Assembly (NCBI RefSeq): GCF_014352855.1
Contig: NZ_CP060697.1
Span: 2,314,001-2,378,000 of the forward strand
Source: Sphingomonas sabuli
GTDB taxonomy: Bacteria; Pseudomonadota; Alphaproteobacteria; Sphingomonadales; Sphingomonadaceae
DNA: 64,000 nucleotides
Reading direction: 5' to 3'
Below the pieces are notes generated by a model, which saw only the letters and a program-made list of their open reading frames with translations, ran no database searches and was not told the origin of the DNA. This document shows, piece by piece, positions 1 through 64,000 of the stretch. A program made the translations under genes and the position numbers. Numbering within the stretch: the first letter of the stretch is position 1; every line of letters begins with the position of its first letter.

Positions 1-304
1 TTACGGCAGATCCCGCAGTGCCGTGTGAGAATATAATCAGCGGCAGCCGCGCGCCGTCTACCGGACCATTCGTCGCGACGCGTTGCCCGCCGCTCCCCAG
101 CAGCATGAAGCCGGGTTTGGCTGTCGTTGGATACCAGACGCCGGCAGCAATCCGCGAATGTCCCGGATCGGCAATGGCGATCTGCTGGAAGCCCACCGGC
201 CGCTTAGGCTCAATTGCTGACTGGTAGACGTAAAGCGCTAGTCCCGCGACGACCAGCAGCAGGACGAGGACGACTCCTCCAAGGATCTTAAGTGCCCGTT
301 TCAT
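1..304 (-). CDS. lipase/dienelactone-hydrolase-like membrane-anchored hydrolase, 3' end outside window
   Basis: The reading frame opens at an ATG (302-304) and runs leftwards off the window edge, so only about the first 101 codons are seen. The N-terminus has a Lys/Arg start followed by a Leu/Val-rich segment (about residues 6-27), which is a signal anchor. Further on is a short beta-strand/loop reading IIFSHGTAGS, the usual oxyanion-loop region of alpha/beta hydrolases of the predicted dienelactone hydrolase or PAF-acetylhydrolase type. The catalytic serine would lie outside the window. The start overlaps the end of the upstream acetyltransferase gene by 17 nt, so this is probably the last gene of the cupin-MFS-GNAT operon. 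The substrate cannot be told. Confidence 0.7.
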   Translation of the reverse strand, partial: MKRALKILGGVVLVLLLVVAGLALYVYQSAIEPKRPVGFQQIAIADPGHSRIAAGVWYPTTAKPGFMLLGSGGQRVATNGPVDGARLPLIIFSHGTAGSAV

Positions 305-851
305 CGCGCTTCTCCCCTTCGGCGTAGAGTTGGACGTCGAGTTGCAGGTAGACGCTGTCACAGGGCCGCCCGTTGACGACGTAGGTCGCCGTCTCCCTCC
401 CGGTTTCCACGAACCCGCACTTTTCGAGAAGCCGAAGGCAGGCGGCGTTGCGCGGGTCTACGTCGGCGGTAAGCTCATCGGAGCCGCGCCGTTTCACATG
501 TTTGATGTACGCTTGAAGCGCCTCCTTCGCAAAGCCGCGGCCCCAGCAGTGGCGGCTGATGATGAAGCCTAATTCCGGAGGGCGCCAGGTGCCGAGCTTG
601 CCGATGACGACGCCATCGTACTCAATCACGAACTCATCACTTTCGTGCGCCGCGTCGGCCGCAATCATGCCTGCGAGCCATGCCTCCGTTTGCGAGAGAT
701 CAACGTGCGGCGGCGTCGACCAAAAGCGCATCACTTCGGCATCCGACATGATCGCGTGAATGGCTGAGAGATCGCAAGCGCGCGCGCGGCGCATGCGTAG
801 CCGCTCCGTACGAAGCTCCCGGGTGCGATTTGCAGTTGTCACGCGTCGCAT
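288..851 (-). CDS. GNAT family N-acetyltransferase
   Basis: This 187-residue protein has the GNAT layout: an opening strand reading ELRTERLRMRRA (RimJ/RimL-like), an acidic middle, and the acetyl-CoA loop GRGFAKEA at about residues 104-111. It ends with the typical NAACLRLLEKCGF segment. The frame stays open far upstream, but the first 120 or so codons are antisense-like and lie inside the MFS gene. I therefore place the start at the ATG at 849-851, which overlaps the MFS stop by 13 nt. It is the third gene of a tightly overlapping operon. RimJ/RimL relatives acetylate protein N-termini or small amines including antibiotics, so next to an efflux pump a detoxifying role is plausible but unproven. 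Confidence 0.8.
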   Translation of the reverse strand: MRRVTTANRTRELRTERLRMRRARACDLSAIHAIMSDAEVMRFWSTPPHVDLSQTEAWLAGMIAADAAHESDEFVIEYDGVVIGKLGTWRPPELGFIISRHCWGRGFAKEALQAYIKHVKRRGSDELTADVDPRNAACLRLLEKCGFVETGRETATYVVNGRPCDSVYLQLDVQLYAEGEKRDETGT

Positions 852-2182
852 AGGGCTGGTCCTCGTGGCGCGTGGCTCAGCTGCCGCAGAGAGAAAAGCG
901 CGGCGGCTAAGCTGAATAGCGCAGCTAGAAAAAAGATGCAGGGCAGCGTACCGATTGGCGGCGACAAGGTGAAGGTGAGTGAGACAATCACACCGCCGGC
1001 GGTTTGACCGGTGAGCCGTGCCGTTCCCTGGATTCCGCCCGCTGCTTCGCCCCGGTCTTCCGGCGCCAGCAGGAACAGGTTGCGGTTGTTCGGTATCTGG
1101 AACAGGCCGAATCCGGCGCCGCACACGGTGGCGTAGAAGGCAAGCACCACCGGGCCCGGCTGCAACGCTGCAATCGCCAATAGCGCTGCCGATAGGATCA
1201 GCGTGCCCGAGGCACACAGAGTGGCGGTACTGACCCGCTCCGCCAGCTTTGCAGCCAACCGACTGGTCAACGCGACCGTCAGCGGCCAGCAGGCAAGCAC
1301 CTGGCCGGTAACAACTGCGTTCTGGCGCAATGTGTTCTGCAGGTAGAAGGGCAGCGCAAGCAGACCCGCAGACTGGGCAACGAAGCAGAGCATCGAGGCG
1401 CTGACTGCAAGGCGCAAACTACGGTCTCCCATGAGGTCCAGCGGGAGGAGCGGCGCAGCTCTGAACCGGTTGCGCCGGACCAGAAAGCCAAGACACGCTG
1501 CTCCTGCGAACGCGAGAAGTGCGGCTGCAAACGGTATCGCGACGAGGTTTTCGAGGGCCAAGAAGAGAAGCGCCGCTGCCGCCGCGTGGAATACGATGCT
1601 GCGCGGGTCGGCACGCGTACCCCTGCCGCTATCCGCCGGAAGCGCGGAGGCGGCGGCGAACGCGAGCATCCCGACGGGCAGGTTAAGCAGGAACAGCGCC
1701 GGCCAGGATGCCGCAGCAAGCACGAATGCGCCGATCGCGGGCGCCGCGGCCGCGCAGATTGCCACGTTTAGCGCGTTCCAGCCGATCGCCGCGCCAAGAC
1801 GATCGCGTCCGAGCACGCTTCGCAGCAACGGAATGCCCAAAGCCATCACGGCCGCGCCGCCGATGCCCTGCACGAACCGAGCTACGACAAGCGCAGGGAA
1901 ACTGGAGGCAAGCGCCGCCGCCAATGACGCCGCGGTGAAGATGGACACGCCGAGTACGAACAGCCTGCGACTGCCATACCGGCCGGCGACGTGCGCCGCC
2001 GGAAGTAAGGCCATCAGGAGGGCAAGCTGATATGAGCTCGTCACCAGGACTATGGTTGCCGGCGAGACGTGAAGCGCCGCGGAAATCGTGGGCAACGCCA
2101 CGTTGGTGATCCCCGCATCGAGCACCACCAGCGCCATCGCGAGGAGAACGGCGATGGTCCCAGCGACTTCGCGACCCGTCAT
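839..2182 (-). CDS. MFS drug-efflux transporter, DHA2 (EmrB/QacA) type
   Basis: This is an integral membrane protein of about 447 residues with roughly 14 hydrophobic segments. The first helix holds LDAGITNVALPTI, corresponding to the DHA2 motif around the conserved D and NVALP. The loop reading GRYGSRRLF matches MFS motif A, and a motif-C-like Gly/Pro-rich helix follows. Family members are proton-driven exporters of drugs or metabolites in the inner membrane. I prefer the ATG at 2180-2182, which forms an ATGA overlap with the cupin stop. An in-frame ATG at 2206, preceded by GGAAG, would add eight residues. It lies in the middle of a four-gene minus-strand unit divergent from a LysR regulator. 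The substrate is unknown. Confidence 0.85.
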   Translation of the reverse strand: MTGREVAGTIAVLLAMALVVLDAGITNVALPTISAALHVSPATIVLVTSSYQLALLMALLPAAHVAGRYGSRRLFVLGVSIFTAASLAAALASSFPALVVARFVQGIGGAAVMALGIPLLRSVLGRDRLGAAIGWNALNVAICAAAAPAIGAFVLAAASWPALFLLNLPVGMLAFAAASALPADSGRGTRADPRSIVFHAAAAALLFLALENLVAIPFAAALLAFAGAACLGFLVRRNRFRAAPLLPLDLMGDRSLRLAVSASMLCFVAQSAGLLALPFYLQNTLRQNAVVTGQVLACWPLTVALTSRLAAKLAERVSTATLCASGTLILSAALLAIAALQPGPVVLAFYATVCGAGFGLFQIPNNRNLFLLAPEDRGEAAGGIQGTARLTGQTAGGVIVSLTFTLSPPIGTLPCIFFLAALFSLAAALFSLRQLSHAPRGPALCDA

Positions 2183-2730
2183 TCGCACGGCTGCGGCGCG
2201 ACCCATCTTCCATCCCGCTCGACGAAGCGCGTGACCTTGCGTTCAACCTGGTCCTCGTGTCGCAGGTCCCGTTCGGTGAACCGGAACAGCAGCGCCGTTG
2301 GACTGAGGCAGCGCGTGTCATGGATGTCGCCGGGAAGGTAGGCCAGCGCGGTTCCAGGTTCGAGAATGGTCTCGTCCCGCAAGACAAGCTCGAGCGTTCC
2401 GTCGGGACGAGCGACTTTCCCGTAAGTTCGTATCTCGAGAGCGCCCGACTGCACGGCATAGACTACCCAGCCGCGTCCGTGATCGTGCGGCGGCCGAAAG
2501 AGACCTTGGTTCTCTGTGTGCGCAAGCAGCATAAAGCCCTGCGTGGGGCTGCGAAGAAGCTCCCGGCTCGCGGGCTTTTCCTGTCGCAGCGACGCAAGCC
2601 AGAGTTCGGCAGCGTCGGCGCACGTCAACTTGGCAAGTGCGCTGCGGCAGGTGTCAACCAACTCGGAGCTGATCGGGCCCCAAGCACCTGCAACCCTATC
2701 GGCAAAATCATCGAGAGCCGTGCGTTCCAC
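2179..2730 (-). CDS. small cupin protein, cysteine-dioxygenase-like fold
   Basis: The 183-residue protein carries a cupin signature, PPHDHGRGW (His82 and His84), and a second cupin motif around PGDIHDTR (His137). These three histidines could hold one divalent metal, as in cysteine dioxygenase type I and related thiol or acid dioxygenases. It starts with GTG at 2728-2730 behind a strong GGAGG seven bases upstream. It is the first gene of the minus-strand operon, so it is probably the enzyme or sensor whose product or substrate the MFS pump moves. Whether it is an oxygenase or a metal-binding non-enzymatic cupin cannot be settled from sequence alone. Confidence 0.7.
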   Translation of the reverse strand: MERTALDDFADRVAGAWGPISSELVDTCRSALAKLTCADAAELWLASLRQEKPASRELLRSPTQGFMLLAHTENQGLFRPPHDHGRGWVVYAVQSGALEIRTYGKVARPDGTLELVLRDETILEPGTALAYLPGDIHDTRCLSPTALLFRFTERDLRHEDQVERKVTRFVERDGRWVAPQPCE

Positions 2731-2785
2731 GTATCAGCCTCCTGCGGTCAGAGCACCGAACTACGCTCGTTTAACATGAGGCGGT

Positions 2786-2817
2786 AGGCGCACTATTTGC
2801 ATTCTATCATTGCGCCT
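2786..2817. promoter_or_regulatory. divergent control region with inverted repeat, candidate LysR operator
   Basis: The 107-bp gap between the cupin gene and the LysR gene holds a perfect 7-bp inverted repeat, AGGCGCA (2786-2792) and TGCGCCT (2811-2817), separated by 18 A/T-rich bases. A TATATATA run lies just beyond, close to the LysR start. LysR regulators usually bind such dyads between themselves and a divergent target operon, so this is the likeliest operator. No footprint is implied. Confidence 0.45.
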
Positions 2818-2837
2818 GACGCTATATATACCACGCA

Positions 2838-3740
2838 ATGCAACCGGATCTGAACCTGCTTCGCACGCTCGACGTTCTGCTTGAGGAAGGCAGCGTCGCA
2901 AAAGCGGCGCGGAGGCTCCATCTGAGCCCTTCGGCGATGAGCAGGACGCTCGCCCGGCTAAGAGAGGTTACCGGCGATCAGCTGCTGGTTCGGGCAGGCC
3001 GGGGCCTCGTTCCAACCAAGCGTTCCGAGGACATCCGGCAGCAGGTGCGAAGCCTGGTGCAGGACGCTGACATCCTATTGCGACCTCAGGAAGGGCTGAA
3101 CCTCTCGACCCTCCAGCGGACATTCACTCTGCGCACCAGCGACGGATTTGCAGAGACGTTCGGGCAGGCTCTCATCCGCAAGATCCACGACGAAGCGCCG
3201 GGCGTTCAGCTTCGCTTCGTGCGGAAGCTCGACAAAGACAGCGCCGGATTGCGCGAAGGGTCCATCGACCTGGAGACCGGCGTCGTTGCAGGGCCGATCA
3301 GTCCTGAGGTCCGCTCGCAAGCCCTGTTCACGGACCGTTACGTTGGAGTTGTGTCGGCCCAGCACCCGCTGATCGGTCGGAAGATGACGCCCCAAGTCTA
3401 CACTGGCTGGCCGCATGTGATCGCCTGGCGTGCCGGTCTGGATCTCGGTCGTGTCGACGAGTTGCTCGATGACTTCGGGCTGGCAAGGAAGGTGATGACA
3501 ACGGTCGACGGTTTCGCGACCGCTCTTGCTTTGTGCCGCGGCTCAGAGCTCATTGCCACGGTGCCGGAAAAACACACGGCTGCCCTCCGCGAAGGTATGC
3601 ACACCTTTCCGGTGCCTTTACCGGCCAAGGAGTTCACGCTCTCCCTGCTCTGGCATCCACGTCTAGACGGAGATCTAGCACACCGTTGGCTGCGCGAAGC
3701 CGTGCGCGCCGCTTGTGGATCGACGCTTCCAATCCACTGA
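2838..3740 (+). CDS. LysR family transcriptional regulator
   Basis: This 300-residue protein begins with a winged helix-turn-helix (about residues 4-62). The recognition region reads SVAKAARRLHLSPSAMSRTLARLRE, shown here only to its key SPSAMSR part, and a substrate-binding domain of the PBP2 type follows from about residue 90. Length and layout are normal for the family. It is transcribed away from the cupin-MFS-GNAT-hydrolase operon and most likely controls it in response to a small ligand. Residues such as VVSAQHPL and FATALALCRGSELIATVPE resemble the inducer-binding half of regulators of efflux or small aromatic metabolism. The ligand is unknown. Confidence 0.88.
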   Translation: MQPDLNLLRTLDVLLEEGSVAKAARRLHLSPSAMSRTLARLREVTGDQLLVRAGRGLVPTKRSEDIRQQVRSLVQDADILLRPQEGLNLSTLQRTFTLRTSDGFAETFGQALIRKIHDEAPGVQLRFVRKLDKDSAGLREGSIDLETGVVAGPISPEVRSQALFTDRYVGVVSAQHPLIGRKMTPQVYTGWPHVIAWRAGLDLGRVDELLDDFGLARKVMTTVDGFATALALCRGSELIATVPEKHTAALREGMHTFPVPLPAKEFTLSLLWHPRLDGDLAHRWLREAVRAACGSTLPIH

Positions 3741-3743
3741 TTA

Positions 3744-3796
3744 ATATCCGTTTTCCACCCAAAGCTGCCGTCCGCTTTCCACCCATTGCGTACATT
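3744..3796 (-). repeat. two tandem copies of a dispersed imperfect-palindrome repeat
   Basis: Two units lie head to tail in minus orientation between the LysR gene and the recombinase. The first holds TCCGTTTTCCACCCAAA (3747-3763). The second (3770-3796) carries the fuller form, whose arms on the minus strand are AATGTACGC and GCGGACG around the core ATGGGTGGAAA. The first is a perfect 17-bp inverted match to the copy at 4458-4474. The second matches the copy at 5761 at 27 of 28 positions, again inverted. Translated, the element gives the short FHPLRT or MGGKRTLA strings often seen as spurious ORFs. Confidence 0.75.
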
Positions 3797-4431
3797 CAGA
3801 TCTCCAGCGCGGCCGACATTTCTAAGGCATCGTCCAGTTCAACGCCGAGATAGCGGACGGTGCTCTCCAGCTTGGTGTCGCCAAGGAGCAGCTGGCACGC
3901 TCTTAGATTGCCGGTCTTCCGGTAAAGCAGCGAGACTTTCGTACGTCTGAGGCTGTGAGTTGCATAAGCCGAAGGTTCGAGCCCGATTAGCTTTACCCAC
4001 TGTTTGACGAGCCGAGCATACTGCCGAGCTGACAAGTGGCACTCTCGATTCATCCGGCTCGGAAACAGCCAGTCTTTTGAGCCTGCCCTTCGCTGCTCCA
4101 GCCACCTGGAGATCGACTGGCGCGCTTGGTCGGTAATCTCAAACTGAACGGGTCGGCCGGTTTTTTGCTGAATAACCATGCCCCGCTTGCGCACTACAGC
4201 ACCGACGAGCACGTCTGACGATCGGAGTGTCACCACGTCGCAGCCGCGAAGCTTGCTGTCGATCGCAACGTCGAGAAGCGCCAGATCGCGCCAACGTCTC
4301 TCCACCTGGAGCCTCACCCGCATTCCCGAGATGTGCATCGGCTTCAGCGGAAGCTTGGCACCCCTGAAATGTTGTTGGAGGTGGGTCGTGGATGGATTGA
4401 GCATTGGTGCCTCCTCGAAAGAAAACACCAA
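3796..4431 (-). CDS. short orphan tyrosine recombinase (phage-integrase family)
   Basis: The 211-residue protein is essentially a tyrosine-recombinase catalytic domain with only a short N-terminal stretch, and no full SAM-like core-binding domain. Catalytic positions can be read as Arg62 (LRGCD), Lys90 (QQKTG), His159 and Arg162 (HSLRR), and Tyr194 (TVRYLG). The second catalytic histidine, normally in LGH, is Asp185 here (LLLGDTK). Family members cut and rejoin DNA through the tyrosine. This compact form is common as a stand-alone gene in alphaproteobacteria. Copies of the same 17-bp repeat flank it in inverted orientation, so it may be the driver, or a passenger, of the local rearrangements. 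Activity is uncertain because of the His-to-Asp change. Confidence 0.8.
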   Translation of the reverse strand: MVFSFEEAPMLNPSTTHLQQHFRGAKLPLKPMHISGMRVRLQVERRWRDLALLDVAIDSKLRGCDVVTLRSSDVLVGAVVRKRGMVIQQKTGRPVQFEITDQARQSISRWLEQRRAGSKDWLFPSRMNRECHLSARQYARLVKQWVKLIGLEPSAYATHSLRRTKVSLLYRKTGNLRACQLLLGDTKLESTVRYLGVELDDALEMSAALEI

Positions 4432-4456
4432 CGGACGATCATCCGCTTAGCTTCTG

Positions 4457-4478
4457 TTTTGGGTGGAAAACGGACGCT
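4457..4478 (+). repeat. dispersed repeat copy, right flank of the recombinase
   Basis: The core TTTGGGTGGAAAACGGA (4458-4474) is the exact reverse complement of 3747-3763 on the other side of the recombinase gene, and it continues as CGCT like the copies at 5761 and 7300. It lies 26 bases upstream of the recombinase start and about 80 bases upstream of the chromate transporter gene. Confidence 0.75.
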
Positions 4479-4554
4479 CGGTCTGGCCTAACTTTCCCTA
4501 GCGATTGACCGGGCAATCGCCGTTCTGCAACTTCGGCGCTTCACGGAGCGGCGG

Positions 4555-5757
4555 ATGACGACGAACGCGCGCGAAGAAACGTTACTCGCGATATTTCTCC
4601 GTTTCCTTCGCTTCGGCTTTCTCGCCTGGGGTGGACCAGTTGCGCAGATTGCCTTGATCAAGCGCGAGCTCGTTGAGGAACAGCGGTGGATTGAGCCGTC
4701 CCGCTTCAACCGGCTTCTTGCGATTTACCAAGTCCTTCCCGGACCGGAAGCGCACGAGCTTTGCGTACATTTCGGCATGCTGAAGCGCGGGCGTCTCGGC
4801 GGTTTTCTTGCCGGCCTCGGTTTCATGTTGCCGGGGCTTGTCCTGATCCTGATAATCGCGTGGCTCTACCAACGGCTGGATCTTCACGATCCGCGAATAG
4901 CAATTGTCTTTCTCGGGATTCAGATCGGCGTCATCAGCCTTATCGTTCGCGCGGTGCATCGGATTGCCGATCACACGCTGACCGATCCCTTGTTGTGGGC
5001 AATCGGTCCCGCATGCGCTGCCGGCGCGGCCCTGGACGTCAGCTTCTGGATCACGTTGCCGGCGGCGGGACTGACCTACGCGGCCCTCTCGGCTCGCCGC
5101 TACGCAGTGGCGATTGTCATCATCGGAGTCGCATTGCTCCTGGCCGTCCTGACGACTGGCAATACGCTCCTTCTGGGCTCGAGAGTGCCAACCGGGACGA
5201 TTGCACAAGTACCGTGGGGCAGCGTCGCACCGCTTGCCTTGTTCCTTTCCGGGCTGAAGGCGGGCCTGCTGACTTTTGGGGGAGCTTACACGGCCATTCC
5301 CTTTGTTCGGGGCGACGCAGTCGGCCGTGGCTGGATTAGCGAAGGACAGTTTTTAGATAGCCTCGCGCTTTCGGGCATCATTCCAGCGCCGCTCATAATC
5401 TTCGCGACCTTCGTTGGCTATGTCGCGGGAGGGCTTCCCGGCGCCCTTGCGATGACAGCCGGCATCTTCATGCCCGCTTTTGCATTCGCGTTCCTCTTCT
5501 ACGAGCGCCTTGAGCAAGTGGTGGAGAACGAGCACCTCCACACTATTCTCGAAGGTGTTGCTGCTGGCGTCGTTGGACTAATCGGTGTCACCGCGATTCA
5601 GCTGGCGTGGAACGTCAGTCGCTCCGTACCTTCGCTGCCGGTCGCCACAATCATCTTCGCGATTGGGCTGGCCGTCCTGTATCTGTGGCGATCCAAGTTG
5701 AATGTACCCGCAGTCGTCCTGGGCTCGGCGGCGATGGGAGGCTTGTTTTTTAGCTGA
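4555..5757 (+). CDS. chrA: chromate transporter ChrA
   Basis: This 400-residue inner-membrane protein consists of two homologous CHR halves. The first carries GFLAWGGPVAQ and QVLPGPEA, and the second, starting near residue 225, carries KAGLLTFGGAYTAIP and SGIIPAPLI. Those Gly/Pro motifs mark the ChrA family, in which full-length proteins export chromate using the proton gradient, or take up sulfate-like anions. About ten hydrophobic segments are visible. A GGAG sequence lies six bases before the ATG. The gene stands alone between two copies of the dispersed repeat, like a one-gene cassette, with no chrB regulator nearby. Chromate resistance is the usual role, and substrate specificity is inferred from the family. 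Confidence 0.9.
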   Translation: MTTNAREETLLAIFLRFLRFGFLAWGGPVAQIALIKRELVEEQRWIEPSRFNRLLAIYQVLPGPEAHELCVHFGMLKRGRLGGFLAGLGFMLPGLVLILIIAWLYQRLDLHDPRIAIVFLGIQIGVISLIVRAVHRIADHTLTDPLLWAIGPACAAGAALDVSFWITLPAAGLTYAALSARRYAVAIVIIGVALLLAVLTTGNTLLLGSRVPTGTIAQVPWGSVAPLALFLSGLKAGLLTFGGAYTAIPFVRGDAVGRGWISEGQFLDSLALSGIIPAPLIIFATFVGYVAGGLPGALAMTAGIFMPAFAFAFLFYERLEQVVENEHLHTILEGVAAGVVGLIGVTAIQLAWNVSRSVPSLPVATIIFAIGLAVLYLWRSKLNVPAVVLGSAAMGGLFFS

Positions 5758-5760
5758 CTG

Positions 5761-5793
5761 AATGTCCGCAATGGGTGGAAAGCGGACGCTAGC
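5761..5793 (+). repeat. dispersed imperfect-palindrome repeat, complete copy
   Basis: The copy begins four bases after the chrA stop. Arms AATGTCCGC and GCGGACGCT face each other across 12 bases (ATGGGTGGAA core), so the transcript or single strand could fold into a stem of about eight pairs. It is the best preserved of the copies and shares its trailing CTAGCCC with the copy at 7300. Confidence 0.75.
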
Positions 5794-5851
5794 CCCACCC
5801 TGCAGCGGCCGCGGAGAGGCGCGTTTATTAGGTACCTCCGACTCGGGTCTA

Positions 5852-5884
5852 GAAAAATGGCCCGGACGATTTCTCGCCCGGGCC
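5852..5884 (-). terminator. Rho-independent terminator of the outer-membrane barrel gene
   Basis: Read on the minus strand, GGCCCGG (5884-5878) and CCGGGCC (5865-5859) form a perfect seven-pair stem around a 12-base loop. A T-run follows (AAAAA on the plus strand at 5853-5857). It sits 22 bases beyond the stop of the barrel gene at 5907. Confidence 0.8.
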
Positions 5885-5906
5885 GTCTGTCAGTGCTTAG
5901 CTAGTT

Positions 5907-6776
5907 TTATCCGCGCTCTGGTGCCGGGGCCGGTGGTGGCGGCGGCGGCGGCGGAGCCGGGCAAATGTCGGTTGCCATGATAACCGTGCCATCGGGGCAG
6001 GTCTGCGTCGCCGGGGGAGGCGGCGGCGGAGGTGCCGGTGCGGCGACAGGCATCGGAGCCATCGCCGCGGCCGGCGCGCCGAAATTGTAGATCAGGCTGG
6101 CGAGAACGCTGTGCGAGCTGAAGTGGTTGCTGCTTGCAAAGCCAACGCCGGCGTCGGCGACCGTCGCATTCTCGTTGAAGTTAAGCTTCGCTGTCCGGAA
6201 ATAGCGATATTTCAGGCCGACACCGACGCTGGAGGTAACCGGGATGCGAACACCGGCGATGCCCTGGTAGGCCCAGGCATTGTCGCTGTCGCCGAGGAGT
6301 TTGACCCTGGCGCGTCCGGCGCCGACACCGCCGTACACCGACGCTCCGCCGAGCTCGAAGTCGACGAGGCCGTTGACCATCCCGGAAAGGACGGTGACCT
6401 TGTCATTGAGATCGAAATTGCTGTTTGCCAGCGTAACTCCGGTTGCGTCCCGATAGGCGGTAACGAATGACGGATTCAGCTGGAGGCTGTCGGTCTTCGC
6501 GCGCTTGTAGCCAAGCTCTCCCTCGAGCCTGAATATGCCGAAATCGTAGCCGCCGATCGCGTCCACGTCGAACCCGGTTTTGGAATTGACGGTTGCGACA
6601 TTCTTGTACGTCGCGTCCGGAATCGCGGGGCTCATGTAGTTCACGTTGGCGTTCACGTTCGTGTCCTTGGGGAACATGACGCCGCCTTCGATGCCGACAT
6701 ACGGGCCGACGGTTTGAGCGAGCGCGGGTGACGCGATCGCAGCAGCCGCAACAGCGGCTAGGAAATAGTTCTTCAT
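5907..6776 (-). CDS. OmpA-like outer-membrane beta-barrel protein with proline-rich tail
   Basis: The 289-residue protein has a Sec signal peptide ending ALAQ (about residue 21) and an eight-strand OmpA-type barrel with alternating aromatic strands (YVGIEGG, GLKYRYFRT, SVLASLIYNF). After about residue 235 it has two proline runs around TCPDGTVIMATDICP. Relatives usually continue into a peptidoglycan-binding OmpA domain. Here the chain stops at APERG and is followed directly by a good terminator, so this form lacks that anchor. The start at 6776 abuts a histidine-kinase remnant in divergent orientation, which means the native promoter may have been replaced. Role: structural or adhesin-like outer-membrane protein. 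Confidence 0.82.
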   Translation of the reverse strand: MKNYFLAAVAAAAIASPALAQTVGPYVGIEGGVMFPKDTNVNANVNYMSPAIPDATYKNVATVNSKTGFDVDAIGGYDFGIFRLEGELGYKRAKTDSLQLNPSFVTAYRDATGVTLANSNFDLNDKVTVLSGMVNGLVDFELGGASVYGGVGAGRARVKLLGDSDNAWAYQGIAGVRIPVTSSVGVGLKYRYFRTAKLNFNENATVADAGVGFASSNHFSSHSVLASLIYNFGAPAAAMAPMPVAAPAPPPPPPPATQTCPDGTVIMATDICPAPPPPPPPPAPAPERG

Positions 6777-6787
6777 CAGATTGTACC

Positions 6788-7267
6788 TTGGTTGACGCGC
6801 ATCAAAGAGTGATGTCCATCGCTACACTTCAAAAGCAACTTGCAATGAAAAGCGCGGACAAGGTCGAACTGATGAAATATCTCGCTGACTTGTGCGCCAG
6901 CATCGGCGCGTCAATGATCGACAACCCTAACCGCATTTCCCTGTCGTCCAATGTCGACGACACCGTCACGAATGCTAATATTTCGGTTAGCCTTGGGTTG
7001 ATAGTTACCGAGCTTGTCATAAACGCCCTGAAACACGCCTTCCCCGGCCGGAATCAGAAGGGCAAAATCGAAGTCGACTACTCATCGAGCGAGGAAGGTT
7101 GGACTCTGACGGTTGAGGACGACGGGGACGGCATGCCCGCGGAGAGCGATACAAAGCCTGGACTTGGCACTGGGATTGTCGAAGCTCTCGCGAAACAACT
7201 GGATGCCACTGTCGAGGTGGCGGACCAGAACCCCGGCACGAAAGTGACTGTTGCGCACCTTTCTTGA
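6788..7267 (+). pseudogene. C-terminal remnant of a HisKA_2/HWE-type sensor histidine kinase
   Basis: From Val-Asp-Ala-His-Gln-Arg-Val onward the translation matches the end of a HisKA_2 dimerisation helix, followed by a complete HATPase_c domain. That domain has an N-box TELVINALKHAFPG, a G1 box EDDGDGMP and a G2 box GLGTGI. Everything upstream, including the sensor part and the phospho-accepting histidine, is missing. Upstream codons in this frame are simply the antisense of the barrel gene's signal peptide. An ATG at 6812 could in principle give a 151-residue ATPase-only protein. A lower GC content than the following genes and the abrupt junction at about 6785 point to a rearrangement breakpoint. 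Confidence 0.7.
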
Positions 7268-7589
7268 GACATGCTGGCGCACCGACTGACCAAGCCTCAA
7301 GTGTCGGACTTGGGTCGAAAACGGACACTAGCCCTTCGCTGTTTCGCCATAACCTGCGCCTGGCGCGTCCCTGTTCGTGTCGTTCCGCTTCCCTGTAACG
7401 GGGGATCAATTCCCTGTTCGGTTGATTAGGGAACTCGCCTTCAAAAACAGCGGAAAACTGCCGCTCCCGCGGGGGCGCCTCGCGGTCTTCGGCGGCAGAT
7501 AAGAAGAATTTCCCTGTAAACTACCATTTTCAGGGAATTTCCGTGGAGACTTGTGCTCCTCCAACTGGCCGCACCTCCACCTTCCTCGT
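7268..7589. repeat. gene-free 322-bp stretch with dispersed repeat and TTCCCTGT motifs
   Basis: No convincing gene is seen. A diverged copy of the imperfect palindrome lies at 7300-7332 (AGTGTCGG and CGGACACT arms, shared CTAGCCC tail). After it, TTCCCTGT recurs at 7389-7396, 7410-7417 and 7510-7517. TCCCTGTTCG recurs at 7368-7377 and 7411-7420, and the opposite orientation CAGGGAA occurs at 7531-7537. A CGGGGGCG-rich segment (7465-7480) lies between. Such CAGGGAA-rich stretches are a familiar scar of mobile DNA in sphingomonads and rhizobia. This marks the border between the low-GC accessory part and the high-GC core. Confidence 0.55.
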
Positions 7590-9519
7590 TCAGAAATCCG
7601 CCGCGAGCGTTGCGGCGACGCGGCGGGTGTCGCTGAAGCGCAGCGATCCGTTCGACGCCGCGTCCCACGCGTAGCTGTCGAACAGGTTGGTCACCTGGAC
7701 GCGCAGGACGGCCGGGACCGCAGCAAGCTTGAACCGGTAGCGCGCGCCGATGTCGACCGTCGTCTTGGGGCCGGTCGTCAACTGTTCTCCGCCCAGCGCT
7801 TCGTGCACCTGGGAGCCGGCGGCCTGACTGCTGCGGTTGTTGAGACCCAAGTCGATGGACAATGGGGCGAAGAAGGGCAGGCGATAATCGGCGTTGAAGC
7901 GCAGCGTACGGCCCGCGATGCCAACCGGCTTCGGCCCGATCACGCCCAGGCTGACGGCCTCGCCCGAAACTTCGGCATCGAGGAGGACGGCGCCGCCGAT
8001 CACGGTCAGCCCCGGCGCGGGCTGTCCCGCCAGCGACAGTTCGATCCCGCGATGGCGGACCGTGCCGAGCTGGCGATAGACGCGGTCGGGATCGAGCGTG
8101 AAATAGGGTTTGCGCACGTCGAACAGGCCGGCGACGAAATTGACACCAGGCGCGATCGTATAGCGGATGCCGGCGTCCCGCTGGCTGGTGCGCAGCGCCG
8201 GCGGTGCACTGTTGCGGTTGACCGCATTCGCGGGCGCGGTGCCGCTTTCTTCAAGTCCGCGGGTGTAGCCGGCATATGCGACGAGCTTCGGCGTCAGATA
8301 GGCGGCGACGGTGCCGTTGATGAGCCACGGATCGTCCTTCGTCACTAGCGGCGACAGGCCCGGGAGATTGCTGACCTTTTCATAGTTGGCCTTCTGGACG
8401 CCTAAGCTGAGCTCGCCGACGCCCGGCCAGCGACCCTCATAGCCGATGCCGCCGGTGAGCTGGCGGATGTGATCGTCGGAATCCGCCCCGAACAGGAATT
8501 CAGGTTCGGGCGCATCCACCCGGGTCGCGATCGAGGCCGGGCCAAGGTCGACGACCGCGGTCGGTCCGTAATTGCGGCGGGTAGCGCGCCCGCGCGCCGT
8601 GACGTGGATGGTATGCCGCCGGCCGCCTTCGGTGCGTGTGTGAGACAGGCGAGCCTCGCCGGACGTCGACCGCGACGACGCGTCTTCACTGGCCACCACG
8701 GTGCGGTTCGCCGATCCGTCAGGCTGGACGTTGCGATACAATTCGGTGCGCAATTGCGTGGCGACGTTTTCCCAGCGGAATAGCCCGCCGCGCACTTGCC
8801 AGCTGTACGACAGCGCGACCGTCGCGAGGCTGCCGAAGAAGTGCCGCCTGGCCTTGCTGATTGTCCAGTCGAGCCCGAAATATCGCCGCTCCACCTTGGG
8901 CGGCAGGTAGGCGCCGCCGGTAAAGATCAGCGGCATGTTGCGGTCGTGCGGGATCATCACGTTGCCGTAGAAACTGTTGACCTCGACCCGGTCGCTGGGC
9001 CGCCAGCGGAGCACGCCGCCCAACTGCGTGCTGCGATTATCGTCGCCGTCGAACGCCTCCTGGTATCGGTAGGAGAAGCCGGCGGCGAGGCTGAGGCGGT
9101 CGCGGACGATCGGCAGCTGGCCGTCGAGATCGAACCCGTGAGAGCCGAACGGGCCAAGATATGACCGGGCTCAACACCGCCTCGTTGCCGGACTTACGCA
9201 GCGCGAAGTCGGCGATGCCGGTCGGGGCCGGGAAGGGGTAGCTTTGCGCGGTCAGCCCGACACGGATCGTCGACCCGCTGGCAATCCGCCCGAAGCCGCC
9301 ATGTTCTGTCAGCGAAAGACCTTCCAGGCGGATGTTGCCGGCCTGGCCCGCACTAAAGCCGCGCACGTCATCGGGGCTGTACAGGCCGATCTTCTCATTG
9401 CCGACACTGGTGCCGAAAGCGTCACCTGCGGACTTCACCGCATTTTCATCGGCGCGCTGCGCCAGCGCGGGGGCGGCGGAAGCGAGTAGGAAAATTGCAG
9501 CGCCAAACGACCGGATCAT
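7590..9519 (-). pseudogene. TonB-dependent outer-membrane receptor with a single-base frameshift
   Basis: Two reading frames together give one receptor of about 642 residues. The first runs from an ATG at 9519 with signal peptide ...APALAQ through a plug-like segment (DDVRGFSAGQAGNIRLEGLS) to NEAVLSPV. The second continues with YLGPFGSHGF and ends in a barrel with a C-terminal Phe (VAATLAADF). Joining them needs the removal of one base near 9162 (plus strand, within 9158-9165). Late motifs such as GLFDVRKPYF and RHRGIELSLAG resemble siderophore or metal-complex receptors. The gene is divergent from the DsbD-like gene. Either the gene is broken or the assembly has an error. The substrate is unknown. 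Confidence 0.75.
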
Positions 9520-9648
9520 GAAAGCCCTTCCCATTGTGTCGGGCAAATGTGCGGGTCGCCGGTGCGCAGCATAAGTGCCGGTCAGCCCCGCCAAGACCAT
9601 GACCTTCGGCACCTGTTTCGACCTGCGAACGGTGCCAGCAATGCCGTC

Positions 9649-11715
9649 ATGACCAGACTTTTCCTTCGGATCGCGGCCTGGGCCGCTCATGCGATTGTTG
9701 CGGCACTGCTGCTGGGCTCAGTGGCCCGGGCGCAGCTTCCGCCCGCTGGCGAGAACGCGATCAGCGCGCGCCTGCTGGCGGAATCGCCGACGGTCGCGCC
9801 CGGCGGGAAGGTGACGCTCGCGATTGCCATGCAGCCGCGGCCGGGGTGGCATGGCTATTGGCAGAACCCGGGCGACAGCGGCGGCGAAACCAAGGTCGAC
9901 TGGACGCTCCCGGCCGGTGTCACCGCGGGGCCGCTACAATATCCGGTGCCGCACCGGCTGCTGTTCTCCGGCATGATGAATTACGTCTACGAAAGCGGTT
10001 ACGCGCTGCTGGTCGACATCGCCGTGCCGCAGGGGATTGCGGCGGGCTCGTCGCTGCCGGTGCGGGCGAAGGTCGATTATATCGCCTGCACGTCGGAGGT
10101 GTGCGTTCCCGAAAAGGCGGAGCTTGCGTTGACCCTGCGCGCCGGGGCGCCGAGCACCGCCAATGCGGCGACGTTCGATGGTTTCAGGAAGGCCCTGCCC
10201 AAGCCGCTCGGCAGCCAGGCGCGGTTCGAACTTGCCGGCGACCGGTTCCGGCTGGCCGTGCCGCTCCCGGCCGGGGTGGCGGCGAAATCGCCCTATTTCT
10301 ATCCGCTCAGTTACGGCGCGTTCGAACATAATGCCGTGCAGACCGTGACTCGCACCGGCGACACGTTGATCGTCGACGTCGAATCGGCGGGCTCAGCGCC
10401 GACGGAGGTCGCGGGCGTACTCGATCTCGGTACGGGCACCGGCCTGTCGCTGACGGCTGTTCCCGGACCGGTGGCTGCTGCCGGGGCGGCACCGGGTGCC
10501 ACGTCCGAAACGGGGCTGACGGCCATCCTCGCGGCCCTGTTCGGCGCGATCCTCGGCGGGCTGCTGCTCAACCTCATGCCGTGCGTTTTTCCGATCCTCA
10601 GCCTCAAGGCCCTCAGCCTGGCCAAGGCGGGCGGAGAAGAAGGCGCGGCGCGGCGCGATGCCCTCGCTTATACGGCTGGCGCGGTGCTGACCTGCCTTGC
10701 GCTCGGCGCCGGGCTGCTGGCACTGCGCGCGACCGGCGTTGCGGCAGGCTGGGCCTTCCAGCTGCAGGATCCGCGAGTCATCTTCATCCTCCTGCTGCTG
10801 GTCACGGCCATCGCGCTCAACCTGGCGGGACTGTTCGAACTGCCCGCCGTTACTGGCGGCGACCGGCTGGCCGGCCAACGCGGCGCGCGCGGGTCGTTCT
10901 GGACCGGTGCGCTGGCGGCCTTCGTGGCGACCCCTTGCACGGGACCCTTCATGGGGGTCGCCCTCGGTGCTGCGCTCATCCTGCCAGTGGCTGCGGCGCT
11001 GGCGATCTTTGCCGGTCTCGGCCTCGGGCTTGCCTTGCCTTTCCTGCTTCTCGGCTTCGTCCCGGCCCTGCGCCGGCAGCTGCCGCGCCCGGGACCCTGG
11101 ATGGCGCGTTTCCGCCGCCTGCTGTCGATCCCGATGTTCGTCACTGCACTCGCGCTGGCGTGGGTGCTCGGGCGGCAATCGGGCGCCGATGGCATGGCCC
11201 TCGGGCTTGCCGCGGCACTTGCGCTCGCTCTTGCCTTGTGGATCGCCGGCCGCCGGCAGCAGGGCGGCGGGCGCGCCTGGCTGGGCCTTGTGCCGGCGGC
11301 CGCTGCGGCAGTTGCAGCCCTGGTTTTCCTGCCCGCCGCGGGCAGCACCGTGACGCCAGCTTCCAAGTCGGCCGAGAGCAATCTCAAGACCGAACCGTTC
11401 AGTGAGGCGCGGCTGGCCGAGCTGCAGCAAGGCGGGCGCAAGGTGTTCGTCTATTTCACCGCCGACTGGTGCCTGACCTGCAAGGTCAACGAAAAGGTCG
11501 CGCTGGAACGGTCCGACGTCGCCAAGGCCTTCGGAACGGGCGAGGTCGCGGTCCTGGTCGGCGACTGGACGACGGGCGATGCGGCGATCGGCCGGTTTCT
11601 CGAAGCCCACGGCCGCTCGGGCGTCCCGCTCTACCTTTTCTACGCGCCGGGCCGTCCGGTCGTGACATTGCCGCAGGTGCTGACCCCGGCCCGCCTCATT
11701 TCACTCGTCAGCTAG
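9649..11715 (+). CDS. DsbD/ScsB-like protein-disulfide reductase
   Basis: The 688-residue protein starts with a signal peptide ending ARAQ, followed by a periplasmic domain with the pair ACTSEVC (ScsB/DsbD-like N-terminal domain). The middle has about eight membrane helices containing the two redox cysteine sites LMPCVFP and ATPCTGP. It ends in a thioredoxin-like domain with WCLTC (residues 607-611) and a cis-Pro near SGVPLY. Family members pass electrons from cytoplasmic thioredoxin to periplasmic partners. The start at 9649 is chosen because the longer frame adds no signal-like sequence. The next gene, a thioredoxin-like lipoprotein 13 nt downstream, is a plausible partner. ScsB relatives are linked to copper tolerance, which fits the PCu(A)C and Sco genes further on. 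Confidence 0.88.
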   Translation: MTRLFLRIAAWAAHAIVAALLLGSVARAQLPPAGENAISARLLAESPTVAPGGKVTLAIAMQPRPGWHGYWQNPGDSGGETKVDWTLPAGVTAGPLQYPVPHRLLFSGMMNYVYESGYALLVDIAVPQGIAAGSSLPVRAKVDYIACTSEVCVPEKAELALTLRAGAPSTANAATFDGFRKALPKPLGSQARFELAGDRFRLAVPLPAGVAAKSPYFYPLSYGAFEHNAVQTVTRTGDTLIVDVESAGSAPTEVAGVLDLGTGTGLSLTAVPGPVAAAGAAPGATSETGLTAILAALFGAILGGLLLNLMPCVFPILSLKALSLAKAGGEEGAARRDALAYTAGAVLTCLALGAGLLALRATGVAAGWAFQLQDPRVIFILLLLVTAIALNLAGLFELPAVTGGDRLAGQRGARGSFWTGALAAFVATPCTGPFMGVALGAALILPVAAALAIFAGLGLGLALPFLLLGFVPALRRQLPRPGPWMARFRRLLSIPMFVTALALAWVLGRQSGADGMALGLAAALALALALWIAGRRQQGGGRAWLGLVPAAAAAVAALVFLPAAGSTVTPASKSAESNLKTEPFSEARLAELQQGGRKVFVYFTADWCLTCKVNEKVALERSDVAKAFGTGEVAVLVGDWTTGDAAIGRFLEAHGRSGVPLYLFYAPGRPVVTLPQVLTPARLISLVS

Positions 11716-11728
11716 AAGGAAGAAACCC

Positions 11729-12343
11729 ATGAGACTGTCGTTGCCCATCTATGCCACCGTGGCCTTGCTGGCCGCGTGCACCGATACCCCCCAGGTTCAG
11801 GCCGCCAATGTCATCGGCAAGCCCGCGCCGAACTTCACGCTTCCCAGCATCGATGGAAAGCAGGTCAGCCTGTCCGACTATCGCGGCAAGACCGTGGTGC
11901 TGGAATGGACCAACCCCGAATGCCCGTTCGTGCGCAAGCATTACGGTAGCGGCAATATGCAGAAGACGCAGGCCACGGCGATCAAGGACGGAGCCGTGTG
12001 GCTGTCGATCAATTCCGGCGCGCCCGGAAACCAGGGGCACATGACCGCTGCCGAAGCGAAGGGCGTCGTGGCCAAGTCCGGCGCGCGGCCGACCGCTTAC
12101 CTGCTCGATCCGTCGGGCAAGGTCGGCCACGCCTATGACGCGAAGACCACGCCGCACATGTACATCATCAACAAGTCCGGGACGCTGGTTTACGCAGGCG
12201 GCATCGACGACAAGCCGAGCGCCGACCAGGCCGACATCAAGACCGCCCGCAACCACGTCCTTGCCGCGCTCGCGGAAATCAAGGCCGGCAAGAAGGTGTC
12301 GGTCGCGACGGCCCGGCCCTACGGCTGCTCGGTGAAATATTGA
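11729..12343 (+). CDS. thioredoxin/peroxiredoxin-like lipoprotein
   Basis: This 204-residue protein has a lipoprotein signal (LLAAC, Cys17) and an AhpC/TSA-type redoxin fold. A peroxiredoxin-like site reads TNPECPFVRKHY with Cys65, and there is a second cysteine near the end (PYGCSVKY, about Cys200) that could act as the resolving residue. It lies 13 nt after the DsbD-like gene and overlaps the next start as TGATG, so the three genes look co-transcribed. A role as an envelope peroxidase or thiol carrier reduced by the DsbD-like protein is an inference from fold and position. Confidence 0.82.
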   Translation: MRLSLPIYATVALLAACTDTPQVQAANVIGKPAPNFTLPSIDGKQVSLSDYRGKTVVLEWTNPECPFVRKHYGSGNMQKTQATAIKDGAVWLSINSGAPGNQGHMTAAEAKGVVAKSGARPTAYLLDPSGKVGHAYDAKTTPHMYIINKSGTLVYAGGIDDKPSADQADIKTARNHVLAALAEIKAGKKVSVATARPYGCSVKY

Positions 12344-13485
12344 TGGCGGGACGAACGCGCCCTGCGCTGATTGCGCTTGCCGTTCTGATGTCGTCGGCCG
12401 GGGCCGCGGTCGCGGCGGTTCCGACCGCCCCGGCTTCGCCGGGCAAAGAGGCGGCGGCAAGCTATTTCCCGCCGGACGAGGAGCTGCAGAAGATGCTCGT
12501 CACTGTCGTCGGCCGCGGCGAGGTCAAGGGCGTCGTGCTTGGCCTGCTCGAACCGGACGGCCGCCGCCGAATCGTCAGCTTCGGCGATGCGGGCACAGGC
12601 GAGCCGCCGCTATCCGGCGACACGGGTTTCGAGATCGGGTCGATCACCAAGACCTTCACCACGACCGTCTTGGCGGACATGGTCCGCAAGGGGGAAGTCG
12701 CGCTGGATGACCCCGTGTCCAAGTATCTGCCCGCCGGCGTGCGCGTGCCATCCCGCGGCGGGCGGCAGATCACTCTAGTCGATCTTGCGACGCACATGTC
12801 GGGCCTGCCGCGGTCGCCCGTCGGATACCAGGTACCCGACATGAACAATCCGTTCGCAGCGTTCGAGGCCAAGCACCTTTACGCCTTCCTGTCGTCCTAC
12901 GAACTAGATCGAGATATTGGCGCCCGCTTCGAATATTCGAACCTCGGCGGCGGCCTGCTCGGCCATGCACTGGCCCGGGCGGCAGGCGCTGCTTCGATAG
13001 ACGCCCTGATCGGCGAACGCATCCTCGCTCCACTTGGCATGTCGGCAACGGGTTTCGGTCGCCAGTCCAATTTGCGCCATCCGATGGCCAAGGGCCACAA
13101 TCCGCAGGGCGAGGTCGTCCCTCACTGGACGTGGGCCGTTCTGGCCGGGGCAGGCGGGCTGCGTTCAACTGCCGCCGACATGCTGACCTACCTCGAAGCC
13201 AATATCGGCGCGCCACAATCGCCGCTGGAGGCGGCGATGCGGGATGCGCATCAGCCGCGCAGGCCCACCAGCGACAGGGGCGACAGCGTCGCCCTCGGCT
13301 GGCAGCACCTCCAACGCGGCGGCCGTACGATCATCCACCACGGCGCTCGCACCAGCGGATTTCAATCCTACATCGGCTTCGACCCGCAAACTGGGGCGGG
13401 GGCAATCGTGTTGGGCAATTCTCGCGGCTTCAACGCGCATTCCACGATTGTTCTGCAGATGCTCCGGGTGCCGGGCGCGCCATGA
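12343..13485 (+). CDS. periplasmic serine hydrolase, beta-lactamase class C/AmpH family
   Basis: This 380-residue protein has a signal peptide (ending AVAAV or nearby) and all three class C motifs: SITK with Ser100 and Lys103, YSN at 198-200, and HHG at 332-334 in the KTG position. Members are penicillin-recognising esterases, DD-peptidases or amidases. Real AmpC activity cannot be assumed because KTG is replaced. The ATG at 12343 overlaps the preceding stop (TGATG), showing translational coupling with the thioredoxin-like lipoprotein. An alternative in-frame TTG one codon earlier is not needed. Confidence 0.85.
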   Translation: MAGRTRPALIALAVLMSSAGAAVAAVPTAPASPGKEAAASYFPPDEELQKMLVTVVGRGEVKGVVLGLLEPDGRRRIVSFGDAGTGEPPLSGDTGFEIGSITKTFTTTVLADMVRKGEVALDDPVSKYLPAGVRVPSRGGRQITLVDLATHMSGLPRSPVGYQVPDMNNPFAAFEAKHLYAFLSSYELDRDIGARFEYSNLGGGLLGHALARAAGAASIDALIGERILAPLGMSATGFGRQSNLRHPMAKGHNPQGEVVPHWTWAVLAGAGGLRSTAADMLTYLEANIGAPQSPLEAAMRDAHQPRRPTSDRGDSVALGWQHLQRGGRTIIHHGARTSGFQSYIGFDPQTGAGAIVLGNSRGFNAHSTIVLQMLRVPGAP

Positions 13486-13562
13486 TCCGCGCATCGCGGC
13501 GGGCGCGTAACCATGACTTCCGACCTATGGCAACTCCGCAGACTATCTGGCAAATTCGCGCC

Positions 13563-14690
13563 ATGACACGCCATTTCAGCAGCCGGCATCGCTGGCTCTT
13601 CAGTCTCGCGGCCCTGTTCGTCTGGGCCGTGATTGGTGCGCGGGTGGTCGAATCGATCGTCACCGCCACGCCGTTGCGAGGGTCGCTGGTCTCGCCGTTA
13701 TGGCTGGTCCCGTTTGCGCTGTGCGGCCTAGCAATGCTTGGCTCGATGACGCTGCGGCTGTCCAAGGTGCAATGGTGGTCGCTCATCGCGGTCCAGTTCG
13801 TCTCGATCCTGGCAATGATCGTGCTGCTCAACTGGTCGCTGATGGCGATGTTTCTCGTGCCTTTGGCCTGGCAGGTCGGCTTTGCTCTGCCGGCCCTTCG
13901 CGCGGTTGGGCTGGTCCTGGCGCAAACGATCGTCGCCAACCTCGTCCTCGCCATCGTGCCCAACCCGGACCTTTGCTGGGTCAACTGGATGGCGTTCGGG
14001 CTGCAGATGTCGACGCTGGTCACCGCGGTCGCCCTGCGGCGCGAAGCGGAAACCGCAGAGGCGCTGGCAAGCGCGCATGCGGTCATCGCCAACAATGCCC
14101 GCGACGCGGAACGGACGCGTATCTCCCGCGAACTCCACGATGCCTGGGGTCACGAACTCACCGCGCTCGGCTTGCAGCTGGAAATCGCCAGCCATGTCAG
14201 CGACCTCGGGCGCGCCAACGACCATGTACTCAAGGCGCGCGGTCTTGCCAGCGAACTCCTGGGGAAGGTCCGCGACGTCGTTTCGACATTGCGCGAAGCC
14301 GAGCGCTGCGACCTAAAGCAAGCGCTCGAAGCGCTGGCCGAACGCGTGCCGTCGCCGGCCGTGCACGTCGACGTATCGTCGCGCGTGCAGCTCACGCCCG
14401 ACCAGGCGTACGCCCTAATGCGGTGCGCGCAGGAAGCGGTGACTAATGCCGTGCGCCATTCCCAGGCCAAGAACCTGTGGCTTCAGGTCGCGTCCGACGA
14501 AGGCGGCGTGCGGTTGATCGCGCAGGATGACGGCGCGGCCCGCCCGGCGCCGTCGAAGGCCGGTTCCGGACTGCGCGGCATGCGCGAGCGGGTCGAACTG
14601 CTGGGCGGAAAGCTCGCGGTCCGCAAGGAGCGCGGCGCAGGCTTCACCGTCGATGCGTGGCTGCCGCTGGGACCGCCGCAACCCGCATGA
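13563..14690 (+). CDS. sensor histidine kinase, NarL-type (HisKA_3)
   Basis: This 375-residue inner-membrane protein has about five or six hydrophobic helices in the first 160 residues and no clear periplasmic sensor domain. Next comes a HisKA_3 dimerisation helix with ISRELHDAWGHELT (phospho-accepting His192) and a HATPase_c domain with QEAVTNAVRHS, and G boxes around DDGAARP and GSGLRGMRERVELLGG. The short sensor resembles DesK/LiaS-type kinases that feel membrane or envelope state. I start at ATG 13563, although an ATG at 13527 would add 12 residues. The stop overlaps the response regulator start as ATGA, so kinase and regulator are made together. Confidence 0.87.
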   Translation: MTRHFSSRHRWLFSLAALFVWAVIGARVVESIVTATPLRGSLVSPLWLVPFALCGLAMLGSMTLRLSKVQWWSLIAVQFVSILAMIVLLNWSLMAMFLVPLAWQVGFALPALRAVGLVLAQTIVANLVLAIVPNPDLCWVNWMAFGLQMSTLVTAVALRREAETAEALASAHAVIANNARDAERTRISRELHDAWGHELTALGLQLEIASHVSDLGRANDHVLKARGLASELLGKVRDVVSTLREAERCDLKQALEALAERVPSPAVHVDVSSRVQLTPDQAYALMRCAQEAVTNAVRHSQAKNLWLQVASDEGGVRLIAQDDGAARPAPSKAGSGLRGMRERVELLGGKLAVRKERGAGFTVDAWLPLGPPQPA

Positions 14691-15331
14691 TCCGGGTTGT
14701 CCTTGTCGACGACCAGATGCTCGTCCGCCAAGGGGTGCGGGGGCTGCTCGAACTCCTGCCCGATATCGAAGTCGTCGGCGAAGCGTGCGACGGCGAGGAA
14801 GCGCTGGCGGTCGTGCCGGAGCTCAAGCCCGACGTGCTTTTGCTCGACGTGCGCATGCCGCGGCTCGACGGCATTGCGGTGCTCAAGGGGCTGGCCGCCA
14901 TGGACGCGTTGCCGCCGACGCTTGTGCTGACGACGTTCGACGATGGCGATGCCGCGCTCGAAGCGGCCAAGGCCGGGGCCAAGGGCCTGATGCTCAAGGA
15001 CGTGTCGCTGGAACAGCTGGCGGAGGCGATCCGATCGCTGGCCGGCAATGGCTCGGCGCTGCAGCCGGCGATGACCGAAAGCCTGATGGCCGCCATCCGC
15101 CGCAACGCCGAACCCCCGCCCGACGATTTCAAGGGCGACACGCTGACCGCCCGCGAGCGCGAGATCCTCCACCTCATTTGCGCGGGCTACAGCAACAAGG
15201 AAATCGCCGACGTGCTGTCGCTCGCGGAAGGCACCGTGAAGAACCACGTTTCCAACCTGCTGCTCAAGCTTGGCGCCCGCGACCGGACTCGCGCCGCCTT
15301 GAAGGCGTTGCAGCACGGGCATCTGCGCTAG
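14687..15331 (+). CDS. response regulator with LuxR-type DNA-binding domain (NarL/FixJ family)
   Basis: The 214-residue protein has a receiver domain with the acidic pair Asp8/Asp9, phosphorylation site Asp54 (LLLDVRMP) and a conserved Lys near residue 104 (LMLKD). It also has a C-terminal LuxR helix-turn-helix (LTAREREIL, SNKEIADVLSLAEGTVKNH). It overlaps the kinase gene by four bases and is its obvious partner. Targets are unknown. The neighbouring envelope redox and copper genes are candidates, and autoregulation of the kinase operon is common in this family. Confidence 0.92.
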   Translation: MIRVVLVDDQMLVRQGVRGLLELLPDIEVVGEACDGEEALAVVPELKPDVLLLDVRMPRLDGIAVLKGLAAMDALPPTLVLTTFDDGDAALEAAKAGAKGLMLKDVSLEQLAEAIRSLAGNGSALQPAMTESLMAAIRRNAEPPPDDFKGDTLTAREREILHLICAGYSNKEIADVLSLAEGTVKNHVSNLLLKLGARDRTRAALKALQHGHLR

Positions 15332-15421
15332 GCTCCAAATACGTATCGGCAGCTTGCCGACCTCGTCAGGGCAGCGGCTTCGGTTGACGCCGGCAAGCGT
15401 GCTGGCCCACAGGGCCGCGTG

Positions 15422-15853
15422 ATGAAACCTGCCCTTTATCTCGCCGCCGTCCTGCTCACCGCCTGCAGCGGGGAGGCGCCGGCCCCCGACGTCGCCGTGC
15501 AGGACGCCTGGGTGCGCGCGACGCTGCCCGGCCAATCGGTCGGCGCGGCCTATCTGACCATCGCCAACCGGGGCGGCGGGACGGACCGGCTGGTCGGCGT
15601 CTCCACGCCCGCCGGAAATGCTGCCTTGCATGCGTCGACCATGGACGGCGGCGTGATGCGGATGCGCGCCCTCGACGGCCTCGACATCCCGGCCAACGCC
15701 ACGGTCGATCTGAAGCCGCACGGAACCCACGTCATGATCACTGGCGTTGCCCAGCCGCTCAGCACCGGACAGTCGGTGCCGCTGCGCCTGACGTTCGAAA
15801 GGTCCGGCGTGCGCGACGTCACCGCGGCGGTCCGGCCGGGGAATGCGCTGTGA
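15422..15853 (+). CDS. PCu(A)C copper chaperone (periplasmic, lipoprotein-like)
   Basis: This 143-residue protein begins with a lipoprotein-type leader (LLTAC, Cys15). It carries the complete copper-binding signature of the family, H-x10-M-x21-H-x-M: His70, Met81, His103 and Met105. PCu(A)C proteins bind Cu(I) in the periplasm and help load CuA of cytochrome oxidase. Their usual partner, Sco, is the very next gene, with overlapping stop and start (GTGA). The GTG just before the ATG at 15422 is less likely as start. Confidence 0.92.
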   Translation: MKPALYLAAVLLTACSGEAPAPDVAVQDAWVRATLPGQSVGAAYLTIANRGGGTDRLVGVSTPAGNAALHASTMDGGVMRMRALDGLDIPANATVDLKPHGTHVMITGVAQPLSTGQSVPLRLTFERSGVRDVTAAVRPGNAL

Positions 15854-16446
15854 AGCAGCTCCGGCTCGTCCTGTGGGGCCTCGTCGCGCTGGCGCTCGCC
15901 GGGCTTGCATTCCTCCTGTTGCGGCCGGCGCCGCCCGTTGCGAACGCGCCGCAGGTCGCCGTCCAGTCCAGCTTCGGCGCGCCGTTCAATCTGGTCGATG
16001 CGCAGGGCCGGCCCTTCGCCAGCAGTCAGCTCAACGGCACGCCCTATGCGCTGTTCTTCGGTTTCACCCATTGCCCGGATGTCTGCCCGACGACGCTGGC
16101 GCGGCTGGCGAAGCTGCGCACCGAATTGGGGCAGGGTGACGATGCCTTTCGGATCGTCTTCGTCACCGTCGATCCGGATCGCGACGGACCGAAGGAAGTC
16201 GGCGCATATGCCGATGCCTTCAACACGCCGATCGTCGGGCTGACCGGTACAGCGGCACAGATCGACCGGGTCAAAAAGGACTTCGGCATCTATTCGGCCA
16301 AGGTGCCGGGGGACGGCGCGGACTATAGCGTCGACCATACGGCGACGGTCCTGCTGTTCGACCGCAACGGCAAGTTCGTCGCAACCATCGCGCCCGACGA
16401 ACAGGACGGTCCGGCGCTGGACAAGATCCGGCGCATCGCCGGCTGA
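15850..16446 (+). CDS. SCO1/SenC family protein, cytochrome oxidase copper assembly
   Basis: This 198-residue membrane-anchored protein has one N-terminal helix (residues 5-24) and a thioredoxin-like fold with the copper site THCPDVCP (Cys75, Cys79) and His163 (SVDHTAT). Sco proteins act with PCu(A)C as thiol reductases or copper donors for the CuA site of cytochrome c oxidase. It uses a GTG start overlapping the chaperone stop. SelO follows with a TGATG overlap, so the three genes form one operon. Confidence 0.93.
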   Translation: MKQLRLVLWGLVALALAGLAFLLLRPAPPVANAPQVAVQSSFGAPFNLVDAQGRPFASSQLNGTPYALFFGFTHCPDVCPTTLARLAKLRTELGQGDDAFRIVFVTVDPDRDGPKEVGAYADAFNTPIVGLTGTAAQIDRVKKDFGIYSAKVPGDGADYSVDHTATVLLFDRNGKFVATIAPDEQDGPALDKIRRIAG

Positions 16447-17828
16447 TGGATTATCGCCCGAACGTCCGCATCACCGAACTGGGCGACCTGTTCTACGACC
16501 CCGTGGACCCGGCGCGCTTTCCCGGCTGCATCCCGCGTTTCCGGAACGAGCGGGCAGCCGCCGGCGTCGGACTGAAGCTCGACGAGGCTGCGTGGGCAGC
16601 GCATTTCTGCCGCTTCGACGCCTTGCCGGACAATTTGCCGCAGCCGCTGGCCCTGCGGTATCACGGCCACCAGTTCCGGGTGTACAATCCCGACCTTGGC
16701 GATGGGCGCGGGTTCCTGTTCGCCCAGCTACGCGACAGCGACGGACGCTTGCTCGACCTTGGCACCAAGGGGTCGGGACAGACGCCCTACAGCCGCACCG
16801 CCGACGGACGGCTGACACTGAAAGGCGGGGTTCGCGAAATCCTCGCCGCCGAAATGCTCGAGGCGCTGGGCGTCGACACATCCCGGACCTTCGCTTTGTT
16901 TGAAACCGGCGAACAGCTGGAACGCGGCGACGAACCGTCGCCCACCCGGTCCGCCGTGCTGACGCGATTGAGCCACGGGCATATCCGCATTGGCACGTTC
17001 CAGCGCCACGCCTTCGCGCAGGACACGGGCTCACTCGACCGGCTGGTCCGCTATTGCCTTTCCCATCTCTACGGCGACACGCCGGCGGCGGACGCGGCGG
17101 AAAATGCCGCGCGCCTGTTCGATCTGGTGGCGCAGCGCACCGCCGAACTGGCCGCCAGCTACATGGCCGCGGGCTTCGTCCACGGCGTCCTCAACAGCGA
17201 CAATATCAACGTCACGGGCGAGAGTTTCGATTACGGTCCATGGCGCTTCACGCCCTATTGGGACGCCGATTTCACCGCGGCCTATTTCGACCATTACGGC
17301 CTTTACGCGTTCGCCCGGCAGGCGGAGGCAATCCACTGGGACCTGGCCCAGTTGGCGGGCTGCCTGGCGTTGCTGGCCGAAAGCGCGCCCTTGTCGGAAA
17401 CGCTCGACAGCTGGGGCGACCGCTTCGACCGGGCGCTGGTCGGCACGCTGTTGTGGCGGCTGGGCGTTGCGCCGCGCGGCGACGCGTCGGACCGAGAACT
17501 GGCCCGGACGCTGGTCGCGGCGCTTGCCGAACGGACCCACACGATCGACCGCGTCTTCCACGATTGGCGCGGCGGTCGCGATCCGGGAGCGCAGGCCTAT
17601 CCCGCCGAACCGTTTCGCCAGCTGGCCGCGCAGCTCGACGGACGGGCCCGCCCGCCTGTTGACGGTTATTGGGCGGATGCTGAGCCGTGTTCGATGCATA
17701 TCGAGGAGGTCGAGGCGATCTGGGCGGCGATCGCGGAGCGTGACGATTGGTCGCCGCTGGACGCTAAAGTGGCCGCGATTCGCCGAATGGGGCAGGCACT
17801 GATCGAAGACGGCTGTGACTTGGCTTGA
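16446..17828 (+). CDS. selO: protein adenylyltransferase SelO (YdiU)
   Basis: This 460-residue pseudokinase-fold protein matches SelO/YdiU. Hallmarks are ALRYHGHQFRVYNPDLGDGRG near residues 75-95 (here only in part), the glycine-loop-like segment LGTKGSGQTPYSR, and the metal-binding segment VHGVLNSDNINVTGESFDYG with DYGPW. SelO transfers AMP from ATP to Ser, Thr or Tyr of proteins and is tied to redox stress responses. Bacterial members often end in a Cys-containing tail, and here Cys lies four residues from the end (EDGCDLA). It is the last gene of the copper-chaperone operon. Confidence 0.93.
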   Translation: MDYRPNVRITELGDLFYDPVDPARFPGCIPRFRNERAAAGVGLKLDEAAWAAHFCRFDALPDNLPQPLALRYHGHQFRVYNPDLGDGRGFLFAQLRDSDGRLLDLGTKGSGQTPYSRTADGRLTLKGGVREILAAEMLEALGVDTSRTFALFETGEQLERGDEPSPTRSAVLTRLSHGHIRIGTFQRHAFAQDTGSLDRLVRYCLSHLYGDTPAADAAENAARLFDLVAQRTAELAASYMAAGFVHGVLNSDNINVTGESFDYGPWRFTPYWDADFTAAYFDHYGLYAFARQAEAIHWDLAQLAGCLALLAESAPLSETLDSWGDRFDRALVGTLLWRLGVAPRGDASDRELARTLVAALAERTHTIDRVFHDWRGGRDPGAQAYPAEPFRQLAAQLDGRARPPVDGYWADAEPCSMHIEEVEAIWAAIAERDDWSPLDAKVAAIRRMGQALIEDGCDLA

Positions 17829-17860
17829 CCCGGATTGCCGAGCGTGGTGGAGCGCCCACC

Positions 17861-19288
17861 ATGCACAGCAGCCTTGTTTCGAACAATCCGGCGACGGGCG
17901 AGGAAATCTGGTCGGGCACGCCGGGCGACGCCGCCGCCGAAGTGGCCGCGGCCCGCGCCGCGCTGCCGGACTGGGCGGCCCATTCGCCGTCCTTCCGGAT
18001 GGAGGCGCTACGCCGCTTCGCCAACGTGGTGCGCAAGCACGACAAGGACTTCGCCGCGCTGATCTCGCGGGAAACCGGCAAGCCCTTTTGGGAAGCGCAG
18101 ACCGAAGTCGGCGCGGTTATCAACAAGGTCGAGATTTCGATCGCCGCTTATGCCGAACGCACGCCCAAGCGGACGGTCGAGGCAGCGCTCAGCAATAAGG
18201 TCACCGTCCGCCACAAGCCGCACGGCGTCCTGGCGGTTCTCGGCCCCTATAATTTCCCTGCGCACCTGCCCAACGGGCACATCGTCCCGGCGCTGATCGC
18301 CGGCAATGCCGTGGTCTTCAAGCCGTCGGAAAAAACCCCGGCGACCGGCGAATTCCTGGTCCGTTGCTTTCACCAGGCCGGCATTCCCGAAGGCGTGGTC
18401 CGGTTGCTGCAGGGCGGTCCGGACCAGGGCAAGGCGCTGGCGGGCGACGCCGGCATCGACGGCTTGCTGTTCACCGGGTCGGCCCGCGCCGGCACCGCGC
18501 TGCACAGGCAGTTCGCCGAAACGCCGCAGAAGATCCTCGCGCTCGAACTGGGCGGCAACAACCCGCTGGTCATCTGGAACCCCAAGGACCTTGACGCCGC
18601 CGCAGCGATCGCGGTCCAGTCGGCCTATCTGAGCGCCGGGCAGCGCTGCACCGCGGCGCGTCAGCTGATCGTCGAGGACGGGCAGGAAAAGCCGCTGATC
18701 GATACGATCGCGCGGATGATCGACCGGATCATCGTCGACGAACCGTTCGCGGAGCCGCAGCCGTTCATGGGCCCGGTGATCGACAATGCCACCGCCGACC
18801 ATCTGCAGGAACAGTGGGTGGAGCTGATGATGAAGGGCGGCAAGCCCATCCGCCGGCTCGACCGCCCGTTCGAGGACCGGCCGTATTTGACCCCCGCGCT
18901 GATCGACGTCACCGATGCCCGCGACATTCCCGACGAGGAAATCTTCGGGCCGGTGCTGCAGGTCGTCAGGGTCAAGGATTTCGACGCCGCCATCGCCGCC
19001 GCCAACAAGTCACGCTTCGGACTGGCCGCGAGCCTGGTCGGCGGCAGTCCCGAGATGTTCGAGCAATTCTGGGCGCATGTTCACGCCGGGGTGATCAACT
19101 GGAACAAGCCGACCAACGGCGCCCCGTCCAACGCGCCTTTCGGCGGCGTCGGCCTGTCGGGCAACCATCGGCCAAGCGCCTTTTATGCCGCCGATTATTG
19201 CGCCTATCCGGTGACCAGCGTGCAGGCGTACAGCGTCCGCGCGTCGATCGCGCAAGGGCTGCGCGACCCCAATATGGTCGAGGATTAG
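17861..19288 (+). CDS. astD: N-succinylglutamate 5-semialdehyde dehydrogenase AstD
   Basis: This 475-residue aldehyde dehydrogenase has catalytic Cys263 (AGQRCTAARQ), general base Glu229 (ALELGG), Asn131 (PYNFP) and the cofactor-binding Lys154 (FKPSEKTP). The PTNGAPSNAPFGGVGLSGNHRPSA region and the C-terminal VTSVQAY are typical of AstD. It oxidises succinylglutamate semialdehyde in the arginine succinyltransferase route. The ATG at 17861 has GGAG eight bases upstream; the longer frame begins with TTG and lacks homologous character. Unusually it lies about 12 kb from astA/astB and on the other strand. It ends convergently with a thioesterase gene, overlapping four bases. Confidence 0.9.
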   Translation: MHSSLVSNNPATGEEIWSGTPGDAAAEVAAARAALPDWAAHSPSFRMEALRRFANVVRKHDKDFAALISRETGKPFWEAQTEVGAVINKVEISIAAYAERTPKRTVEAALSNKVTVRHKPHGVLAVLGPYNFPAHLPNGHIVPALIAGNAVVFKPSEKTPATGEFLVRCFHQAGIPEGVVRLLQGGPDQGKALAGDAGIDGLLFTGSARAGTALHRQFAETPQKILALELGGNNPLVIWNPKDLDAAAAIAVQSAYLSAGQRCTAARQLIVEDGQEKPLIDTIARMIDRIIVDEPFAEPQPFMGPVIDNATADHLQEQWVELMMKGGKPIRRLDRPFEDRPYLTPALIDVTDARDIPDEEIFGPVLQVVRVKDFDAAIAAANKSRFGLAASLVGGSPEMFEQFWAHVHAGVINWNKPTNGAPSNAPFGGVGLSGNHRPSAFYAADYCAYPVTSVQAYSVRASIAQGLRDPNMVED

Positions 19289-19623
19289 GGCTTAGCCGGG
19301 ATTGCGCGCGGCTGGCCGTCGCCGTCGAGCGCGACGAACGTGAATTCGCCTTCCGCGACGACCTTTTCCGCTTCGCCGTCGCGCACGCGGGCGACCGCCT
19401 CGGCCTTCAGCCGCAGCGACGTCCGCCCCTGCCTGAGCAGGTCGACGTAGACGGACAATTCGTCGCCCACCGCCATCGCGCCGGGAAAGCGTACCGCGTC
19501 GGCCGCGACCAGGATCGCCTTGCCGTTGCTGTGCCGCGACGCGAACGACCCGCAGGCCAGACCCATCTGCCCCATCAGCCAGCCGCCGAACACGCCGCCG
19601 TACGGATTGGTGTCGGCGGGCAT
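19285..19623 (-). CDS. YciA-like acyl-CoA thioesterase (hotdog fold), start uncertain
   Basis: The 112-residue chain has the YciA/BFIT hotdog signature NPYGGVFGGWLMGQM, with the ADTN segment just ahead, then VRFPGAMAVGDELSVYVDLLRQGRTS. These enzymes hydrolyse acyl-CoA thioesters. The frame remains open upstream for 24 more codons and encodes RTPIIRVTAM directly before the ATG. That is the strand which in relatives precedes MPADTN, so the true protein is probably longer. No ATG, GTG, TTG or CTG exists there, so initiation at ATC or ATA, or entry from the upstream gene, must be considered. It ends convergently with astD. Confidence 0.72.
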   Translation of the reverse strand: MPADTNPYGGVFGGWLMGQMGLACGSFASRHSNGKAILVAADAVRFPGAMAVGDELSVYVDLLRQGRTSLRLKAEAVARVRDGEAEKVVAEGEFTFVALDGDGQPRAIPAKP

Positions 19624-19663
19624 TGCCGTGACGCGGATTATCGGCGTGCGGGCGATACCGGCC

Positions 19664-19876
19664 TCAGCTGTCGTGCCAGTTGAAGAACCAGCGGGTCAGC
19701 GCCGCGACGCCCAGGAACAGGGGAATGGACAGCAGCAGGCCGGGCGAGCTTTGCAGCGGGCGAATGGTGCCGACGCCGGCCCAGCTGTGCATCCACTGGC
19801 CGGTGCGGCCGTCGTAAGCGGTCGGCAGGACAACGCCCAATGCCGCGCCGATGATAAGAGCGGTAATCCACTTCAT
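19664..19876 (-). CDS. small membrane protein, unknown function
   Basis: This 70-residue protein has two hydrophobic helices (residues 3-20 and about 47-63) around a short loop with YDGRTGQWMHSW, and it ends FFNWHDS. Its start is preceded by GCGACATG with a GGGAGG-like sequence (from GGGGAGGCCCGC) about ten bases away. It is upstream of the thioesterase gene on the same strand with a 40-bp gap. I do not recognise the family, but base composition and hydropathy argue for a real gene. Confidence 0.55.
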   Translation of the reverse strand: MKWITALIIGAALGVVLPTAYDGRTGQWMHSWAGVGTIRPLQSSPGLLLSIPLFLGVAALTRWFFNWHDS

Positions 19877-19972
19877 GTCGCGGGCCTCCCCGACCTGATT
19901 TCGACCAGGCGATAGTATCGCACCGCAGAATAGGCCGCCAGCAGGTTAATTTTGTGTGGCCGCGCGTTCGCG

Positions 19973-21268
19973 TCAGGCCAGCATCCCCAGCGGATTTTCG
20001 ATCAGCCGCTTGAACGCCTTCATCAAGCGGGCGCCGTCGGCGCCGTCGATGGCGCGGTGGTCGAAGCTGCCGGTGGCCGACATGATCGTCGCGATCTGCA
20101 GGCTGTCGTTGATGACGTACGGCCGCTTGTCGCCCGCGCCGATGGCCATGATCATCGCCTGTGGCGGATTGATCACCGCTTCGAAATGCTTGATTCCGAA
20201 CATGCCCATGTTGCTCAGGCTGGCGGTGCCGCCCTGATATTCCTCGGGCGCCAGCTTGCCGTCCTTGGCGCGGGACGCGAGGTCCTTCATCTCGGTCGAA
20301 ATGGCCGACACGCTCTTGCCGTCGGCATTGGCGACGATCGGGGTGATCAGTCCGCCGGGGATCGATACCGCGACCGAGATGTCGGCGCGGCTGTATTTGA
20401 TCAGCGTGTCGCCGGCGAAGCTGACATTGCATTCCGGCACTTCGATCAGGGCCATCGCCAGCGCCTTGATCAGCAAGTCGTTGACCGACAGTTTTACGCC
20501 GCGCGGTTCCAGGCCCTTGTTCAATTCGCCGCGCAGCTTGAGCAGCGCGTCGAGCTGGATGTCGAGGGTCAGGTAGATATGCGGGATCTGCTGCTTCGAT
20601 TCGGTCAACCGGCGCGCGATCGTCTTGCGCATGTTCGACAGCTTGACCGCTTCGTGCGGGATGTCGCCCGGTTCGACCGGCGTGGCGGCGGCGGCGGCGG
20701 CGGCGGGGGCAGCCGCGGTGGTCGCCGGCTTTGCCGCTTCGCCTTTGGCCGGTGCCGAATCGAGGTCGGCCCTGACGATCCGCCCGCCCGGCCCGCTGCC
20801 CTTCAGCGCGGCCAGATCGATGCCCTTGTCCTCTGCAATCCGGCGCGCCAGCGGCGATGCCTTGATGCGCTCTCCGTCGGCGCGGGGCGCTGGCGCGGCC
20901 GGTGCGGCCTTGGAGGCTTCTGCCGCCTTAGGCGCGGGCTGCGTATCCGCCTTCTCGGGCTGCGCGTCCTTCGCGGGCGGCGCATCGGCTGCGGGCGCCG
21001 CACTTGCCGCAGTGGCGGCGTCTTCGCCTTCGCCGGCGAGGATGGCGATCGGCTGGCCGACCTTAACCGCGTCCGTGCCCTCGGCGACGAGGATCTTGGC
21101 GATGGTGCCTTCGTCGACCGCCTCGAACTCCATCGTCGCCTTGTCGGTTTCGATTTCCGCGAGGATGTCGCCGGACGCGACCGTGTCGCCCTCCTTGACC
21201 AGCCACTTGGCGAGCGTGCCTTCTTCCATCGTCGGCGACAGCGCAGGCATTTTGAGCTCGATCGGCAT
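19973..21268 (-). CDS. pdhC: pyruvate dehydrogenase complex E2 (dihydrolipoamide acetyltransferase)
   Basis: This 431-residue E2 has an N-terminal lipoyl domain with the lipoylated lysine in IETDKATME (Lys43), then a long Ala/Pro linker (about residues 75-125). A peripheral-subunit-binding domain follows ([16 protein letters not shown]), then the catalytic acetyltransferase domain ending [14 protein letters not shown] with the active-site His. The opening [11 protein letters not shown] is typical of pyruvate, not 2-oxoglutarate, complexes. The ATG at 21268 is used because AGGA lies seven bases upstream; eight more codons are open before it. E1 and E3 genes are not adjacent in this window. Confidence 0.93.
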
Positions 21269-21405
21269 TGGAGTCCTTTTCGAATGGCCCACGGCACAAA
21301 GCCAATGCGGCGGGCAGGGTCAAGCCCGCGACGGCGAGCGGCTTGGCGCTTGCGCTGACCCGCGCTTTACCGCAGCTTCATAACGCAAATGGGGGAAGGA
21401 CGCAG

Positions 21406-21861
21406 GTGCGCACTTATCTGGTCGTGATCGACGACAGCGACGAAGCGCGCGTCGCGCTTCGCTTTGCTGCGCGCCGGGCGGCGAAGACCGAAGGCAGCGT
21501 CGAGGTGCTGGCGGTCGTCCCGCCGCAGGATTTCGTCCAGTGGGGCGGGGTCCAGGCGGCGATCGAGGAAGAACAGAAATTGCGTATCGAAGGCGTCGTG
21601 TCCGGCGCCGTTGGCGAGATTTTCGACGCCGCGGGGATCAAGCCGGCGATCGTGCTGCGTCAGGGCGACGCGGTGAAAGTGGTCAACGAATATCTGGCCG
21701 GCCGCGACGACATCGCCGCGCTGGTGCTGGGCGCCGCGCCGGGCGGCGACCCCGGCCCGCTGGTCGCCCATTTCACCGGCAAGGATGCCGGCAACATGGC
21801 CTGCCCGGTGATGATGATCCCCGGTTCGCTGACCGACGAACGGCTGGAGCAGCTGAGCTAG
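21406..21861 (+). CDS. universal stress protein (UspA) family
   Basis: This 151-residue single-domain protein begins TYLVVIDDSDEARVALRFA, the first strand and Asp of the Usp fold, and continues with ALVLGAAPGG and a CPVMMIPGS end strand. It starts with GTG at 21406, placed by an AAGGA six bases upstream; longer in-frame starts lack Usp character. These nucleotide-binding proteins accumulate under stress. The stop shares the palindrome CTAG with the stop of the convergent GH5 gene, leaving no room for a terminator between them. Confidence 0.85.
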   Translation: MRTYLVVIDDSDEARVALRFAARRAAKTEGSVEVLAVVPPQDFVQWGGVQAAIEEEQKLRIEGVVSGAVGEIFDAAGIKPAIVLRQGDAVKVVNEYLAGRDDIAALVLGAAPGGDPGPLVAHFTGKDAGNMACPVMMIPGSLTDERLEQLS

Positions 21862-23588
21862 CGGCCCAACCGGATCGACTGCAGCCGGACACGGCCGGCC
21901 GCGACTCCGACGACCAGCCGATTGGTGCCGTCCTGGAAAGCCAGCGGCGGCAGCGGCACGTCGCTCCAGCCTTGCGCTGCCGGTACGGCAAAGGCGAGCC
22001 GCGCGCCGCCGTTGAGGCTGACCCACAGGGTCGCGGGCGATTCGGCGGCGATCACCAGCCGACCGGGGCGAACGCCCGCGCCGTCCGCCGCCACCGTGTA
22101 GTGAAGCCATTCGCCGCGCTCGAAAGCGGTGACGAACGGCGCGCCGTCGGCTTCGCGGGCGATGTCGACGCCGTCGTTGCGATAGGTGGTGCCGTCGTTC
22201 CACGGGGTGCGCTCGCCACCGGTATCGACATGGTAGTTGCCTTCGACGGTGTCGCGATAGGCGATACCCGGCGCGCCAAGGTCGTAATCGACCGCGGCGA
22301 TGGCCACCCCGGCGGGGCCGAGTCGATGATCGGCGAAGGGCAGGGTGGTGTCATCGTGCGGCTGGCGGATCATCGCGTCGACCACGTCGCGGTGCTGGAT
22401 CAGATTGGGGAAAGCGATGTCGTGGGTCGCAACGCGCATCATCGCGGTGCGCGCCGCGGCTGGGTCCGGTCGCGGTCCCTTGCCGGTCATCCAGGCAACG
22501 ATCTCATCCCACCCCGGGTTGGGACGGATTTCCAGGGGCTGATTGAAGCCCATTTTCTTGTGCGGCCACCAGGCCCAGCCGATGCCGTGGCCTTCGGCCA
22601 GCCTGATCGCATCGCGATACCAGCCGTTGGAATTCTCGCCGCTTTCGCCCAGCCAGATCGGGCGGCCGGTTTCCTTGCGCAGCTTGAGGATGCCGGCGAG
22701 GGCGGCGTCGGTGTTGCGATTCCAATATTTGTGGAAGCTGAGCACCAGTTTCGGGTCCCAATCGGGCGTGATCCCGGCGTAATTGTTGCCCCAGCAATTG
22801 CCTTCGATGACGATGATGTGGCGCTTGTCGTGGGTGCGGATGGCGCTGGTGATGCGCTTGTACAGCGCTTCGATCGGCCCGTTCTTCTTGTCTTCGCAAC
22901 CGTGGCCGCCCTGGCCGTCAAAGTCCCAGTTCGGCTCGTTGACCAGGTCGTACGCGCCGACCCACGGATTGTCGGCGTAGCGGCGGGCAATCTCACGCCA
23001 CAATTCCACCGTCAGCCGCTGGTTTTCCGCGCTTTCCCACAGCGACGGCTTGGTCGGGTCGCGGTCGGAAATCGGCAAATCGGTGCCTTGCCCGCCCGGC
23101 GCGGCATGGAGGTCGAGCATCACCCACATGCGGTTCGCCGCCGCCCATTGCAGCAACGCGTCTAGCCTTCGGAACCCGTCCTCGTTGAAGCGCGTCGTCC
23201 CGGCCGGGGCCGACGGGTCGAGGAACAGGTTCCAGTGCATCGGCAGGCGCACGCTGTTGAACCCCCAGCGGGCATAGGCGTCCAGGTCCGCCTTGGTCAT
23301 GTGATTGTCGAGCCAGGCGCGCTGGAAGGCGTCGACCGCTTCCTGCCCGACCAGTTCGGCCAGCTTGCGGTGGATGGCGTGCTGCGGCCCGACCTCGCCC
23401 AGCTTGAGCATATAGCCTTCCTGCAGCATCCAGCCGCCAAGCCCCATGCCACGCAGGATGACCGGCCGGCCCTGGCCGTCGACGATCTGCGTGCCCTTGA
23501 CGTCGAGGAAACCGGGCGAGTCCTGCGCCCCGGCGGCGGAGCCCGTCAGCAGGGCGAAAGCGGCGGCGATCCGTGTGAACGTTCCCAT
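21858..23588 (-). CDS. secreted glycoside hydrolase family 5 with C-terminal carbohydrate-binding-like domain
   Basis: This protein of about 576 residues has a signal peptide (ending SAAGAQ), a GH5 (beta/alpha)8 barrel and, after about residue 400, a beta-rich domain like CBM6/35. The acid/base Glu218 is in LVNEPNW and the nucleophile Glu315 in WLGESGEN. RLPMHWN and the HKYWN segment are further GH5 hallmarks. Such enzymes cleave beta-glucans or beta-mannans outside the cell. The C-terminal domain has GGERTPWNDGTTYRNDGVDI, as in sugar-binding modules. I start at 23588, but an ATG three codons earlier is equally possible. It is divergent from valS. Confidence 0.87.
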   Translation of the reverse strand: MGTFTRIAAAFALLTGSAAGAQDSPGFLDVKGTQIVDGQGRPVILRGMGLGGWMLQEGYMLKLGEVGPQHAIHRKLAELVGQEAVDAFQRAWLDNHMTKADLDAYARWGFNSVRLPMHWNLFLDPSAPAGTTRFNEDGFRRLDALLQWAAANRMWVMLDLHAAPGGQGTDLPISDRDPTKPSLWESAENQRLTVELWREIARRYADNPWVGAYDLVNEPNWDFDGQGGHGCEDKKNGPIEALYKRITSAIRTHDKRHIIVIEGNCWGNNYAGITPDWDPKLVLSFHKYWNRNTDAALAGILKLRKETGRPIWLGESGENSNGWYRDAIRLAEGHGIGWAWWPHKKMGFNQPLEIRPNPGWDEIVAWMTGKGPRPDPAAARTAMMRVATHDIAFPNLIQHRDVVDAMIRQPHDDTTLPFADHRLGPAGVAIAAVDYDLGAPGIAYRDTVEGNYHVDTGGERTPWNDGTTYRNDGVDIAREADGAPFVTAFERGEWLHYTVAADGAGVRPGRLVIAAESPATLWVSLNGGARLAFAVPAAQGWSDVPLPPLAFQDGTNRLVVGVAAGRVRLQSIRLGR

Positions 23589-23671
23589 GGCGGCCATGAT
23601 TGCCGCCTCGATCGGTTCTGGGCAAGGCGAGACGGTTGCCGCTGCACCGCAGCATCGCTAGTCGCGAAAGC

Positions 23672-26293
23672 ATGAGCGAACTGCCCAAAGCCTTCGATCC
23701 GGGCGCGATCGAGACGCGCTGGTATGCCCATTGGGAATCGCACGGCCTGTTCCGTCCCGAACGGGGCGATGCGACGCCGTGGACGATCGTCATGCCGCCG
23801 CCCAACGTTACCGGTTCGCTGCACATCGGCCATGCGCTCGACAACACGCTGCAGGACATCCTGACACGCCACGCGCGGATGCAGGGCAAGGACGCCTTGT
23901 GGGTGGTCGGCACCGACCATGCCGGGATCGCCACGCAGATGGTGGTCGAACGCAACCTCGACAGCCAGGGCGTCAAGCGCGCCGACATTGGGCGCGAGGC
24001 GTTCCTAGAGCACGTCTGGGAATGGAAGGCGCAATCCGGCGGTGCGATCACGCGCCAGCTGCGCCGGCTGGGCGCCAGCTGCGACTGGTCGAACGAGCGC
24101 TTCACGATGGACGACGCCTATCGGTCGGCGGTCACTCACACGTTCGTCGAGCTGCACAAGCGCGGCCTGATTTATCGCGACAAAAGGCTGGTGAACTGGG
24201 ACCCGCGCTTCCAGACCGCCATTTCCGACCTCGAAGTCGAAACCAAGGAACAGCAGGGCAAGTTCTGGCACCTCAGCTATCCGCTGGAAGACGGCAGCGG
24301 ATCGATCTCGGTCGCCACCACTCGGCCCGAAACCATGCTCGCCGACATGGCGGTGGCGGTGCATCCGGACGACGAACGCTACGCCCAGCTAGTGGGCAAG
24401 CAGGTGCGGCTGCCGATTACCGGACGCCTGATCCCGATCATCACCGACGAACACGCCGATCCGGAGCTTGGGTCGGGCGCGGTCAAGATCACGCCGGGCC
24501 ACGACTTCAACGACTTCGAAGTCGGCAAGCGGGCCGGGATCGAAGCCCGCGCCATGCTCAACATGCTCGATGCGCAGGGCAACATCGTCCAGACCGCCGA
24601 CGGGCTCGTGCCCGAGGCGCTGCTTGGCCTCGAGCGGTTCGAGGCGCGCAAGCGCGTGGTCGAACTGCTTGAAAGCGAGGGCGCGCTGATCTCCGTCGAG
24701 GACCGGGTGATCGCCACCCCGTTCGGCGACCGGTCCGGCGTGGTCATCGAACCGTGGCTGACCGATCAATGGTATGTGGATGCCAAGACGCTGGCCGAAC
24801 CGGCAATCGCGGCCGTGCGCGACGGGACGATCCGGGTCGTTCCGGAAACGTGGAAGAAGACCTGGTACAACTGGCTCGAGAATATCCAGCCGTGGTGCGT
24901 GTCGCGCCAATTGTGGTGGGGCCACCGCATTCCCGCTTTCTACGGCGACGATGGCGAGGTGTTCGTCGCGGCGACCGAGGAGCAGGCGCGCGAACAGGCC
25001 GGCGGCAAGCCGCTGCGCCAGGACGATGACGTGCTGGACACGTGGTTCTCATCCGCCTTGTGGCCGTTCGCCACGCTGGGCTGGCCGAAACAGACCGAGG
25101 AGCTGAAGCGGCACTATCCCAACGACGTGCTCATCTCGGGCTTCGACATCCTGTTCTTCTGGGATGCGCGGATGGCGATGCAGGGCTTCGAACTGATGGG
25201 CGAGGCGCCGTGGAAGACGCTTTACCTCCACGGACTGGTGCGCGACGACAAGGGACAGAAGATGTCCAAGTCGAAGGGCAACGTCGTCGATCCGCTCGGC
25301 CTGATAAACAAATATGGCGCGGACGCGCTGCGCTTCACGCTGGCGGCGATGGAAAGCCAGGGCCGCGACATCAAGCTCGATGAAAAGCGCGTCGAGGGCT
25401 ATCGCAACTTTGCCACCAAGCTGTGGAATGCCGCGCGCTTCCTGCAGATGAACGGGGTCGGCGCGTCCGACAGCATTGCCGCGCCGGACGCGGCATTGCC
25501 GGTCAACCGCTGGATCATCGGCGAAGTGGTCGACACGCTGGCCAAGCTCGACCGCGCGTTCACCGAGCTGCGTTTCGACGACATGGCCGACGCCATCTAT
25601 CACTTCACCTGGGGCACGTTCTGCGACTGGTATGTGGAGCTGGTGAAGGGCCAGTTCGACGACGAGACCAAGCGCGTCGCCGCCTGGGCGTTCGACCAGA
25701 TCCTGGTCATGCTGCACCCGCTGATGCCGTTCATCACCGAGGAGTTGTGGGCGGCGATGGGCGAGAGGCCGTACGAACTCATTCTTGCCAGGTGGCCGGC
25801 ACCCGAAGCGTCGATCGACCCGCAGGCGAAGGCCGAGATGGACTGGGCAATCGACCTCGTAAGCCAGATACGTTCGGCCCGCACCGAACTGAATGTGCCG
25901 CCGTCCGCCAAGCTGCACCTGTTCACTGGCAATCCGCCGCAGGACGTCGTCGACCGGTTAGACCGGCAACATGCGATGCTGTCGCGGCTTGCCCGGCTGG
26001 ACTCGATCCAGCTGTCGGCGTTCGACGGCAAGGGCGCCGCGCAGCTGCTCGCGGGCGGGACCAGCTACGCGCTGCCACTCGAAGGCGTGATCGACCTTGC
26101 GGCGGAAAAGGCGCGGCTGGCGAAGGCCGCGGAGGCTGCGGAGAAAGAACGCGACAGTCTCGCGGCGCGGCTCGGCAATGCCAATTTCGTCGAGCGGGCC
26201 AAGCCCGAAGCGGTCGAGAAAGCGCGCGCCGACCATGCCGAAAAGGCTGGCGACGCGGAACGCTATCGCGCGGCGCTGGAACGGCTGGGCTGA
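23672..26293 (+). CDS. valS: valyl-tRNA synthetase
   Basis: This 873-residue class I synthetase has HIGH at residues 51-54 in [17 protein letters not shown] and KMSKS at 530-534. The CP1 editing domain has [11 protein letters not shown], and the tRNA anticodon-binding and C-terminal coiled coil ([18 protein letters not shown]) complete the usual ValS order. It charges tRNA-Val in the cytoplasm. The start [10 protein letters not shown] is chosen by alignment with the family, and upstream codons are unrelated. The last 31 bases overlap the convergent lipid kinase gene. Confidence 0.97.
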
Positions 26294-27195
26294 TCCGCCG
26301 CCGAGTCGGGTGACGGCGCGGCTACCTCGATACAGGCGCCGGCTACGCGGACCGTGACCGGGGTCTTGGCTTCGATCTCCCCGTCGACGCTGATCTTCTG
26401 GCGCGGCCGCGCCTCGAGCAGGATCTTCTTTCCGCTCCATTCGGTGGTGGTCAGGTCCTTGGCGGACATGTGGAGGAGGGTGGTGAACCAGCTCCAGCTC
26501 AAGCCCCATAAGCTCTTGCCGGTCACGGCCTGGATGACGATTTCACCACTGTCGATTTCCGCGCCCTCGACCAGCTGCACACCGCCATGGTGCGATCCAT
26601 TGGCGATGCGGGCTTCGGTCGCCCATGCGCTGTGGACGCTCCCGTCCTCCATGGTCACGCGCAACCGAAACGGCCGGAACTTGAAGGCGACGCGCGCGGC
26701 CCACAGCATGTAACCGAACATGCCCAGATACTTCTTCAGGTTGTGCGGCACGGTGTCGGCGATCAGCGGGCTAAGCCCCAGCGCCGCGGCGTTGGCGAAA
26801 TAATTGTCGTCGATCATGCCAAGGTCGATGCGCCGGCGCACGCCGTTGGCGATGGCATCCACCGCGGCGTCCAGATTGTCGCCGATGCCCAGCGTCTTGG
26901 CGAAGCTGTTGGCGGTGCCCAGCGGTAGCACGGCGAAGACCGTGCCCTTGCCGACGAAATGATCGACGTTGCTGCTGAGCGATCCGTCGCCGCCGCCGAT
27001 AATGACCATCGGCGCGCTGGCGATGGCCTTCTTGACGATCGGGTCCATGTCCTCCGGCTTCTTGACCGCATGACTATCGATAAGGTCGACGCCCGCGGCC
27101 GTCAGCTTGGCCACCGCGTCATCGAAAACGTCGGCGCCGCGGCGACTCATGGCGTTGACGATAAGGATCGCCTGTTTGGGAAGGGGTTGGGGCAT
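26263..27195 (-). CDS. diacylglycerol kinase-family lipid kinase
   Basis: This 310-residue protein of the DAGK_cat family has the nucleotide-binding loop GGGDGSL (residues 67-73) and [14 protein letters not shown] beta-sandwich C-terminal half contains ISVDGE and the N-terminal strand is [11 protein letters not shown]. Relatives phosphorylate diacylglycerol, sphingosine or other lipids. In a sphingolipid-making lineage a sphingoid kinase activity is possible but not shown. The 3' end overlaps valS by 31 bases, so the two genes terminate inside each other. Confidence 0.85.
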
Positions 27196-27258
27196 GGCCT
27201 CGACCTAACCCCCCGCGGCGAGTTTCTATCCCCGGTCGCTTGCGCTAGAGGGCCCGCC

Positions 27259-28254
27259 ATGTCCCAGCCAGCCTATCCGTCGCTTCGCATGCGCCGCGGC
27301 CGCCGTGCACCCTGGATGCGCGAAATGCTGGCCGAACACCGGCTGCACCCAAGCGATTTCATCTGGCCGCTGTTCGTCTGTTCCGGCGATGGATGCGAAG
27401 AACCGATCGACGCGCTACCGGGCGTCAGCCGCTGGTCGGTCAACCGGCTGGGCGAGCGCGCCCGCGAAGCCGCCAGCGCCGGCATTCCCTGCATCGCCCT
27501 TTTTCCAAACACGCCGGGCGAATTGCGGAGCGAGGACGCACGCGAAGCGCTCAATGCCAACAATCTCATCTGCAGCGCGGTCAAGGCGATCAAGGACGCG
27601 GTGCCGGACATCGGCGTCCTGACCGACGTCGCGCTCGATCCGTACACCAGTCACGGCCACGACGGGCTGGTCGATGCCGACGGCTGCGTGGTCAACGACG
27701 ACACGGTCAAGCTGCTGGTCGAACAGGCGCTGGTCCAGTGCGGGGCCGGTGCCGATATCGTCGCCCCGTCCGACATGATGGATGGCCGCGTCGGCGCGAT
27801 CCGCGCGGCGCTTGAAGACGCCGGTCACTGCGACACCGCGATCATGGCCTATGCGGCCAAATATGCGTCAGCTTTCTATGGCCCGTTCCGCGACGCGGTC
27901 GGCAGCGGCGGGCGGTTGAAGGGCGACAAGCGCGGCTATCAGATGAACCCGGCCAATTCGGACGAGGCGCTGCGCGAAGTCGCGCTCGACATCGCAGAGG
28001 GTGCGGACATGGTGATGGTCAAGCCGGGCCTGCCCTATCTCGACGTGGTCCAGCGCGTCCGCGACACCTTCCAGGTGCCGACCTTCGCTTACCAGGTGTC
28101 GGGCGAATATGCGATGATCGAACATGCCGCGCGCGCAGGCGCGGGCGACCGCGACGCGCTGATGATGGAAACGTTGCTGGCGTTCAAACGGGCGGGCGCG
28201 ACCGGCGTTCTGACCTATCACGCGCTGGACGCGGCGCGGCTGCTCAATGGCTGA
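27259..28254 (+). CDS. hemB: delta-aminolevulinic acid dehydratase (porphobilinogen synthase)
   Basis: This 331-residue HemB carries the two Schiff-base lysines Lys201 (YAAKYAS) and Lys255 (MVKPGLPY). The metal site reads DVALDPYTSHGHDG, with Asp instead of the Cys triad, so it is the magnesium/potassium type seen in alphaproteobacteria, not the zinc type. It joins two 5-aminolevulinate molecules for haem synthesis. The ATG at 27259 gives the usual N-terminus; the longer open frame overlaps the divergent lipid kinase. The stop overlaps the next acetyltransferase gene by eight bases. Confidence 0.96.
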   Translation: MSQPAYPSLRMRRGRRAPWMREMLAEHRLHPSDFIWPLFVCSGDGCEEPIDALPGVSRWSVNRLGERAREAASAGIPCIALFPNTPGELRSEDAREALNANNLICSAVKAIKDAVPDIGVLTDVALDPYTSHGHDGLVDADGCVVNDDTVKLLVEQALVQCGAGADIVAPSDMMDGRVGAIRAALEDAGHCDTAIMAYAAKYASAFYGPFRDAVGSGGRLKGDKRGYQMNPANSDEALREVALDIAEGADMVMVKPGLPYLDVVQRVRDTFQVPTFAYQVSGEYAMIEHAARAGAGDRDALMMETLLAFKRAGATGVLTYHALDAARLLNG

Positions 28255-28834
28255 AGTGGTCGCGGAGACGGAGCGTCTCCGGCTGCGCACCTGGGACGAC
28301 GCCGACCTCGACGAATTCGTCCGCCATACCAACACGCCTGCGGTGATGCGCTGGCTCGGCGGCGTCTGGCCGCTCGACCAGCATCGTCAGGGCTTCGAGC
28401 GCATCCAGGCAATTCAGCGCGACCATGGCCACACCTTGTGGCTGGTCGAGCGCAAGGCTGACGCCGCGCTGCTCGGCTTTTGCGGGCTGAAGCGGGTCAA
28501 TTCGCCGGGCGGCGAGGCGATGCATGGCGAATTCGAAGTCGGCTGGCGCCTGCGCGAGGACGCGTGGGGGCAGGGCTATGCCAAGGAAGCGGCGATCGCC
28601 GCGCTTGACCTGGCCTTTGATACGCTGGGCGCTGACCACGTCGTTGCGCTGACCGTCCCGGGCAACCGCGACAGCCAGAAACTGATGTGGCGGCTTGGCA
28701 TGCATCGCCGCCCGGACCTTGATTTCATCGATCCCCGCTTTGACGATCCGGGCGACCTCAACCCGTCCATCATCCACCGGATCGACGCCGCGGAATGGCC
28801 GGCGGCCCGCACGGCCGCGCTTGGTCCGCGCTAG
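28247..28834 (+). CDS. GNAT family N-acetyltransferase (RimJ/RimL-like)
   Basis: This 195-residue protein has the opening ETERLRLRTWDDADLDEF, the acetyl-CoA loop WGQGYAKEAAIAAL and the closing NRDSQKLMWRLGM, all characteristic of RimJ/RimL-type acetyltransferases. The start overlaps hemB by eight bases, suggesting co-translation. The substrate is probably a protein N-terminus or a small amine and cannot be named. It ends convergently with a lipoprotein gene, overlapping four bases. Confidence 0.87.
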   Translation: MAEVVAETERLRLRTWDDADLDEFVRHTNTPAVMRWLGGVWPLDQHRQGFERIQAIQRDHGHTLWLVERKADAALLGFCGLKRVNSPGGEAMHGEFEVGWRLREDAWGQGYAKEAAIAALDLAFDTLGADHVVALTVPGNRDSQKLMWRLGMHRRPDLDFIDPRFDDPGDLNPSIIHRIDAAEWPAARTAALGPR

Positions 28835-29328
28835 CGGCGGAGCGCCGCCTGCATCTGGCTGATCGCCTGAACCTCGCGCTCGTCGATCGCCGAGACCTGC
28901 GCGGACGCCTGCCCGATCGCGCGCAGATTGGCAGCGCCGATACCGCCCGCGGCGATCAGCCGGTCGGCGGCAAGCGAGTCGATTTCACTCAGCGCCAGCG
29001 CCACCGGTGCGCGCGCTGCGACCGCCCGGGACAGCGCCTGCTGGGCGGCGACCCAGCCTTCGCCCTGCGCCGCGCCCGCCGACGCGACAGCGGACCGTGC
29101 CGCGGATGCCGCGCTCTGGAAGCCGCGGTCGCCAGCCTCGGCCTGGGCGACCAGCGTATTCAGCCGCTGCACCAGCTGCGGGTCCGCCTCGGCCGCGACG
29201 ACGGGGTCGGCGACCGGAACGCGCGGATCGATCGATTCGGCGGCGCGCGGCGCCAGCGAGGGGATCGGCCCATCCGGACTGGCGCATCCGGCCAGAAGGG
29301 CGAGGGGGAGAAGGAGCAGCGGGCGCAT
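28831..29328 (-). CDS. alanine-rich lipoprotein, unknown function
   Basis: This 165-residue protein has a clear lipoprotein signal (MRPLLLLPLALLAGC, Cys15), a Pro-containing linker and a long Ala/Gln/Glu-rich helical region (about residues 50-165) that could form a coiled coil or helical bundle. It resembles Lpp-like or DUF-type sphingomonad lipoproteins, but I cannot name a family. The longer frame upstream is rejected because it has no signal character and approaches the tRNA region. Confidence 0.65.
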   Translation of the reverse strand: MRPLLLLPLALLAGCASPDGPIPSLAPRAAESIDPRVPVADPVVAAEADPQLVQRLNTLVAQAEAGDRGFQSAASAARSAVASAGAAQGEGWVAAQQALSRAVAARAPVALALSEIDSLAADRLIAAGGIGAANLRAIGQASAQVSAIDEREVQAISQMQAALRR

Positions 29329-29437
29329 TGCGAGCGTGTCTAGGAAGCGCGGCGGCGCGGCGCAATCTGCCCCGTGCAGGGTTGCCACATATTGCTGCTC
29401 CCCCTATGTGCCCGCTGCCTCGCTTGTCGCGGCATCA

Positions 29438-29514
29438 GCGCCCGTAGCTCAGCTGGATAGAGCACCAGACTACGAATCTGGGGGCCGGAGGTTCGAATCC
29501 TTCCGGGCGCGCCA
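29438..29514 (+). tRNA. tRNA-Arg (anticodon ACG)
   Basis: The 77-nt cloverleaf has acceptor arms GCGCCCG (29438-29444) and CGGGCGC (29504-29510), discriminator G, and an encoded CCA (29512-29514). Its D arm contains GCTC-AGCTGGATAG-GAGC-type pairing. The anticodon stem is CCAGA/TCTGG around loop CTACGAA, and the T arm contains GGTTCGAATCC. Anticodon ACG reads CGN arginine codons after A-to-I editing by TadA. Confidence 0.97.
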
Positions 29515-29581
29515 TTTTCCACTCCCTCGCGAAAAATCGGTTGTTGAGCGTTCAGGCGGCACCTGTCACAACAGGATCGCA

Positions 29582-29641
29582 ATGACGCTCATGCTCGCCA
29601 CCGCCGCTTATTATTATCCCGACGAGGTTGGGATCGGCTGA
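29582..29641 (+). CDS. putative 19-residue leader peptide with three Tyr codons
   Basis: An ATG at 29582, with AGGA six bases upstream, opens the 19-codon frame MTLMLATAAYYYPDEVGIG and ends at TGA 29639-29641. Three consecutive TAT codons are striking in GC-rich DNA where TAC is available. The frame is followed within 32 bases by a strong terminator hairpin and then by phhA, the enzyme that makes tyrosine from phenylalanine. This is the layout of amino-acid attenuation. GAGGTTGG (29624-29631), inside the peptide gene, can pair with CCAACCTC (29663-29670) just ahead of the terminator. Its function as a leader is inferred. Confidence 0.5.
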   Translation: MTLMLATAAYYYPDEVGIG

Positions 29642-29672
29642 CGCGCGCTAAAGCACAGACCACCAACCTCGA

Positions 29673-29700
29673 CCCGCCAGCTTCGCTCGGCGGGTTTTTT
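29673..29700 (+). terminator. Rho-independent terminator or attenuator ahead of phhA
   Basis: CCCGCC (29673-29678) and GGCGGG (29689-29694) form a six-pair GC stem around AGCTTCGCTC, in which AGC and GCT can extend the pairing. TTTTTT follows at 29695-29700. It lies 23 bases before the phhA start, so it would stop any transcript from the tRNA or leader before the gene unless it is prevented from folding. Confidence 0.75.
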
Positions 29701-29722
29701 GTTGCCGAAGAAGGACCGGACC

Positions 29723-30511
29723 ATGTTGCAAGCCAACGATCGCGAGACCGACCCGCCGAAGCAGGGCTGGCAATCCTATGTCGTGCCGCAGGGGTGGGAG
29801 GCATTCTCGGCCGAGGACCATGCGGTCTGGGACCTGCTGTTCGAGCGCCAGTCGCAGCTGCTGGGATCGCGGGTGGTGGCGCCGTTCCTCGACGGCATCG
29901 ACCTGCTGCGCCTGTCGCACCCCGGCATCCCGGAGCTTGGCGAGCTTAACGCGATCCTCGTCCCCCGCACCGGATGGAGGACTGTCGCCGTGCCGGGGCT
30001 GGTGCCGGACGACGTCTTCTTCGCCATGCTGTCGGAACGGGTGTTCCCGGTCGGCAATTTCATCCGCACCCGCGACCAGATCGACTATCTCGAAGCGCCC
30101 GACTGCTTCCATGACCTGTTCGGCCACATTCCGATGCTCGCCAATCACGATTTCGCGCACATGGTCGAACATGTCGGGCGGCTGGGCCTTGCCGCGGTGG
30201 CGCGCGGGGAGGGCGAGCGGGTCGCCCGCCTGTACTGGCACAGCGTCGAATTCGGTCTGGCGCTGGAAGGCGGCGATCTGAAGATCCTTGGCGCCGGGCT
30301 CGCATCCAGCTTCGGGGAAGCGCATTTCAGCCTGGAAGACGAAAGGGTGGAGCGGACGCCCTTTACGGTCGGGCGGGCGGTGGCGACCGCTTATCGGCAC
30401 GACGCGTTCCAGCCGCGCTATCTCGTTTCGAGCTCGCTGGATCAGACCATCGCCAGCGTTACCGCCCTGAAGGCCGACCGCCTGCTCGGCCTGCAAATGG
30501 AGGAGGCTTAG
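29723..30511 (+). CDS. phhA: phenylalanine 4-monooxygenase
   Basis: This 262-residue monomeric aromatic amino-acid hydroxylase has the iron ligands His130 and His135 (CFHDLFGHIP) and Glu176 (YWHSVEFGL). It is the normal bacterial length, lacking the animal regulatory domain. It converts phenylalanine to tyrosine using oxygen and tetrahydropterin. The ATG at 29723 has AAGGA nine bases ahead. A terminator hairpin and a Tyr-rich short frame just upstream suggest attenuation by tyrosine supply. The 3' end overlaps a small minus-strand gene by four bases. Confidence 0.93.
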   Translation: MLQANDRETDPPKQGWQSYVVPQGWEAFSAEDHAVWDLLFERQSQLLGSRVVAPFLDGIDLLRLSHPGIPELGELNAILVPRTGWRTVAVPGLVPDDVFFAMLSERVFPVGNFIRTRDQIDYLEAPDCFHDLFGHIPMLANHDFAHMVEHVGRLGLAAVARGEGERVARLYWHSVEFGLALEGGDLKILGAGLASSFGEAHFSLEDERVERTPFTVGRAVATAYRHDAFQPRYLVSSSLDQTIASVTALKADRLLGLQMEEA

Positions 30512-30660
30512 GCGAGGACGCTGGCGCTCAACTCCGCGCGCGAGGCGAAATCCTCGGCCAGTTTGCTGTGCCAGGCACGGGCCGTATCGGTGATCGCGCG
30601 CTGCGCCGCCAAGCGCTCTTCCACAGCCCGCCGCCGATAATAACGGTGATTTGACTCCAT
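30508..30660 (-). CDS. small conserved-looking basic protein, unknown function
   Basis: This 50-residue protein starts at the ATG at 30658-30660 behind AGAGGGGGG. It reads MESNHRYYRRRAVEERLAAQ at the N-terminus and continues as an amphipathic helix rich in Ala, Arg and Glu. Short proteins with a YYxRRA-type start followed by a helical tail are common in sphingomonads, but I know of no function. The much longer open frame upstream is not credible. It ends convergently with phhA. Confidence 0.55.
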   Translation of the reverse strand: MESNHRYYRRRAVEERLAAQRAITDTARAWHSKLAEDFASRAELSASVLA

Positions 30661-30846
30661 CGAACCCCCCTCTGGTCGGGACGGACGATGCGCCCGAGTT
30701 CCTAAGAGATGGTTAATATCCACAGGCGTCCCGCCCCGGCACAGCCGCATATGCACGAATGACACAGTCGGCCGGACAATGGATGATCGCGGAAACCTAT
30801 CGAGTGAGTGCTCGTTGTGGCGTAAAGTCTTGAAAGGAAACATCCC

Positions 30847-31101
30847 GTGCTCAACACTACTTCCTTTGGCCGGGGACATTTCGATCCGAACGCGCGCGGC
30901 TATCACGTCGCCTATCGCGAAGGAGCGGTCAATCATTGTCCCGGTTGCGGCCGCAGCCACTGGCATATCGGTCGCCTCAGCGCCGAATGCGCTTTCTGTT
31001 CGACCGCGCTGCCGCTGGCGGAATCGCACTGCCAGGGTCAGACCGCGACGGTCACCCGCCGGTCATGGCCGGTGTATCCGACGATCGAGCAGGCCTCTTA
31101 A
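30847..31101 (+). CDS. small zinc-ribbon protein
   Basis: This 84-residue protein has two CxxC pairs, Cys31/Cys34 (NHCPGCGRSHWHIGR) and Cys48/Cys51 (AECAFCSTALP), forming a probable zinc ribbon, with an aromatic N-terminal half and a flexible tail. It starts with GTG at 30847, eight bases after AAGGA. Such single zinc ribbons often bind nucleic acid or act as small adaptor proteins. The function is unknown, and no operon partner overlaps it. The 186-bp gap before it shows no other gene. Confidence 0.65.
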   Translation: MLNTTSFGRGHFDPNARGYHVAYREGAVNHCPGCGRSHWHIGRLSAECAFCSTALPLAESHCQGQTATVTRRSWPVYPTIEQAS

Positions 31102-31124
31102 CCTACCGGCAAGTGTAAATCTGC

Positions 31125-31166
31125 CATTCGCCCCTCATCCACGGATTGTGGTAGGAGGGGCGAATG
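31125..31166 (+). promoter_or_regulatory. long hairpin covering the ribosome site and start codon of the next gene
   Basis: CATTCGCCCCTC (31125-31136) and GAGGGGCGAATG (31155-31166) are perfect 12-bp inverted repeats. Inside the 18-base loop, CCAC (31139-31142) and GTGG (31148-31151) can add four more pairs. The right arm contains both the GGAGGGG ribosome-binding sequence and the ATG at 31164-31166, so the mRNA would hide its own initiation site. No T-run follows, so it is not a standard terminator. Confidence 0.65.
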
Positions 31167-31520
31167 TTTCTGCGTCTTCCGATTCTGCTGGCGGCCGCGA
31201 TTGCATTGTCGCCCGCGCCCGCGCTGGCCCAGGCGGGCCGCTTCCTGATCGTCAACAACACAGACATCGACTTCAGCGCCGTCCAGGTGCGCCCGGTCGG
31301 CTCGAACCAGTGGTTGCCGCTGGTGGTGAAGCCCGTGCCCGTGACGCGTAGCGGCGGGCAAGGAAACGTCGACTTTAATAATCCGGAGTGTGCGTTCGAT
31401 CTTCAGGCGACGCTGCCGGACGGCCGCGTGGTCGTGTGGTCTCGGCTGAACCTTTGCGAGACCAAGGCCGTGACGTTGAATCGAAGCGCGTCCGGCGAGC
31501 TATGGGCGGATTACCGCTAG
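31164..31520 (+). CDS. small secreted protein, unknown function
   Basis: This 118-residue protein has a Sec signal peptide (MFLRLPILLAAAIALSPAPA then LAQ) and a mature part with alternating beta strands (RFLIVNNTDIDFSAVQVRPVGS). It has two cysteines (PECAFDL and LNLCETK) likely to be disulfide-bonded. It looks like a periplasmic or secreted beta-sandwich protein, of the kind annotated as Tat-pathway or hypothetical in sphingomonads. Its start codon and ribosome site are buried in a 12-bp stem. The 3' part is overlapped antisense by the minus-strand membrane gene. Confidence 0.7.
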   Translation: MFLRLPILLAAAIALSPAPALAQAGRFLIVNNTDIDFSAVQVRPVGSNQWLPLVVKPVPVTRSGGQGNVDFNNPECAFDLQATLPDGRVVVWSRLNLCETKAVTLNRSASGELWADYR

Positions 31521-31752
31521 CCACTGCGGCCGTCGCCAGCGCGCCCTTGCGCGGGACCGAATCGAGCAGCTTCGCACCGGCCAGGAACACGACACCCGTG
31601 CAGGCGAGGGCGAGGATGTAGCCCGACGCGCCGGGGTAATCGGCCATGTAATGCTGGCCCCGTTCGACCGCGCCGAGCGCGATGGCATAGATCACCACCC
31701 ACGCCTCGAAGCGCGTTTCAATCCGGAAGAGCCGGCCAATTTTCTTCAACAT
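31375..31752 (-). CDS. small membrane protein with antisense-overlapping tail
   Basis: The first 75 or so residues (LKKIGRLFRIETRFEAWVVI, then YAIALGAVERG and ILALACTGVVFLAGAKLLD) form an interfacial helix and two membrane helices, resembling a short sphingomonad protein family that normally ends soon after. Here the frame continues for about 50 polar residues lying antisense to the secreted-protein gene at 31164-31520. That suggests the original stop was lost or that the tail is not functional. I start at ATG 31752; a Met two codons upstream is possible. The function is unknown. Confidence 0.6.
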   Translation of the reverse strand: MLKKIGRLFRIETRFEAWVVIYAIALGAVERGQHYMADYPGASGYILALACTGVVFLAGAKLLDSVPRKGALATAAVASGNPPIARRTRFDSTSRPWSRKGSAETTRPRGRPAASPEDRTHTPDY

Positions 31753-31862
31753 CGCCATTTGTTAACGCCTGAACGAGCCAGACGCAGTTTTGAGCCGTTT
31801 AAATCCTAAGGGACAAGGTTAAATCGGCGGTAACTTTTAGCGCTTTTGTCCCGTTTCGGGAT

Positions 31863-33116
31863 TCAGGCGAGTTGGGCGAGGTCGAGCTCGTTCAGAAGCG
31901 CCAGCCGGGCCCGTTCGATGGTTTCGACGAGTGCCGGATCGCGCAAGCCGTCATTGCCGATCGTCTGCGGCCAGTGCGCCTCGATCACCGCGGCGATCCG
32001 GTCGAGCTTGGCAGCGTCGACCATGAACCGCGGATCGACCGTTGCCGGATCGGCGAGAACGCGCAGCCGCAGGCAGGCTGGCCCACCGCCGTTGGCCATC
32101 GACTGGCGAACATCGACGACTTCTACCTTCCGGATCGGGCCGTTGCCGGACAGGTGCCGTTGCAGCCAGGCCCAGACGCTGGGCGTTTCCCGCGCTTCGC
32201 TGGGAACGATCAGCGTCATTTCGCCGTCCGGCGGGCTGACCAGTTGCGCGTTGAACAGATAAGATGTGACGGCGTCCGCGATCGGCACATCGGCGGCGCT
32301 CACTTCGACCAGTTCGAACCCCGGCACCAGACGCTCGCACCCTGCGACCACCGCATCCCGGTCGGCGAACGCCTGTTCGTGCGCGAACAGGACGCGTTCG
32401 TTGGCAACGGCGACGACGTCATTGTGAAAGGCGCCGGCCTCGATCGCCTGCGGCGACTGTTCGGCGAAGATGGTGCGCTCGGGATCGAGCTGATGAAAGC
32501 GAGCGATGGCCTTGCATGCCTCGATATGCTGGCGCGCCGGAAAGGCGCCGCCGGTGCGGCCGTAGACGAACACCTCGACACCGGACTCGCCATGGCTGGC
32601 GCACAGCCGCATGTGGTTGGCCGCGCCTTCGTCGCCGAACACGCCCGGCACCGGACCGTGGACGGTGAAGGCGGCGCGGTCGGCAAAGGCGACCTGCAAT
32701 TGTGCCAGCGTCGCCTGCCATTCGTGACTGCGGTGCGGCATGGTGCGCAGGTTGGCGACGGTCAGGTGGCAGGTGCCGTCGCCGGTGTCGGGCGCTGGCG
32801 ATACGGTCGCCGCATTGGCGGCCCACATGGCGGAAGCCGACATGGCGTTGGCGGCAAGCGCGTCGTCGGCCTGCTCGATGGTCGTGCCAAGCCGTGCCAG
32901 CCAGTCCCGGTCCGGCCGCGGGTGGGGCAGGAAGATGCCCTGCGCCAGCCCGAGCTGCAGGTTGGCGCGCATCTTCTCAACGCCTTCCAGCGCCGCGGCG
33001 CGCGGCTGCGAGACCTGCCGCGCGTTGCGCGTCGACGCGAGGTTGCCAAGGCTGAGCCCGGCATAATTGTGGCTGGGGCCGACGATGCCGTCGAAATTGA
33101 TCTCGCGCAGCGGCAT
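31863..33116 (-). CDS. astB: N-succinylarginine dihydrolase
   Basis: This 417-residue AstB has N-terminal MPLREINFDGIVGPSHNYAG (start of the pentein fold) and the catalytic cysteine in GGGPACLRLRV (Cys348). The His-containing SLGNLAS/NDVVAVAN and DGE segments are typical of the family. It converts succinylarginine to succinylornithine, releasing ammonia and carbon dioxide. Its start overlaps the astA stop (TGATG), and it is the last gene of the M20-astA-astB operon. Beyond it a 104-bp gap holds only a weak TCCCG/CGGGA dyad overlapping the stop. Confidence 0.95.
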   Translation of the reverse strand: MPLREINFDGIVGPSHNYAGLSLGNLASTRNARQVSQPRAAALEGVEKMRANLQLGLAQGIFLPHPRPDRDWLARLGTTIEQADDALAANAMSASAMWAANAATVSPAPDTGDGTCHLTVANLRTMPHRSHEWQATLAQLQVAFADRAAFTVHGPVPGVFGDEGAANHMRLCASHGESGVEVFVYGRTGGAFPARQHIEACKAIARFHQLDPERTIFAEQSPQAIEAGAFHNDVVAVANERVLFAHEQAFADRDAVVAGCERLVPGFELVEVSAADVPIADAVTSYLFNAQLVSPPDGEMTLIVPSEARETPSVWAWLQRHLSGNGPIRKVEVVDVRQSMANGGGPACLRLRVLADPATVDPRFMVDAAKLDRIAAVIEAHWPQTIGNDGLRDPALVETIERARLALLNELDLAQLA

Positions 33117-34132
33117 CAGCGCGCCACGCTGAGGATCTCGTCCCCCTCGCCGACTTCCAGCAGGTCGGCCGCTTCGCGGTCGATGATCACCTTGTCCTCG
33201 CCGTCGAAGGCGACGCTGGCGCAGCAGGCGCGAAAGTCCATCAACTGGCCCGCAGCAAGCAGCACGCGCTCGCTGCCGGTGTCACCGACCGCCGCGATCT
33301 TGAGCGGCTTGGCATCCTGCACCGTCTTGATGGCGTCGGTTTGCGCGACGACGGTCGGCCCGCCGTCGAAAATGTCGACGTAGCGATCGAACACGAAGCC
33401 TTCGTTCTCCAGCATCTTCAGGGCCGCCCGGCCGCTGGGATGCGGTTGGCCCATCACGGCCCGGGCACTGTCGGGCAGCAAGGACACATAGATCGGCGTT
33501 CGTGGCATCAGATCGGCGATGAAGCGGGTGCCGTGAACGGCATTGAACTCGTCGGCCTCGGGGAAGGTCATGTCGAAGAAGCGACCCGCCAGCGCGTCCC
33601 AGAAGGGTGCATTGCCGGCCTCGTCCATGACTCCGCGCAATTCGGCCAGCGTACGCTCGCCGAACCGCTGGCGGTGGAGCTTGATAAACAGATAGCGGCT
33701 GCGCGACAGCAGGGCGCCAAGCCCGCCGGCACGACTTTCCGGATGGAGGAACAGGCCGCCCACCTCCGACGACCCTTCAAGGTCGGTGGTCAACGACAGC
33801 AACTGGTTGCGAAAGGTCTTATCCAGTTCCGGACTGACCTGCGTCAGCGTGGTAACGTTATAGCTGTAGAACGGCTGCACGACGCCGACCTGCCCGAAGA
33901 CTTGGCAGGTGCCGCGGATCGCGCCGGTCTTCGGATCCTCGAGCACGAACACGTAAAGATCGCCGCGTTGTTCGTCTGTTTTGCGCGCAAAGGATTGGGC
34001 CGACCGTTCCAGCTTGGCGACCAGGGTCGGCTTGTCGGGCGGCAGGTTGGTGAAGCCGCCGCCGGTCAGCTTGGCCATCTTGTAGATGGCGGGATAATCG
34101 TCCGGCCGCGCCGGTCTGACGCGGAAGGTCAC
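33116..34132 (-). CDS. astA: arginine N-succinyltransferase
   Basis: This 338-residue AstA has a GNAT-related core with RVRPARPDDYPAIYKMAKLTG at the start (quoted in part), TNLPPDK, FYSYNVTTLTQVSPELD, and EVGGLFLHPESRAGGLGALLSRSRYLF. It transfers succinyl from succinyl-CoA to arginine, the first step of the AST pathway. It uses a GTG start that forms a GTGA overlap with the stop of the upstream M20 hydrolase, so the operon is translationally coupled. Only one astA copy is present, unlike species with aruF/aruG pairs. Confidence 0.95.
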   Translation of the reverse strand: MTFRVRPARPDDYPAIYKMAKLTGGGFTNLPPDKPTLVAKLERSAQSFARKTDEQRGDLYVFVLEDPKTGAIRGTCQVFGQVGVVQPFYSYNVTTLTQVSPELDKTFRNQLLSLTTDLEGSSEVGGLFLHPESRAGGLGALLSRSRYLFIKLHRQRFGERTLAELRGVMDEAGNAPFWDALAGRFFDMTFPEADEFNAVHGTRFIADLMPRTPIYVSLLPDSARAVMGQPHPSGRAALKMLENEGFVFDRYVDIFDGGPTVVAQTDAIKTVQDAKPLKIAAVGDTGSERVLLAAGQLMDFRACCASVAFDGEDKVIIDREAADLLEVGEGDEILSVAR

Positions 34133-35337
34133 AGGCGGCCTTCGGCAATGCGCAGGATGGTCAGCGCGGACAGCGCCGCACGCTCGCCAAGGCTTTCGCT
34201 GATCAGAAATTCCTCCATGCTGTGGATCTTACCGCCGCGCACGCCCATCGTGTCGATCACGGGCACGCCGCAAGCGGCGATATTATTGCCGTCGCACACG
34301 CCGCCGGTGGCTTTCCAGCCGATCGGCTGGCCAAGGTCGGCGCCCGCCTGCTTCACCAGCTCGAACAGTTTCAGCATGTCGTCGGTCATTGGTTTGGGCG
34401 GCCGGCCGAACCCGCCGTGCGCGTGAATGGTCACGTCGCGCTCCGCAGCGACGGCGGCGACAATGGCCGCGATCGCTTCTTCAGCGTCGGCCTGAAGCTC
34501 CGGCGTGCGGGGACGCAGGTTCACGCGCAACACCGCCTTGTCGGGAACAACATTGTTCGGGCTGCCGCCGTCGATCCGCGCCGGATTGACGCTCAGTCCG
34601 TCGCGGCGAAGTTGGTCGAAGCGGAGCGCAAGGTCGGCGGCCGCCAGCAGCGCATTGCGTCCGTCTTCGGGGTTGCGCCCAGCGTGCGCGGACCGACCGT
34701 TCACGACGATCGAAAAATTGCCGCTTCCGGGACGTGCGCCGGCCAGCGTGCCGTCGGGCAAGGCCGACGGCTCATAGGTCAGCGCGGCGCGCTTGCCGCG
34801 GGACGCCCGGGCCAGCAGCGCCGCCGATCCCGGCGAGCCGACTTCCTCGTCGCTGTTAACGACGACTTCATAACCGATCCGGTCGGCACCCGGCACCGCC
34901 TCGACCGCCTTGAGTGCGGCCAGCATGACCGCCAGCCCGCCTTTCATGTCCGCGACTCCGGGGCCGTTAAGCACCCCGTCCTCAAGCCATTGCAGGTCCT
35001 GAAACGCGTGGTCGGCGCCGAACACGGTGTCCATGTGGCCGGTGAAGAGCAGTTGCACCGGGGCGTCGGGACGAACCGCAAGGTGCAGGTTGCGGCCGTG
35101 GTCCAGCGTAAAGGTCGCACCGTTCTCACTGACCTGCTCGACGTCGGTCGCATCCTCCAGCGTCAGCTCTCCCGGAAGCACGGAAAATGCGTCGGCAAGC
35201 GCGCCTGCGACCCGCTCCAGCCCGGGCAGGTTGCGGGACCCGCTGTTGATCGCGCTCCACGCGCGCACCTGGTCGAGCATCGGCTCGGCCTGCGCGCGGT
35301 TCACGGCGTCCTGTTCCACGTCGGAAAGGGTCGGCAT
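34129..35337 (-). CDS. M20 family metallohydrolase in the ast operon, candidate desuccinylase
   Basis: This 402-residue protein has M20 zinc ligands and catalytic residues: His101 and Asp103 (TGHMDTVFG), Asp130 (GVADMKGG), Glu164/Glu165 (SDEEVGS) and Glu189 (TYEPSA). A dimerisation domain (RSAHAGRNPEDGRNA) and the closing KIHSMEEF follow. It resembles carboxypeptidase G2 and ArgE/DapE enzymes that remove acyl groups from amino acids. It is the first gene of the operon with astA and astB, overlapping astA by four bases. No M14-type AstE is seen in the window, so it may perform the last AST step, removing succinate from succinylglutamate. That is inference from fold and context. Confidence 0.85.
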   Translation of the reverse strand: MPTLSDVEQDAVNRAQAEPMLDQVRAWSAINSGSRNLPGLERVAGALADAFSVLPGELTLEDATDVEQVSENGATFTLDHGRNLHLAVRPDAPVQLLFTGHMDTVFGADHAFQDLQWLEDGVLNGPGVADMKGGLAVMLAALKAVEAVPGADRIGYEVVVNSDEEVGSPGSAALLARASRGKRAALTYEPSALPDGTLAGARPGSGNFSIVVNGRSAHAGRNPEDGRNALLAAADLALRFDQLRRDGLSVNPARIDGGSPNNVVPDKAVLRVNLRPRTPELQADAEEAIAAIVAAVAAERDVTIHAHGGFGRPPKPMTDDMLKLFELVKQAGADLGQPIGWKATGGVCDGNNIAACGVPVIDTMGVRGGKIHSMEEFLISESLGERAALSALTILRIAEGRL

Positions 35338-35431
35338 GGCGGGTTCCTAGCCGCGCCGAAGACGGAAGGCCACAGGCTGCGCCGCGTTTCGAAGCTTGCA
35401 ACAAAGTCGCATTTTTGATGTTGTGCCGCCT

Positions 35432-36208
35432 ATGAAACATTTGCTCCCCTGCCTGGCGCTGGCAGCGCTCATCGTCCCGGCCGTATCGGCCGATGCAGCA
35501 ACGCCCTATCGCGTTCGCGTTGGGCTTGGCGCGCAGGTCGAGCCTGACTTTCCCGGCGCGGATTCGCTGGAAGTGAATCCGTATCCCGAAGTGTCGGTGG
35601 CGAAGGGTGACTCGCTGTTCAGCGTCGGTGCCCCCGACGACAGCTTTGCCATCCCGCTTTTCAGCTCCAGCGGCTTTTCCGCTGGCCCGGTGGCGGCGCT
35701 GGAATCCGCGCGCTACGACGGCGACGTCGGCGCGCCTGTTGGCGACGTCAAGCGGACGATCGAGGTGGGCGCCTTCGCGCAGCAGATGATCGGTGAGAAT
35801 TTCCGCGTCCGCGCAGAAGTGCGCAATGGCCTTGGCGGCCATGACGGGCTGATCGGCAATGTCGGCGCCGATTATATTGCGCGCGACGGCGACAATTGGA
35901 CGCTGACCGCGGGCCCGCGCGTGCGCTTCGGCGACGACGATTTCATGAACGCTTATTACGGCGTGACTCCGGCCGTCGCGGTGCTGTCGGGCCTGCCGGC
36001 TTATGACGCGGGCGGCGGTCTTCACGCAATCGGCGCGACCACCGGCTTTACCTATTCGCTGGGCGGCCCGTTGGGCCTGTTCGGCTACGGCCGCTACGAC
36101 CGGCTGGTCGGCGATGCCAAGGACTCACCGATCGTTCGCCAATATGGGTCGCCCGACCAATTCTCGGCCGGGCTGGGCGTGTCCTACACCTTCAACCTCA
36201 ACCTTTGA
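35432..36208 (+). CDS. MipA/OmpV family outer-membrane protein
   Basis: This 258-residue protein has a signal peptide (VSADA cleavage) and a barrel of alternating strands. It includes the MipA features RVGLGAQVEPDFPGADSLEV near the mature N-terminus (quoted to its key part), EVGAFAQQMIGENFRVRAEV, AYYGVTPA and the C-terminal aromatic strand YTFNLNL. MipA/OmpV proteins are outer-membrane scaffolds or small-molecule pores. The start is ATG 35432. The 3' end overlaps the convergent nudix gene by 11 bases. Confidence 0.85.
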   Translation: MKHLLPCLALAALIVPAVSADAATPYRVRVGLGAQVEPDFPGADSLEVNPYPEVSVAKGDSLFSVGAPDDSFAIPLFSSSGFSAGPVAALESARYDGDVGAPVGDVKRTIEVGAFAQQMIGENFRVRAEVRNGLGGHDGLIGNVGADYIARDGDNWTLTAGPRVRFGDDDFMNAYYGVTPAVAVLSGLPAYDAGGGLHAIGATTGFTYSLGGPLGLFGYGRYDRLVGDAKDSPIVRQYGSPDQFSAGLGVSYTFNLNL

Positions 36209-36677
36209 GGTAGGGCGCGAACTCGTCGAGCAAGCGGCGATACAGGTCGCGTTTGAACGGGACGATCAGGTCCGGTAGCGTTTTCGGCTCGATCCACTTC
36301 CAGTCGCGAAATTCAGGATGCTCGGTGGCGAGATCGATGTCGCCGTCGCTCCCGGTGAAACGGCCAAGGAACCAGTCCTGGATCTGGCCCTTCCATTTGC
36401 CGCCCCACACCTTATGCCGCCATTCGGGCGGCAGGTCGTAGCGTAGCTGCTCCGGGCACTCGCTGACCCGCTCGACCAGCGATGGCGGGATGCTGGTTTC
36501 CTCTTCCAGTTCGCGTAGGACGCCGGCCCACGGATCTTCCCCGTCGTCGAGCCCGCCCTGCGGCATCTGCCACGCTTCGTCCGTATTATCGATGCGCGCC
36601 GCGACAAACACCTTACCGTCGCGATTGAGCAGCATGATTCCCGCGCCGCGGCGGTACTGATGGTCGTCGGTCGTCAT
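36198..36677 (-). CDS. rppH: RNA pyrophosphohydrolase RppH
   Basis: This 159-residue nudix hydrolase has a complete nudix box (GX5EX7REUXEEXGU form) at residues 41-63, beginning GGLDDGEDPW. RppH marks flank it, including YRRGAGIMLLN at the start, WQMPQGG, and WFLGRF. RppH removes pyrophosphate from 5'-triphosphorylated RNA to start mRNA decay, and alphaproteobacterial members also act on diadenosine polyphosphates. It stands alone, convergent with the MipA-like gene. Confidence 0.93.
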   Translation of the reverse strand: MTTDDHQYRRGAGIMLLNRDGKVFVAARIDNTDEAWQMPQGGLDDGEDPWAGVLRELEEETSIPPSLVERVSECPEQLRYDLPPEWRHKVWGGKWKGQIQDWFLGRFTGSDGDIDLATEHPEFRDWKWIEPKTLPDLIVPFKRDLYRRLLDEFAPYLKG

Positions 36678-36717
36678 CGCGCCGGTTTAGGCCTGCAGCG
36701 ATCCGCCGCAAGGGCGC

Positions 36718-38289
36718 TTACTTCACGCGCTCGAACGCGAGGTCGTGGAAGTCGTAGCTGAAGTCGGCAAGCGGGGAGAGCGCCTTCATCGTGATGCGGT
36801 CGGTCTTGCCGCCCTCGACGACGAAGGTGACCAGCGCGTCCTCGCCCGCGCCTTCGGGGAAGTGCGTGCGGAAGGTGTCGGGACCGAAGGGTTCGAGCCG
36901 GCTCTTGAACGGCGGCGAACGGGTGAAATCGATGTGCAGGCCATCGGCCCGGCGGGCGACGACGACATCGCCGTACCAGCGGTCACGATAGCGCCCGGCA
37001 TAAGCGTCGAGCGGCAGGGTTGGGCCGCCGGGCTTGGCGACCATGCCGCCGCCCGCCAGCGCCGCACGGACTTCGTTTTCGCCTTCCGCGACCTTTTTCT
37101 TGCCCCACGCGACCCAGTCGAACGGCGGCGCGCCGACCAGATGGTCGAGCAAGGCATTGCGCAACGCGGCCGCGCCATAGCCGTCTTCGGCGTTGGTAAA
37201 CGCGGCGACGGCGATGCCGTCTTCGGGGAAAAAGGCGGTGTGGGTGACCTGCCCGCTAAGCCCGCCGGAATGGGCGATCAGGCGCCGGCTGCGATATTGC
37301 TGGACGAACCAGCCGAGGGCGTAGCCACTCATCACCGACCGCGTCGGCTCGTCCGCGGACGGACCGGGACCGGACGACGTGATAACCTGCGGCGTCCACA
37401 TTTCCTTGGCTTGCGCCTCGCTCCACAGACGCGGGCCGCCCGAAACCTGGCCCTTGCCAAGCTGCACCTCCAGCCAGCGGGCAATGTCCCGCGCGCTGGC
37501 CTGGATGCCGCCGGCCGGGGCGACCAATTGCCCTTCGTCCGGCGCGATGACTCGCTGCGGGCCGATACCGCGCACCGGCGGGCCAAGCCGGGCATGCCGG
37601 CCCGCGACGTTGGGCTGGTTGGCGGGATCGATGAAGGGCAGCGACCGCATGCCGAGCGGCCGGAAAATGCGGTCGCGGACGTTGGTCCCCCACGACTGGC
37701 CGCTGACCCGTTCGATCAACAAGCCGGCAACGATGTAGAGGATGTTGTCGTAGGCGTAGCCGGAGCGGAAACCGCGCGCGAGCGGCAGATACTGAAGCCC
37801 GTTGAGGACTTCCGCCGCGGTCCGGTCCGACGTCGGGAATTGCATCAGGTCGCCCGCACCAAGCGCCAGCCCGCTGCGATGGACGAGCAGGTCGCGCACC
37901 GTGACCATCCGGGTGACCTCGGGATCGCTCATCTTGAATTCGGGCAGATATGTGACGACCGGTTCGTCCCAGCCGATCTTCTTGTCTTCGACCAGCATCG
38001 CCAGCAGCGCGCCGGTAAAGCTTTTGGAATTGGACGCGATGGCGAACTGCGTGTCGCTGTCGACCAGCGCGGGCTTGCCCATTTCGCGTACGCCATAGCC
38101 GCGGGTGAAGACCGGTTGGCCGGGGCGGATGATGGCAACCGATGCGCCCGGGATCGCGAAAGCATCCAGATGCTTGCGGACGATGGCGTCGATCGCCGGC
38201 TCCCCCGACTGGGCTAGGGCCGGCATGCTCACCGCCGCTACCCCCATGCCGCCAAGGATGAAGAAATCGCGCCGCGAAGCCTGGATCAT
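36718..38289 (-). CDS. Tat-exported serine hydrolase, beta-lactamase class C family with C-terminal domain
   Basis: This 523-residue protein starts with a twin-arginine leader (ASRRDFFILGG) ending ALAQ. The penicillin-binding-type core has SNSK (Ser86, Lys89), YDN (180-182) and HSGG, in place of the usual KTG. After about residue 400 there is an extra DUF3471-like beta domain. Relatives act as D-aminopeptidases, esterases or peptidases. Export in folded form is predicted by the RR motif. It is not adjacent to cell-wall genes, so the substrate is open. Confidence 0.85.
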   Translation of the reverse strand: MIQASRRDFFILGGMGVAAVSMPALAQSGEPAIDAIVRKHLDAFAIPGASVAIIRPGQPVFTRGYGVREMGKPALVDSDTQFAIASNSKSFTGALLAMLVEDKKIGWDEPVVTYLPEFKMSDPEVTRMVTVRDLLVHRSGLALGAGDLMQFPTSDRTAAEVLNGLQYLPLARGFRSGYAYDNILYIVAGLLIERVSGQSWGTNVRDRIFRPLGMRSLPFIDPANQPNVAGRHARLGPPVRGIGPQRVIAPDEGQLVAPAGGIQASARDIARWLEVQLGKGQVSGGPRLWSEAQAKEMWTPQVITSSGPGPSADEPTRSVMSGYALGWFVQQYRSRRLIAHSGGLSGQVTHTAFFPEDGIAVAAFTNAEDGYGAAALRNALLDHLVGAPPFDWVAWGKKKVAEGENEVRAALAGGGMVAKPGGPTLPLDAYAGRYRDRWYGDVVVARRADGLHIDFTRSPPFKSRLEPFGPDTFRTHFPEGAGEDALVTFVVEGGKTDRITMKALSPLADFSYDFHDLAFERVK

Positions 38290-38408
38290 GCCGTCCCCCC
38301 GATGATGTCGATGTCATGGTAGCGGGATGGCGGCGACCGGCCTAGGCCGCATCGCGATCCTGCGCATTCGGGTGGCGAAAGGCGCGCCGGCGTCCTAAGT
38401 GGCGACTC

Positions 38409-40292
38409 ATGGCCACTGCCTCGCACCGCGTCACCGAAGCCGAGTCCAACGCCCATCCGCCCAGGGAAGCGGTCGTCGTCCGCTTTGCCGGGGACAGCGG
38501 CGATGGCATGCAGTTGACCGGCGGGCAGTTCACCCTGTCCACCGCGCTGGCCGGCAACGACCTTGCCACATTCCCCGATTTTCCGGCGGAAATCCGCGCG
38601 CCGCAGGGCACGACCTTCGGCGTTTCCGCCTTCCAGATCAATTTCGGGTCGACCGCGATCGAAACTGCCGGCGACCAGCCCGACGTGCTGATCGCGATGA
38701 ACCCGGCGGCGCTGAAGGTGAATGCCAGCCAGCTTCGCGAAGGCGGGTTGATCATCGCCGACGAGGGCGAATTCAACGCCCGCAATCTCAGCAAGGCCGG
38801 TTACGACAGCAACCCGCTGGACGACGACAGCCTGGCTAGGTGGCAGGTGCTCAGCTTCAACATCTCGCAGCTGACGCTCGACGCGGTGAAGCCGTTCGGG
38901 CTGGGCAACAAGGAAGCGCTGCGCTGCAAGAACATGTGGACGCTGGGCCTGGCGCTGTGGATGTTCGACCGCGATCGCCAGCCAATCGTCGATTGGCTCA
39001 ACACGAAGTTCGCCAAGGCGCCGGAACTGGCGGAAGCCAATATCGCCGCGCTCAATGCCGGCCATGCCTATGGCGAAACGGTCGAGATCGGGGCGCCCTC
39101 TGTCTCGCCGCAACATATCGCCGCTGCGCCGGTCGAACCGGGTCTTTACCGCACCGTCACCGGCGCGGAATCGCTGTCGCTCGGACTGGTCGCCGGATGC
39201 CAGCTGGCGGGCGTGAAGATGTTCTTCGGCTCCTATCCGATCACGCCGGCGAGCCCGTTGCTGCACCACCTCGCGCGGCTCAAGGAATATGGGATCACCA
39301 CGTTCCAGGCGGAGGACGAGATTGCGGCCATTTGCGCGGCGATCGGCGCGAGTTACGCCGGGTCGCTGGGCATCACGTCCTCGTCCGGGCCGGGCATCGC
39401 GCTGAAGACCGAGGCGCTGGGACTGGCGATCATGACCGAACTGCCGCTGGTGGTGGTCAATTCGCAGCGCGGCGGCCCGTCGACCGGGCTGCCGACCAAG
39501 ACCGAACAATCCGACCTTTACCAGGCTGTGTACGGCCGCAATGCCGACGCGCCGTTGCCGGTTATTGCGGCGCGGTCTCCCGCGGACGCATTCGATTGCG
39601 CGATCGAGGCGTGCCGCATCGCGACTCACTTCATGACGCCGGTTATGCTGCTGACCGACGGCTATATCGCCAATGCCGCGGAACCGTGGCGCGTGCCGGA
39701 CATGACCACGTACGAGCCTTTCCCGGTCAAATTCCACGACGAAGCGCCGCCCGAAGGCCAGCGCGTGATGCCTTACGACCGCGAATGCGACGGCGCACGG
39801 CCGTGGATCCGTCCGGGCACGCCGGGTCTCGAACACCGCATCGGCGGGATCGAGAAGGCGCCGAGCACCGGCGACATCGACTATAGTCCCGAAGCGCACC
39901 AGGACATGACCGACGCGCGCCACACCAAGGTGCTGGAAGTGTCGCACACGATTCCGGATCAGGAGGTGTGCCTGGGCGAGGACAGCGGCAAGCTGGCCGT
40001 GGTCGGCTGGGGGTCGACCTTCGGTCCCATCCATCAGGCCGTGCGCCGCGCCCGGTCGCGCGGGATGGACGTCAGCCATATCCACATCCGCCACATCTGG
40101 CCGCTGCCGCGCAACCTCGGGCCGCTGCTCAAGGGCTTTGAAAAAATCCTGATCCCGGAAATGAACATGGGCCAGCTCAAGACCCTGCTGCGCGATCAGT
40201 ATCTGGTCGATGCGCAATCGCTGTCCAAGGTGGCCGGACAACCGTTCCGGATCGCAGAGATTGAGGCGGAAATAGAGGCGATGGTCGGATGA
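38409..40292 (+). CDS. korA: 2-oxoacid:ferredoxin oxidoreductase alpha subunit (gamma-alpha fusion)
   Basis: The 627-residue chain begins with the gamma-type domain (VVRFAGDSGDGMQLTGGQF, quoted in part) followed by the alpha domain (about residues 230-600). The alpha domain has SYPITPASPLLH, SSSGPGIALKTEALG, VNSQRGGPSTGLPTKTEQSDL and LLTDGYI. This two-subunit form with KorB oxidises 2-oxoglutarate or another 2-oxoacid to the acyl-CoA and reduces ferredoxin. Its stop overlaps a 24-codon frame (ATGA), followed by korB. The enzyme coexists with a pyruvate dehydrogenase E2 in this window. Confidence 0.92.
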   Translation: MATASHRVTEAESNAHPPREAVVVRFAGDSGDGMQLTGGQFTLSTALAGNDLATFPDFPAEIRAPQGTTFGVSAFQINFGSTAIETAGDQPDVLIAMNPAALKVNASQLREGGLIIADEGEFNARNLSKAGYDSNPLDDDSLARWQVLSFNISQLTLDAVKPFGLGNKEALRCKNMWTLGLALWMFDRDRQPIVDWLNTKFAKAPELAEANIAALNAGHAYGETVEIGAPSVSPQHIAAAPVEPGLYRTVTGAESLSLGLVAGCQLAGVKMFFGSYPITPASPLLHHLARLKEYGITTFQAEDEIAAICAAIGASYAGSLGITSSSGPGIALKTEALGLAIMTELPLVVVNSQRGGPSTGLPTKTEQSDLYQAVYGRNADAPLPVIAARSPADAFDCAIEACRIATHFMTPVMLLTDGYIANAAEPWRVPDMTTYEPFPVKFHDEAPPEGQRVMPYDRECDGARPWIRPGTPGLEHRIGGIEKAPSTGDIDYSPEAHQDMTDARHTKVLEVSHTIPDQEVCLGEDSGKLAVVGWGSTFGPIHQAVRRARSRGMDVSHIHIRHIWPLPRNLGPLLKGFEKILIPEMNMGQLKTLLRDQYLVDAQSLSKVAGQPFRIAEIEAEIEAMVG

Positions 40293-40363
40293 AGCAGATC
40301 AACCCAATCCCGATGATCGCGATGCTGATCGTGGTCGTGGTCCTTATTTTCTGGCTGATGTAG
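40289..40363 (+). CDS. 24-residue single-helix membrane peptide between korA and korB
   Basis: A short frame starts at the ATG that overlaps the korA stop (ATGA at 40289-40292) and ends at TAG 40361-40363, four bases before the korB ATG. The peptide begins MKQINPIPMIAML and ends with a Val/Leu/Ile/Phe/Trp run, ending FWLM. It is one hydrophobic helix of about 16 residues with a positive charge near the start, typical of a small bitopic membrane protein. It fills the space between two subunits that are often directly coupled, so it may be needed for translation of korB or anchor the enzyme. No family is recognised. Confidence 0.6.
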   Translation: MKQINPIPMIAMLIVVVVLIFWLM

Positions 40364-40367
40364 GCAC

Positions 40368-41390
40368 ATGAACGACGCAACCCCCATCCCGACGACCACC
40401 GCCAAGGACTGGGCGTCCGACCAGGAAGTGCGCTGGTGCCCGGGCTGCGGCGATTATGCGGTGTTGAAGGCCGTTCAGCGGACCATGCCGGACCTTGGCG
40501 TGGCGCGGGAAAAGACGGTGTTCATTTCCGGCATCGGCTGTTCCAGCCGCTTTCCCTATTACATGTCGACCTACGGTTTTCATACGATCCACGGCCGCGC
40601 GCCGGCGTTCGCGACCGGGGTCAAGCTGGCCAACCCGGAACTGGACGTGTGGATCATCACCGGCGACGGCGATGCGCTCAGCATCGGCGGCAATCACACG
40701 ATGCACGTCATCCGCCGCAACCTGGACACGCAGATCCTGTTGTTCAACAATGAAATCTACGGGCTGACAAAGGGGCAATATTCGCCAACCTCGCGCATCG
40801 GCACGCGCAGCCCATCGACCCCGTTCGGATCGGTCGACCGGCCGGTCAATCCGTGCATGTTCGCTTTGGGGTCGGGCGCCCGGTTCATCGCGCGCGGCAT
40901 CGACGTGCACAAGAACCTGCCCGACGTGCTCAAGGCGGCGCACGCGCACAAGGGCGCCAGCTTCGTCGAAATCTATCAGAATTGCATCGTCTACAACGAC
41001 GACGTCTTTGCCGCCTTCACGCAAAAGCAGAACGCACCGCATGCCCAGCTATGGCTGCAGGCGGGCGAGAAGCTGCTGTTCGACGGCGGCGCCAAGGGCC
41101 TGGCGCTGGACACCGAGGCGCTGGCGCTGAAGGTCGTTGCTGGCGACGATCCCGCGGTCATCGCCCATAACCCGAAGAACCGCGGCATGGCGGCGATGCT
41201 GATCGAGATGCAGCAATCCGAAGGCTTCCCGGTCGCCCTCGGCGTCATTTACGAAGATCCGCGCCCGACCTTTGAAAGCGCGGTGATCGAGCAGAACGCC
41301 AAGGCCGCCGAAGGCAAGGCCCCGGACCTGCAGAAGCTCGTCAGCAAGGGCCAGACCTGGCAGGTGCTGAAGGAACCGCGCGCGGAGTGA
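40368..41390 (+). CDS. korB: 2-oxoacid:ferredoxin oxidoreductase beta subunit
   Basis: This 340-residue thiamine-diphosphate subunit has the Fe-S cysteines Cys24 and Cys27 (WCPGCGDY), Cys58 (GIGCSSRFP) and Cys206 (YQNCIVYND). The ThDP/Mg motif is GDGDALSIGGNH followed by FNNEIYGLTKGQ. Together with KorA it catalyses CoA-dependent oxidative decarboxylation of 2-oxoacids and passes electrons to ferredoxin. It starts four bases after the 24-codon frame, whose translation may deliver ribosomes, because only weak Shine-Dalgarno sequence is seen (TAGG). Confidence 0.94.
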   Translation: MNDATPIPTTTAKDWASDQEVRWCPGCGDYAVLKAVQRTMPDLGVAREKTVFISGIGCSSRFPYYMSTYGFHTIHGRAPAFATGVKLANPELDVWIITGDGDALSIGGNHTMHVIRRNLDTQILLFNNEIYGLTKGQYSPTSRIGTRSPSTPFGSVDRPVNPCMFALGSGARFIARGIDVHKNLPDVLKAAHAHKGASFVEIYQNCIVYNDDVFAAFTQKQNAPHAQLWLQAGEKLLFDGGAKGLALDTEALALKVVAGDDPAVIAHNPKNRGMAAMLIEMQQSEGFPVALGVIYEDPRPTFESAVIEQNAKAAEGKAPDLQKLVSKGQTWQVLKEPRAE

Positions 41391-41397
41391 TCCGCCC

Positions 41398-42063
41398 GTG
41401 ATCCCGCGCCAGCGCGTCGCTTCGGCCCACATCCCGGGCGGCGGCGAGATGACCCTGTACCGCCGCGGCGATGACCACATGATCCTGGTCGACCGCGAAG
41501 AATTGATGTCGACCCGAATGGGCGGCTCCGAAGAAGCGCTGGCGACGATGACCGCTGAGCGGCTGGGCCGGCGGCCCGCCCAGCGCTGGCTGATCGGCGG
41601 CTATGGCATGGGCTTCACGCTGCGCGCGGCGCTCGGCGTCCTGCCCGCGGATGCGCGGATCACCGTCGCCGAACTGATGCCGGAGATTGTCGATTGGGCA
41701 CGGGGGCCGATGGCGGCGCTGACCGGCGCCAGCCTTGACGACCCGCGCGTCACGGTCCGCATCGGCGATGTCGCCGACAGTATCGCTCAAGGTCCGTGGG
41801 ACGCGATCCTGCTGGATGTCGACAATGGTCCCGACGGCCTCGTCCGCGCCGACAACGACCGGCTGTATAGCGCAGCGGGCCTGGTCGGCGCGCGCGGCGC
41901 GCTGGCTCGCGGCGGCATCCTCGCCATCTGGTCCGCCGCGCCCGACCCGGCCTTCGCCAAACGGCTTGCGGCGGCACGCTTTCGCGTGGAAGAACAAGGC
42001 GTGCGCGCCCGGGCCAACGGCAAGGGACCGCGCCACGTCATCTGGTTCGCCACTCCCGCCTAA
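41398..42063 (+). CDS. spermidine-synthase-like methyltransferase-fold protein
   Basis: This 221-residue Rossmann-fold protein has WLIGGYGMGFTLRAAL (nucleotide/SAM loop), VAELMPEIVDWARG and DAILLDVDNGPDGLV. Together these resemble spermidine synthase and related SAM-binding enzymes, though the N-terminal strand domain is short. It starts with GTG at 41398, seven bases after korB. Sphingomonads carry such single-domain forms of unknown substrate. Polyamine synthesis is not proven. Confidence 0.75.
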   Translation: MIPRQRVASAHIPGGGEMTLYRRGDDHMILVDREELMSTRMGGSEEALATMTAERLGRRPAQRWLIGGYGMGFTLRAALGVLPADARITVAELMPEIVDWARGPMAALTGASLDDPRVTVRIGDVADSIAQGPWDAILLDVDNGPDGLVRADNDRLYSAAGLVGARGALARGGILAIWSAAPDPAFAKRLAAARFRVEEQGVRARANGKGPRHVIWFATPA

Positions 42064-42072
42064 AAGGTTCGC

Positions 42073-43014
42073 TTGGACAATCTCACGCACTCAATGGCCG
42101 GCTGGGTGCTTGGCCAGGCCGGACTGAAGACCGAGAGCCGCAAGGGGCTGGCGGCGCTGATCCTTGGCGCGAACATGCCGGATATCGACGTCTTCTTCGG
42201 CTGGGTGCCGTGGGAACCCTTGTCGATCCATCGCGGCTTTACCCATGGGCTGGTCGGCGGCGTACTGGTCATGCCGCCGATCCTGGCCGGGCTGTTGCTA
42301 TTGCTGGACCGCTGGCAAGTCGGTCGCGGCACGGTGTTTCGAAGCGGGCTGGAAATGCGGCCGTGGCGGCTGCTCGCCTTATGTTATGTCGGCGCGATCA
42401 CGCACCCCATGCTCGACGTGCTGACGACCTATTCGGTGCAATTGCTGTCGCCTTTTTCCAGCGGCTGGTACCATTCCGACGGGCTGTTCATCATCGACCT
42501 ATGGATCTGGCTGTTCGTCGGCGGCGCGATTTTCTGGTCGAAGCGGCGGGAAAAGCGGGGCGGTGCGTGGCGCACCCCGGCACGAACCGCGATTGCCGTG
42601 ACGCTGGTCTATATCGCCGCCAACCTGGCGATCAGCGCCCGCGCGGGTGCGGACGTCCGCGCCTGGGCCGGCCAGCGCCCGGTGGATGCGATCTTCGCCT
42701 CGCCGCCGCCCTTTTACCCGTGGCGCCGCGACATGGTCTGGCGCGAGGCCGCCTGTTACCGGCGGGCGAGCTACAGCCCGGTCGCCGGCCTCGGCTCCGT
42801 CGGCGGCTGCGAGCCGACCGGACTCGACGATCCGCTGGTACGCCGGACGATCGCCGGATCGGCCAGCCTGCACAAATTCCTTAAATGGTCGATCCTGCCG
42901 CAGGCGCGGGTCGAACGGTCAGGCTGCGACGCCAGGGTTTACGTCGGCGACGCGCGCTACGGGCCGCCTGGCCAGTCGCGGCTGGCGCGGGAAACGACGC
43001 TCAAGACCTGTTGA
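42073..43014 (+). CDS. YdjM-like inner-membrane metal-dependent hydrolase (DUF457)
   Basis: This 313-residue protein begins MDNLTHSMAGWVLGQAGL (from a TTG codon at 42073). The family motifs follow: LGANMPDID, HRGFTHGL and THPMLDVLTTY, whose His and Asp residues suggest metal binding. About four membrane helices span residues 60-190, with a C-terminal soluble part containing several cysteines. Family members are LexA-regulated in E. coli, but no such box is obvious here. The function is uncertain. It lies nine bases after the spermidine-synthase-like gene. Confidence 0.82.
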   Translation: MDNLTHSMAGWVLGQAGLKTESRKGLAALILGANMPDIDVFFGWVPWEPLSIHRGFTHGLVGGVLVMPPILAGLLLLLDRWQVGRGTVFRSGLEMRPWRLLALCYVGAITHPMLDVLTTYSVQLLSPFSSGWYHSDGLFIIDLWIWLFVGGAIFWSKRREKRGGAWRTPARTAIAVTLVYIAANLAISARAGADVRAWAGQRPVDAIFASPPPFYPWRRDMVWREAACYRRASYSPVAGLGSVGGCEPTGLDDPLVRRTIAGSASLHKFLKWSILPQARVERSGCDARVYVGDARYGPPGQSRLARETTLKTC

Positions 43015-43133
43015 GGCCGCGCCGGCCGGTAAAAGATAGCGGCAACAAGGAACCTTCAACAAATCCAATATGTTGGGTTTACAAGCGAGCCATTCCGGCC
43101 GCTCTTCCGGCATTGCGGTGACCTCCTTCGTCC

Positions 43134-43152
43134 CGGTTCGGACGAACCGAGG
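43134..43152 (+). promoter_or_regulatory. short perfect palindrome abutting the tonB ribosome site
   Basis: CGGTTCG (43134-43140) and CGAACCG (43143-43149) form a seven-pair dyad with a two-base centre. The GAGG that would bind the ribosome overlaps its right arm, and the ATG of the tonB-type gene is at 43156. It may be an operator or an RNA hairpin, and sequence alone does not decide. Confidence 0.4.
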
Positions 43153-43155
43153 AAA

Positions 43156-43854
43156 ATGCGAGTGTCCTACGCCCAACAACGTCAGATCGGATCCAACCGC
43201 ACGGTCGCGATCATCGTCGTCGCCCTGATTCACGTCCTGCTCGGCTACGTCATCGTCACCGGGCTGGCGTATAATGTGATCAAGCAGGCGGCGAACGACC
43301 TGAAGACGTTCGACGTTGTCGACGAACCGCCGCCGCCGCCGCCGGAAGAACCGCCGCCGCCGCCGCCCGAAAGCCGGGTCGAAACGCCGCCGCCGCCGAT
43401 CGTGTCGCCGCCGCCGATCGTGCGCACGCGGACGCCGCCGCCGTCACCGGTCCAGGTGGTGCGCGAAGCGCCGCCGCCGGTGATCACGCCCCGCGCTACG
43501 CCGGCGCCGCCCGCGCCTCCGGCCCGTCCGGCACCGCCGCCCGCTCCGGTCGTGAAGGCAATCCCGCCGCGCAGCGCTTCGGGCGATCTGCAGAACCTGT
43601 TCCGCGGCGACGATTACCCCGAAGGCGCGGCGCGCGACAATGAACAGGGTTCGGTGACCGTGCGCCTGACCGTCGCCACCACCGGCCGGGTTTCGGATTG
43701 CGCCGTCAGTTCGTCGAGCGGATCGCGGTCGCTGGACACCGCGACCTGCCGCGTGTTGCGCAGCCGGGCCCGCTTTACGCCCGCCCGCGACAGCAGCGGC
43801 AACCCGACCACCGACAACGTCACCCAGCGCATTCGCTGGGTGCTGGAAGGCTAG
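43156..43854 (+). CDS. energy transducer TonB
   Basis: This 232-residue protein has one N-terminal membrane helix (about residues 17-39), a Pro-rich periplasm-spanning stretch (about residues 55-137, many PPPPP runs with Glu then Arg) and a C-terminal TonB domain (SVTVRLTVATTGRVSDCAVSS and FTPARDSSGNPTTDNV). TonB links the proton gradient (through ExbB/ExbD, not in the window) to outer-membrane receptors such as the one at 7590-9519. A GTG two codons downstream is an alternative start. The Pro codon runs are coding, not a satellite. Confidence 0.9.
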   Translation: MRVSYAQQRQIGSNRTVAIIVVALIHVLLGYVIVTGLAYNVIKQAANDLKTFDVVDEPPPPPPEEPPPPPPESRVETPPPPIVSPPPIVRTRTPPPSPVQVVREAPPPVITPRATPAPPAPPARPAPPPAPVVKAIPPRSASGDLQNLFRGDDYPEGAARDNEQGSVTVRLTVATTGRVSDCAVSSSSGSRSLDTATCRVLRSRARFTPARDSSGNPTTDNVTQRIRWVLEG

Positions 43855-44567
43855 CCCTCGACGCGCACCCGCTGGCCGGTTGGGACGTCCGCCACAAGCC
43901 GCGCCGCGATGAACTCGCCCACGACTTCAGGCGGCTTGACGTCTTCCGGCTCCTCACCCGGAAAGGCCAGCGAACGCATGCGCGTGCGCGTGGCGCCGGG
44001 ATCGACGACATGGACGCGAACCTTGCCCGACCGTTCCGTTTCGTCGCCGTACGCGAGAACGAGGTTTTCGAGCGCCGCCTTGGACGATCCGTACCCGCCC
44101 CAGAAGGCGCGCGGTTCGTGCCCGACGGACGAGGTAATGGCGACGACGTCGGCCCGCAGGGCGCGGCGCAGCATTGCATCGAACGAGGCGATCAGCCCCT
44201 GATTGGCGATGACGTTCAGCGTCAGGATGCGGGCATATTCCTTGGCATCGATATGTTCGACCGGAGTCAGCGACCCAAGCATCGCGGCGTTCAGCACCAG
44301 GATGTCGAGTGCTTCCCACCGTTCGCCGACCGCGGCCGCCAGCCGGGCGATGGATTCGCCGTCGACCAGGTCGACGGGCGCGATGGTCGCGTTGCCGCCC
44401 GCGGCGTGGATGCGGTCTTCGACCTCCTCCAGCGATGCCGTGGTGCGGGCGACAAGGATGACGTGCGCACCGGCCCGGGCCAGTGCCTCGGCGGTGGCGG
44501 CGCCGATGCCGCGGCTGGCGCCGGTGACGAGCGCCAGCTTGCCGGAAAGGGGCGCGTCCTCGCTCAC
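43851..44567 (-). CDS. SDR family oxidoreductase
   Basis: This 238-residue short-chain dehydrogenase has the cofactor motif TGASRGIG (about residues 15-22), an NAA motif (LVLNAAML), catalytic Ser (ITSSVG) and YGSSK with Tyr and Lys near residue 155. R at position 40 (VARTT) favours NADP. The substrate cannot be assigned. It ends convergently with tonB (four-base overlap), and upstream lies purF on the same strand with a 13-bp gap, so co-transcription with purF is possible. Confidence 0.88.
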   Translation of the reverse strand: MSEDAPLSGKLALVTGASRGIGAATAEALARAGAHVILVARTTASLEEVEDRIHAAGGNATIAPVDLVDGESIARLAAAVGERWEALDILVLNAAMLGSLTPVEHIDAKEYARILTLNVIANQGLIASFDAMLRRALRADVVAITSSVGHEPRAFWGGYGSSKAALENLVLAYGDETERSGKVRVHVVDPGATRTRMRSLAFPGEEPEDVKPPEVVGEFIAARLVADVPTGQRVRVEG

Positions 44568-44580
44568 TTACTGCGGCGGC

Positions 44581-46029
44581 CTAGCGGCTGGCGACGAGCG
44601 ACAGGCCGCGGCCGGCCGGGCCCTGACCCTGGTCGGTCAGCGTGGTGGGATAGTCGCCGGTGAAGCAGGCGTCGCAACGCTGCGGGTCGTTCGAATTGCG
44701 GGCGTCGCCAAGCGCCCGGTACAGGCCCTCGATCGAAATGAAGGCGAGGCTGTCGGCGTTGATATAGTCGCGCATCTGCTCGACGCTCATCTGCGCGGCG
44801 AGAAGCTTGGCCCGCTCCGGCGTGTCGACCCCGTAAAAGCAGCTGTGCGTCGTCGGCGGCGAGGCGATGCGCATGTGCACTTCGCGGGCGCCGGCGTCGC
44901 GCATCATCTGGACGATCTTCAGGCTGGTCGTCCCGCGCACAATCGAATCGTCGATCAGCACCACCCGCTTGCCGTCGATCAGCGAGCGGTTGGCATTGTG
45001 CTTCAGCTTGACGCCAAGGTTGCGCACTTCCTGGTTGGGCTGGATGAACGTCCGCCCGATGTAGTGCGACCGGATGATGCCCAGTTCGAACGGGATGTTG
45101 GACTGGTTGCTGAACCCCAGCGCCGCCGGCACGCCGCTGTCGGGCACGGGCACGACCAGATCGGCCTCGACCGGCGATTCGATCGCCAGCTCCGCTCCGA
45201 TGTTCTTGCGCACCTGGTAGACCGACGTGCCGTCGACGATCGAATCGGGGCGCGAGAAATACACGTGTTCGAAGATGCAGGGGCGGGGGTTGGCCGCTTC
45301 GAACGGGCGGAAGGACCGCAGCCCGCTCGCGTTGACGACCAGCATTTCGCCCGGCTCGACATCGCGGACGTAGCTGGCGCCGATGACGTCCAGCGCCACC
45401 GTTTCCGACGCGAAGATGGTCGCTTCGCCAAGTTTGCCCATGACCAGCGGCCGGATGCCGAGCGGATCGCGGCAGGCGATCAGGCCCTGTTCGGTCAGGA
45501 CCAGCAGCGAATAGGCGCCCTCGACCTGCTTCAGCGCATCGACCAGCCGGTCGACGGACGTGGTTTCATGCGATGTCGCGACAAGGTGGATGATCACTTC
45601 GGTGTCGCTGGTCGACTGAAAGATCGAGCCGCGGCGGCTGAGCGTGCGGCGAAGCTTCATCGCGTTCGACAGATTGCCGTTCTGCGCCAGCGCGAAGCCG
45701 CCGTCGTTAAGCTCGGCGAACAGCGGTTGCGCATTGCGGATGCCCGCGCCGCCTGCGGTGGAATAGCGGACATGGCCGATGGCCGACCCGCCCGGAAGCT
45801 TCGAAATGACGTCGTCGTCGCCGAAATTGCCGGCGACTTGGCCAAGCGCGCGATGGGAATGGAATTGCCCGCCGTCGAAGCTGGTGATGCCTGCGGCTTC
45901 CTGCCCGCGGTGCTGCAGCGCGTGCAGGCCAAGCGCGACAAAACTGGCCGCGTTGGCCGCGCCCCACAGGCCAAATACGCCGCATTCTTCACGCAGCTTG
46001 TCGTCGTCGAAAGGATTCGTGGTCAGCAT
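44581..46029 (-). CDS. purF: amidophosphoribosyltransferase
   Basis: This 482-residue PurF has Cys16 (LREECGVFG), the N-terminal nucleophile exposed after propeptide cleavage. It has a glutaminase domain with HRGQEAAGI and YSTAGG, and a phosphoribosyltransferase domain with VLIDDSIVRGTTS binding PRPP. Two GlnPATase cysteine-rich segments (ASPPTTHSCFYGVDTP, CDACFTGDYP) may hold a 4Fe-4S cluster. It makes phosphoribosylamine, the first purine step. The ATG at 46029 is preferred over the longer frame. cvpA, often its neighbour, lies 14 kb away here. Confidence 0.95.
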   Translation of the reverse strand: MLTTNPFDDDKLREECGVFGLWGAANAASFVALGLHALQHRGQEAAGITSFDGGQFHSHRALGQVAGNFGDDDVISKLPGGSAIGHVRYSTAGGAGIRNAQPLFAELNDGGFALAQNGNLSNAMKLRRTLSRRGSIFQSTSDTEVIIHLVATSHETTSVDRLVDALKQVEGAYSLLVLTEQGLIACRDPLGIRPLVMGKLGEATIFASETVALDVIGASYVRDVEPGEMLVVNASGLRSFRPFEAANPRPCIFEHVYFSRPDSIVDGTSVYQVRKNIGAELAIESPVEADLVVPVPDSGVPAALGFSNQSNIPFELGIIRSHYIGRTFIQPNQEVRNLGVKLKHNANRSLIDGKRVVLIDDSIVRGTTSLKIVQMMRDAGAREVHMRIASPPTTHSCFYGVDTPERAKLLAAQMSVEQMRDYINADSLAFISIEGLYRALGDARNSNDPQRCDACFTGDYPTTLTDQGQGPAGRGLSLVASR

Positions 46030-46152
46030 CGTTCCCGGCTCTTTGCTGGCAGGGCTCGTATATAGGGCGGCTTCGGCGTTTGTCGCCCCCAAGCCCGGCA
46101 AAAAAGGCTCGGTTCGACGATTCCACGGATTTGCGGCGGCGCGCGAAGCCGG

Positions 46153-46183
46153 TTGACCTTTACGTGAACGTAAAGCTAATGCT
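46153..46183 (+). promoter_or_regulatory. MerR-type promoter with LiuR-like palindrome
   Basis: CTTTACG and CGTAAAG form a perfect dyad at 46158-46175 around TGAA. A TTGACC (-35) begins at 46153, and a TAATGC (-10 candidate) at 46178 gives a long 19-base spacer, as in MerR-controlled promoters. The TTTACGTNAACGTAAA form matches the site described for LiuR regulators of branched-chain and fatty-acid catabolism. The gene it precedes is a MerR regulator, so this is probably its own operator. Confidence 0.65.
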
Positions 46184-46188
46184 GCGCG

Positions 46189-46578
46189 ATGGACAGCCCC
46201 CGGCGCCCCTGGTCAATCGGCGAAATGTGCGACGCCTTTGAGGTCACGCCGCGGGCCCTGCGGTTCTACGAGGACGAGCAGCTGATCGCACCGGAACGGC
46301 GCGGGACGGCCCGGCTCTATTCCGATCGCGACCGCGCCCGGCTGACCTGGATCCTGCGCGGCAAGCGCGTCGGGTTCAGCCTCAACGATATCCGCGAAAT
46401 GCTCGACCTGTACGACCTTGGCGACCATCGCCGGACGCAGCGGCTGGTCACGCTCGAACGCTGCAAGCAGCGGATCGTGACCCTTGAACGGCAGAAAGCC
46501 GATATCGACGCCACCATTGAAGACCTGAAAAACTTTGTCGCCCAGCTTGGCGACGACAGCAACGCAGAGGACGCCTGA
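46189..46578 (+). CDS. MerR family regulator, LiuR-like
   Basis: This 129-residue protein has a MerR winged helix with [25 protein letters not shown] (quoted in part) at residues 8-32, then a dimerisation helix ([19 protein letters not shown]) and a C-terminal coiled coil. There are no metal-binding cysteines in the effector part, so it belongs with the LiuR/acyl-CoA-type MerR group, not the metal sensors. The stop overlaps the start of the acyl-CoA dehydrogenase (TGATG), so it likely controls that gene in response to an acyl-CoA or related compound. The operator dyad at 46158-46175 lies upstream. Confidence 0.87.
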
Positions 46579-48374
46579 TGCCAACCTATACCGCCCCTAT
46601 CAAAGACACGCTCTACGTCCTCGACGACGTGCTCCAGATCCAGAATCATTCGAACTTGCCGGGTTTCGCCAACGCGACTCCGGACATGGTCGAAGCGATC
46701 CTTGCGGAAGGCGGCAAGTTCGCGGCCGAAGTCCTGCAACCGCTGAACGCGGTCGGTGACGAGGAAGGGTGCAAGCGCAACGACGACGGCAGCGTCACCA
46801 CCCCGCCGGGCTTCAAGGCGGCGTTCGACAAGTTCCGCGAGGCCGGCTGGCCGACGCTGACGGCGCCGGAAGAATTCGGCGGGCAGGGCCTGCCCAACGT
46901 GATCGGCACCGCGCTCAGCGAATATCTGCTGTCGGCCAACCACAGCTTCGAAATGTACCAGGGCCTGACCTCGGGCGCGGTCGCCGCGCTCTACATCAAG
47001 GGCAGCGATGAGCAGAAGCAAACCTACCTGCCCAAGCTGGTGACCGGCGAATGGACCGGGACGATGAACCTGACCGAACCGCATTGCGGCACCGATCTCG
47101 GCCTGTTGAAGACCAAGGCCGAGCCCAACGACGACGGCAGCTATTCGATCACCGGCACCAAGATTTTCATCTCCGCCGGCGAACACGACATGAGCGATAA
47201 TATCGTCCACATGGTCCTCGCCAAGCGCAGCGGCGCGCCCGACAACGTCAAGGGGATTTCGCTGTTCGTGGTGCCCAAGTTCATCGTCGATGAAAACGGC
47301 AACCCGGGCGAGCGCAACGGTGTCAGCTGCGGCTCCATCGAGAAGAAGATGGGCATTCACGGCAACGCGACCTGCGTGCTCAATTACGACGGCGCTAAGG
47401 GCTGGCTGGTCGGGGAGCCCGAAAAGGGCCTCGCGGCGATGTTCATCATGGTCAACGGCGCGCGCCTCGGCGTCGGGCTGCAGGGCGTTGCGCAGGGCGA
47501 AGTCGCCTATCAGAACGCCGTCGCTTATGCGCGCGACCGCAAGCAGGGCAAGGCACTCAAGCCGGAGGACCGCGACGAAGGCGCCAAGGCCGATCCGCTG
47601 TTCGTCCACCCCGACGTCCGCCGCATGCTGATGCAGATCCGCGCCTGGAACGAGGGCGCCCGCGCCCTGGTCCTGTGGGGTTCGCTGCAGGTCGACCTGT
47701 CGCGCAAGTCGCAGGACGCGGCGGAGCGGGAGCAGGCGGAAGACCTGCTCGGCGTGCTGACCCCGGTGATCAAGGGCTATCTGACCGACAAGGGCTTCCA
47801 AGCGACGATCCTGGCGCAGCAGGTGTTCGGCGGGCACGGCTACATTCGCGAATGGGGCATGGAACAGTTCGTCCGCGATGCCCGCATCGCAATGATCTAC
47901 GAAGGCGCCAATGGCGTGCAGGCGATGGACCTGGTCGGCCGCAAGCTGCCCAAGGACGGCGGCCGCGCAATCCGCACCTACCTGGAGCTCGTCGGGCGGG
48001 AGATCGGCGAGGCCAAGGCGGCCGGCGATCCGGCCGGCGTGGCTGCGGCGCTGGAACCCGCGCTCAAGGACTTGCAGGCGGCGACCATGTGGCTGGCGCA
48101 GAACGGCATGCAGGACCCGAACAATGCGGGTGCGGGCGCGTATCCGTACATGGAATTGATGGGCCTGGTGACGCTCGGCTGGATGTGGATGAAGATGGCG
48201 GGCGTGTCGTCCAAGGCCCTCGATGCGGGCGCTTCGGACAAGCAGTTCCACGAAGCCAAGCTGGCGACCGCGCGCTTCTATGCGCAGCGCGAACTGGTCG
48301 AATCGCCGTCGCTGCGGCGCAAGATCGAAGCCGGCGCCGAAACCGTCATGGCGCTGCCCGAAGAGGTCTTTTAG
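46578..48374 (+). CDS. acyl-CoA dehydrogenase (long form with C-terminal domain)
   Basis: This 598-residue flavoprotein has an N-terminal extension ([18 protein letters not shown]), then the usual three domains with [17 protein letters not shown] and [12 protein letters not shown] for FAD binding. The catalytic Glu442 is in [14 protein letters not shown], and an extra helical C-terminal domain follows about residue 460. This long ACAD type is typical of fatty-acid oxidation in alphaproteobacteria. It is coupled to the MerR regulator in front of it and followed convergently by a thioesterase gene, suggesting control of acyl-CoA levels. Confidence 0.94.
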
Positions 48375-48383
48375 GAAAAGCGC

Positions 48384-48773
48384 CTAGCGCGTGAGGAAAC
48401 GATCGACCACGCTCCGCGCCAGGCGCGCGGGGCGGTGGCTCGTCGCGTCGAGGCAGCACCAGCAGCTCTTGATCTCGGCCAGCACATCCTCGCCGCGCAT
48501 CACCACCGTAGTGAAATAGGCGCGGGCGCCCTTGACCTTCTCCGCCACCACGTCGGCAACGACGATATCGTCGAGGAACGTAGGCTTGCGGTAGGTAATC
48601 TCATGCTTGAGCGCGACCCACAGGTGACGGGCCACGGCGTCCGCCGGAGCGCGCGTTTCCCAGTAGCGGACGACCGCGTCCTGCACCCATTTCAGGTACA
48701 CGTTGTTGTTCACATGGCCCATGTGGTCGATGTCGCTTTCGCGAATGTCGATCGGGAATTGAAAAGCGGCCAT
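48384..48773 (-). CDS. 4-hydroxybenzoyl-CoA thioesterase-like (hotdog) acyl-CoA thioesterase
   Basis: This 129-residue hotdog protein has the YbgC/FadM pattern RESDIDHMGHVNNNVYLKWVQDA, in which Asp and His in DHMGHVNN form the active site, then EITYRKPTFLDDIVV. It hydrolyses acyl-CoA thioesters and lies ten bases from the convergent acyl-CoA dehydrogenase. The start at 48773 is preferred over an ATG six codons upstream. The last part holds a cluster of cysteines (KSCWCCLDA). Confidence 0.86.
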   Translation of the reverse strand: MAAFQFPIDIRESDIDHMGHVNNNVYLKWVQDAVVRYWETRAPADAVARHLWVALKHEITYRKPTFLDDIVVADVVAEKVKGARAYFTTVVMRGEDVLAEIKSCWCCLDATSHRPARLARSVVDRFLTR

Positions 48774-48832
48774 GTGCTTGAGAATAGGCAATCAAATACT
48801 ATTCACAAGCCTGTAAATAGATCGACCTGCAA

Positions 48833-51535
48833 TTATCCTTCGGCGGCGCGCTGGGTATCGCGACGATCGATGAAGTGCGGCATCAGCATGGTGACATCGT
48901 TGCCCTTGGCCTTCTTCGGCGCCAGCCGGCCGAGTTCAAATTCGCCGTCGAACTGCAACCCGAACTTGTTCGCGCCGGCCCATTTGACCGTGCCGATGAC
49001 CGGACCGACACCGACGATGTCGATTTTCAGGTGGGTGCCCGGCGCCACCGGCCGGTTGCATTCAACCAGCGCGCCGGTGACCGAGATGTTGCGCAGGCGA
49101 AGCTCCTCCTCGACGCCGTCCACGATGGCGATCGCGCGGCGCATCAGGCGATGGCGCGGTTCGCGCAGGCACTGGAAGCCGTCGGCCTCGACCCGGCTGC
49201 GGTTGGCGACTTCGCGCGCTTCTTCCGGTTTTGCCGGGCGGCCGAAGATGTACCCCTGGACGTGGGAGCAACCGAGCTCGCGGATCAGCGCCAGGTCGTC
49301 GTGGGTCTCGACGCCTTCGGCGCAGGTTTCCATCTCCAGGCTTTCCGCCAGCGTGACGATGGCGCGAATGATGGCGCTGTTGCGGTTAGTCGGCGAAGCC
49401 GCGCCGCGGACGAAGCTCTGATCGATCTTGATCTTGTCGAACGGCGCCTTCTTCAAATAGCCGAGCGACGAATAGCCGGTGCCGAAGTCGTCCAGCGCAA
49501 GGCGCACGCCAAGGTTCTTGAGGCGGGCGAACGTTTCGTCGGCGCTCTCGCCTTCGGCCAGGAACACGCCTTCAGTGATTTCCAGCTCGACTTGGCCGGG
49601 GTTGATGCCGCTGTCGTCGATCGCCTTGGCGATGGCGTCGACGATGCCCGGGTCGTTGAACTGGATCGGCGACAGGTTGATGGCGATGCGCACATGGCTT
49701 GGCCAATGGGCGGCTTCCTTCAATGCGGTTTCCATCACCCAATGGCCGATGCTGCCGATGAGGCCGCATTCCTCGGCCAGCGGGATGAACTTGGCCGGTG
49801 AGATCGGGCCGCGGACGGGGTGGTTCCAGCGGACCAGCGATTCGAAGCCGGACACCTCTTCGGACGCGGCGCGAACGATGGGCTGGTAGTTTACTTCCAG
49901 CTCGCCGCGGTCGATCGCCTGGCGCAGGTCGTTTTCAAGCGCCTGGCGGTCGGCGGCCTCGCTGTGCATCGACGGTTCGTAGAAGCAATGTTTGCCGCGC
50001 CCGGCCGCTTTGGCCGCGTACAGCGCGAGATCGGCGTTGCGAATGAGGCTGTCGGCGCAGGCGCGGCCGGGGTCGCCGATGGCGATGCCCACCGATGCGC
50101 CGATCAGCACGCGGTGGCCTTCGATCTTGTAGGGCCGCGAGACCTGTTCGATCAGCGTTCGCGACAGAGATTCCAGCAAGCCGATATCGACCGTTCCGGG
50201 CAGCACCGCCTTGAACTCGTCGCCGCCCAGACGGCCGACCTGCCCATGATCGCCCATCACCGATTTCAACCGTTCGGCGACCTGCCGCAGCAACGCGTCG
50301 CCGACCGGATGGCCAAGCGTGTCGTTGACGTTCTTGAACCGGTCGAGGTCGATCAGGAACAGGCTGCAGCCCTTGCGCCGGTGGGCGGCGTTGCGCAGCG
50401 CTTCTTCCAGCGTCTGCCGCATCATCGCCCGGTTGGGCAGGCTGGTGAGCGAGTCGAAGCGGGCGAGGCGGGTGATCTCCTGCTCGCTGCGCCGTTGTTC
50501 GGTCAGGTCGGTGCCGATGCCGCGAAAGCCGAGGAACCGGCCGCGCTCGTCGAACACCGGGTTGCCCGACAGCGACCAGTGAATATCGCGGTCGCTGGCG
50601 GCGCGGACGATGACGTCGGAAAAGGGGAAGCGCGCCGACAGGTGAAAGCCCAGCGTCTTGCGCTCTTCGATGCCGGCGCTGCCTTCGGTTTCGACCGACA
50701 GCAAAGCGGTGAATTGGCGGCCGAGCAATTGCGCCGCATGACACTGGAAATCGTCCGCGAGCTGCTGCGACACGTAGGACAGGGTGCCTTCCGGGTTGGT
50801 TTCCCAGAACCAGCCGCGGCCGCTGTTCTCGAACTCGTCGATGAAGGTCAGCGCCTTGCGCGCTTCGGCGTCGAGGTTGAGCCTGCGGCGGGTGGTCGCG
50901 ATGTTCGTCTGTGTGGTCGCAACGCTGTAGGCGACCAGCGAAAACGACAGGATGGCGATGCCCACCGGCACGATCGGCGAGGGCGAAAAGAAGGCCGATG
51001 CGGCGGTCGCGACGAAGGCGTTGACCACTGCCACTGGCGGAGAAACGACGGCGACGATCGCCGTCATCGCGATCCCCGCGCACGCCGCCATAGGGATCAC
51101 CGGATCGTCGAGACCGACGTGGAGGATCACCGCCAGGCAGAACAGGGCCCAAACGACGCCGACAATGGCGAGGTAGATGCACATCGCGCGGGACACGGTG
51201 TGCGGCGCCAGCTCCAGCTCGAAGCGGCGGCGGAGCAGCAGGATCGCGATCGTGTCGGCAGCTGCGAGGATGATCAGCGGGACCAGCGGATTGCCCAGCA
51301 GGTCTTCGCCCAGCAGCGCCGGATGGCGGATCAGGCAGACGAGTCCGAGCAACGCGTGCGCGACCGCCAGCAACATCGCCGTATGGTCGAACAGCGATAC
51401 GCGTGATTCGGCCAGCGAGCAGTCGTCAGGCGTTTCGGCGGTCTGGATGTCGAACCACAAGGCGTCGCGCACCGACGCCCGCTCCGGCGTGCGGGGCGGC
51501 TGGATTACGGCTTTGGCAAAACGCGCACGCGCCAT
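48833..51535 (-). CDS. membrane-bound PAS-GGDEF-EAL-PilZ c-di-GMP protein
   Basis: This 900-residue protein has about five helices (residues 50-205), a PAS-like segment (about 230-350) and a GGDEF domain with intact GGDEF at 437-441. An EAL domain follows, with the EAL triplet read as ESL (Glu565) and the metal/catalytic segment DDFGTGYSS at 682-690. A C-terminal PilZ-like domain (about 790-885, LRNISVTGALVEC, RPVAPG) completes the chain. No RxxD inhibitory site precedes GGDEF. Such proteins make and break cyclic di-GMP, and the PilZ part could sense it in cis. The gene stands alone with 41 bp to the thioesterase gene. Confidence 0.9.
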   Translation of the reverse strand: MARARFAKAVIQPPRTPERASVRDALWFDIQTAETPDDCSLAESRVSLFDHTAMLLAVAHALLGLVCLIRHPALLGEDLLGNPLVPLIILAAADTIAILLLRRRFELELAPHTVSRAMCIYLAIVGVVWALFCLAVILHVGLDDPVIPMAACAGIAMTAIVAVVSPPVAVVNAFVATAASAFFSPSPIVPVGIAILSFSLVAYSVATTQTNIATTRRRLNLDAEARKALTFIDEFENSGRGWFWETNPEGTLSYVSQQLADDFQCHAAQLLGRQFTALLSVETEGSAGIEERKTLGFHLSARFPFSDVIVRAASDRDIHWSLSGNPVFDERGRFLGFRGIGTDLTEQRRSEQEITRLARFDSLTSLPNRAMMRQTLEEALRNAAHRRKGCSLFLIDLDRFKNVNDTLGHPVGDALLRQVAERLKSVMGDHGQVGRLGGDEFKAVLPGTVDIGLLESLSRTLIEQVSRPYKIEGHRVLIGASVGIAIGDPGRACADSLIRNADLALYAAKAAGRGKHCFYEPSMHSEAADRQALENDLRQAIDRGELEVNYQPIVRAASEEVSGFESLVRWNHPVRGPISPAKFIPLAEECGLIGSIGHWVMETALKEAAHWPSHVRIAINLSPIQFNDPGIVDAIAKAIDDSGINPGQVELEITEGVFLAEGESADETFARLKNLGVRLALDDFGTGYSSLGYLKKAPFDKIKIDQSFVRGAASPTNRNSAIIRAIVTLAESLEMETCAEGVETHDDLALIRELGCSHVQGYIFGRPAKPEEAREVANRSRVEADGFQCLREPRHRLMRRAIAIVDGVEEELRLRNISVTGALVECNRPVAPGTHLKIDIVGVGPVIGTVKWAGANKFGLQFDGEFELGRLAPKKAKGNDVTMLMPHFIDRRDTQRAAEG

Positions 51536-51631
51536 GGGGTTCCCTCGCGGGAGGTCCCCCGCACATGCGCAGGTTTTAATCCACCGTGGATGAAAGCGCG
51601 CTCAACAAGGACGGTTAGCGCGCATTAACCA

Positions 51632-52558
51632 TCAGGCTTCCGTGGGCAGGAACTCCGGCACCGAAAGGTACCGCTCGCCGGTGTCGTAGTTGAAGCCGAG
51701 GACCCGGGCGCTGTCGCCCAGCTCCGCCAGCTTCTTGCCGATCGCCGCCAGCGTGGCGCCGGACGAAATGCCGACCAGCATGCCTTCTTCCCGAGCCGCC
51801 CGGAGCGCCATCTTCTTGGCTTCGTCTGCGCTGACTTGGATGACGCCGTCGAGCGCGTCCTTGTCGAGATTGGCCGGGATGAAGCCGGCGCCGATGCCCT
51901 GGATCGGGTGCGGACCCGGGTCACCGCCGCTTATAACCGGCGACAGTTCGGGCTCGACCGCGAAGACCTTGAGGCCGGGCCATGCTTTCTTGAGGACGTG
52001 CGCGACGCCGCTGATATGACCGCCGGTTCCGACGCCGGTGATCAGCGCGTCGAACGGCTCGTCGCCAAAGTCCTGTAGGATTTCCTGCGCCGTCGTACGT
52101 TCGTGGACGTCGACGTTAGCCGGATTGGTGAATTGCTGCGGCATCCAGGCGCCGTCGTTCTCGGCGAGGATTTCCTCGGCGCGGGCGATTGCGCCCTTCA
52201 TGCCCTTTTCCTTGGGCGTCAGGTCGAACTTCGCGCCATACGCCAGCATCAGCCGCCGCCGCTCAAGGCTCATGCTTTCGGGCATGACGAGGGTCAGCGG
52301 ATAGCCCTTGACCGCGGCGACCATGGCCAGGCCGATGCCGGTATTGCCCGACGTCGGCTCGACGATCATCCCGCCGGGCTTCAGCTTGCCCGACCGTTCC
52401 GCGTCCTCGACCATGGCCAGCGCAATACGGTCCTTGATCGACGCGCCGGGATTGGACCGTTCCGATTTGACCCACACGTCGGCCTTGTCGCCGAACAGGC
52501 GGTTGATGCGAATGTGCGGCGTGTTGCCGATGGTCTCGAGGATATTGGCTGCCTTCAT
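51632..52558 (-). CDS. cysK: cysteine synthase A
   Basis: This 308-residue PLP enzyme has Lys42 (NPGASIKDR), the asparagine/serine loop [11 protein letters not shown] and the phosphate loop [10 protein letters not shown]. The SGATLAA end is typical of O-acetylserine sulfhydrylase. It makes cysteine from O-acetylserine and sulfide in the cytoplasm. No Cys-regulated box is obvious upstream. The MFS gene lies 70 bp beyond its start on the same strand. The gap before GGDEF (51536-51631) holds only a short GCGCGC-containing stretch. Confidence 0.95.
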
Positions 52559-52628
52559 GGCCGTGGGTCTCCTGCGCGGCGGTTCGTTGCCGCTCGCCTA
52601 TATGGGAAGCGCCACCGGCTTGAACAGG

Positions 52629-53900
52629 TCACACGCCGCCGGGAATGACCGATCCGTCGGGTGGCGGCTCCTCCGGCGACTCGAACGTCCGCGCACGGCG
52701 CAGTTCGGGGAAGATCGCGGCCCAGGTCAACGTGACCAGCACGGCGGCGACCCCGCCTCCAGTCGTGGCCACCACCGGTCCCAGGAAGGCGGCGGCAAAG
52801 CCGCTGCGCGTTTCGCCCAGTTCATTGGAGGCGGAGATGGCCAGCGTCGACGCCGCGCTGACCCGCCCGCGCATCGCGTCGGGGGTGTGCAGCTGGATCA
52901 GGGACTGGCGAATGTAGACGGAGAACATGTCGGCCGCGCCGAGGATCGCCAGCATCGCCAGCGACAGCGGATAATAAGTGGAGATGCCGAAGATTGCCGT
53001 CGCAGCGCCGAAGATGACGACCGCGGCGAGCATCTTCACCCCGACGTTGGTCCTGAGCGGATAGATCGAGAAGACGATGGCGGTGACGGTCGCGCCCAGC
53101 GCGGGGGCGGCGCGCAATGGCCCCAGCCCCTCGACGCCGACGTGGAGGATGTCGCGGGCATAGAGCGGCAGCATCGCCGTCGCCCCGCCCAGCAACACCG
53201 CGAACAGGTCGAGCGTGATTGCTCCGAGCACCAGCCGGTTGCGGCGAACGTAGCGCAACCCTTCGACCATGCGCTGGATCGGCTTGCCCGGCGCGATGGT
53301 GGATCGCGGCACCGGGCCGACGAGGAACAGGCAGACCGCGGACACGCCGAACAAGGCGGCGCTGAACGCGTAGGGCAAATGCGGGGTGACGTCGTAGAGG
53401 AAGCCGCCGATCGCGGGACCGGCTATCGCGCCCGCCTGCCATGCGGTCGAGCTGAGCGCGATCGCGCGCGGCAGCAGGTCGCGCGGGACCAGGTTCGGGG
53501 CAAGCGCGCCCAGTGCCGGGCCGGCGAACGCCCGCGCGACACCGAGCAAAGCAGCGATGGAAAAGAGGATCGGCAGGCTGACGTGCCCGCTCCATGTCGC
53601 CCAGAACAGGGACAGCGCGCAGAGCATTTCCAGCAGGATGACGGCGCGGGCAATGTGGCGGCGGTCGAGCCGGTCGGCGACCCACCCGCTGACCGGCGTC
53701 AGGATGAATAGCGGGATGAACTGGACCAGGCCGATCAGTCCAAGCTGGAACGCCGCGTCGTGAATCGGCATCGATTCCCGGGCGATGTCGTAGACCTGCC
53801 AGCCGATGACGATCACCATCGCCATTTGCGCGATGGTGGTCAGCAGCCGGGCCAGCCAGAACGCCCGGAAGCCGGGTAAACGAAGCGGGGCGGGGATCAC
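52629..53900 (-). CDS. MFS transporter, EntS-like (DHA3) type
   Basis: This 423-residue transporter has about 12 helices. The N-terminal LPGFRAFWLARLLTTIAQMA, GWVADRLDRRHIARA (motif A) and the repeat-like second half match MFS_3/EntS efflux proteins. Members export siderophores or drugs. The tail (FESPEEPPPDGSVIPGGV) is a flexible acidic-proline segment. Whether it exports a siderophore is not supported by neighbours: upstream lies a hydrolase gene and downstream cysK. Confidence 0.87.
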   Translation of the reverse strand: MIPAPLRLPGFRAFWLARLLTTIAQMAMVIVIGWQVYDIARESMPIHDAAFQLGLIGLVQFIPLFILTPVSGWVADRLDRRHIARAVILLEMLCALSLFWATWSGHVSLPILFSIAALLGVARAFAGPALGALAPNLVPRDLLPRAIALSSTAWQAGAIAGPAIGGFLYDVTPHLPYAFSAALFGVSAVCLFLVGPVPRSTIAPGKPIQRMVEGLRYVRRNRLVLGAITLDLFAVLLGGATAMLPLYARDILHVGVEGLGPLRAAPALGATVTAIVFSIYPLRTNVGVKMLAAVVIFGAATAIFGISTYYPLSLAMLAILGAADMFSVYIRQSLIQLHTPDAMRGRVSAASTLAISASNELGETRSGFAAAFLGPVVATTGGGVAAVLVTLTWAAIFPELRRARTFESPEEPPPDGSVIPGGV

Positions 53901-53935
53901 GCCCCGCCCCTAATCGGCCTTGGCTATGCCCGCAA

Positions 53936-54814
53936 TCAGGCGGGTTCGGCGGCCAGTTGCGGCTGATCCGCGCCGACGCCCGGCACGCCGGCGCCAAGGA
54001 AGTCGACCAGGTCGGTGGCCAACCGTTCCTTTTCGATGGCGAACAGGCCGTGGGCGCTGCCGTCATATTCCTTCAGTTCGGCGTGCGGCACCTTGCGGGC
54101 AACCTCGCGCGCGCTGGTATCGATCGGAACGGTCGCGTCCTCGGTGCCATGGATGATCAAGGTCGGAATGCCCTCGAAATTCGGCAAGTCCGGCCGGAAG
54201 TCGGTGGTTGCGAACGCCTTGGCGGCGGCCAGCGTCGGGCGCAGGCCCGCCATCATCGCCTGACGCCAGAAGTCGTCGAGGACCGCGTCGCTGACCGGGT
54301 GGGACACCATGCCGACGCCGAAGAAATCCTTGGCGAAATCCTGCATGAAGGCGGCGCGATCCTGCTTCATGCTCTTCGTCATCTCGTCGAACGTCGATTG
54401 CGGAACGCCGTTGGGATTGTCGTCGGTCTTGAGCATGTAGGGCACGACCGAGCTGATCAGGACGGCCTTGGACACGCGGTCCTTGCCGAACTTGGTGATG
54501 AAACGCGCGACTTCGCCGCCGCCCATGGAAAAGCCGACGAGCGCTACCGGCCCCTGGATGCCGGCATCGTCGAGGATCGCGGCAACGTCCTCGGCGTAAG
54601 TGTCATAATCGTGGCCGTCCCAGCTCTGTTCCGACCGGCCGAACCCGCGGCGATCAGGCGCGATGATGCGCTTTCCGGCCTCGACCAGCGCGATCGCGGC
54701 GGAATCGAACGTGTCGGCGGTCAGCGGCCAGCCGTGCATGAGGACGACGGGGTCGCCCTTGCCCCAATCTTTGTAGAACAGCGAGCATCCGTCTTTGGCT
54801 TTGGCGTAGGGCAT
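53936..54814 (-). CDS. alpha/beta hydrolase, non-haem chloroperoxidase-like
   Basis: This 292-residue protein has the family nucleophile elbow GFSMGG (Ser96), oxyanion MHGWPL, GFGRSEQ, the catalytic Asp (HGTEDATVP) and His (GSAHGLF). It is the closest in pattern to bacterial chloroperoxidase/esterase enzymes, which also act as carboxylesterases or perhydrolases. A strong AAGGAG lies about eight bases before the ATG. There is no signal peptide, so it is cytoplasmic. Its substrate is unknown. Confidence 0.9.
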   Translation of the reverse strand: MPYAKAKDGCSLFYKDWGKGDPVVLMHGWPLTADTFDSAAIALVEAGKRIIAPDRRGFGRSEQSWDGHDYDTYAEDVAAILDDAGIQGPVALVGFSMGGGEVARFITKFGKDRVSKAVLISSVVPYMLKTDDNPNGVPQSTFDEMTKSMKQDRAAFMQDFAKDFFGVGMVSHPVSDAVLDDFWRQAMMAGLRPTLAAAKAFATTDFRPDLPNFEGIPTLIIHGTEDATVPIDTSAREVARKVPHAELKEYDGSAHGLFAIEKERLATDLVDFLGAGVPGVGADQPQLAAEPA

Positions 54815-54981
54815 TATGAATTTCTCCTTCTGTCCCCGGCGAACGCATCGGCGGATGCCCGCGTTGCCGACGCCGATACCCGCTTAAGGCCAGCCGCACC
54901 GCCAGCACGACGAAGCTTCGGCGCGGGTGGACGCGGCGGCCCGATCGGGCGACAAGGGAGCGAGAGAGGGAGAGAAATACC

Positions 54982-56739
54982 ATGAACACAGGCAGGTTTC
55001 TGGTCTGCGCGGCAGCGGCCGCGATCGTAAGCGGCTGCAGCACGGTTCCGCCGCCCGTGGCGGCGGTGCCGGTGGTCCCGGTGGCCGAAGCTCCGCCCGC
55101 TGTCGCTCCGGCCGACAATGGCTGGGCCGGCTTCCTACAAAGCTACATCGACAGTTCCTTCCGCGCGAACCCGCCGTTCGCGGTGTCGTCGGGCAAGCAC
55201 GAATATGACGGCAAGCTGCCGGACTGGAGCGAGGCCGGGCTGATGGCCGAGCGCGAGCGGCTGAAACAGGCAATTGCCCGGGCGCAGGCGTTCGACCCCG
55301 CTAGCCTGAGCGAGACCCAGCGGTTCGAGCGCGATTATCTGATCGCCAACGCGCGCGGCAACCTGTTCTGGGAGGAAGTCGCCGACCAGCCGCACACCAA
55401 TCCGGCTTATTATGCCAATAACCTCGGCCCGTCGGTCTACGTCAGCGTGCCCTATGCCGCGGCCGACGTGCGGATGAAGGCCTATGTCGAATATCTGCGC
55501 AACGTGCCCACCGCGCTGCAGCAGATGCAGGCGAACCTGCGCACGCCGCTGCCGATTTCATTCGTGGATTACGGAAAAAGCGCGTTCGGCGGTTACGCGG
55601 AATATTATGTCGGCGACGGGATGAAGGCGTTTGCAGGCGTCGGCACCGCGGCCGACCAAGCGGCGCTCAAGGCTGCGTCGGAGGCCGCGTCGGCCGCGAT
55701 GAAGCAGACCGCCCAATGGATCGAAGCGCAACGGCCCAATGCCGGCACCAACTTCGCACTTGGCGCTGGTCGGTTCAGCCAGATGCTGCGCGATACCGAA
55801 ATGGTCGATCTCCCGCTCAGCGAACTCGAAGCCATCGGCCGCGCCGATCTGGCGTCGAACCAAGCGCTGCTGCGCGAGGCTTGCGGCCGCTATGACCCGG
55901 GCCAGTCGATCCAGCATTGCATGGACAAGATGGGCTCCAACAAGCCCGAAGGCGGCGCCGTCGCCGGAGCCCGGGCGCAGCTGGCGGGGCTGAAGCAATT
56001 CCTGATCGAAAAGGACCTCGTGTCCATTCCCGGCACAGAGGAAGCCAAGGTCGAGGAAGCGCCGCCCTATCGCCGGCAGAACTTCGCCTACATCAACATC
56101 CCCGGACCGTATGAAAACGGCCTGCCGTCGGTCTATTATATCGCGCCGCCGGACCCCAGCTGGACCAAGGAAGTCCGCGACGGCTTCGTGCCCGGAGAGG
56201 CGGACCTGCTGTTCACCTCGATCCACGAGGTTTGGCCGGGGCACTTCCTCAACTTCCTCCACGCCAACCGCTCGCCGCACATCTTCGGGCGCGTCTTCGT
56301 TGGCTATGCGTTCGCCGAAGGCTGGGCGCATTACACCGAGGAAATGATGCGCGTTGCCGGGGTCGGCGGCGGCAGCGACGAAACGCTGATCGGGCAGATC
56401 TCCAACGCGCTGCTGCGCGACTGCCGCTATCTGTCGGCCATCGGCATGCATTCCGGCACGATGACGCAGGAGCAAAGCTACCAGCTGTTCCGCGAGCAAT
56501 GCTTCCAGGATGAAGGCAACGCGCGGCAGCAGGCGGCCCGCGGCACCTACGACCCGGCCTATCTCAACTACACGCTGGGCAAGCTCATGATCCGCAAGTT
56601 GCGGGACGACTGGACCGCGACGCGCGGCGGCAGGGCGGCGTGGAAACCGTTCCACGACCAGTTCCTCAGCTACGGCGGCCCGCCGATTCCGCTGGTTCGG
56701 CAGCAGATGCTGGGCGGGCAGGCGAAGGCCGCCTTCTAA
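54982..56739 (+). CDS. DUF885 family zinc-peptidase-like lipoprotein
   Basis: This 585-residue protein begins with a lipoprotein signal (IVSGC, Cys19) and Pro/Val-rich linker, then a long helical DUF885 domain. The metal motif HEVWPGH (His415, Glu416, His421) is followed by EGWAHYTEE (Glu446), the gluzincin arrangement of an M1/M2-like peptidase. The envelope location and an open substrate cleft suggest peptide cleavage outside the cytoplasm. GAGAGAGGGAGAG lies just before its ATG. It ends convergently with an antiporter, overlapping four bases. Confidence 0.85.
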   Translation: MNTGRFLVCAAAAAIVSGCSTVPPPVAAVPVVPVAEAPPAVAPADNGWAGFLQSYIDSSFRANPPFAVSSGKHEYDGKLPDWSEAGLMAERERLKQAIARAQAFDPASLSETQRFERDYLIANARGNLFWEEVADQPHTNPAYYANNLGPSVYVSVPYAAADVRMKAYVEYLRNVPTALQQMQANLRTPLPISFVDYGKSAFGGYAEYYVGDGMKAFAGVGTAADQAALKAASEAASAAMKQTAQWIEAQRPNAGTNFALGAGRFSQMLRDTEMVDLPLSELEAIGRADLASNQALLREACGRYDPGQSIQHCMDKMGSNKPEGGAVAGARAQLAGLKQFLIEKDLVSIPGTEEAKVEEAPPYRRQNFAYINIPGPYENGLPSVYYIAPPDPSWTKEVRDGFVPGEADLLFTSIHEVWPGHFLNFLHANRSPHIFGRVFVGYAFAEGWAHYTEEMMRVAGVGGGSDETLIGQISNALLRDCRYLSAIGMHSGTMTQEQSYQLFREQCFQDEGNARQQAARGTYDPAYLNYTLGKLMIRKLRDDWTATRGGRAAWKPFHDQFLSYGGPPIPLVRQQMLGGQAKAAF

Positions 56740-57968
56740 GGCTCGTAGGTCTCGGTGGACGCGGCTTCGGCCGGGTCCGCCGACCCGCGGGTCAGGTGCA
56801 GCCGCCGGATCAGGCCCGGCATCGTCAGTCCCTGGATGAAGATCGAAAAGGCGACGACGATAAAGGCGGTGACGACGATCTCCATCCGCTCCGGCACGTT
56901 GGCCGGAAGCGCCAGCGCCAGCGCCAGTGCCAGCGCGCCCTTGAGCCCGCCCCAGAACAAGACGTGCTGGTAGGGGAGAGATAGCTTGAGCCTGGTCGGT
57001 GCGAACACCGCCGCCAGCGGATAGATCGCCAGCAGCCGCCCGATCAGCACCAGGCCGATGGCCAGCGACGCGACCTGCAGGCTGACCAGCCCGATCGGCT
57101 GGGTCGCTTCGTGCATGCCGATGAGGATGAAGACGAAGCTGTTGGCAAGGAAGGCGAAGAATTCCCAGCTGGCGAGCACGTGCGGCCGGCCTTCGTCCGA
57201 AATCGCGCCCATCCAGCCGATGTTGCCGACGACCAAACCGGCGGTCAGCGAGGCGAGTACGCCCGACGCGTGGAAATGCTCGGCGATCAGGAACGAGCTA
57301 TAGGCGGTGATGGCGGTTAGCGTGATTTCGACCAGATGATCGCGCGTGCGCCCGGCGATCAGCAGGATTGCACCGGCCACCGCGCCGCCGATCAGGACGC
57401 CGCCGATCAGCGTCCAGGCGAATTCCGGAACGATCGTCGCTGCTTCGGCAGGGGCCCCGGCGGCGATTCCGGCCAGCACCGCAAACGCGACCGCGACAAC
57501 GCCGTCGTTGAGAAGGCTTTCGGATTCGACGACGATGGCAAGGCGCTTTTCGGCGTGCATTTCCTTGAACGCGGCGATGACCGCGACCGGGTCGGTGGCG
57601 GCGATCAGCGTTCCGAACAGCGCCGCGCCGATCCAGCTCCACCCGGCAAGGTAATGCATTCCCGCTGCGACAACCGCGGTAGCTATGGCCACGCCGCCAA
57701 AGGACAGCAGCAGCGTCACCGGAAGCTCGCGCCGGAATTTCTTCCAGTTGAGTTGCAGGGCCGCCTCGAACACGAGCGGCGGCAGGAAGACGTTGAAGAT
57801 CAATTCGCGCGACAGCGGCAGTTCGGGCGTGTCGGGAATCATCGCGATGGCAAGGCCCGCAGCGACCAGCCCGACGCTGTAGGGCAGGCCGATGCGGCGG
57901 GTGCCGATGGCGATGAGACTGGCGACCAGCAGCAGCAGGCCAATGGTCATGAAGGGAATTTCGGACAT
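56736..57968 (-). CDS. Na+/H+ antiporter, CPA1 family
   Basis: This 410-residue membrane protein has about 12 helices, the ATDPVAV segment, and the ion-binding SESLLNDGVVAV, in which Asn-Asp are the CPA1 transport residues. The N-terminus PYSVGLVAAGL and the GGLKGALALALAL segment are also characteristic. Such proteins exchange sodium or potassium for protons in pH and salt homeostasis. It lacks the long cytoplasmic tail of NhaP-type members. It is divergent from radA (46-bp gap). Confidence 0.9.
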   Translation of the reverse strand: MSEIPFMTIGLLLLVASLIAIGTRRIGLPYSVGLVAAGLAIAMIPDTPELPLSRELIFNVFLPPLVFEAALQLNWKKFRRELPVTLLLSFGGVAIATAVVAAGMHYLAGWSWIGAALFGTLIAATDPVAVIAAFKEMHAEKRLAIVVESESLLNDGVVAVAFAVLAGIAAGAPAEAATIVPEFAWTLIGGVLIGGAVAGAILLIAGRTRDHLVEITLTAITAYSSFLIAEHFHASGVLASLTAGLVVGNIGWMGAISDEGRPHVLASWEFFAFLANSFVFILIGMHEATQPIGLVSLQVASLAIGLVLIGRLLAIYPLAAVFAPTRLKLSLPYQHVLFWGGLKGALALALALALPANVPERMEIVVTAFIVVAFSIFIQGLTMPGLIRRLHLTRGSADPAEAASTETYEP

Positions 57969-58013
57969 GCCCGACCTCTAGGATAGGCGGCGCGGATTGG
58001 CTAACTTGCCCGC

Positions 58014-59378
58014 ATGGCGAAAGCGAAAAGCCGATATACATGCCAGGCCTGCGGGTCGGTGACCCCGCGCTGGCAGGGCCAGTGTCCCGACTGCGCGGAA
58101 TGGAACACGCTGGTGCAGGAAGCGGCCGAGGTGACCAGCATCTTCGCCGCCAAGCACAACCTTCAGGGCGGCGGCCGGAAGATCGAGCTGGTGGGGCTCG
58201 ACGCGCCGGCCAAGCTGCCCGAACGGATCGCCAGCGGGGTCGCGGAATTCGACCGCGCGATCGGCGGCGGGATCGTGCCCGGATCGGCGATGCTGGTCGG
58301 GGGCGACCCGGGCATCGGCAAGTCGACGCTGCTGCTGCAGATCTGCGCCAGGCTGGCCAGCGCCGGTCGCGATGTCGTGTACGTGTCGGGCGAGGAGTCG
58401 GCGGAGCAGGTGCGGTTGCGCGCGCTGCGGCTGGGCCTTGGCGGCGCGCCGGTCCGCCTGGCCGCGGCGACGTCCGTGCGCGACGTGCTGACGACGATGG
58501 GCGAAAGCGCGCCGGACCTGCTGGTCATCGATTCCATCCAGACCATGCACAGCGACCTGATCGAAGGCGCGCCGGGCACGGTCAGCCAGGTGCGCGCCTC
58601 GGCGCAGGAACTGGTCCGCTTCGCCAAGGAACGGGGAACCGCCGTCATCCTCGTCGGCCATGTCACCAAGGACGGCAGCATCGCCGGCCCCCGCGTGCTC
58701 GAACATATGGTCGACACGGTGTTGAGCTTCGAAGGCGAACGCAGCCACCAGTATCGCATCCTGCGCGCACTCAAGAACCGCTTCGGCGGTACCGACGAAA
58801 TCGGCGTGTTCGCGATGGAGGGCCAGGGTTTGGCCGAGGTCGACAATCCCTCGTCGCTATTCCTGACTCGCCGCGACGAACCGGTCAGCGGCGCCAGCAT
58901 CTTTCCGGCGATCGAGGGCACGCGCCCGGTGCTGGTCGAAATCCAGGCCCTGGTCGTGCGGCTGGCGTCGGGCGCGACCCCGCGCCGCGCGGCGGTCGGG
59001 TGGGATAGCGGGCGGCTGGCGATGATCCTCGCCGTGCTCGAAGCCCGCTGCGGGATCAGCTTCGCCACCGCCGAAGTCTATCTCAACGTCGCCGGCGGCT
59101 ATCGGCTCAGCGATCCCGCCGCCGACCTTGCGGTCGCCGCGGCGCTCGTCTCCGCGTTGTCGGAGCGTCCGATCCCGGCGGAGGCGATCGTGCTCGGCGA
59201 AATTGCCCTGTCCGGGGAAATCCGGCCGGTCGCGCATGCGCCGCTGCGGCTCAAGGAGGCGGCCAAGCTCGGCTTCGAGAGGGCATGGGTGCCCAAGGAT
59301 GTGAAGCCGGCCGACGGCATCGGCGCCACCCATTTTGCCAATCTGCGCGCGCTGGTGGACCAGATCCTCGGCCGTTAA
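58014..59378 (+). CDS. radA: DNA repair protein RadA
   Basis: This 454-residue protein starts with a zinc finger (Cys10, Cys13, Cys24, Cys27), then a RecA-like core with Walker A GDPGIGKST near residues 98-106. The RadA-specific KNRFG motif is at 254-258 and a Lon-like C-terminal domain is also present. RadA is a helicase-like factor promoting branch migration in recombination. It is divergent from the antiporter, and the next gene starts 15 bases after its stop, so the two may share a transcript. Confidence 0.96.
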   Translation: MAKAKSRYTCQACGSVTPRWQGQCPDCAEWNTLVQEAAEVTSIFAAKHNLQGGGRKIELVGLDAPAKLPERIASGVAEFDRAIGGGIVPGSAMLVGGDPGIGKSTLLLQICARLASAGRDVVYVSGEESAEQVRLRALRLGLGGAPVRLAAATSVRDVLTTMGESAPDLLVIDSIQTMHSDLIEGAPGTVSQVRASAQELVRFAKERGTAVILVGHVTKDGSIAGPRVLEHMVDTVLSFEGERSHQYRILRALKNRFGGTDEIGVFAMEGQGLAEVDNPSSLFLTRRDEPVSGASIFPAIEGTRPVLVEIQALVVRLASGATPRRAAVGWDSGRLAMILAVLEARCGISFATAEVYLNVAGGYRLSDPAADLAVAAALVSALSERPIPAEAIVLGEIALSGEIRPVAHAPLRLKEAAKLGFERAWVPKDVKPADGIGATHFANLRALVDQILGR

Positions 59379-59392
59379 GTGAAGCAGGGATC

Positions 59393-59821
59393 ATGGCCGA
59401 CATTCACGCAATCATTGAAACCATGGAGCATCGCTTGATGCGCGCCTGGTTAACTGGCGACACCAAGACCCTGAAAGCGCTGACATCGCGCAATTTCCGG
59501 ATGGTCGTGGGGTCCAAACCGGCGGTCATCCTCGATTCCAAAAGCTGGCTTGCGGCAGCGGGCGTCCGTTTCCGCTGCAAATCCTATCGCTTCGGCGACA
59601 TCTATGCCCGCTCGGTTGCCGGAGTTGCGGTGTTCGCGACGCAATTGGATCTGGAGGCGACGCTGGACCGCGAGGACTGGTCCGGCAAGATGTGGGTCAC
59701 CGACTTGTGGAAGAAGTCGCGGGTCCGGCGGCGCTGGCACCAGGTCGAGCGGATATTGTCGCTACAGGACGAACGCTCGGATGTCGCCGCCGGAGTGCGG
59801 TCGCTGCAGCTCTGGCGGTAG
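59393..59821 (+). CDS. NTF2-like (DUF4440/SnoaL-type) small protein
   Basis: This 142-residue cone-fold protein has HAIIETMEHRLMRAWLTGDTKTLKALTSRNFRMVVG (quoted by its opening ETMEHRLMRAWL), matching the first helix and strand of SnoaL/DUF4440 proteins, and ends with a basic RVRRRWHQVERI segment. Such domains are enzymes or ligand-binding modules of varied roles, and none can be assigned. It follows radA by 15 bases. The 132-bp gap to cvpA contains no gene. Confidence 0.68.
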   Translation: MADIHAIIETMEHRLMRAWLTGDTKTLKALTSRNFRMVVGSKPAVILDSKSWLAAAGVRFRCKSYRFGDIYARSVAGVAVFATQLDLEATLDREDWSGKMWVTDLWKKSRVRRRWHQVERILSLQDERSDVAAGVRSLQLWR

Positions 59822-59953
59822 CGGCATCGAAAGGTAGTTGCGGAGCTACGGCGACCCGCGACGATCGCCCGATCACCTGCGAAGTAACGCCGGTCCGCTA
59901 ACCGTCGCGTCCATGCTCTTCCTTCGGCGCATCGGCTAAGCTAGCCGGAACAG

Positions 59954-60484
59954 GTGAGCGCGCTCGACATCTTCGTCCTGTTGCTTCTGTTCGGCGGCGG
60001 CGCAGTCGGCTTCGTGCGCGGCTTTGTCTACGAAGTGCTGTCGCTGCTGGCCTGGGCGGCGGCCATCGCGATGATCAAGCTGTTCCATACGCAACTGACC
60101 GGCGGACTGGGCGGAGCTGTGGGAACGCCGGCCGGCGCGTCGGTTCTGGCCTTCGCGCTGCTGTTCCTGCCGACTTTCATCCTGGTCAAGGTGCTGGCGC
60201 GATCGATCGGCGGCAAGATGCGGCGGTCGATCCTGGGACCGATCGACCGGCTGCTCGGCGGCGGCTTCGGGGTCGTGAAGGGCCTGCTTGCGGCGACGCT
60301 GTTCTTCCTTTTCGCCAACCTCGCCACGGACATGATTTACGGCGCGGATGCCGACCGGCCGGCGTGGATGACCAGTTCGCGCACCTATCCGCTGCTGAAC
60401 GCCAGCGGCCGAGCGATCGTCGACTGGGTCGAAACCCGCCGGCTGGAACCGGCCCCCTTCGGCAGCGCCGCCGGGCAGGAATAA
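59954..60484 (+). CDS. cvpA: CvpA family membrane protein
   Basis: This 176-residue protein has four membrane helices and the CvpA patterns FVRGFVYEVLSLLAWAAA and GPIDRLLGGGFGVVKGLL. The C-terminal soluble tail ends GSAAGQE. CvpA was found through colicin V production in E. coli, next to purF, and helps envelope maintenance. It starts with GTG at 59954. It lies upstream of cysS (58-bp gap) and far from purF (44.6 kb). Confidence 0.9.
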   Translation: MSALDIFVLLLLFGGGAVGFVRGFVYEVLSLLAWAAAIAMIKLFHTQLTGGLGGAVGTPAGASVLAFALLFLPTFILVKVLARSIGGKMRRSILGPIDRLLGGGFGVVKGLLAATLFFLFANLATDMIYGADADRPAWMTSSRTYPLLNASGRAIVDWVETRRLEPAPFGSAAGQE

Positions 60485-60542
60485 AGACATGCGTCCCGTC
60501 CGCCACTAGCGCGGGCGTACGGTCCGGCTTAACGGGCCAAGG

Positions 60543-61853
60543 ATGATCCGGCTGTACGACACCATGGCGCGCGAAAAGCGCCTGTTCGAGCCCGCGGACC
60601 CGAAGCGCATCACGATGTATGTGTGCGGGCCGACGGTCTACGGCCGCGCGCATATCGGCAATGCCCGGCCGGCGGTGGTGTTCGACACGCTGGCGCGGCT
60701 GATCCGGCACCAGTTCGGGGCGGACAGCCTGACCTATGCCCGCAACGTCACCGACGTCGACGACAAGATCATCGCCGCCGCGACCGCGGAAGGCGTGGAC
60801 CCGTCGGTGATCACCGAGCGGTACGAGCAACATTATCTCGACGACATGGGCGCGCTGGGCGTGCAGCCGCCGACGGTGGCGCCGCACGCAACGCAGGAAA
60901 TCGGCGCGATGATCGCGATGATCGGAGCGCTGATCGACGGCGGCCACGCTTACGCCGCCGAGGGCCACGTGCTGTTCGACGTGACCAGTGATCCGGATTA
61001 CGGCCGGCTGAGCAACCGCGACCGCGAACAGATGATCGCCGGCGCACGGGTGGAAGTCGCGCCCTACAAGCGCGATCCGGCCGATTTCGTGCTGTGGAAG
61101 CCGTCGCCCAAGGACGTGATCGGCTGGGATTCGCCGTGGGGCCGGGGGCGGCCGGGCTGGCACATCGAATGTTCGGCGATGATCGAGGCGCACCTTGGCC
61201 GGACGATCGACATCCACGGCGGCGGGCTGGACCTCATCTTCCCGCATCATGAAAATGAAATCGCGCAAAGCCGCTGCGCCCATCAAGGCGCGCCGCTTGC
61301 CCGCTATTGGGTGCACAACGGCTTCGTCGACATGGGCGCGGAGAAGATGTCGAAGAGCCTCGGCAACATCATCACGCCCGCCGACCTGATGGATCGCGGC
61401 CACGATGGTGAAACGCTGCGCCTGGCGCTGGTGTCCGCGCATTACCGGCAGCCGCTGCCATGGACCGACAGCCTGATCGAGCAGAGCAAGGCGACGCTCG
61501 ACGGCCTGTATCGGGCGGCGGGAGATGCCGAGCCCGGGGAGATCGACCCGAGCGTGGTCGACGCATTGAGCGACGACCTCAACACGCCGCTGGCGCTATC
61601 GCGGCTGAACGCAATTGCCGACCCGGCAGTCTTGCGTGCGAGCGCATCGTTGCTTGGCCTGCTGACCCAGTCGGCGGACCAATGGTTTCGCGGCGGCGGT
61701 GACGATGCGGATGTCGAACGGCGCATTGCCGAACGCGCCGCAGCCAAGGCCAGTCGCGACTTCGCCACCGCAGACCGGATTCGCGACGAATTGAAGGCGG
61801 ACGGCATCCTTCTTGAAGACGGGCCGGGCGGCACCACTTGGCGCAAGGCATGA
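60543..61853 (+). CDS. cysS: cysteinyl-tRNA synthetase
   Basis: This 436-residue class I synthetase has zinc ligand Cys28 (YVCGPTVY), HIGN at 37-40, KMSKS at 268-272, WHIECSAM with further zinc residues, and an anticodon-binding C-terminus with [12 protein letters not shown]. It charges tRNA-Cys. Its stop overlaps the next start (ATGA), coupling it to the NifU-like scaffold, an interesting link since cysteine is the sulfur source for Fe-S clusters. Confidence 0.96.
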
Positions 61854-62272
61854 ACGCTCCCCTTTACACCATCGACATCCTGCGGCTGGCGAGCGCGCTG
61901 CCCGCGCCGGCGGCGCTGGACCGCATTGACGGCACGGGCGTCGAACGGTCGCCGACCTGCGGCAGCACGGTGACGACACGGGTCCAGCTCGACGACGCGA
62001 GGTGGATCGAGCAGGTGTCGCAGGACGTGCAGGCCTGCGCCTTTGGCCAGGCGGCGGCGGCGATCGTCGCCCGCCACGCCACCGGGCGGACGGGCGACGA
62101 GGTAGAGACAGCGCTGGAGCAGCTGTCGGCATGGTTGTCGGGTCAGCGGGACGTGCCGCCGGACTGGCCGGGCTTCGAAACCCTGGCTTCGGCGCGCAGC
62201 CGCGCCTCACGGCATCCTGCCATCCTCTTGCCGCTGCGCGCGCTCCGCGCGGCGATTGAAAGCGCACGATGA
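61850..62272 (+). CDS. IscU/NifU-like iron-sulfur scaffold protein, third Cys absent
   Basis: This 140-residue protein has the scaffold pattern SPTCGSTV and QACAFGQA, giving two of the three usual IscU cluster cysteines. The third, normally near the end, is replaced by the segment RHPAILLPL, with His in the equivalent place. Relatives form a sphingomonad subfamily of Fe-S scaffold or assembly proteins. Coupling to cysS by ATGA overlap and to the antiporter by ATGA suggests one operon. A real scaffold role would need experiment. Confidence 0.78.
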
Positions 62273-64000
62273 CCGAGACCGAACAGGTCGCCCAGACCAC
62301 TTCGCTGATCCTCGAAAGCTCGGCGATCATGCTGGTGTTCGCGCTGATATTCGTCACCCTGTTCCGCAAGATGAAGCTGGGCGCGACGCTCGGCTATATC
62401 GTCGCCGGCGCGATCATCGGGCCGCATATGCTGGGGTTGATCGAAGACCCGGAAAACACGCTTGGCATCACCGAAATCGGTATTGCGATGCTGCTGTTCA
62501 TCGTCGGTCTGGAGCTTCGGCCGAGCCGGCTGTGGCGCTTGCGCAAGGACATTTTCGGGCTTGGCCTCGCCCAGGTCGTGCTGTGCGGCCTCGCGCTGTC
62601 CATGTTCATCCATTTCGCGCTTGGCGTGACCCCGGCGGCAAGTATCGCCATCGGCATGCCGCTGGCGCTGTCGTCGACCGCGCAGGTGTTGCCGATGCTG
62701 CGGTCCGACGGGATGCAGAATACGCCGCGCGGCGAGCGGGCGTTCTCCATCCTGCTGCTGCAGGACCTCGCCATCGTGCCGATGATTACGATCATCGCCG
62801 CGATGTCGCGCGTTGCGCCCGATCCGGCGGTGCCGACGGGCTGGACGCTGGCACTCTACACCGTGGCGGCGGTCGCCGGGCTGGTGGTCGCCGGGCGCGT
62901 GATCCTCAACCCGCTGTTCCGGCTGGTCGGCCGGCTGGGCGAACGCGAACTGTTCATCGTCGCCGGCCTGACGACCGTTGTCGGCGCCGCGGCGCTGATG
63001 CACGCTTTGCACTTGTCTGTCCCGCTGGGCGCCTTCGTCGCCGGCGTGATGCTCGCCGAATCGCCCTACCGGCACGAAATCGAAAGCGACGTCGAACCGT
63101 TCCGCTCGATCCTGCTCGGCCTGTTCTTCCTCGCCGTTGGAATGACGCTAGACCTTGCGACAATTGCCGCACGGCCGTTGTTCGTCGTCGGCATCGCGGC
63201 GTCGGTGATCGTCATCAAGTGCGGGTTGATCGCGGTGCTCGCGCGCCTGTTCGGCAACCGTTGGCACGCCGCCATCCGCCTTGGCCTGATGCTCAGCCAG
63301 GCCGGCGAATTCGGCTTCGTCTTGTTCGCTCAGGCGGCGGCGTCCGGGCTGATCCTGCCCGAAGCCGCCTCGCTGTTCGGTGCCATCGTCACCCTGTCGA
63401 TGGCCAGCACGCCGTTCCTGATGCGCCTGACGGACTGGCTCGACCGGCGCGAAGGCGCCAGCGCAGATGGCCTCGACGGCCCCGAAAAATCGCCCGAGTC
63501 ACAGGCGATCGTCGTCGGGTATGGCCGCTTCGGCCAGACCGTTGCCCAGATGATGATGGCCAAGGGGATCGCCGTCACGCTGATCGACAAGAAGCCGGAA
63601 ATGATCGAACGCGCCGACGAGTTCGGCACCAAGGTCTATTATGGCGACGGCTTGCGACTGGAGCTGCTGCGGACCGCCGGCGCCGAAACCGCCAAGGTCA
63701 TTGCCTTTTGCAACGACAATCAGGACGGCGACCTGACGAACGAGGCCCTGGCCGCCGTGCTCGAGGCGTTTCCGCAGGCCGCGGTGATGGTCCGCACGTT
63801 CGACCGGGTGCACCTGATGGAGCTCGACCAGCTCGATCTCGCTTTCGCCCAGCGCGAAATGTTCGAAAGCGCCATCACCATGGGCCGCGCGGCGCTGGAC
63901 GCGATCAAGATCAATCCGGTCGAGGTCGATCGGGTCGAGCGCGAATATCGGTCGCGCGATTGCGAGCGGCTGGAGCGTCAGAGCCGCTCGGGCGACCTCC
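62269..64000 (+). CDS. KefB/KefC-type cation:proton antiporter (CPA2), 3' end outside window
   Basis: The start ATG at 62269 overlaps the stop of the scaffold gene, and the frame runs off the window after about 577 residues. Around twelve helices hold GAIIGPHMLGLI, SSTAQVLPML, LLLQDLAIVPM and SVPLGAFVAGVMLAESPYRH, as in CPA2 antiporters. After about residue 405 a Rossmann (TrkA_N) domain begins with VVGYGRFGQTVAQ, the ligand-sensing domain of KefB/C. These proteins exchange potassium for protons, often gated by glutathione adducts. Confidence 0.92.
   Translation, partial: MTETEQVAQTTSLILESSAIMLVFALIFVTLFRKMKLGATLGYIVAGAIIGPHMLGLIEDPENTLGITEIGIAMLLFIVGLELRPSRLWRLRKDIFGLGLAQVVLCGLALSMFIHFALGVTPAASIAIGMPLALSSTAQVLPMLRSDGMQNTPRGERAFSILLLQDLAIVPMITIIAAMSRVAPDPAVPTGWTLALYTVAAVAGLVVAGRVILNPLFRLVGRLGERELFIVAGLTTVVGAAALMHALHLSVPLGAFVAGVMLAESPYRHEIESDVEPFRSILLGLFFLAVGMTLDLATIAARPLFVVGIAASVIVIKCGLIAVLARLFGNRWHAAIRLGLMLSQAGEFGFVLFAQAAASGLILPEAASLFGAIVTLSMASTPFLMRLTDWLDRREGASADGLDGPEKSPESQAIVVGYGRFGQTVAQMMMAKGIAVTLIDKKPEMIERADEFGTKVYYGDGLRLELLRTAGAETAKVIAFCNDNQDGDLTNEALAAVLEAFPQAAVMVRTFDRVHLMELDQLDLAFAQREMFESAITMGRAALDAIKINPVEVDRVEREYRSRDCERLERQSRSGDL

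Follow-up and report, generated by a model that had tools for sequence, protein, structure and literature searches.

Attenuators for Trp, Phe, His, Leu, Ile/Val and Thr are textbook regulators, and the classical ones possess a protector pairing upstream of the control codons. The enteric pheL-pheA and trpL-trpE systems, as presented in part of PMC11802643, comprise a short ORF with codons for the end product and respond to charged tRNA; the leader described here upstream of phhA appears to share these traits, but it would sense Tyr and control a hydroxylase, and only two competing helices were found in it. Among Alphaproteobacteria, the trpL-trpE(G) attenuator of Sinorhizobium meliloti produces an RNA that starts at the leader ATG (PMC7298713, in the portion on this leader). 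The phhA leaders may be leaderless too, yet the S. meliloti system uses Trp codons and acts on trpE(G), and the two are likened by description only, the phhA leaders having no Rfam match. In Corynebacterium glutamicum, aroR with its Phe-Tyr-Phe codons precedes aroF, an aromatic biosynthetic gene as in the case of the phhA leader, and responds to the availability of Phe, not Tyr (passage on aroR in PMC11802643). Attenuators have also been predicted from a database ahead of tyrA operons, including hisHb-tyrA of Agrobacterium and others, with neither the signal nor any Tyr codons given in the lines that list them (PMC1173090). Like the phhA leader, they stand before genes for tyrosine synthesis, although the gene differs and the likeness is again one of description only.

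As for phhA itself, the phhABC genes of gammaproteobacteria are governed by PhhR/TyrR, a DNA-binding activator of catabolic genes that works at a sigma-54 promoter (PMC1173090, in part). Both this system and the phhA leader place phhA under the control of aromatic amino acids, but PhhR/TyrR is a protein and not an RNA attenuator. Lrp-type proteins are perhaps further regulators of phhA (relevant lines of PMC5343134). PhhA can synthesize tyrosine where TyrA is absent, as genetics in Dyella japonica has shown and as is also known from Legionella; both resemble the sphingomonads studied here in a biosynthetic PhhA and a missing TyrA, and the passages of the source that treat them mention no Tyr leader (PMC7311316). 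The earlier note on this DNA knew of no description of phhA attenuation, and our literature search agrees: among the open-licence papers listed, titles and the opening lines of abstracts report neither a Tyr-sensing leader nor attenuation of phhA, and the words "tyrosine" and "phenylalanine" are absent from the main text of a survey of premature terminators (PMC2965389).

The window, i.e., the whole 64,000-nucleotide stretch of Sphingomonas sabuli DNA analysed, contains at 29582–29722, directly upstream of phhA, a short Tyr-containing ORF, a helix and an intrinsic terminator, all on the forward strand. The leader ORF (MTLMLATAAYYYPDEVGIG and its stop codon; 29582–29641) has 19 codons plus stop and carries the putative control codons TAT TAT TAT at 29609–29617. 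Segment 1 (CGAGGTTGG, 29623–29631), situated within the last leader codons, can form 9 bp with segment 2 (CCAACCTCG, 29663–29671), the 3′ end of which lies one base short of the 5′ arm of the terminator. The latter, recognized by sequence and fold, consists of CCCGCC (29673–29678) and GGCGGG (29689–29694), followed by a T6 tract (29695–29700). The Shine-Dalgarno sequence GAAGGA of phhA (29710–29715) comes next, and the gene itself, for phenylalanine 4-monooxygenase, begins with the ATG at 29723 and ends at 30511. The succession of a 19-codon frame with three TAT codons, a hairpin with T6 and phhA, given in the earlier note, is read directly in the sequence. The pairing it had announced is also present, but is 9 bp long rather than 8, and it encloses the leader stop codon instead of bracketing the terminator, which lies outside the helix. 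We also observed that TGACGCGCG at the leader stop (window 29639–29647 and equivalents) is the majority sequence in alignments, lies outside both helix and terminator and is mostly absent from subgroup C (see below).

The window's PhhA matches PF00351 over cut-off (E 9.1e-40), and its best NCBIfam hit, TIGR01267 (E 1.1e-70), scores 237.8 bits and does not reach the curated (equivalog) cut-off of 264.75; by sequence, the product is a biopterin-dependent aromatic amino acid hydroxylase closest to phenylalanine 4-monooxygenase. Within the window, on both strands, the leader is the only ATG ORF of 10–60 aa with YYY (it has two in-frame ATGs). Tyr makes up 2.1% of codons in 35 gene-like window ORFs, from which YYY within 19 codons is expected by chance at about 1.5e-4. 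The fold of the leader region is modestly better than that of shuffled sequences (z −1.99; equally good in 4 of 200 shuffles). A simple terminator scan of 28800–31200 gave 2 sites, one of them a 5-bp register overlapping the phhA-leader hairpin, vs 1.3 expected by chance, so that by itself the terminator is unremarkable. The case for the leader rests mainly on its conservation in relatives.

PhhA was searched for in 397 genomes of the family, of which 348 gave a match, and also by genus: in g1, to which the window belongs (matches in 65 of 71 genomes), and in the other two genera in which we found leaders, g53 (22 of 26) and g44 (2 of 2). The upstream regions examined in these three related genera comprise 95 phhA loci: 69 from g1, 22 from g53, 2 from g44 and 2 listed under Sphingomonas. 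A Tyr-containing ORF followed by an intrinsic terminator was detected at 90 of them, namely 66/69 in g1, 20/22 in g53, 2/2 in g44 and both named loci. The close relatives that keep phhA thus keep the Tyr codons and the stem as well, the point on which the earlier note had staked its proposal. Those listed under Sphingomonas (Sphingomonas sp. URHD0057 and a MAG of this genus) are apparent duplicates of G455 and G464, with identical PhhA; the count without them is 88/93. No leader was found at the phhA of other genera of the family (0/47 and 0/30 loci, 0/77 in total), where one PhhA locus per genome was taken; about 250 phhA-bearing genomes of the family fall outside these counts, as do two fragments of a second phhA in G353 (L116, L117). 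The five misses are varied. The g53 locus L105 has a run of N in the assembly at the place of the leader, and L113, also of g53, shows by eye a YYYY leader and a terminator with an interrupted T tract. The remaining three are without a leader: L171, the second phhA copy of G435, and L173 and L174, both copies of G448, which is the only phhA-bearing g1 genome lacking one. Two other genomes, G432 and G479, possess two phhA copies each, every copy with its own leader; the PhhA pair of G432 is near-identical.

These counts come from a detector that required one or more Tyr among the final 24 residues, took the ORF with the most Tyr and allowed 10–75 nt from stop to terminator arm; it was tuned on the same loci that it counted, and an earlier version had wrongly called L093. 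In 77 of the 90 loci the leader is the sole ATG ORF ending in the allowed range. When ORFs were picked in the same way for each residue, runs of three were most frequent for Tyr, at 49/90 loci, ahead of Ala at 26, Leu at 16 and Arg at 6. An RNA model built from 70 leaders and run against 396 genomes of the order gave 27 matches of at least 43.8 bits, all of them phhA leaders of these genera; the next match (38.9 bits) is not a leader, and the one-Tyr leader of G337 reaches only 33.5. At E up to 0.05 the model finds some match in 329/396 genomes, and nine lower matches were inspected: seven proved to be terminators that follow longer ORFs, and the other two were a Trp leader and an ilv-type leader. 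A candidate second leader in the window's own genome (G000) was dismissed, its RNA-model match sitting at the end of a long ORF that we take to encode a proton-pumping pyrophosphatase. A DNA search with the window leader returned matches in 384/397 genomes at E up to 1; among the matches listed, those of G000, G192, G233, G224 and G337 alone were recognized by position as phhA leaders. In a tree of PhhA with 108 rows, of which 67 were marked as leader-bearing (L105 and L113 by hand), the leader label requires three changes, at least two of them set by well-supported branches, and one gain followed by two losses is a possible history. Leaders of similar build were also seen at other genes. In L243 (G454 C1:2001038-2001127) two consecutive Trp codons and a terminator precede a gene that is presumably trpD-like, a probable Trp attenuator, judging by its layout, in the window's genus, and in L246 (G498 C6:67828-67922) a leader rich in branched-chain codons and a terminator precede a gene that we take to be ilvD-like.

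The conserved part of the leader peptide is its Tyr run. In 88 of the 90 leaders, 2–5 Tyr codons lie within about 24 codons of the stop, the other two (G337 among them) having one. In a non-redundant set of 70 leaders, 44% of the codons at positions −13 to −8 relative to the stop are Tyr. Outside the run, sequence, length and the residues that follow it vary strongly. In the 70 leaders TAT is used 161 times and TAC 24 times, vs 163:151 in the 35 gene-like window ORFs, a preference that may make the leader more sensitive. The spacing is regular: the last Tyr codon is followed by the stop at 8 codons in 58 leaders and at 9 codons in 19 (77/90), and the distance from the stop to the 5′ arm of the terminator is 26–36 nt in 90/90. 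Given known sizes of the ribosome footprint, the 8–9-codon spacing fits a ribosome which, stalled on Tyr, would leave the last leader codons free and which, on the stop codon, would cover them.

The helix between segments 1 and 2 is supported by comparison among the leaders. The cognate duplex has a mean energy of −21.0 kcal/mol vs −18.1 for non-cognate combinations, and 0 of 2000 permutations were as low, in a type of test that shared ancestry inflates. A control segment upstream of the Tyr codons gave −12.5 kcal/mol, with the cognate duplex lower in 66/70. In 25 close relatives, the window included, pair 1 is C-G in 14, G-C in 10 and broken in 1, and pair 6 is U-A in 14, U-G in 3 and C-G in 8. 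Paired cells in this set amount to 218/225 vs a permutation maximum of 213, the 9-mers having been chosen as best complements and shared ancestry again favouring the observed value. Conserved are thus the Tyr codons, for which the earlier note had proposed to look, along with the spacing and a covarying helix. The helix signal is uneven, however: segment 1 has its best partner in the cognate segment 2 in only 3/70 leaders (median rank of the cognate 11.5), comparison with codon-order shuffles gives z below −2 for only 26/70, and RNAalifold recovered the helix in neither of two subgroup alignments, the spacer being misaligned in the second. Two other pairings were rejected. An antiterminator formed by 29630–29637 with the 5′ arm of the terminator is, by eye, not kept in relatives, and a pairing of GACGCGC after the stop with the 3′ arm, suggested by RNAalifold, rests on the misaligned spacer. 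No classical protector pairing was seen upstream of the control codons, only the two competing helices, which predicts read-through, not termination, when the leader is untranslated.

How the helix meets the terminator differs among subgroups, which we set by simple patterns (A, the window's, 17 leaders; B, 8; C, 21; D, 22; E, 8; 14 of 90 fitting none). It overlaps the 5′ arm of the terminator in D and E and partly in C, and abuts it only in A and B. Folding with the ribosome placed at the last Tyr codon and the 3′ arm not yet emerged gave a share of the 5′ arm paired with the leader of about 0.71–0.72 in D, 0.66 in E, 0.42 in the 14 unassigned leaders, 0.27 in C, 0.03 in A and 0.01 in B; with the ribosome on the stop codon instead, the share is 37% in D and 27% in E. 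The earlier note, which found no convincing antiterminator pairing with the CCCGCC arm, was right for the window, but relatives possess one. In equilibrium folds, the terminator is present for almost all leaders and ribosome positions, its probability with the ribosome at the last Tyr falling below 0.3 in just 5/90, and for the window leader there was no drop in the four states folded. Since equilibrium folding favours the terminator, exclusion would have to be kinetic, or perhaps steric where the helices abut.

The start of the leader mRNA was approached by comparing 46 single-ATG leaders, scanned over 0–30 nt. The promoter match peaks with the −10 element ending 6–8 nt before the leader ATG, with 5.63 of 12 matches at 8 nt and at most 4.2 outside 6–8 nt; relative L002, for example, carries TTGACC-17-CACAAT. 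By comparison with such relatives, the window would have a −35-like hexamer TTGAGC at 29544–29549, weak in the window itself, and 17 nt past it a −10-like hexamer CACAAC at 29567–29572, ending 9 nt before the leader ATG, both on the forward strand. Automatic promoter scans of the window did not pick these hexamers, which are poor matches. Shine-Dalgarno pairing is weak, with a median of −2.6 kcal/mol in the 46 leaders vs −5.9 at 89 phhA starts. The leader mRNA may accordingly be leaderless or near-leaderless, starting at the leader ATG. What the earlier note took for a good ribosome-binding sequence is a weak one, only AGGA, and may sit at or upstream of the transcription start.

The metabolic setting was assessed through TyrA (PF02153), which is found over cut-off in 345/397 genomes of the family and in 0/28 leader genomes tested, three of the latter giving weak matches below the cut-off. 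Among genomes with a leader-less phhA, TyrA is over cut-off in 10/11, G448 included. As TyrA is absent over cut-off from all 28 leader genomes, PhhA is probably their tyrosine-synthesis enzyme, which fits the metabolic logic of the earlier note, namely that phhA makes tyrosine. The link between the leader and the loss of TyrA is inexact, since 27 further TyrA-less genomes of the family (several lineages outside g1, g44 and g53, e.g., G006; found by elimination from the family TyrA list) all have phhA and none has a Tyr leader, so that convergent leaders in other TyrA-less lineages were discarded, and since leader genome G435 (86% complete, 4% contamination; outside the 28-genome test) carries, next to the second of its phhA copies, a region coding for TyrA that seems to be split between frames. 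The leader-less copies L171 (G435) and L173 (G448) follow aroC, aroB and aroE (regions L250 and L248; we presume the identity of aroE in G448 and aroB in G435 from sequence), a neighbourhood that favours a biosynthetic role there. HPPD was found in 44/44 genomes searched, in some a few kb from phhA (e.g., G142, G233, G264 and G375), and PhhA may therefore also serve catabolism. The prephenate dehydratase domain PF00800 was missing in the window genome and in 19/20 leader g1 genomes tested and present in 4/7 leader g53 genomes tested; neither this search nor that for HPPD decides between a biosynthetic and a catabolic role of PhhA. Phenylalanine may be imported by the window organism or made through a different dehydratase. 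Five genomes of 99–100% completeness (G052 and G127 of g53; G447, G454 and G457 of g1) show neither a PhhA match nor PF00800, nor TyrA over the cut-off, and judging by gene content are possible Phe and Tyr auxotrophs.

On the parts themselves, their conservation and spacing, the covariation and the absence of TyrA from the 28 leader genomes, all read from sequence, we consider it very probable that the region is a ribosome-mediated transcription attenuator tuning phhA to the supply of tyrosyl-tRNA. Transcription would begin at the leader ATG or a few bases before it, and the leader would be translated as it emerges. With ample Tyr-tRNA, the ribosome would reach the stop codon and cover segment 1, the terminator would form and phhA would be off. 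When Tyr-tRNA is scarce, the ribosome would wait at the Tyr run, with its leading edge just short of segment 1 or over its first few bases; this segment would then pair with segment 2, the terminator would be prevented and phhA transcribed, whereupon PhhA would convert phenylalanine into tyrosine. This tyrosine would matter because these bacteria are mostly without TyrA. In the window's subgroup, the abutting helix may block the terminator kinetically; alternatively, two adjoining helices may not both fit the exit channel of RNA polymerase.

Several other explanations would account for some of these features. The hairpin could belong to the tRNA-Arg gene (ACG; 29438–29514) that ends about 160 nt upstream of it, the Tyr ORF being accidental. 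This is extremely improbable, as relatives contradict it: of 26 leader loci given to ARAGORN, only the window's own yielded a tRNA, whereas leader and terminator were detected in all 26; besides, the T tract and the phhA ATG are just 22 nt apart, which leaves too little room for a promoter of phhA between them. A leader peptide may act in trans, as described for peTrpL (in part of PMC7298713), and the leader might accordingly be an arrest peptide or functional small protein that senses a small molecule, e.g., free Tyr or Phe, rather than charged tRNA; yet the peptide varies strongly outside the Tyr run and TAT and TAC are both used, and we regard such a role as highly improbable. Nor does the region resemble a known RNA element: Rfam over the window gave only the tRNA at gathering level, no T-box occurs among the five Rfam matches at E up to 1 in L003, L027, L142 and L020, and membership of a known leader or riboswitch family was set aside, the sole match in a leader region being P15 in L027 at 22.3 bits vs a gathering score of 70.

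The universal presence of HPPD in the 44 genomes, in some within a few kb of phhA, would also suit the reverse logic, with high tyrosine inducing phhA for the catabolism of Phe and Tyr. The lack of TyrA over cut-off in the 28 leader genomes tested argues against it, and in D and E stalling at Tyr exposes a segment that ties up the terminator arm, so starvation should open phhA; we judge this reversal quite improbable. A further alternative, unlikely in our view, concerns the window's own subgroup: the Tyr leader would regulate phhA, but the helix would no longer act as an antiterminator, the switch there being weak or decayed or working by another route such as RNA stability or pausing. The small share of the 5′ arm that pairs with the leader in A (0.03) and B (0.01) and the undiminished probability of the window terminator in the four folded states agree with such decay. 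On the other hand, the abutting helix is held by compensatory changes in the 25 close relatives even though segment 1 is coding, and the Tyr codons and spacing are as conserved there as elsewhere. An attenuator responding to tyrosyl-tRNA is the reading that we retain, and stalling on Tyr, read-through and opening under scarcity would be inferred parts of it.

By sequence, then, the locus probably represents a leader-peptide attenuator with a new amino acid (Tyr) and a new target (phhA). Much more tentatively, and with some doubt, we propose that its layout is new as well, i.e., a leaderless mRNA, no protector hairpin, an antiterminator made of the leader's last codons and, in one lineage, a sterically blocking abutment, with a single origin when PhhA replaced TyrA in the ancestor. 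Such a switch would be set apart from the classical scheme by the prediction that absence of translation means read-through, and the extent of overlap that a switch requires could be studied in the natural variants, which range from complete overlap to simple abutment. In this sphingomonad lineage, TyrA seems to have been replaced by PhhA. If our reading is true, it would be evidence at the level of the gene that PhhA, an enzyme commonly counted as catabolic, serves regulated tyrosine synthesis in a group of sphingomonads mostly without TyrA.
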